Origin: Pseudomonadota bacterium
Lineage (GTDB): Bacteria; Pseudomonadota; Alphaproteobacteria; Rhizobiales; Beijerinckiaceae
Reading direction: 5' to 3'
NCBI GenBank assembly: GCA_021812505.1
Contig: JAKANG010000029.1
Coordinates: forward strand, 1 to 8,687
Length of the DNA: 8,687 nt
Shown here: one piece after another, positions 1-8,687 of the stretch
Layout: each line of letters starts with the position of its first letter
How positions within the stretch are numbered: the stretch's first letter is position 1
The notes under the pieces: model-generated
Seen by the model: the letters and a program-made list of their open reading frames with translations, nothing else
Databases searched by the model: none
Told to the model about the DNA's origin: nothing
Translations under genes and position numbers: made by a program

Positions 1-9
1 GGAGGGGGC

Positions 10-1005
10 GTGACCTCCGGTCCCGCGGGCTTTGTCGCGGAGGAGCCGCGGGCCGCCGGACAGGACGACGCGGTTCTGCCCTTCGCGGTCGAGCCGCTCG
101 ACCTGCGCGGGCGGCTGGCGCGGCTTGGGCCGGCGCTCGACTCCATCCTCGCGCGTCACGCCTATCCCGAGCCGGTCGCGCGCCTCCTGGGCGAGGCGGC
201 GGCGCTGACCGTCCTGCTCGGCTCGGTGCTGAAGACCGGCGGACGTTTCCAGCTTCAGACCCGCACCGACGGCCTGGTCGACATGATCGTGGTCGATTTT
301 GACGCGCCCGACCGGCTGCGCGCCTTCGCCCGCTTCGACGCGGCGCGGCTGCCGCCGCAGGGAAAGATCGACAATGAGGCGCTGCTCGGACGCGGCCATC
401 TCGCCCTCACTGTCGAGCAGGGCGGCGAAATCACCCGCTATCAGGGTGTGGCGCCGATCGAAGGCGGCGCGCTGGAACAGGCGGCCAGAACCTATTTCCA
501 GCAGTCGGAGCAGATCCCGACCTTCATCCGCCTCGCGGCGGGCCAGGTCGTGACGCCCGCCGGAGCCTTTTGGCGCGCAGGCGGACTGCTGGCCCAGTTC
601 CTGCCGCATTCCGAAGAGCGGCGCCGTCCGGCCGATTTCCATCCCGGCGACGCGCCCGAAAATTTCCAGCCGCACGACTGGCAAGAAGACGAAATTTCGG
701 ACGAAGCCTGGACGGAAGCTCAGGCTTTGGCCGCCACCGTCGAGGACCATGAACTGCTCGATCCCGGCCTTTCCAGCGAGGGCCTGGCCTATCGGCTGTT
801 TCACGAGCGCGGCGTCCGTGTCTTTCCCGCCCATCCGCTGCGCGACGCCTGCCGCTGCTCGGACGACCGGGTCGAATCCATGCTGCGCAGTTTTTCTCAG
901 GCCGAGCGCGACGACATGGTCGGCGACGACGGCATGATCAGCGTCACCTGCGAATTCTGCTCGACCCTGCGTCATTACGACCCGGAACATTTTCGCAAGA
1001 AATGA
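10..1005 (+). CDS. hslO: Hsp33 family redox-regulated molecular chaperone
   Basis: Cytosolic holdase chaperone that is inactive when reduced with zinc bound, and is activated by oxidative unfolding of its C-terminal zinc domain. The sequence shows the Hsp33 N-terminal fold (about residues 23-205) with the conserved core around LLGEAAALTVLL and the KTGGRFQLQ stretch, and a C-terminal redox switch CRC (C281, C283) followed by CEFC (C314, C317), so all four zinc cysteines are present. At 331 residues it is longer than the roughly 290 residues of E. coli Hsp33. The extra length is an N-terminal extension and an acidic linker (about 205-245) that I associate with alphaproteobacterial members. The GTG start is supported by GGAGG at positions 1-5, four bases upstream, though the frame stays open to the window edge. 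In relatives this gene often follows arginine-biosynthesis genes, which would lie outside this window. It converges on queD. Identification is firm. Confidence 0.95.
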   Translation: MTSGPAGFVAEEPRAAGQDDAVLPFAVEPLDLRGRLARLGPALDSILARHAYPEPVARLLGEAAALTVLLGSVLKTGGRFQLQTRTDGLVDMIVVDFDAPDRLRAFARFDAARLPPQGKIDNEALLGRGHLALTVEQGGEITRYQGVAPIEGGALEQAARTYFQQSEQIPTFIRLAAGQVVTPAGAFWRAGGLLAQFLPHSEERRRPADFHPGDAPENFQPHDWQEDEISDEAWTEAQALAATVEDHELLDPGLSSEGLAYRLFHERGVRVFPAHPLRDACRCSDDRVESMLRSFSQAERDDMVGDDGMISVTCEFCSTLRHYDPEHFRKK

Positions 1006-1012
1006 GGCGCCG

Positions 1013-1050
1013 GGATTCCCTCCCCCTCGTGGGGAAGGTCAGGGTGGGGA
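1013..1050. repeat. GC-rich hairpin, possible dispersed intergenic repeat
   Basis: The 54-base gap between convergent hslO and queD is filled by a C-tract/G-tract element. TCCCC (1021-1025) pairs with GGGGA (1031-1035) across a five-base loop, and the stem extends by CC/GG (1018-1019 with 1037-1038) after one mismatch. It is followed by a second G-rich block, AGGGTGGGGA (1041-1050). Elements of this look (C-rich arm, short loop, G-rich arm, then AGGGTGGGG) are familiar between genes in many alphaproteobacterial genomes, which is my reason for calling it a repeat. Only one copy is visible here. No U-tract follows, so it is not a standard intrinsic terminator, although a structural role at the ends of both transcripts is possible. 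Confidence 0.4.
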
Positions 1051-1059
1051 GCCTCGCGT

Positions 1060-1431
1060 TCAGCCGCAATATTCCGCCCAGCTCATCGGCGTCTCGAAAA
1101 TTTTCACCGATTGGAGCTGCGCCAAGTCGGGCTTGACCCGCCGGAAAATCCAGATCGCGATATTTTCGGCGGTGGGATTTTCCAGCCCTTCGATCTCGTT
1201 CAGCAGGTGATGGTCGAGACGCTCCAGCAGCGGCTGGAACACTTTTTCGACGTCGAAGAAATCGACGATGAAACCGGTATATGGATCGACCTCGCCGCCG
1301 AGCCGTAGTTCGACGCGATAGGAATGGCCATGCAGGCGCCGGCATTTATGGGTCTCCGGCACATGGGGCAGGTGGTGCGCGGCCTCGAACACAAAGGCCT
1401 GGGTGATGGTCACGGGCATGGTGGGCGTCAT
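1060..1431 (-). CDS. queD: 6-carboxytetrahydropterin synthase (QueD / PTPS family)
   Basis: Cytosolic zinc enzyme of the PTPS fold. QueD converts 7,8-dihydroneopterin triphosphate to 6-carboxytetrahydropterin, an early step to preQ0 and queuosine. Using the ATG at 1431 (123 aa, close to the 121 aa of E. coli QueD), zinc ligands are H19 in AAHHLP and H34/H36 in LHGH. The catalytic cysteine is C30 (KCRRLHGH), the catalytic Asp-His pair is D73/H74 (LDHHLLN), and the pterin-anchoring glutamate is E113. The Cys-x3-HGH form argues for QueD/PTPS-II rather than PTPS-III, which has Glu there and can replace FolB. The start is uncertain: an ATG at 1482 would add 17 unconserved residues and overlap the upstream gene by 17 bases, and an ATG at 1419 would give 119 aa; none has a good Shine-Dalgarno. 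It is the last gene of a folB-reductase-queD series. queC and queE are not in the window. Confidence 0.92.
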   Translation of the reverse strand: MTPTMPVTITQAFVFEAAHHLPHVPETHKCRRLHGHSYRVELRLGGEVDPYTGFIVDFFDVEKVFQPLLERLDHHLLNEIEGLENPTAENIAIWIFRRVKPDLAQLQSVKIFETPMSWAEYCG

Positions 1432-1465
1432 AACCCCGATTGCAGCGCAACTGAAGCTGAAAAAA

Positions 1466-2227
1466 TCACTCGAAGGCGACATCTCGGCGGCGCGGCAAGA
1501 GATTTTCGCCGCCGTCGATCGGCAGCATTTGCGCCGGCATGTCGGGGTGGTCGAGGTAGAAGCCGATCGCGGCGCAGACCTGTTCGGGCGGTGTGGCGCG
1601 CCCCGTGGGGATCTTGGCGGAATCGCTCAGAAAGCGCTCATCGGTCTGCGGGCCGGAGGGGAACATCAGGCCGGGCAGCAGGCCGAAGACGCGGACATCT
1701 GGCCGCTCGGCCCGCCGCCACATTTCGGTCAGCGCCATCAGCGCGCTCTTGCCCAGGGTGTAGGAATAATAATCCGGGTTCAGATTGAGCAGCTTGTGGT
1801 CGAGGATGTTGAAGACGCTCACCTGGGCGCCCGGTTTTTTGGCTTTGGCCGCCGCCTCGATGATCGAGAATGGCGCCAGCACATGGACCGACAGGCTGAT
1901 CGCGAGCTTTTCGGGCTCGGCCTGGCCGGGAAAATCGTGCTCGAACACCGAGGCGTTGTTGACGATCACGTCGGGCGCGCCGAAACGCGCGGTCAGCTCC
2001 CCGCAGAAATGGGCGATGGAGGTCTGGTTGGCGAAATCGGCGACGACGACATGGGTTTCGACGCCCTTGCCGGCGAGGTTCCTGGCCAGCAGCCGCGCCT
2101 TGTCGGCCGAGCGGTTGGCGTGCAGGACGATGGAGTAGTCCCGGTCGGCGAGAAAATGCGCGATCCTTTCGCCGAGCCGGCTGGCCGCGCCGGTGACCAG
2201 CGCCGTCTTCACCGGTCGGCGCTCCAT
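1466..2227 (-). CDS. SDR-family oxidoreductase, probable pteridine (dihydromonapterin/dihydrofolate) reductase
   Basis: Short-chain dehydrogenase/reductase of 253 aa with a Rossmann fold: nucleotide motif TGAASRLG (12-19), NNAS (90-93) and catalytic YTLGK (Y156, K160). Three details point to the pteridine-reductase branch (PTR1/FolM-like) rather than a generic SDR: Arg17 in the glycine motif, HANRS (36-40) resembling the NADPH 2'-phosphate site of PTR1, and Asp143 in ILDHKLL where ordinary SDRs have the catalytic Ser. Members reduce dihydropterins or dihydrofolate to the tetrahydro form with NADPH. Its position between folB and queD supports a pterin substrate. The substrate itself (dihydromonapterin, dihydrofolate, dihydrobiopterin) cannot be read from sequence. 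The ATG at 2227 overlaps folB by 19 bases. A GTG at 2212, giving a GTGA overlap with the folB stop and GGAG about 10 bases upstream, is a realistic alternative start. Confidence 0.85.
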   Translation of the reverse strand: MERRPVKTALVTGAASRLGERIAHFLADRDYSIVLHANRSADKARLLARNLAGKGVETHVVVADFANQTSIAHFCGELTARFGAPDVIVNNASVFEHDFPGQAEPEKLAISLSVHVLAPFSIIEAAAKAKKPGAQVSVFNILDHKLLNLNPDYYSYTLGKSALMALTEMWRRAERPDVRVFGLLPGLMFPSGPQTDERFLSDSAKIPTGRATPPEQVCAAIGFYLDHPDMPAQMLPIDGGENLLPRRRDVAFE

Positions 2228-2607
2228 CGTTTCCGGGTGCGGAACAGGTCGATGCCGGCGCCGCGCGTCTCGTTGTAGATGTCCGGCTTGCGGATCGACA
2301 GCCGGCAGGCGACCACCCGGGCGTCGAGGAAGCAGGACTCGACGATGCTGTCCGCCACGGTTTCCAGCAGGTCGATATGGCCTTCGTTCTCGAGGGCGCG
2401 GATGCGGTCGCGCACGACATCATAATCGATGATCGGTTCGTCGGCGGCGCGCGGGGTCGCGAGCGGCGCATAGAGCCGGACCGAGATCAGAAGGCGTGTG
2501 GGGCGCTCGGGATGGCGCTCCCACGGATGCAGGCCGCAGTTCACATTGACGCAGACGTCGTCGAGGGCCACGACAATGTGGTCTTCGCCGGAAAACAGGT
2601 CGCTCAT
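2209..2607 (-). CDS. folB: Dihydroneopterin aldolase
   Basis: Folate-pathway enzyme cleaving 7,8-dihydroneopterin to 6-hydroxymethyl-7,8-dihydropterin and glycolaldehyde, and often epimerising it to dihydromonapterin. The 132-aa protein has the tunnelling fold typical of FolB (usually about 120 aa). Visible motifs are CGLHPWER (24-31) with the pterin-site Glu30, IDYD (60-63) with Tyr62, the HIDLLETVA segment (77-85) with the substrate-anchoring Glu82, and IRKPDI (105-110) with the catalytic Lys107. A C-terminal basic tail (about 122-132) is unremarkable. The ATG start has AAGGCGGAG just upstream. It is the first gene of the pterin operon: its 3' end overlaps the reductase gene, suggesting translational coupling. 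A candidate promoter lies 30-58 bases upstream. folK and folP, frequent partners elsewhere, are not here. Confidence 0.9.
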   Translation of the reverse strand: MSDLFSGEDHIVVALDDVCVNVNCGLHPWERHPERPTRLLISVRLYAPLATPRAADEPIIDYDVVRDRIRALENEGHIDLLETVADSIVESCFLDARVVACRLSIRKPDIYNETRGAGIDLFRTRKRWSADR

Positions 2608-2636
2608 TCGCTCCGCCTTGCTGGGATTCGGGTCAT

Positions 2637-2665
2637 GTCATATCGGCTGTCGCCGGGCGGCGCAA
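2637..2665 (-). promoter_or_regulatory. Candidate sigma70-type promoter for folB operon
   Basis: On the minus strand, TTGCGC (2665-2660) and TATGAC (2642-2637) are separated by exactly 17 bases, a fair match to -35 and -10 hexamers. It lies between the terminator of the cytochrome gene and the folB start and would give a leader of about 23 bases. The call rests on sequence match only. Confidence 0.4.
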
Positions 2666-2681
2666 CGATTGGCTGGAGACG

Positions 2682-2710
2682 AAAAAAACCGCCGGCGGAA
2701 CCGGCGGCTT
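2682..2710 (-). terminator. Rho-independent terminator of the cytochrome c gene
   Basis: Read on the minus strand, a perfect 7-bp stem CCGCCGG/CCGGCGG (2707-2701 with 2695-2689) encloses the loop TTCCG and is followed at once by seven T residues (2688-2682). The stem can extend at its base by a G-T and two A-T pairs. It sits 27 bases past the cytochrome stop codon, in the orientation expected to end that transcript and separate it from the downstream folB operon. Confidence 0.88.
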
Positions 2711-2736
2711 CAGTTGGGGAAATGGTGACGAAGAGC

Positions 2737-3150
2737 TTATTCCGTCGGGGCGTGCTGCGCGCCGCTGCGGTCGAACTGCGACATATAGGCGATGACATTG
2801 GCGATATCCGCCTCGCTCTTGAGGCCCTTGAACGTCATCTTGGTGTTCGGGATGTCGTGCTGCGGCTGCTTGAGATAGGAGGTGAGGGCGGCGACCGTCC
2901 AGATCTTGCCCGAGTGTACGTTGGCCTTGGAATAATCGTAGCCGGGAACCGTGCCGGCCGGACGCCCGACGACGCCGTTCAGCACCGGGCCGTAGAAATT
3001 GGTCGCGCCGGCGCCGATCCGGTGACATTGACGGCATTTGTTGAAGACGATCTCGCCCGCCTTGGGGTCGCCCTTGATCTCGGCGGCCTGCGCGCCGAAA
3101 GCCAGCGCGGCGAACAGCGCGCCGGAGAGAACCAAAATCTTGCCTCGCAT
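2737..3150 (-). CDS. Small periplasmic class I cytochrome c (cytochrome c2 type)
   Basis: Single-haem electron carrier exported to the periplasm. The 137-aa precursor begins MRGKILVLSG and has a hydrophobic signal peptide (about 4-22) with an AQA-type cleavage site near residue 22. Haem is attached at CRQCH (C39, C42, ligand H43), and the distal ligand is Met105 in TKMTFKGL. The W84, YLKQP and IAYMSQF segments fit the mitochondrial-type cytochrome c/c2 family at its usual size. The ATG at 3150 is chosen because it starts exactly at the signal peptide and has GGAG eight bases upstream; the frame stays open 29 codons further but that part is low-complexity and not signal-like. It appears monocistronic, with its own terminator and a 174-base gap on the upstream side. 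Its partner (terminal oxidase, bc1, reductase or methanol dehydrogenase chain) cannot be told from sequence. Confidence 0.93.
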   Translation of the reverse strand: MRGKILVLSGALFAALAFGAQAAEIKGDPKAGEIVFNKCRQCHRIGAGATNFYGPVLNGVVGRPAGTVPGYDYSKANVHSGKIWTVAALTSYLKQPQHDIPNTKMTFKGLKSEADIANVIAYMSQFDRSGAQHAPTE

Positions 3151-3212
3151 AATATTTGCTCCGCTTGCCGTAATAGGCGCCCGCCGCGCCGCGGTCGACG
3201 CGGGCCGCGCCG

Positions 3213-3233
3213 TTCCCGAGTTGCTATCGGGAA
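3213..3233. promoter_or_regulatory. Perfect inverted repeat upstream of cytochrome c gene
   Basis: TTCCCGA (3213-3219) and TCGGGAA (3227-3233) form a perfect 7-bp inverted repeat with a 7-base spacer, 63-83 bases upstream of the cytochrome start. It could be an operator for a dimeric regulator or a stem-loop in the transcript. No T-tract follows on either strand, so it is a poor intrinsic terminator for the kinase gene. I do not recognise a specific regulator. The rest of the 174-base gap (3151-3324) shows no gene or convincing promoter. Confidence 0.35.
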
Positions 3234-3324
3234 TCACGGGCTTTCCGCCATGATGCGCCGCAATTAAAGCACCGCTGGGCTCGGGATTCTCCCGTCATAA
3301 AGTCCTATTCAAAAAGTCGTATGG

Positions 3325-4650
3325 TCAGGTCAACAGGAAGGCGAGCAGCGAGCGCAACTCCGCCGGACGCACCGGCTTCAGCAGCATTTCGAACTTTTCG
3401 CGCCGGGCGATCTCCTCGGCGCGTGGCGAATGGTCGGCGGTCACCAGCAGCGCGGGGATCTCCTGCCCGCAGGCGTTGCGCGCCGCCCGGATCGCCTCCG
3501 GCCCCAGTTCGCCATTGTTGAGATGAAGATCGGCGATGACGATCTGCGGGGGATCGCTCAGGACGCGCAGTTTCTCCACCGCCTCCGCCCCCGAGACCGC
3601 CACGGCGACGTCGCAGCCCCAGCGCTCCAGCAGCAGCAGCATCGCCTCGCTGACTTCCGGCTCGTTCTCGATCACCAGGATTTTCGCGCCGGCGATGCGG
3701 TTTGGGTAGTGGACGAGCTGGGGCGGCGGCGCGGGCGGCGGCGGCGCCTCCTCGCTCAAGGGAATGAGGACCGAAAAGGTCGAGCCGCCCCCCACCCGCG
3801 ACGCCAGCGACACCGGATGGCCGAGCACCTGAGCGAAACGGCGCACGATGGCGAGGCCGAGGCCGAAGCCGGTCTGGCCGGGACTATCGTTATGGGCGCG
3901 CTGGAACTCCTGGAAGATCGCGTCGCGCCGGTCTTCGGGAACGCCCGGTCCAGTGTCGCAGACCTGCACCAGAACATCCTTTCCGCGCCGCCTGACGCCG
4001 ACCAGAACGCCGCCGTGCGACGTATAGCGGAGCGCATTAGCGAGCAGGTTCTGCAGGATGCGCCGCAGCATCGAAGGGTCGGAGCGCACGGTGCTGCGGG
4101 TGGCGAAGATCTTGAGCTTCAGCCCGCGCTTCTGGGCGAAATGAGCGAATTCGCGGGCGAGCGGCTCCATGACGTCGTTCAACTCGAAGCTGCGGATTTC
4201 CGGCTGCATGACGCCGGCGTCGAGCTTGGAGAGGTCGAGCAGGGTGCGAATCAGGTCCTCGAGCGTGACGAGGCAGCGGTCCACCTGTTCGATCAGCGCG
4301 CCGCCATCCGGCCCGGTCTGCATCTCGCCGAGCGCCGAGAGCGCGAGCCGGGCGGCGTTGAGCGGCTGAAGCAGGTCGTGCCCGACCGAGGCGGCGAAGG
4401 TCGACTTGAGCGAGCTCGCCGCCTCCGCCTGCATCCTCGCCTTTTCGATCGAGCGCATCGCCTGCTGCAATTCCTGGGTGCGGCGGCGGACCTGATGGTC
4501 GAGCGCGATCGCGGTCTCGAACAGGGAAAAAGCGTTGAACTGGCTGTCCACCGAGCGTTCGACCCGCGACATCAGCGCGCGGTTGATTTTCTCCAGCTTG
4601 AGAATCTGGCGCTTGAGGTCGTCGCTGCTCTCGCCCTGATGAACGGTCAT
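3325..4650 (-). CDS. Hybrid sensor histidine kinase/response regulator (NahK/ErcS'-like)
   Basis: Signalling kinase of 441 aa with no membrane segment, so probably cytoplasmic. Order: N-terminal coiled coil (about 8-80, including KINRALMSRVERS and a FSLFETAIAL stretch); dimerisation/phosphoacceptor helix with His91 in GHDLLQPLNAARL; HATPase with N-box (N201, N205), G1 box CDTGPGVP (231-238) and G2 box GFGLGLAI (261-268); a proline-rich linker (303-310); then a receiver (about 322-441) with Asp374 as phosphoacceptor, Thr404 and Lys425. The DLLQPLNAARL H-box, coiled coil and receiver match the family of Pseudomonas NahK and ErcS'. Unlike NahK as I recall it, no PAS domain is present, so sensing probably comes from its partner. 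The acidic pocket reads IENEP rather than the more usual DNEP. It overlaps the FIST gene by four bases (ATGA), so the two are surely co-transcribed. No Hpt protein or output regulator is visible here. Confidence 0.93.
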   Translation of the reverse strand: MTVHQGESSDDLKRQILKLEKINRALMSRVERSVDSQFNAFSLFETAIALDHQVRRRTQELQQAMRSIEKARMQAEAASSLKSTFAASVGHDLLQPLNAARLALSALGEMQTGPDGGALIEQVDRCLVTLEDLIRTLLDLSKLDAGVMQPEIRSFELNDVMEPLAREFAHFAQKRGLKLKIFATRSTVRSDPSMLRRILQNLLANALRYTSHGGVLVGVRRRGKDVLVQVCDTGPGVPEDRRDAIFQEFQRAHNDSPGQTGFGLGLAIVRRFAQVLGHPVSLASRVGGGSTFSVLIPLSEEAPPPPAPPPQLVHYPNRIAGAKILVIENEPEVSEAMLLLLERWGCDVAVAVSGAEAVEKLRVLSDPPQIVIADLHLNNGELGPEAIRAARNACGQEIPALLVTADHSPRAEEIARREKFEMLLKPVRPAELRSLLAFLLT

Positions 4651-5828
4651 GACGGCCGCTCTTTAGCGTCGCGGTAGCCCAGGGCGATGCCAGTGAAGGT
4701 CTGGTTCACATGCATCGAGCGATATTGCTCGCCATAGGTGTTGAAGCCGACGACCCTGTGCGCTCGGTAAAGATCGGACAGGCGATGGGCGATCTGGCTG
4801 CGCTCGGCGGCGAGCCGGCGCAGCACGCAGTCGAAGCCGATGTAAAGCGACACCGCGCCAAGCTCGGCCTCCATCCGCTCGAACGTGGCGAGCGTGCTTT
4901 CATAAGGGTCGAGCGATTTGGCCACCGTCAGCACCAGGCCCTCGTCGATCGCGCAGAAAAAGCTCAGCGAACCGTCGGCGTTCACCTTCTGGATCGAGCG
5001 CGCGTAATATTGCCCGCCGACCCCGACCAGCACAGGATGCGACGCGAAGGAGGCGGCGTCGAGGGAACTTTCGATCAGTCCCACCTGATGGGCGTATTCC
5101 TGGGCCGCCGGCTCGGCGTTGAGCTCCCGCACCACGCGCTGCTCGGTGTCGGCCTCGGTCACCACCATTTTGAGCGAGGTTGGCTCGAAATAGTCGCTCT
5201 TGAAGGTGGAAAAGGGGATGTCGGTGTGAAACAGCAGGAGAAGCGCCGCGTCGCGATGGATGGCCCCGTCGCGGATCATCCAGGTCTTTTCGAAACTCAT
5301 GCTGTCGCCGGCCGAACCGCCGATCACCGGAATGTCGTCGAAGGCTGAATAGAGCGCCGACATCACCGCTTCCTCGCGCCGGCACATGCCATCGATCAGC
5401 AGCATGCCGAAACAACGGTCGACATCGCCTTCCGGGATTTTCGCCATCAGGGTGGCGCGGGCCACGGCGGCCGCGGCGCGGCCCTCCTCGACCCCGAAAT
5501 TGGAGAGCTTCTCCAGCATATGGGCGACGAGGGTGAAGCGCTGGCGCAGGAAGCCGACCGCCACAACCGAATTGGAGGCCCAGCCGGAGAGCGTCAGCTC
5601 GCCCGCCGTGGTGCAGCCATAGATCGGCGTGTCCGGCAGGTTTTTGTGGATTTCGGCGGCGAAAGCGGCGGTGTCGTAACTGGCGCAGACGAAACAGATC
5701 AGCCCGGCCAGCGCGTCCGAATGATTTTCGCCCGCATCCGCCAGCCGCTCGCGCAGCAGGGCCGCGATGTCGCGCGCGGCTCCTTCCGCGCTCTCGGCGC
5801 TCGTGGATAGGACGACGACGCCCTCCAT
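4647..5828 (-). CDS. FIST-domain signalling protein, probable NosP-like NO sensor
   Basis: Soluble protein of 393 aa with FIST N and FIST C domains. FIST N shows GCTTAGE (71-77) and IGGSAGD (169-175); FIST C shows GFDC (331-334) and the terminal GFNTYGEQYRSMH segment (361-373). Family knowledge: Pseudomonas NosP, a FIST protein encoded next to the kinase NahK, binds haem and nitric oxide and modulates that kinase. Here a FIST gene directly precedes and overlaps a NahK-like kinase gene, which is the main reason for the NosP proposal. Haem binding is not provable from sequence; several His residues are candidates and I cannot say which, if any, is the ligand. Some FIST proteins may instead bind small molecules such as amino acids. 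Start: ATG at 5828 has GAGGG eight bases upstream and begins at the first conserved strand; an ATG at 5891 would add 21 charged residues without a clear Shine-Dalgarno. Diverges from nosR. Confidence 0.88.
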   Translation of the reverse strand: MEGVVVLSTSAESAEGAARDIAALLRERLADAGENHSDALAGLICFVCASYDTAAFAAEIHKNLPDTPIYGCTTAGELTLSGWASNSVVAVGFLRQRFTLVAHMLEKLSNFGVEEGRAAAAVARATLMAKIPEGDVDRCFGMLLIDGMCRREEAVMSALYSAFDDIPVIGGSAGDSMSFEKTWMIRDGAIHRDAALLLLFHTDIPFSTFKSDYFEPTSLKMVVTEADTEQRVVRELNAEPAAQEYAHQVGLIESSLDAASFASHPVLVGVGGQYYARSIQKVNADGSLSFFCAIDEGLVLTVAKSLDPYESTLATFERMEAELGAVSLYIGFDCVLRRLAAERSQIAHRLSDLYRAHRVVGFNTYGEQYRSMHVNQTFTGIALGYRDAKERPS

Positions 5829-5989
5829 AAGGTCGGCCCTCGTCTCGCTGGTTCGCAAATCCCGCGTCTCCCGGATTTTTCTGGCGCGCATCGTTCATTG
5901 CCCGCGCAGTCATTTCGGCCCCGCTATCGTGCGAAAGCGCACCGGCGCGGCGCAAGGCGGCGCCGGCGCCCGCGCAATAGGGACAAAGT

Positions 5990-6019
5990 ACTATAGGCGA
6001 TGTCGGTCGCGTAAAACAA
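5990..6019 (-). promoter_or_regulatory. Candidate promoter for the FIST-kinase operon
   Basis: On the minus strand, TTGTTT (6019-6014) and TATAGT (5995-5990) lie 18 bases apart, a good -35/-10 pair in an otherwise very GC-rich region. It would start transcription near 5983, giving a leader of about 155 bases to the preferred FIST start. The -10 falls in an A/T-rich island (5976-5996) holding the overlapping palindromes AGTACT and CTATAG, so the island may also be an operator shared with the divergent nosR gene. Upstream on the leader side, CCGGCGC (5942-5948) and GCGCCGG (5960-5966) can pair as a stem-loop. No -35/-10 pair of similar quality is seen for nosR. Confidence 0.4.
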
Positions 6020-6039
6020 CCTTGTCACGGGAGTGAGAA

Positions 6040-8193
6040 ATGCCGGAAACAAGGACGGGCCTTTCGGGGCTTAGCGTCGCGCTTGCGCGCCTTTCGGCGT
6101 TGCTTGCGATGCTTGTTTGCTTTTTCGCGGCGCAGGCCGTCGCCTCGACGCTCGACCGCGGGGCGATGGAAAAGCTCTTTCCCGAGCCTTTCAGGGTCGG
6201 CGAGCGCGACGCGGCCCTGCCGATCTGGCCGATTTTCCGCCAAAGCTACAATGGCGACGTTCTCGCGGCCTATGCCTTCGAATCCATCGATTTCGAGCCG
6301 ATTCCCGGCTTTTCCGGCACGCCGCTCGACCTGCTGATCGCGATCAAACCCTCGGGCGAGCTGCTCGACGTGCGGGTCCTCAGCCAGCACGAGCCGGTTT
6401 TCGTCGATGGACTCGGCCCCGACCCGCTGATGAATTTCGTCAAGCAATATGCCGGCAAATCGATCAAGCAGTCGATCAAGATCGTCGCGCCGGGCACGCG
6501 CGACCCGCGCTCGGACAGCGTCGCCGCCGAAATCGACGGCGTCGCCAAGGCGACGGCCTCGGTGCGGATCATCAACGAAACGGTCATCGAATCCGCGCTC
6601 CAGGTGGCGCGGGCGCGGCTCGGCTTTTCCAGGGGACGCGATCCCAACCGCGTCGCACACGCCAAGGAGGATGTGTTTGAGCCGCTGACGTTCGAGCAGA
6701 TGCTCGATCGTGGTTATATCCGCCACCTGCGTCTCACCAACGCCGAAGTCGAAGTGGCTTTCAAGGGCTCTGACGGCGAAGGACTGGACCCGCAAGCGCG
6801 CGCCGACCCCAAGGGACTCTTCGCCGATGTCTATATCGCCGAGGTCGATGTCCCGATTGTCGGGCGCAATCTGCTCGGCGACAAGAACTGGCGCAAGCTG
6901 ATGGACCAGCTCGACGGCGCCCCCGCCATGCTGGTGGTGTCCACCGGGCGCTGGACCTTCATGCCGGAGTCGTTCGTTCCCGGCGCGACGCCCGATTTCA
7001 TCGCCCTGTCGCAGGCCGACGCGCCAGTGGCGTGGCGCGATTTCGTCTGGCGAGACCGCCTCGACCTGCCGGTCCCCAAGGACTTCGATCTCGCCCAGGC
7101 GGATGAGGCCATCATGCGCATCGCGCCGCAGGCTGCCTTCGATCCCGCCTCGCCTTCGATCTTCTCGATCCGGGTGCTGCGCGAAAAGGGTCAGATCTAT
7201 CCTGAGCGGATCACCCGCGATTTCACCCTCGCCTACAGCCTGCCCAAAAATTTGTTCATCCTGCCGCCCGACGATTCCGGCCTCGGGATCGGGTCGATCT
7301 GGAAAAGCCGCGTCCGCGACATTTCGATCCTGGCCGCAGGCCTGATCGTGCTGGCCGTCGCCCTGGCGCGGCAACAGGCGCTGGTGCGCTCGCCGCGCGG
7401 GTTTCAGATTTTTCGGCTCGCCTATCTCGCCTTCACTCTGGTGTTCATCGGCTGGATCGCCCAGGCGCAGCTGTCCATCGTCTGGCTGTTCGGCCTGATC
7501 AAGGCGATCAAGGGCGAGGGCAGTTTCGTCTTCTTCCTGTGGGACCCGCCGACCCTGATGGTGACGCTCTTCGCCCTGGCCGCTCTCTTCATCTGGGGGC
7601 GCGGAACTTTTTGCGGCTGGCTCTGCCCCTTCGGCGCCCTGCAGGAATTCGCCGGCGAGATCGCGCGCCTGTTGCGCCTGCGCCAGATTGGCCTGCCGCA
7701 ACGCTACGAGCACCTGTCGCGGATTCCGAAATTCCTGGTGCTGGCGGTCATTCTGATCACTGCGGTCTTCTTCAGCAATCAGGCGGAGAAAGTCGCGGAG
7801 GTCGAGCCGTTCAAGACATCGATCACGCTGATCTTCATGCGGTCCGCGCCCTTCGTGCTCTACGCGGTCGCGCTGCTGATCGTCGGCATGTTCCATTACA
7901 AATTCTTCTGCCGCTATCTCTGCCCGCTCGGCGCCTCGCTGGCGGCTTTGAGCTTCGTGCGGTGGTGGAAATGGATTCCCCGCCGCAGGGAGTGCGGCGC
8001 GCCCTGCCAGATGTGCCGGGTGAAATGCCGTTACGGCGCGATCGAGCGCAGCGGCGAAATCGTCTATTCCGAATGTTTCCAATGCATGGATTGCGTGGTG
8101 ATCCACGATTCCCCGCAGAAATGCGTGCCTCTGGTGCTTGAGCAAAAAAGGGCGCGCCGGCGCGAACGCCAGAAACTGGAGGCGGCGCAATGA
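6040..8193 (+). CDS. nosR: NosR/NirI-family membrane flavo-iron-sulfur protein
   Basis: Integral membrane redox protein of 717 aa, close to the size of Pseudomonas stutzeri NosR (about 720). Known members pass electrons to or support maturation of nitrous-oxide reductase (NosR) or affect nitrite reductase expression (NirI). Order: signal/membrane segment (about 14-36); periplasmic FMN-binding domain with a flavinylation-type motif DGVAKAT (166-172, predicted FMN-threonine T172); membrane helices from about 427, 457, 505, 564 and 603; cytoplasmic-side C-x3-CP motifs at C525/C529 (CGWLCP) and C624/C628 (CRYLCP); then two [4Fe-4S] ferredoxin clusters (C652, C656, C659, C663; C679, C682, C685, C695). 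All key cysteines are present. Start: GGGAG six bases upstream of the ATG. It overlaps the following apbE by ATGA. The NosR versus NirI choice is open because neither nosZ nor nirS is visible; the symbol is given on length and domain plan. Confidence 0.85.
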   Translation: MPETRTGLSGLSVALARLSALLAMLVCFFAAQAVASTLDRGAMEKLFPEPFRVGERDAALPIWPIFRQSYNGDVLAAYAFESIDFEPIPGFSGTPLDLLIAIKPSGELLDVRVLSQHEPVFVDGLGPDPLMNFVKQYAGKSIKQSIKIVAPGTRDPRSDSVAAEIDGVAKATASVRIINETVIESALQVARARLGFSRGRDPNRVAHAKEDVFEPLTFEQMLDRGYIRHLRLTNAEVEVAFKGSDGEGLDPQARADPKGLFADVYIAEVDVPIVGRNLLGDKNWRKLMDQLDGAPAMLVVSTGRWTFMPESFVPGATPDFIALSQADAPVAWRDFVWRDRLDLPVPKDFDLAQADEAIMRIAPQAAFDPASPSIFSIRVLREKGQIYPERITRDFTLAYSLPKNLFILPPDDSGLGIGSIWKSRVRDISILAAGLIVLAVALARQQALVRSPRGFQIFRLAYLAFTLVFIGWIAQAQLSIVWLFGLIKAIKGEGSFVFFLWDPPTLMVTLFALAALFIWGRGTFCGWLCPFGALQEFAGEIARLLRLRQIGLPQRYEHLSRIPKFLVLAVILITAVFFSNQAEKVAEVEPFKTSITLIFMRSAPFVLYAVALLIVGMFHYKFFCRYLCPLGASLAALSFVRWWKWIPRRRECGAPCQMCRVKCRYGAIERSGEIVYSECFQCMDCVVIHDSPQKCVPLVLEQKRARRRERQKLEAAQ

Positions 8194-8687
8194 CAAGCAA
8201 CCGCAGGCAGATGTTGCGGCTCGCCCTGGTCGGGGCGGGGCTTGGGGCCTCGGGCGTCTGGGCGGCGAGTCAGAGGCGCGGCGAAAAGCTGTTCCGCCGT
8301 CCGGGCCTTGCCTTCGACACCGGCGTCGCCTTGACCGTCGCGGGCCTGGACAAGAGCGAAGCCGAGGCGGCGCTCGACGCCGGTTTCGCCGAAATCCGCC
8401 GGCTAGAGCGCATCGTCGGCCTGTCCACGTCGGGCAGCGATATTCGCCGCCTCAATGCGGAAGGGTTTTTGGCAAAGCCCGACCCGGCGATGCTGGAGAT
8501 GCTTGCGGTGGCCGAAGACGTCCATCGCGCCAGCGGCGGCGCCTTCGACGTCACCGTGCAGCCCTTGTGGATTTTTTACGATTCCTTCGCCAACCGAGGC
8601 GCCTGGCCGACAAACGAAGAAGCCGCGCCCGCCCGCGCCCTGATCGGCCAGAATTTCCTGCGCTTCGACGAAGACGCCGTTGCTTTC
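8190..8687 (+). CDS. FAD:protein FMN transferase (ApbE/NosX type), partial
   Basis: First 166 residues of an ApbE-family flavin transferase, cut by the window end. ApbE enzymes attach FMN from FAD to a threonine of periplasmic targets; NosX and NirX are the versions tied to NosR and NirI. The N-terminus carries a twin-arginine-like signal, NRRQMLRLALVGAG, with a hydrophobic stretch to about residue 26, which suggests Tat export as for NosX. Family motifs seen are SDIRRLN (83-89) and GGAFDVTVQPLW (116-127). The magnesium and FAD-binding C-terminal part lies beyond the window. The ATG overlaps the nosR stop (ATGA) and has GGAGG (8178-8182) seven bases upstream, so translation is coupled. The obvious client is the FMN domain of the upstream NosR-type protein. 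Whether to name it nosX depends on genes further right. Confidence 0.9.
   Translation, partial: MTSNRRQMLRLALVGAGLGASGVWAASQRRGEKLFRRPGLAFDTGVALTVAGLDKSEAEAALDAGFAEIRRLERIVGLSTSGSDIRRLNAEGFLAKPDPAMLEMLAVAEDVHRASGGAFDVTVQPLWIFYDSFANRGAWPTNEEAAPARALIGQNFLRFDEDAVAF

Follow-up and report, generated by a model that had tools for sequence, protein, structure and literature searches.

A NosP-type FIST-kinase pair divergent from a NosR-like/ApbE gene pair probably belongs to a PQQ-dependent alcohol oxidation system in an alphaproteobacterium

Among flavinylated electron-transfer systems, Meheust et al. (2021, PMC8238504) described a 'NapH-like' type that occurs with the alcohol oxidase gene exaA and proposed that it carries electrons away from this oxidase; the same source counts NapH-like systems in 172 genomes with ExaA and in 133 with NirS. 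In Pseudomonas, the ped/exa cluster of PQQ-dependent alcohol dehydrogenase (PQQ-ADH) contains PP_2663 and PedS1, which are homologues of NosP and NahK, together with the regulators AgmR/ErbR and ErdR, and AgmR drives both the ped genes and pqqFABCDE (PMC12997753). A first-pass annotation of the DNA analysed here had described NosP-NahK as known for biofilm control and not for sitting at nos genes, a description that misses these homologues inside the ped cluster. The words NosR and ApbE are absent from PMC12997753; the link between NosR-like proteins and ExaA and the presence of NosP-NahK in the ped cluster are each already in print, and the union of the two was not found in the literature searched. 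PMC12570481 also uses the name 'NosR', but for an HD-GYP response regulator unrelated to the NosR-like protein described below.

We analysed a window of 8,687 nucleotides from a Beijerinckiaceae genome, the window being the whole stretch of DNA in hand. A domain search of translations identified four open frames with the expected domains (HK-REC, FIST, NosR-like and ApbE), and the features of the locus are as follows.

3325..4650, minus strand: soluble hybrid histidine kinase (HK-REC) related to NahK/ErcS', with HisKA, HATPase_c and Response_reg domains
4647..5891, minus strand: NosP-like FIST protein with FIST and FIST_C domains, its gene overlapping the kinase gene by ATGA
5985..6003, plus strand: 19-nt block AAAGTACTATAGGCGATGT, without variation across the genomes compared, within the divergent promoter region
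6040..8193, plus strand: NosR-like membrane iron-sulfur protein (Fer4_5) with an N-terminal RnfG/NqrC-like (FMN) domain, of a PQQ-ADH-associated clade
6535..6555, plus strand: non-canonical flavinylation motif D-G-V-A-K-A-T (residues 166-172), with Lys where Gly is expected
7612..8124, plus strand: twelve conserved Cys (residues 525-695) in two CxxxCP motifs and two ferredoxin-type groups
8190..8687, plus strand: ApbE flavin transferase, truncated where the window ends (the complete gene extends to 9188 in window numbering)

The FIST-kinase pair is divergent from the NosR-like-ApbE pair, and an ATGA overlap joins the genes within each pair, at 4647-4650 (TCAT on the plus strand), as the first-pass annotation had it, and at 8190-8193. 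The kinase carries its key sites at His91, an N-box from residue 201 and receiver Asp374, and with 403 bits it passed the cut-off of 400 of model NF041832 ('near_NosP_CTERM'), so that a histidine kinase of this family lies directly beside the FIST gene. The FIST protein, in which the FIST_N and FIST_C Pfam domains are both present, scored 412.5 bits against the NosP model NF041558, below the curated cut-off of 450. At the level of domains and family models the gene identities first assigned were borne out, as was the resemblance to NosP/NahK with the FIST match lying under its cut-off. The NosR-like protein scored 528 bits against NF046105 (cut-off 1000), a model dropped as a test of true NosR because a canonical NosR taken from a genome of this genus (809) also falls under the cut-off, as does the genome's own NirI (605). 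Searching by sequence found no solved structure for the NosR-like or FIST protein, and a narrow search of the literature did not find the haem ligand residues of NosP.

Compared with the described systems, the locus resembles NosP-NahK/NosK of P. aeruginosa and Burkholderia in that a FIST protein is encoded with a soluble kinase and the NosP and NahK family models match, the NosP model below its cut-off, but a domain search found no c-di-GMP regulator in the window. It shares with the Pseudomonas ped/exa cluster a FIST-hybrid kinase pair and a LuxR-type regulator associated with a PQQ-ADH cluster; in contrast, the window's kinase is short and gave no PAS match at E <= 0.001 in the domain search. 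NahK carries PAS domains. Like the NapH-like/exaA type, the locus has a NosR-type Fer4_5 (PF12801) membrane Fe-S protein with an FMN domain, an ApbE and a quinoprotein alcohol dehydrogenase as neighbour in related loci; it differs in its added FIST-kinase pair, in the Lys of the flavin motif and in that PQQ-ADH lies on another contig (C10) and not within five genes, the span taken as marking such a system. Since PQQ-ADH is near the NosR-like gene in L152, L002, L143 and sister clade members, the window locus may nevertheless work as such a system. With NosR (nos) and NirI (nir) the protein has in common twelve Cys, an N-terminal flavin domain and an ApbE partner, which is adjacent for NirI too, but it falls in a separate clade, reads KAT rather than GAT and has no NosZ or NirS beside it. 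The adjacency of ApbE also sets it apart from the nos clusters, in which apbE lies at least 5.4 kb away in 19 of 22 rows, a count that leaves out L115_9221 (a row labelled K, which is the nos cluster's apbE).

The phylogenetic position of the NosR-like protein was determined in a tree of 91 NosR-family proteins (quick search, LG+G4, SH-aLRT support only and no bootstrap). The window protein fell in a clade of 37, opposite the NosZ-linked NosR proteins across a branch with SH-aLRT 100. Within 8 kb, 0/37 clade members had NosZ, 0/37 had NirS and 21/37 lay beside PQQ-ADH system genes, while among the remaining 54 proteins 41 had NosZ and 10 had NirS as neighbours and none had a FIST gene nearby (0/54); each neighbour marker was located by tblastn from between one and four reference proteins, so that distant forms can be missed. 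The neighbourhoods comprised 15 regions of the genus (four from the genome's own contig C54), 13 (two of the genus), 20, and 39 places, with weaker matches and most two-part matches of the search lists left out; L123, a duplicate of L004, and NosR matches below 250 bits were excluded before the tree, and the scripted gene calls were crude (longest frames by codon GC). Two unusual entries were kept in the counts, namely L154, which has a PQQ neighbour yet sits on a long branch inside the NosZ/NirS clade, and L115_15008, which lies 9.4 kb from NosZ and was scored 'none'. Nine of the 37 clade members, among which are L256 and five that form a sub-group (L255, L257-L260), had neither a FIST nor a PQQ neighbour within 8 kb and may have another role. 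Together, the comparison showed that the clade of the NosR-like protein keeps company with quinoprotein alcohol dehydrogenases and with neither NosZ nor NirS.

In a comparison set of 11 genomes of the genus (inferred as Rhodoblastus), the FIST-kinase pair was divergent from the NosR-like gene in 9, confirming the conservation on which the first-pass annotation had staked its reading, and in each of the other two a contig end falls between these genes or inside one of them. ApbE came next after the NosR-like gene in 6 of the 10 genomes with that side visible and was not found adjacent in the other 4 (L005-L008). The locus and the PQQ-ADH cluster were contiguous in 2/11 genomes, which are close relatives, about 21.5 kb apart in G004; in the window's own genome they lie on different contigs (C8 and C10). 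The published flavinylation motif is Dxx[S/T]GA[S/T] (PMC12052999), from which DGVAKAT departs by Lys for Gly and Ala for [S/T] with the Thr retained, and the Gly position is Lys or Met in 36/37 clade proteins. Each of the twelve Cys was conserved in 37/37 clade and 54/54 other rows. Flavinylation of the NosR-like protein is not certain, because four genomes are without an adjacent ApbE and Lys replaces the motif Gly.

The FIST-kinase pair was also followed outside the genus. In 72 FIST-kinase loci, which are mostly Bradyrhizobium and not independent, a similar LuxR regulator adjoined the pair in 68 and PQQ-ADH in 60, and a NosR-like gene was beside it in none. From a separate list of 85 NosP places, 28 were fetched (the 20 best and 8 others); L336 is also Bradyrhizobium contig L038, and L332 overlaps L270. 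In the window's genome, the LuxR-type regulator that the first-pass annotation had proposed to look for does exist, though not nearby: tblastn found no LuxR-type regulator, PQQ-ADH, NosZ or NirS in 62 kb of the own contig (C8:90000-152142), and the regulator sits beside PQQ-ADH on C10, scoring best on the ErdR model under its cut-off (186 of 390). A PhoB-like regulator about 5 kb upstream of the window, recognised by eye from the sequence, was not taken as a partner. These data showed by comparison that an ErdR-like response regulator of the LuxR type and PQQ-ADH accompany the pair.

The 19-nt block at 5985-6003 was identical in 9/9 genomes compared, the window's included, and its 14-mer core (5986-5999) also precedes a pqqA-like gene in a genome of another genus (G207); the link from regulator to promoter rests on this 14-mer shared with one other genus. 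The own genome holds one exact copy, that of the window, and on C68 a copy differing by one mismatch, which precedes the gene for a protein containing a LuxR-type HTH; a reversed control gave 3. The block was not found before the own pqqA or PQQ-ADH, and as AGTNCTATAG it had 0 matches in the 72 FIST loci outside the genus (1.27 Mb). Identity with the published ErdR/CrbR ACTU motif was rejected. Part of the block may be a core promoter, since TATAGG resembles a -10 element.

From the comparison with related genomes, we consider it likely that the locus makes up one half of a system for PQQ-dependent alcohol oxidation, the half that handles regulation and electron transfer. ApbE would attach FMN to the NosR-like protein's periplasmic domain. 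Electrons from periplasmic PQQ-ADH would enter this protein, perhaps via the cluster's cytochrome c, and would leave it by way of its iron-sulfur clusters in the membrane, either to the quinone pool or to the cytoplasmic side. FIST would bind a small signal and set the activity of the kinase; the signal could be NO, bound via haem as it is in NosP, or else a cue from alcohol oxidation or redox state. The kinase would phosphorylate the ErdR-like regulator of C10 directly or via an Hpt protein and its own receiver domain. For action at the invariant block this regulator is the best candidate, and from there it would switch the FIST-kinase, NosR-like-ApbE and PQQ genes together. Against this stand the separation of the two halves in the own genome, with contiguity in so few genomes of the genus, and the report that NahK of P. 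aeruginosa affects denitrification through RsmA (PMC11784011). That report, the homology to NosR/NirI and ApbE and a genome that denitrifies on paper (nirS, nosZ and a respiratory nitrate reductase alpha-like protein) would favour the first-pass reading, in which an NO-responsive two-component system controls a NosR/NirI-ApbE operon supporting a denitrification reductase. We rejected this link because of the gene neighbours and the NosR-family tree, and regard it as very improbable: NosZ and NirS are missing within 8 kb throughout the clade, FIST is missing around the NosZ/NirS-linked genes, and the nosZ and nirS sought beyond the window are both on C54, where nirS has its own, separate NirI-type gene and ApbE.

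A version of the preferred reading, not exclusive with it, has FIST as a true haem/NO sensor, so that electron entry from PQQ-ADH would be turned up or down by NO, one source of which could be denitrification encoded elsewhere in the genome. The NosP-like score of the FIST protein, a relative in a PQQ-type cluster (L235) that passes the NosP cut-off at 492.6 and the presence of nirS are consistent with such gating, but an alcohol-oxidation context is by itself no reason for NO, and we hold it to be rather unlikely. It is less likely still that the divergence is an inherited neighbourhood only, with the NosR-like protein serving PQQ-ADH and the FIST-kinase pair acting via Hpt to govern motility or biofilm, as it does in Pseudomonas, and leaving the adjoining operon unaffected. 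NahK is described as working through HptB and RsmA (PMC12997753, PMC11784011) and outside the genus the pair mostly lacks a NosR-like neighbour; however, co-location of the two recurs there in L143, L235 and L270, and the regulator stays by the pair in nearly all of the loci compared.

Tentatively, the alcohol oxidation reading may be extended to a NosR-type carrier sub-family dedicated to PQQ-alcohol oxidation, with a new covalent-flavin motif DG[VI]xKAT (Lys/Met for a Gly thought conserved) that ApbE lineages of its own, encoded alongside, would recognise; an ErdR-like regulator and a NosP-type FIST-kinase would control this sub-family jointly with the pqq genes via one shared promoter element. 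Because the whole clade deviates from the published motif while often keeping its own apbE alongside, it can serve as a natural test of the target requirements of ApbE, and the block is a candidate for the promoter element through which PQQ synthesis and the electron carrier would be controlled jointly. The names 'NosR' and 'NosP' mislead here, as several close relatives of the NosR-like protein are named publicly as nitrous or nitric oxide reductase regulators, yet the setting of the clade is alcohol oxidation. NosP-NahK, so far the subject of work on biofilm and virulence, gains a testable metabolic context and, if the extended reading is true, would in much of its range regulate quinoprotein alcohol oxidation rather than biofilms.

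The kinase, FIST and NosR-like genes, assigned by gene calling and domains, form two divergent pairs with apbE, preceded in the window by genes for HSP33, QueD/PTPS, an SDR, FolB and a cytochrome c:

3325-4650, minus strand, NahK-like hybrid histidine kinase (HK-REC)
4647-5891, minus strand, NosP-like FIST protein
6040-8193, plus strand, NosR-like membrane Fe-S protein
8190-9188 in window numbering (end past the window), plus strand, apbE

The first-pass annotation had described these genes correctly: the FIST-kinase pair diverges from the NosR-like-ApbE pair, and both pairs overlap by ATGA. The cytochrome c gene (2737-3237, minus strand; CycA-like, 124 bits, cut-off 240) lies downstream of the kinase and has a relative in the same region of related loci L001-L008, in some a few kb off; its product could be an electron partner of the system. 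The PTPS/QueD, short-chain dehydrogenase and FolB-like genes (1060-2607, minus strand) are mutually overlapping and pterin-operon-like, and two or more of them have relatives near FIST-kinase in L001-L008.

The denitrification role previously proposed for this arrangement found no support among the neighbors of the NosR family. Marker genes were mapped by tblastn around 91 NosR-family genes. Since the window protein served as the query in collecting them, the shares given below are not population shares; the split is the point. One branch of their tree (support 100) parted 37 rows, including the window protein, from 54 others. NosZ or NirS lay within 8 kb in 0/37 rows of this window clade and PQQ-dependent alcohol dehydrogenase (PQQ-ADH) in 16; PQQ-ADH accessory genes were near 5, seven were loci of Rhodoblastus, the probable genus of the window's genome, with FIST only, and nine had none of FIST, PQQ-ADH and accessory genes. 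The other 54 had NosZ (41), NirS (10), PQQ (one, L154, on a long branch) or none (two), and FIST was within 10 kb in 12/37 window-clade members versus 0/54. All three PQQ-ADHs scanned passed TIGR03075, and the accessory-gene labels are backed by TIGR03863, 'PQQ-dependent alcohol dehydrogenase system' (cut-off 413.6), a model that the L145 and L235 substrate-binding proteins pass with scores of 448 and 436.

The window occupies positions 119214-127900 of contig C8, and tblastn with marker proteins found no NosZ, NirS, PQQ-ADH or LuxR-type regulator in 62 kb of that contig (90000-152142, to the contig end). The LuxR-type regulator looked for was found on contig C10, beside a PQQ-ADH. The genome's nirS (Cytochrom_D1) and nosZ (nos_propeller) are both on contig C54, the former adjoining another NosR-family gene and another apbE, i.e., NirI-NirX (L109, 14643-18615). 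Near nosZ there was no full-length NosR-family gene, only a weak NapH-like match ~5 kb away; against the TAT-type model this NosZ (L111, 17466-19865) reached 270 bits, short of the cut-off, and by eye it is clade-II-like. The NosZ and NirS-NirI-ApbE of C54 are likely the strain's denitrification genes.

The FIST-kinase pair goes the same way as the window clade, toward PQQ and not NosZ/NirS, as judged by neighbor counts. At 72 FIST-kinase loci outside Rhodoblastus (L009-L080, mostly Bradyrhizobium), a regulator similar to that of C10 was found in 68, PQQ-ADH in 60, and NosR-like, NosZ or NirS in 0/72, within the DNA examined per locus; contigs as short as 3.3 and 4.4 kb are among the four that lack it. 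In a phylum-wide sample, NosP was found at E <= 1e-40 in 79/398 genomes, and among 28 of 85 places read (the 20 best and 8 others) the regulator was present in 25, PQQ-system genes in 15 and NosZ or NirS in 0. The two regulators scanned against NCBIfam (C10 and L143) both scored best with ErdR, under cut-off.

In some relatives the two sets of genes are joined. In L152 and L002 (NosR-like protein, 82 and 81 percent), kinase-FIST diverges from NosR-like-ApbE, and ApbE is followed by PqqC, an ABC transporter, the regulator, PQQ-ADH and a periplasmic binding protein. An 18-kb stretch of L143, which belongs to a different genus (NosR-like protein, 54 percent), holds PqqB, ApbE, NosR-like, FIST, kinase, regulator, PQQ-ADH, cytochrome c and a pqqA-like peptide, and FIST-kinase, NosR-like and PQQ-system genes are joined again in L235 and L270 from other families. 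The second half in the window's genome is on C10 (pqqA-like, PqqB, PqqE, cytochrome c, binding protein, PQQ-ADH, regulator, ABC transporter, PqqC); in genome G004 the halves are ~21.5 kb apart on the same contig. PQQ-ADH adjoins the regulator in 11/11 Rhodoblastus genomes, the G004 regulator match having one in-frame TAG. The PQQ-ADH of C10 carries WDFDGVN and a CC pair, and the Asp of this motif marks lanthanide enzymes.

Other NosR-like genes were also observed. One member of the NosZ/NirS clade, at L154 (8708-14559), adjoins a PQQ-ADH of another type and may have been recruited to alcohol oxidation independently. An additional NosR-like gene, at about 63-67 percent, occurs in three Rhodoblastus genomes (L113, 7951-13984; L114; and L116, whose copy appears broken). 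It is grouped with another PQQ-ADH (WDFSG in L113, which lacks the Asp of the lanthanide type), a pentapeptide protein and DUF1194. A further type (L115, 14981-19499; 44 percent, KAT) adjoins its own ApbE and a DUF3047 gene, and a nos cluster lies 9 kb away. Six window-clade genes from other proteobacteria (L255-L260; KAT in five, SAT in one) had neither PQQ-system genes nor ApbE nearby.

The twelve Cys of the NosR family are conserved in 37/37 window-clade and 54/54 other rows, and the flavin Thr in 37/37 (others: 52 Thr, 2 Ser). The flavinylation motif is Dxx[S/T]GA[S/T], in which Gly to Ala cuts flavinylation to about half (PMC12052999); the Gly position is Lys (32), Met (4) or Ser (1) in the window clade and Gly in 53/54 others. 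An apbE match lay <=175 bp from the NosR-like match in 22/37 window-clade rows, these apbE forming their own lineages (12 rows at 100, 9 at 93, 1 alone), and no apbE was near the other 15. Since NirI-type apbE is also adjacent (7 rows, 14-194 bp), adjacency as such is not special to the clade; nos-cluster apbE is at least 5.4 kb away in 19/22. With the flavin Thr kept and the adjacent apbE in separate lineages, a matching ApbE probably still flavinylates the altered motif.

Between the FIST and NosR-like genes, a 19-nt run, AAAGTACTATAGGCGATGT (5985-6003), is invariant in 9/9 intergenic regions compared from Rhodoblastus, that of the window among them, although these regions otherwise show little conservation (46 percent mean column identity); the block may in part be a -10 element. 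Across 248 genomes of the family its 14-mer AAGTACTATAGGCG has 11 copies (reversed pattern, 7), of which 10/11 Rhodoblastus genomes hold one each, always ahead of this locus's NosR-like or FIST gene. The remaining copy is in genome G207, ~80 bp before a pqqA-like start, and G207 has a near copy between its NosR-like and FIST genes as well. Occurrence before both this pqqA-like gene and the NosR-like/FIST genes suggests that a single regulator serves these genes together with PQQ synthesis. The block was not found before the pqqA and PQQ-ADH of C10. It differs from the ACTU motif of ErdR/CrbR (PMC5715377). On contig C68 (L296, ~1500) the promoter 13-mer recurs with one mismatch, before a protein with a LuxR-type HTH.

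Parts of this association are already in print. NapH-like flavinylated clusters with ExaA were reported in 172 genomes, with electron flow from the alcohol oxidase proposed (PMC8238504), and resemble our NosR-like/PQQ-ADH loci. The Pseudomonas ped cluster contains NosP-NahK homologues with PQQ-ADH genes, like our FIST-kinase loci, and AgmR drives ped and pqq genes (PMC12997753); beyond this review we found no joint treatment of FIST and PQQ-ADH. ErdR is described in ethanol and acetate use (PMC9927353, PMC8402216), and NahK is tied to denitrification via RsmA (PMC11784011). The excerpted text of PMC11334425 holds nothing on the NosR-like/alcohol oxidation link, and the only literature match for NosP, nosR and FIST together was PMC12570481, whose 'NosR' is a response regulator unrelated to the NosR-like protein. 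We consider it likely that the window locus forms one half of a PQQ-alcohol oxidation system, the half that serves regulation and electron transfer, for which we infer the signal, the phosphotransfer and the electron path.
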